Below are positions 1 through 7,593 of a DNA stretch of 7,593 nucleotides, piece by piece. Positions within the stretch are counted from its first letter, which is position 1, and every line of letters starts with the position of its first letter. The DNA comes from Nitrospinota bacterium. GTDB lineage: Bacteria > Tectomicrobia > Entotheonellia > J063. The position numbers were made by a program, and so were the translations under genes. The stretch is from assembly GCA_003696125.1 (NCBI GenBank), contig RFHZ01000148.1, positions 1 through 7,593 of the forward strand, given 5' to 3'. The notes beneath the pieces are model-generated. The model did no database searches and was not told where the DNA came from. It saw nothing but the letters and a program-made list of their open reading frames with translations.

Positions 1-1
1 C

Positions 2-205
2 GTTGCCGCCAAGCAGTGGATACTGCAGGGACTCCCTCTCCGCTATCTCCGCTTCCTCTCCACCACCCTTTTTCGTCGGGAGCCACGAGAGGCGGAGCAG
101 ACCGCCCTCCTCTTTTACCTGGCCCATTTCACCGATACAGATCAGGAAGCACTCCTCTTCCCTGCTGGAAAGCCCAAGCACCCTCGACAAGGAGAAAAGC
201 GATGA
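2..205 (+). CDS. C-terminal end of an unrecognised protein (5' partial)
   Basis: An open frame enters from the left edge and ends at a TGA at 203-205, giving the last 67 residues of a protein. The translation (starting VAAKQWILQGLPLRYL, ending HPRQGEKR) looks like real protein: a mixed amphipathic stretch with many Leu, Phe, Tyr and Arg, then a basic, hydrophilic tail. There is no start codon because the beginning lies outside the window. The stop overlaps the start of the next gene as ATGA, the usual arrangement of translationally coupled operon genes, and the Shine-Dalgarno of that gene lies inside this coding region. I do not recognise the family. No motif, membrane segment or metal-binding pattern is evident. 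The in-frame reading and the ATGA overlap are visible; membership of an operon is inferred. Confidence 0.6.
   Translation, partial: VAAKQWILQGLPLRYLRFLSTTLFRREPREAEQTALLFYLAHFTDTDQEALLFPAGKPKHPRQGEKR
189..194 (+). promoter_or_regulatory. Shine-Dalgarno that fixes the oxidoreductase start
   Basis: AAGGAG sits 7 nt upstream of the ATG at 202. The frame stays open from near position 1, so this site together with the ATGA overlap argues against the longer N-terminus, which would be a low-complexity Pro/Ser/Arg stretch unlike any luciferase-like protein. Confidence 0.75.
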
Positions 206-1161
206 CCACTTCCCCCATCAAGTTTGGTGTCTATATCCCTCAGGATGCCCCCTATCCGGTTATTCGCCAACTGGCCCAGGCTGCAGATCGCCTGGGGTAT
301 CATTCCCTCTGGCTCATCGATCACCTGATCGGGGCCAGTGTGCGCAGGGATACCCCGCTGCTGGAGTGCTGGACCCTGATGTCCGCCTTAGCCGGGATCA
401 CCTCCCGGGTGCGTATCGGCACCATGGTGCTCTGTAACGCCTTTCGTTCTCCCTCTCTGCTCGCCAAGATGAGTGCCACCCTCGACGTGATCAGCAATGG
501 TCGTCTCGAATTTGCCATCGGTGCAGGCTGGTATGCGCAGGAGTTCAAACAGTACGGTTTCCCTTTCCCTCCACCAGGAACGCGGATCAGGCAACTGGAG
601 GAGGGGATCGAGGTGATCAGGCGGATGTGGACAGAAGAGGAGGCGACCTTTCAGGGACGGTACTACCAGATCGATCATGCCATCAATTATCCCAAACCGG
701 TCCAGAAACCGCATCCGCCTATCCATATCGGTGGGAGAGGAGAGAAGCTCATGCTCCGCCTGGTAGCCAGGCATGCGGACATCTGGAATGTGGCTGCCGG
801 CACGCCACCAGAGGAGTACCGGCACAAAACAGCGGTATTAGAGCAGCATTGCCGGGAGATCGGACGGGATCCGGACTCGATCGAACGCTCTCGGCAGATG
901 ATCGTGGTCTTCTCGGAGGAGAAGGATGCCTTACCGGGAAAAATGCGGGAAGCACAGGAACGCTTTGCCCTCTTTGGCGATCTGCAGCAACTCGCCATCC
1001 GGGGGACGGCTGAGGAGTGTATCGCCCAACTGCAACGGTTCGTTGCCCTTGGCGTCACCTTCTTTGTCCTCTTCCTCTCCGATGTAAGCATTCATCCAGA
1101 GAGCCAGGGACTCGTCACGTTGCAACGCTTTGCAGAGAGAGTCTTACCAGCTTTTGCCTGA
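202..1161 (+). CDS. Luciferase-like (LLM class) F420/flavin-dependent oxidoreductase, Rv1855c-like
   Basis: This encodes a 319-residue cytosolic TIM-barrel oxidoreductase of the bacterial luciferase-like superfamily, whose members use reduced FMN or coenzyme F420; the substrate is unknown. The frame is open further upstream, but the start at 202 is chosen because AAGGAG (189-194) lies 7 nt before it, it makes an ATGA overlap with the upstream gene, and the protein then begins at the first barrel strand (KFGVYIPQ). Family landmarks are the segment LECWTLMSALAGITSRVRIGT, the DVISNGRLEFAIGAGW block (GAGW at residues 107-110), the YYQIDHAINYPKPVQKPHPP segment, and IHIGGRGEK (174-182). These match my memory of the Rv1855c-type 'probable F420-dependent oxidoreductase' group, including the conserved cofactor-side GAGW and IGG segments. 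The length is normal for the family and nothing appears broken. The choice between F420 and FMN cannot be made from sequence alone. Confidence 0.9.
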   Translation: MTTSPIKFGVYIPQDAPYPVIRQLAQAADRLGYHSLWLIDHLIGASVRRDTPLLECWTLMSALAGITSRVRIGTMVLCNAFRSPSLLAKMSATLDVISNGRLEFAIGAGWYAQEFKQYGFPFPPPGTRIRQLEEGIEVIRRMWTEEEATFQGRYYQIDHAINYPKPVQKPHPPIHIGGRGEKLMLRLVARHADIWNVAAGTPPEEYRHKTAVLEQHCREIGRDPDSIERSRQMIVVFSEEKDALPGKMREAQERFALFGDLQQLAIRGTAEECIAQLQRFVALGVTFFVLFLSDVSIHPESQGLVTLQRFAERVLPAFA

Positions 1162-1182
1162 AAGGGTGGATCATCTTTTCCC

Positions 1183-1187
1183 AGGAG
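1183..1187 (+). promoter_or_regulatory. Shine-Dalgarno deciding the transporter start
   Basis: AGGAG is followed by two in-frame ATGs, at 1189 (spacing 1 nt) and 1195 (spacing 7 nt). Only the second spacing suits ribosome binding. Confidence 0.65.
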
Positions 1188-1194
1188 AATGAAG

Positions 1195-2061
1195 ATGTGG
1201 TTTCTGCTCGCGCTCTCGGCAGCGCTGTTTCAGGTCCTCCGCAACATGGTGATGAAGCAGATCGGCCATGCACTTGACGAATATATCAATGTCTGGGGCC
1301 GTTTTACCTTCCTGCTCCCCTTCACCCTGCTCATGGTTTGGGGAAAGGGGATTCCACCTCTCCGACCCGGGTTCTGGACCGTCTGCCTCCTCTTTGCCTG
1401 CTTTCAGATCATCTCCACCCTCTGCCTGTCCAAAGCCTTTCGCTTCTCGGACATCTCCATCGTCATTCCCCTGTGGAAACTGAGTATCTTTGTCCTGATG
1501 ATCTTTGCCTATTTCACCATCCATGAAACCCCATCTTCTCTGGGCATGGTGGGAGTGGTGATCAGCGTGATCGGCGTGTATGCCCTGAACATCCAGAAGA
1601 GCCGTATCTCGTTTTGGGCTCCCCTCCAGGTCCTCTTCACAGACAGAGGCCTCCGCTACACCCTGCTGGCAGCCCTCTTCTATGCTCCCTCGGTCATCAC
1701 CATCAAGCAGGCCATTCTCCTCTCTGATCCCTACTTTGGTGTCTTTATCGGCTATCTCCTGGCCAGTCTCCTCCTCCTCCCTCTGGTCCTCTCCACCTCC
1801 CTCTCCCACTTTCGCCGCATCCCTCGTTTCTGGAAGAGTTTCTTCGGCATGGGACTCTTTGCCTCCCTGACCAGTGTCACCCAGGGGATCGCCTACAAAT
1901 TGACCCTGAGCTCCTATGTGGAGGCGGTCAAGCAGGTGGAGATCCTCTTTGCCCTGGCCATCGGATATGCTGTCTTTCAAGAGCGGGAGCGGGTAGGAGA
2001 GATCCTGCCCGGCTGTGTGATGATGCTGATCGGCATCGTTCTCATCAAACTCTCCACATGA
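1195..2061 (+). CDS. EamA/DMT-superfamily membrane transporter
   Basis: This encodes a 288-residue, very hydrophobic inner-membrane protein with about ten predicted transmembrane helices arranged as two similar halves, as in drug/metabolite (EamA) transporters. In the first half, the FRFSDISIVIPLWKLS segment (residues 82-97) and the IHE following the fourth helix match the family pattern of a Pro-containing helix and a conserved Glu. The second half repeats this as SSYVEAVKQVEILFALAIGYAVFQERE. The substrate cannot be told; members export amino acids, nucleotide sugars, drugs or other small metabolites. Two ATGs compete. AGGAG at 1183-1187 is 7 nt before 1195 but only 1 nt before 1189, so 1195 is preferred; starting at 1189 would add two residues. 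The gene follows the oxidoreductase by 33 bp on the same strand, so co-transcription is likely. The coding strand is strongly pyrimidine-rich (CTC, TTC, ATC codons), which creates a long but spurious antisense frame. Confidence 0.88.
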   Translation: MWFLLALSAALFQVLRNMVMKQIGHALDEYINVWGRFTFLLPFTLLMVWGKGIPPLRPGFWTVCLLFACFQIISTLCLSKAFRFSDISIVIPLWKLSIFVLMIFAYFTIHETPSSLGMVGVVISVIGVYALNIQKSRISFWAPLQVLFTDRGLRYTLLAALFYAPSVITIKQAILLSDPYFGVFIGYLLASLLLLPLVLSTSLSHFRRIPRFWKSFFGMGLFASLTSVTQGIAYKLTLSSYVEAVKQVEILFALAIGYAVFQERERVGEILPGCVMMLIGIVLIKLST

Positions 2062-2151
2062 GCGCCTCAAGTTTCCCTGTTCTGCCGCCGATAAGAGAAG
2101 AAACAAAGGGATTGGTCTCACCATATTCCGCGGGAAAGCAGAGCCCCTTCT
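2062..2151 (+). other. Short intergenic gap before the kinase gene
   Basis: These 90 bp separate the transporter stop from the kinase start. I see no convincing hairpin followed by a T-run and no well-spaced -35/-10 pair. The AT-richer stretch around 2108-2130 could hold a weak promoter. Read-through from the upstream genes is equally plausible. Confidence 0.4.
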
Positions 2152-4842
2152 ATGCCAGAACAAGAGCAGAGCAGAGCAGAACTCGTACAGGAGCTGGCTG
2201 CCCTGCGGCGACGGGTCACCGAGTTGCAGGTGATCCAGATGATCACGGGCGAGATTACCCGTGAACTCGATCTGACCACTCTGCTCACCCTGATCACCCG
2301 CCGGGCAGCAGAGCTGGTAGGTGCCGTATCCGGGGCAACCTATCTCTGGGAGGAGTCAACCCAGCTCCTGGTTCCACGCGCCTGGTATGGGCTGGGAGCG
2401 TGGATGGGTGAGGTGCGGATAAAGAGGGGGGAAGGGGTTACCGGCACTGTGGCCCAGAGGCGTCAGGGAATGATAGTCAACGATTACCGGACCTCTCCCT
2501 ATGCCAGTCCCCTCTTTCTTCGCCGGACGCAGATCACGGCTACCCTGGCTGAACCGCTCCTTTACTCCGGCCGTCTTCTCGGGGTGATCACCATCAACAA
2601 TGAGGGGCGAGGGCACTCCTTCACCGAGTACGATCAGGACCTGCTGGCCTGTTTCGCCTCTCAGGCGGCCATTGCCATCGAAAATGCCCGCCTGTACGAA
2701 GCGGCCCAGCGGCGTGCTCAACAGCTCTCCATGTTGAACGAGTTGATGCGTATCCTGAGTACCAAACTCAATCCGCAGGAGGTATTCCAGGAGATCCTGC
2801 ATGCCGTCCAGATCCTGATTCCTGGAGCGGTCGGTCGCCTCTGGGAATATAGCGAGCAGGAAGAAGCGATACGCCTGGCAGCCAGCGTTGGAGTGCGGAA
2901 CCGGGAAAGGGAAGTCACATACAGGCTCCGTCTGAGAGAAGGGATCGTCGGCATTGCAGCAGCGACGCAACAGCCGGTAGTCGTCCCTGATCTCCTGCAA
3001 GATCCGCGTTTCATCAATAAGGATTGGGCCAGGGCCGAAGGACTGGTCTCTGCTCTCGTACTCCCTTTGGTCTATAACGGCCGCTTTTATGGTGCCCTGG
3101 GGATTGGGACGCGGCACCCCTATTCCTTTAGCGAGGAGGAGATCGACCTGTTCCAGTCCTTGGCCACCCAGGCTGCCGTTGCCATGCGGAACGCGGCCTT
3201 GTACACGGCAGAGGCAGCGGCACGGGAAGCAGCAGAGGCGGCAACACGGGCCAAGAGCGAGTTTCTGGCCAATATGAGCCACGAAATCCGCACCCCCATG
3301 AACGGCATCATCGGCATGACAGAACTCGTGCTCGATACCCCGCTTACCCCTGAACAGCGGGAATATCTCACCCTGGTCAAGACCTCTGCCGAATCGTTAC
3401 TCACCGTTCTCAACGATATCCTCGACTTCTCCAAGATCGAAGCGGGAAAACTTATCCTGGTCCCTGCCCCTTTCTCCCTGCGGGACAGTGTGGGGAGCAT
3501 CATGAAAACGCTGGCGCTGCGAGCCCAGGAAAAGGGATTAGAGCTCGCCTATTACATCGCCCCTGATGTTCCGGATACCCTCATCGGCGACAACAACCGC
3601 CTGCGCCAGATCCTGGTGAATCTCATCGGTAACGCCATCAAGTTCACCCCGGCCGGAGAGGTTAACGTTGTTGTGCAGCGTGAGACAGGAGAAGCGAGAG
3701 AAGCCGGGAGGAGTTCTGGAGAAGGGGAGAAGGTGATGCTGCATTTCATCGTTCAGGACACCGGAATCGGCATCCCTCCGGAGAAGCAGCACATGATCTT
3801 CGAGGCGTTTACGCAGGCAGACAGCTCCATCACCCGGCAGTACGGCGGTACCGGTCTCGGCCTGGCCATCTCTGCCCACCTTGTGGCCATGATGGGAGGC
3901 CGCATCTGGGTAGAGAGTGAGGTCGGCCAGGGGAGTACCTTCCACTTTACCGCCTGTTTTGCTCATACCCGGGAGGCGAAGGTGGAAAGCGCACTCCCTT
4001 CTCCCCATCAACTGCAGGGGATACCGGTCCTGGTCGTGGACGACAACGCCACGAATCGACGGCTCCTGGTTGATGCCCTGCGCCAGTGGGGGATGCGACC
4101 GACCGCAGTAGAGAAAGGGGAGGCGGTCGTGACCACTCTCCTGCAGGCTCAACAAGAAGAGAATCCCTTTGCCCTGATCCTCCTCGATGCGATGATGCCG
4201 GGCATGGATGGCTTTCAGGTAGCCCAGCAGATTCGGGCCATGCCCGGACTCCTCAAGCCTCCCATCCTGTTGCTGAGCTCACTCGATCACGACCTGACCC
4301 CGGAACGGCTCCAGGAAATGGGGATCACCAGAGCCCTGACCAAACCGATCACCCTGTCAGAACTGTGGAATACTCTGCTGGAAGTCTTTCAGGCCACACC
4401 CTCCCCTTCGCCACCACCCCCCGATTCCGTCCAGCAGCGCCTCCCTCGTCCCCTTCGTCCTCTGCGTATTCTCCTGGCCGAAGATAACCTGGTGAACCAG
4501 AAGCTCGCCGTTCGCCTGCTGGAGAAGTGGGGACACACGGTGATTGTGGCCACTACAGGACGAGAGGTGTTGGAAAAGGTTGCACACGACTCCTTTGATC
4601 TGGTCCTCATGGATGTCCAGATGCCGGAAATGGGAGGGCTGGAAGCCACCCAGATCATTCGGAAACAGGAAGAGAAGAGCAACAGGCATCTCCCCATCGT
4701 GGCCATGACCGCTCATGCCATGCAAGGAGACCGCGAGCGGTGCCTGGCCGCGGGAATGGATGCCTATATCGCCAAACCGATCCAGCCCCAAAGGCTCTTT
4801 GAAACGATTGAACAGGTGGGGCAGGCCCTTTCCGGATCCTGA
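2152..4842 (+). CDS. Soluble hybrid histidine kinase, GAF-GAF-HisKA-HATPase_c-REC-REC
   Basis: This encodes an 896-residue two-component sensor kinase with no membrane segment, so it senses a cytosolic signal. A short coiled coil (about 3-30) precedes two GAF domains (about 35-180 and 205-350). A second, Ala/Glu-rich helix (about 352-372) leads into the HisKA box, with phospho-accepting His377 in SHEIRTPMN. The ATPase domain has the N box (Asn490, Asn494), the G1 box DTGIGIPP (Asp536, Gly538, Gly540) and the G2 box GGTGLGL (565-571). REC1 has the acidic pair Asp630/Asp631, phospho-acceptor Asp679, Ser709/Ser710 and Lys731. A Pro/Ser-rich linker (about 745-765) precedes REC2, with Glu777/Asp778, Asp821, Thr853 and Lys875. 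All catalytic positions are present, so autophosphorylation and transfer to both receivers look possible. No HPt domain is fused, so onward relay would need a separate partner. The GAF ligand is unknown, and I see no obvious bilin-type Cys context. The start at 2152 has only a weak ribosome site (GGGAAAG at 2132-2138, spaced far). Confidence 0.95.
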
Positions 4843-4843
4843 T

Positions 4844-5689
4844 TCACCCCAGCAGGGCATCATAACAAAGCCGGCAGAGGCGGGCGATCAACTGGCCAGC
4901 CACCGTATAACCGGGCATGCCATCAGGCATCTCTTGAGGGACCTGTTCGGTAAAAACGCTGAGGATAAAGAGAGGCTCTTCTCCCTGAAAGATGATCCCG
5001 GCGTCGTTATTATTGCGCCCATCTTGACCCGTCCCGGTCTTGTGAGCCACCTTCGTTCCCCAGGGGAGGTAGGCGGGGAGTCGCCAGCTTAACTTCTGCC
5101 AGCTCAGGATATCGAGGCCGAGTTGACAGAGAGCCGGTGTGCAGCCGAGTCGAGCTGCCACCTCAGGACTCCGGGTTCCCTGCAGGATCAGATCCAGCAA
5201 GAGACCCACGTCGGCCGGGGTCGTTGCATTGACCGCCTCTACCGGGTGATGGCGACCCAGACGGGGTGGGATGCCGTGGCGATGTGTGGTCCCGCGCATA
5301 CCGATCGATTGACAGAAGGCATTGATATAATCGAGCCCCAGCATGTCTACGATGGTACCGGTGCAGGTGTTGTCGCTCACGATGATCATCATGACCAGCG
5401 CATCACGAAACTGAATGGTAAAGCCGGGCTGGAGGTGTTGGAAGGTACCGGACTGGTTGTTCTGATACCTGGCCTGAATGGTTACCGGCTGGTTCAGGGA
5501 CAGCTTCCCTTCGTTCACCGCCTTGAGAGCCGCCATCATGATGGCAATCTTCCGGGTGCTGGCAGAAGGGACGATCACATCACCGTTGCGCTGGGCAACC
5601 TCACCGGTACGGAGATCTTTCAGATACCAGCCGGTATGGAACGGGTAAGAGTCACAGAGTCGATGCAGTTGCTGAACCAAGGCTTCCAT
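4844..5689 (-). CDS. Class A beta-lactamase-like serine hydrolase, probably cytosolic
   Basis: This encodes a 281-residue protein of the serine beta-lactamase/penicillin-binding fold. The three active-site motifs are present in order and at class A spacing: Ser44-Thr-Arg-Lys47 (SxxK, nucleophile and base), Ser105-Asp-Asn107 (SDN) and Lys217-Thr-Gly219 (KTG). The omega-loop region (about 134-160) keeps the terminal ATTP segment (155-158). By ungapped comparison with TEM, however, the position of the deacylating Glu166 falls on Pro141 and that of Asn170 on Gly145; the only Glu nearby is Glu151. True beta-lactamase activity is therefore doubtful, and a peptidase, esterase or penicillin-binding role is possible. 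The N-terminus (MEALVQQLHRLCDSYPF) is not a signal peptide, and the protein has at least seven Cys, which suits the cytoplasm. The start is firm because AAAGGAGGA lies 5 nt upstream. The gene is transcribed away from galT and converges on the kinase gene. What is certain is the fold family; the activity is inferred. Confidence 0.87.
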   Translation of the reverse strand: MEALVQQLHRLCDSYPFHTGWYLKDLRTGEVAQRNGDVIVPSASTRKIAIMMAALKAVNEGKLSLNQPVTIQARYQNNQSGTFQHLQPGFTIQFRDALVMMIIVSDNTCTGTIVDMLGLDYINAFCQSIGMRGTTHRHGIPPRLGRHHPVEAVNATTPADVGLLLDLILQGTRSPEVAARLGCTPALCQLGLDILSWQKLSWRLPAYLPWGTKVAHKTGTGQDGRNNNDAGIIFQGEEPLFILSVFTEQVPQEMPDGMPGYTVAGQLIARLCRLCYDALLG

Positions 5690-5693
5690 GCTG

Positions 5694-5702
5694 TCCTCCT
5701 TT
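5694..5702 (-). promoter_or_regulatory. Strong Shine-Dalgarno of the serine hydrolase
   Basis: Read on the - strand, AAAGGAGGA is followed by five bases and then the ATG at 5689. It is nearly a perfect match to the anti-Shine-Dalgarno sequence. It matters because it excludes an upstream extension that might have supplied a signal peptide. Confidence 0.8.
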
Positions 5703-5781
5703 AAGGTACTTTTGCCCCCTGCTGCCTCTTCTGGCCAGGTGTTACCGGAAGAACTCTTCTCCCGGGCACGCAGAGAAGGCA

Positions 5782-5818
5782 GAAGGCTTACTTTACGCCT
5801 CGCGGCGGTGCAGCCTTC
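5782..5818 (-). other. Stem-loop in the leader of the serine hydrolase gene
   Basis: On the - strand RNA a perfect 7-bp outer stem (GAAGGCU at 5818-5812 with AGCCUUC at 5788-5782) encloses an asymmetric internal loop (GCAC on one side, UAAAGUA on the other). Inside it, a 4-bp inner stem CGCC/GGCG is capped by GCGA, a GNRA tetraloop. No U-run follows, so it is not a simple terminator. It resembles a structured 5' leader element. I could not match it to a known riboswitch class. Confidence 0.5.
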
Positions 5819-5828
5819 AGACAGGGCT

Positions 5829-5851
5829 GGATTCCTGGGATGGAGGAATCC
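5829..5851. repeat. Perfect 8-bp inverted repeat (operator or hairpin)
   Basis: GGATTCCT (5829-5836) and AGGAATCC (5844-5851) are exact reverse complements separated by 7 bp. The centre lies about 35 bp downstream of the predicted start of the leftward transcript. It could be a dimeric regulator's operator, in which case a bound protein would block the leftward promoter, or the first hairpin of the leader RNA. No T-run follows on either strand. Confidence 0.5.
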
Positions 5852-5881
5852 TCAAGGATCGGTCATAGTTCATTAGGGACC

Positions 5882-5910
5882 ATTCTATCTTAAGCTTTTC
5901 TCCTTGGCAA
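5882..5910 (-). promoter_or_regulatory. Sigma70-like promoter for the serine hydrolase
   Basis: Read on the - strand: TTGCCA (-35, 5910-5905), a spacer of exactly 17 bp, and TAGAAT (-10, 5887-5882). Each hexamer matches five of six consensus bases. Transcription would begin near 5875, giving a leader of about 185 nt before the ATG at 5689. Confidence 0.6.
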
Positions 5911-5919
5911 GTTGCACTC

Positions 5920-5928
5920 TGGTATGCT
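5920..5928 (+). promoter_or_regulatory. Probable extended -10 promoter for galT
   Basis: TGGTATGCT fits the TGnTATnnT extended -10 pattern and lies about 29 bp before the galT ATG. No good -35 is seen at the proper distance; the expected place (about 5900-5906) overlaps the -35 of the opposing promoter. The start site would be near 5935, giving a short leader that carries the ribosome site. Confidence 0.4.
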
Positions 5929-5940
5929 AGGGTAAAGGTA

Positions 5941-5951
5941 GAGGAGAGGAG
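5941..5951 (+). promoter_or_regulatory. Ribosome binding site of galT
   Basis: A tandem GAGGAGAGGAG lies 5 nt upstream of the ATG at 5957. It offers two overlapping Shine-Dalgarno registers. Confidence 0.65.
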
Positions 5952-5956
5952 AATAG

Positions 5957-6958
5957 ATGCGGAGGAATGAAATCAGGCAAAACAAGGCCACCGGGCAGTG
6001 GACGATCTACGCACCGGATCGCGGCGGGCGTCCCCATGATCATCCTTCCTGCTCCTCCAGTCCTGCTCCTCTTCCTGACTGGGAGGAACGGTGTCCCTTC
6101 TGCCCGGGTAACGAGCAGATGCTTCCCCCTATCCTTTTCGAAACACCGGGTCTTAGAGGGAATTCCTGGCAGACGCGGGTCGTGCCGAATAAATTTCCGG
6201 CCCTGACCCCGGAAGGTGGCTGCCAGCGCTCCATCCGGGGAATTTATCTCGCCATGCCCGGTTTTGGTCACCACGAGGTGATCATTGACAGTCCCTTACA
6301 CAATCGAGACATTGCAGAGATGGCCGGTGAAGAGGTCGAAGCCCTGATCGAAACCTATCACTACCGCTACCTCTCTCTGAAGCAGACCGATGCAGCCATG
6401 CTGGTGCTGATCTTCCGGAATCATGGGAAGCGGGCCGGCACTTCCCTCATCCACCCGCACTCGCAGGTCATCGCGACAGGAATCGTTCCCCACCATATCC
6501 GGTGGAGAGAGGAGGAAGGTCAACGCTACTTTGATACCTGGGGACGCTGTGTCTACTGTGATATCCTTGCCTTTGAAGAACAGGATCGACAGCGTGTGAT
6601 TTGGGAGAACGCCTCTTTCCTCGCCTTTATCCCCTTTGCCGCCGAGGTACCCTTTGAAACCTGGATCGTGCCCAAGTGCCACCGGGCAGACTTTGGAGCC
6701 ATTGCCGATGGAGAAAAGAAGGACTTCGCGCAGGCGCTGCATGCCGTCCTGCAGATGATATACCGCAAGCTAGAGAATCCAGACTATAACTATGTTCTCC
6801 ATACTGCCACGCGGTATAACGATGCCGCCCCTCACCTCCACTGGTACCTCCAGATCTGTCCCCGCCTGACGACAACGGCCGGGTTTGAAATCGGCTCGGG
6901 AATCAGGATCAACCCGACCCTCCCGGAAGAGAATGCCGCTTTCTTACAGGAGGAATGA
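5957..6958 (+). CDS. galT: Galactose-1-phosphate uridylyltransferase (GalT)
   Basis: This encodes a 333-residue cytosolic enzyme of the HIT superfamily. The expected reaction is UDP-glucose plus galactose-1-phosphate to glucose-1-phosphate plus UDP-galactose (Leloir pathway). The N-terminal half has Cys46/Cys49 (CPFCPGNE), a likely metal site, and the conserved VVPNKFPAL segment. The active site is His166-Pro-His168-Ser-Gln170, where His168 corresponds to the uridylylated nucleophile. The C-terminal half repeats the fold, with Cys198/Cys201 (CVYC) and APHLHWYLQICPR (His293, His295). The start at 5957 is preceded by a purine-rich ribosome site (GAGGAG, ending 5 nt upstream). No galK, galE or galM is in the window, so the gene appears solitary here. 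Related HIT-family nucleotidyltransferases, such as ADP-glucose phosphorylase-like enzymes, share these motifs, so the exact sugar phosphate is inferred. The gene diverges from the serine hydrolase and converges on the protease gene. Confidence 0.92.
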   Translation: MRRNEIRQNKATGQWTIYAPDRGGRPHDHPSCSSSPAPLPDWEERCPFCPGNEQMLPPILFETPGLRGNSWQTRVVPNKFPALTPEGGCQRSIRGIYLAMPGFGHHEVIIDSPLHNRDIAEMAGEEVEALIETYHYRYLSLKQTDAAMLVLIFRNHGKRAGTSLIHPHSQVIATGIVPHHIRWREEEGQRYFDTWGRCVYCDILAFEEQDRQRVIWENASFLAFIPFAAEVPFETWIVPKCHRADFGAIADGEKKDFAQALHAVLQMIYRKLENPDYNYVLHTATRYNDAAPHLHWYLQICPRLTTTAGFEIGSGIRINPTLPEENAAFLQEE

Positions 6959-6959
6959 T

Positions 6960-7592
6960 TTAGTCCTTGTGTCTCTCCTTCCGGACCTCTTTCACCGCCT
7001 GGGCGGCATCAAGGAGTCCGGCCCCCTGGGCTTCCACAGGCTCTCCCAGATCCATTGCGGTCTTTTGCAGGATCTGGAGCACATCATCCGGAGTCAGCTC
7101 CGGGTTGACACCGAGAAGAAGGGCGACCACACCGGTGACGTGGGCAGCCGCCTGGCTGGTGCCGCTTGCCGTTCCATAATAAGGGGTGTATTCTATCTGG
7201 CTGCTGTCTGCCCCTTCACTATCTGCCCCTTCGCTGTCTGCCCCTTCACTATCCGCCCCTTCGCTGGCGGCAACAGCATTTCCTGTCACTTCCAGGGAAC
7301 CTGCCGTGGTCATCGTGGAGATGATCGGCTCGGTGCGGGTACCTCCGGGGGCCACCAGATCAACCTCCTCTCCCCGTATGCTGTACGGAGTGACGCGGCC
7401 GTCACCATCGGTTGCCCCCACTCCGATCGTCTCTGCATATCTGGCCGGATACTTTACCTGCTGGACCCCACAGTCCTGACCGCTATCTGCCCCTTCGCTA
7501 TCCGCCCCTTCGCTGTCTGCCCCTTCACTCTGTCCGATATACGTATCGGAGTTTCCGGCCGAAGCCACCATCACCACGCCTGCTCCATAGAG
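6960..7592 (-). CDS. Subtilisin-family (S8) serine protease, 5' partial, with SEGAD repeats
   Basis: This is the C-terminal 210 residues of a subtilase; the N-terminal part, with the catalytic Asp and His, lies beyond the right edge. The frame is open to the edge (LYGAGVVMVASAGNSD), so the apparent internal GTG start is not the real one. Visible family marks are the oxyanion-hole Asn in ASAGN (14th visible residue), YPARYAETIGVGATD, DLVAPGG, and the catalytic Ser (codon 7157-7155) in SGTSQAAAHVTGVVALLL. The usual GTSMAxPHV is changed: Gln replaces Met and Ala replaces the normally conserved Pro. The end (LTPDDVLQILQKTAMDLG, GAGLLDAAQAV) is the usual closing helix region of the S8 domain, and no C-terminal extra domain follows. 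Two loops contain SEGAD arrays, described separately. Subtilases are usually exported, but the signal region is not visible. The stop is one base from the galT stop, on the opposite strand. Confidence 0.9.
   Translation of the reverse strand, partial: LYGAGVVMVASAGNSDTYIGQSEGADSEGADSEGADSGQDCGVQQVKYPARYAETIGVGATDGDGRVTPYSIRGEEVDLVAPGGTRTEPIISTMTTAGSLEVTGNAVAASEGADSEGADSEGADSEGADSSQIEYTPYYGTASGTSQAAAHVTGVVALLLGVNPELTPDDVLQILQKTAMDLGEPVEAQGAGLLDAAQAVKEVRKERHKD
7206..7265 (-). repeat. 15-bp tandem repeat, four copies (SEGAD x4)
   Basis: Exactly 60 bp hold four in-frame copies of a 15-bp unit with coding-strand consensus AGYGAAGGGGCRGAY. An extra Ser codon follows. In coding order the units are variants AGC/GCG/GAT, AGT/GCA/GAC, AGC/GCA/GAT, AGT/GCA/GAC; they differ only at synonymous third positions. 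The array sits in the loop before the catalytic-Ser segment of the protease. Confidence 0.95.
7485..7529 (-). repeat. 15-bp tandem repeat, three copies (SEGAD x3)
   Basis: Exactly 45 bp hold three in-frame copies of the same 15-bp unit as at 7206-7265, followed by an extra Ser codon. In coding order the units are AGT/GCA/GAC, AGC/GCG/GAT, AGC/GCA/GAT. The array lies in the loop just after the oxyanion-hole Asn segment (ASAGNSD) of the protease. Confidence 0.95.
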
Positions 7593-7593
7593 C

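Follow-up and report, generated by a model that had tools for sequence, protein, structure and literature searches.

Specificity in subtilisins, which rank among the most thoroughly studied engineered proteases, is set by the loops that line the cleft; the segment right after Asn155 of subtilisin BPN' makes up one wall of the S1 pocket. Repeated DNA lying in frame within coding genes is known from the Rickettsia palindromic elements, which are longer palindromes scattered over unrelated genes. With regard to inserted loops in subtilases, AprV2 of Dichelobacter nodosus carries a loop beside the cleft that is tethered by a disulphide and acts as an exosite (PMC2991261), and the autotransporter subtilase Ssp of Serratia marcescens has extra active-site protrusions, with deletion of its E2 loop nearly abolishing activity (PMC9977779). 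In both enzymes, large substrates are cleaved differently once the loops are changed (PMC2991261, PMC9977779). Here we describe a subtilase gene with two arrays of one pentapeptide repeat, found at the end of a stretch of 7,593 nucleotides that was analysed at its full length and is called the window below.

Results

Two in-frame arrays in one subtilase gene

The open reading frame at 7592-6960 (minus strand) matched Peptidase_S8 (PF00082) in a profile search, with an E-value of 6.7e-24 over profile positions 143-287 of 288 and a score of 85.1 bits, well above the curated cut-off of 21.8. It encodes the C-terminal half of the catalytic domain (6960..7592, minus), the N-terminal half with the Asp and His being missing because the contig, C458, stops at 7593. 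Aligning the gene with its paralogues and with subtilisin BPN' identified the codon for the oxyanion-hole Asn (VASAGN, equivalent to Asn155 of BPN'; 7551..7553, minus) as well as that for the catalytic Ser (SGTSQAAAHV; 7155..7157, minus), and in the complete paralogues all four residues, i.e. the Asp/His/Ser triad and the oxyanion Asn, are present. By every testable feature of its sequence, the window gene is a subtilase. Elsewhere in the window, 4844-5689 (minus) encodes a protein of the Beta-lactamase2 family (PF13354, E 3.7e-51), either a serine beta-lactamase or a related enzyme that interacts with penicillin.

Seven perfect units of AGYGAAGGGGCRGAY were found on the minus strand, three in array 1 (7485-7529, between the oxyanion Asn and KYPARY) and four in array 2 (7206-7265, before the catalytic Ser), each unit encoding SEGAD. 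Allowing up to three mismatches there were nine matches in the window against 1.75 expected, a number reached by none of 200 shuffles, and both arrays were also detected by TRF and lie in frame within the open reading frame. Array 1 starts 8 residues after the oxyanion Asn, array 2 stops 17 residues ahead of the catalytic Ser, and 219 bp separate the two. A first-pass annotation of this DNA, which had placed three and four SEGAD units in one S8 subtilase, some 220 bp apart, just after the Asn and just before the Ser, was thus confirmed. In a profile alignment array 1 corresponds to about residues 158-165 of BPN' and array 2 to about residues 209-214, and subtilisins BPN' and E have loops at both places, which supports the suggestion in that annotation of insertions into two loops beside the active site; by homology, the arrays should lie near it. 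Array 1 is followed by a Cys (SGQDC; 7470..7472, minus) that falls in a conserved Cys alignment column and is the only Cys of the reading frame. The flanks of array 2 are non-repetitive (AGSLEVTGNAVAA and SSQIEYTPYY) and absent from every other paralogue, and array 2 itself was seen in the window gene only, among all paralogues and relatives aligned.

The repeat is confined to S8 genes and is clade-limited

The source metagenome-assembled genome (MAG) consists of 990 contigs, 4.18 Mb in total, with 8% contamination. Throughout this MAG, tandem copies of the SEGAD DNA unit occurred only in C458 and C692, and a wider pattern, (S/G)EG(A/G)(D/A), added C192, C200 and C231, again solely in S8 genes, together with one match in C163 that reads as chance. 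Three units in a row gave 18 overlapping matches in the MAG, every one of them in an S8 gene, and none in 385 other genomes; the SEGAD form was absent from IMG/VR viral contigs. A scan of genome_contigs across many phyla yielded 61 S8 homologues with a readable loop, all 61 with short loops lacking the repeats, and in the best matches of 386 genomes only the source MAG and one relative, G004, aligned over the repeat part of the query. The repeat loop is a real, unusual and clade-limited feature. In the open-licence literature, which gives weak evidence on this point, we found no report of a subtilase with tandem repeats in the loop after the oxyanion Asn.

A paralogue family built around a pentapeptide loop

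The MAG encodes about nine S8 paralogues (PF00082 scores of 94-171 bits) with arrays of SEGAD, SEGGD or GEGAA in the post-Asn loop, and in all those reaching this loop the tandem pentapeptides follow the oxyanion Asn and precede the YPARYPE strand. Signal peptides are visible in the paralogue sequences. C692 holds the 5' part of a gene almost identical to the window gene, and C192 another family member, cut within the loop. The ends of C231 and C200 overlap over 169 bp at 97% identity and, if joined there, give six S8 genes in tandem (loci L028, L027) with strictly alternating arrays in the order GEGAA, SEGGD, GEGAA, SEGGD, GEGAA and SEGGD, the last gene also having a C-terminal RTX domain. 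This cluster is followed by a Cache-HAMP histidine kinase gene. In one of its genes, C231d, a 2-bp deletion in the last unit produces a frameshift just after the array (L028:4528-4541, approximate); the gene may be a pseudogene or a strain variant, or the deletion an error.

Three layouts of the loop could be distinguished. The first reads C-xIPA followed by five SEGGD units and then a Cys, with the second unit replaced by SIGAT in two genes; the second is GAS-[GEGAA]2-4-GTGCAS-[GEGAA]3-SGGGC; the third, in C692, is [SEGAD]4-SRFCVSTAA-[SEGAD]3-SGQDC. In C200a, C231b and C692 alike, three units make up the second sub-array. A Cys follows the array in every paralogue reaching that point, and in C200a-c, C231b-c, C692 and G004 two Cys enclose the array or a part of it; in the window gene the partner Cys seen in C692 is absent. 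G004, a genome from another family within this class, encodes a subtilase of 37% identity in which SGGDD units lie between two Cys in the same loop. Its four units are identical in DNA (TCCGGTGGGGATGAC), a freshly homogenised array, and unlike the window unit at that level. As the paralogues and G004 fill the same loop and 61 other subtilases lack repeats there, array 1 is, judging by these alignments, a family trait and not a new event.

The pentapeptide appears to be under selection

Units of the same gene differ from one another solely at third codon positions, a pattern of silent variation seen across ten gene copies. Counting units chosen by exact peptide and leaving out diverged edge units, we found at least 47 minimal synonymous changes and no replacements, whereas under neutrality the silent fraction would be 0.24 (0.33 for transitions). 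Some changes in this count are common to alleles and paralogues, and about 20 silent ones remain when every unit type is counted a single time. SIGAT, common to C200b and C231c, is the sole internal unit that breaks the rule. Since the units in the arrays differ only synonymously, selection appears, as read from the codons, to act on the pentapeptide. In the C231/C200 cluster, units of one type differ about equally within a gene and between genes, which argues that the cluster arrays are old; gene-specific homogenisation within the cluster was unsupported by the same comparison. Paralogue trees gave no resolved branching, and we claim no order of unit change.

Array 2 as a probable copy of array DNA

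The unit haplotypes read a-b-c in array 1 and b-a-c-a in array 2 of the window gene, and a-b-d-b-[SRFCVSTAA]-e-b-c in C692. The two arrays of the window gene thereby share haplotypes a, b and c, in agreement with the first-pass description of one DNA-level unit in both places, and because these haplotypes are silent, array 2 is explained by copying of DNA rather than by convergence. Of the two arrays it alone is a new event, and its most likely source is array 1, either in this gene or in an allele. The flanks of array 2 (GCCGCC before, CAG after) agreed with those of the second C692 sub-array at 9 of 12 bases (P 0.004), a modest resemblance in a comparison picked after inspecting the data; it is suggestive only, and array 2 may be a copy of a C692-type second sub-array plus its edges. 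One deletion between b units would convert the C692 arrangement into array 1 of the window gene, removing the partner Cys, and thus fits the two sequences. The overlap of the window gene with C692 covers 113 bp at 94.7%, similar to the C231/C200 contig-end overlap, and the two may be strain alleles of one locus. The array length in either of them could also be an assembly product.

A flexible loop predicted on the modelled fold

For the complete paralogue C231c, an AF2 model based on 56 sequences had a mean pLDDT of 84.7, against 46.8 for one from an 8-sequence alignment, and exceeded 90 over most of the catalytic core. The array loop, residues 300-331, had pLDDT values of 34-43 and is best read as flexible, being predicted to be disordered. 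The best Foldseek match was pro-subtilisin E, which together with the subtilisins constitutes the nearest solved structures.

Regulatory signals and neighbouring genes

A c-di-GMP-I-GGC riboswitch (RF03167; L063:1026-1116, minus; 68.1 bits against a gathering threshold of 59) lies upstream of the C192 subtilase, and no second one was found in the genome. The subtilases of C192 and C692 are both preceded by TAAA-N15/16-GCCGATAA, which we take to be the sigma-28 (FliA) consensus, and the C192 site (N15) precedes the riboswitch. TAAA-N14-16-GCCGATAA occurred eight times in the genome versus zero times for the reversed pattern (L078-L085), with subtilases, a response-regulator protein, a secreted NHL-type protein and others encoded downstream, and a FliA homologue is encoded on C729 (283 bits). 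In the window, a FliA-like site with one mismatch, TCAA-N16-GCCGATAA (2067-2094), lies about 60 bp upstream of a GAF-histidine kinase gene at 2152. Genes for family-5 solute-binding proteins, 51% identical to each other, adjoin the repeat-loop subtilases of C192 and G004 (L063:1179-4597 and L065:2879-3730, respectively). This setting suggests that extracellular proteolysis may be tied to lifestyle switching and peptide uptake.

Discussion

We consider it fairly probable, taking all parts jointly, that these genes form a family with a repeat-built loop, in which array 1 is old and selected, array 2 was copied, and the loop serves as an apron at the rim of the cleft. The evolutionary part, with an old repeat-built loop and one recent copy into a second loop, is well supported. 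Array 1 would be an old insertion kept through selection on its peptide, its length shifting via slippage or recombination between near-identical units, and array 2 would have arisen when a piece of array DNA was copied into another loop of the same gene. For the function we infer a flexible, Gly-rich and mostly acidic apron that edges the substrate cleft and, in most members, is probably closed by a disulphide; it would tune the access of bulky or charged substrates to the site, and paralogues carrying different arrays would act as a set for extracellular proteolysis. That the window gene has lost the partner Cys argues against an essential disulphide.

The same arrays could instead be tolerated filler, i.e. 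slippage-prone 15-bp repeats that keep the frame and gather harmlessly in a surface loop. Such an origin would agree with the lack of assigned structure in the AF2 model, with paralogues that differ in unit sequence and number, and with the position of array 2 in another tolerant loop. However, it sits poorly with silent-only variation in ten gene copies, a second sub-array constant at three units in three genes, the conserved Cys after the array and the filling of the same loop in another family, and we find it unlikely. A calcium-binding insert, whose Asp, Glu and Gly would bind metal as in RTX repeats and become ordered upon secretion, would account for the Gly- and Asp-rich character of SEGGD, SEGAD and SGGDD, and true RTX repeats (PF00353, E 2.3e-48) do occur at the C-terminus of C200b. 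Nonetheless that terminus gave the only RTX match: as members of the GGxGxDxUx nonapeptide class, the window reading frame and the loops had to be rejected by the profile. GEGAA units in the same loop moreover have one acidic residue per five and no Asp. The first-pass view of the SEGAD units as acidic is supported, and they are Gly-rich as well; since the GEGAA units carry one charge each, a charge or calcium role cannot be uniform across the family. We regard calcium binding as quite improbable. No Pfam match to the pentapeptide repeat proteins (A(D/N)LXX solenoids) was obtained for the window or the paralogues.

An origin of array 2, or of the short array 1, in the assembly of mixed strains is of similarly low probability. 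Contigs do end at or near arrays in C458, C692, C231/C200 and C192, and their end overlaps are 95-97% identical, but array 2 has non-repetitive flanks of its own, where a collapse would have joined flanks already known. Least probable by far is the dispersed, gene-invading minisatellite put forward in the first-pass annotation, comparable to the Rickettsia elements. It drew on the presence of one DNA unit in frame at two places of a gene and on a unit said to be largely free of stops in six frames. Five frames are indeed open, whereas the sixth has 2-4 stops, and because five or six frames stay open in 96% of 15-mers shuffled at constant composition, this property is uninformative on mobility. 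A search of the whole MAG placed tandem copies in five contigs, exclusively in S8 genes apart from one chance-like match, and 385 other genomes had none; this restriction removes the gene-invading reading; array 1 is also common to the paralogues and a distant relative. An element of the Rickettsia palindromic type was likewise rejected, the 15-bp unit being neither a palindrome nor otherwise self-complementary and having no copies in unrelated genes.

If the repeat-loop reading of the family holds, it would illustrate how enzymes can acquire and remodel active-site insertions by simple means, here a selected pentapeptide loop, a unit swapped between lineages and its copying to a second loop. 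The repeats are then best read as an unusual way to build and change the rim of an enzyme with no mobile element, and the family offers ready material for testing loop length against specificity. One may go further, rather speculatively and with low expectation, and picture a replaceable repeat cassette as a specificity rim, in which purifying selection would hold the peptide, slippage or recombination would change the number of units, and the cassette could be copied from the S1-side loop to a second loop; the alternating cluster would supply the cell with a rapidly changing repertoire of secreted proteases, of which c-di-GMP and FliA would control at least one.

Compared with known systems, the window unit shares with the Rickettsia palindromic elements the presence of repeated DNA in frame within a coding gene, and differs in being limited to one gene family. 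RTX repeats (PF00353) are similarly short, Gly- and Asp-rich and in tandem in secreted proteases, but their units have nine residues and form C-terminal domains, whereas the loop units have five and lie within the catalytic domain. The catalytic core, propeptide and fold are like those of subtilisins BPN' and E (S8A; 3whi, 1sbt; Foldseek E 1.9e-34, profile E 6.5e-68), whereas the BPN' loops after the Asn and before Ser221 are short and repeat-free, in place of the 15-50 residues of pentapeptide units seen here. With AprV2 the family shares an inserted loop on the cleft side of a subtilase; the disulphide of the repeat loop is putative and cannot form in the window gene, and the I2 loop of AprV2 (82-102) is non-repetitive and sits between beta1 and alpha2 rather than behind the oxyanion Asn (PMC2991261). 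The protrusions of Ssp are structured hairpins and loops with no tandem repeats (PMC9977779). By analogy, the repeat loop perhaps works like the exosite loop of AprV2 or the protrusions of Ssp.
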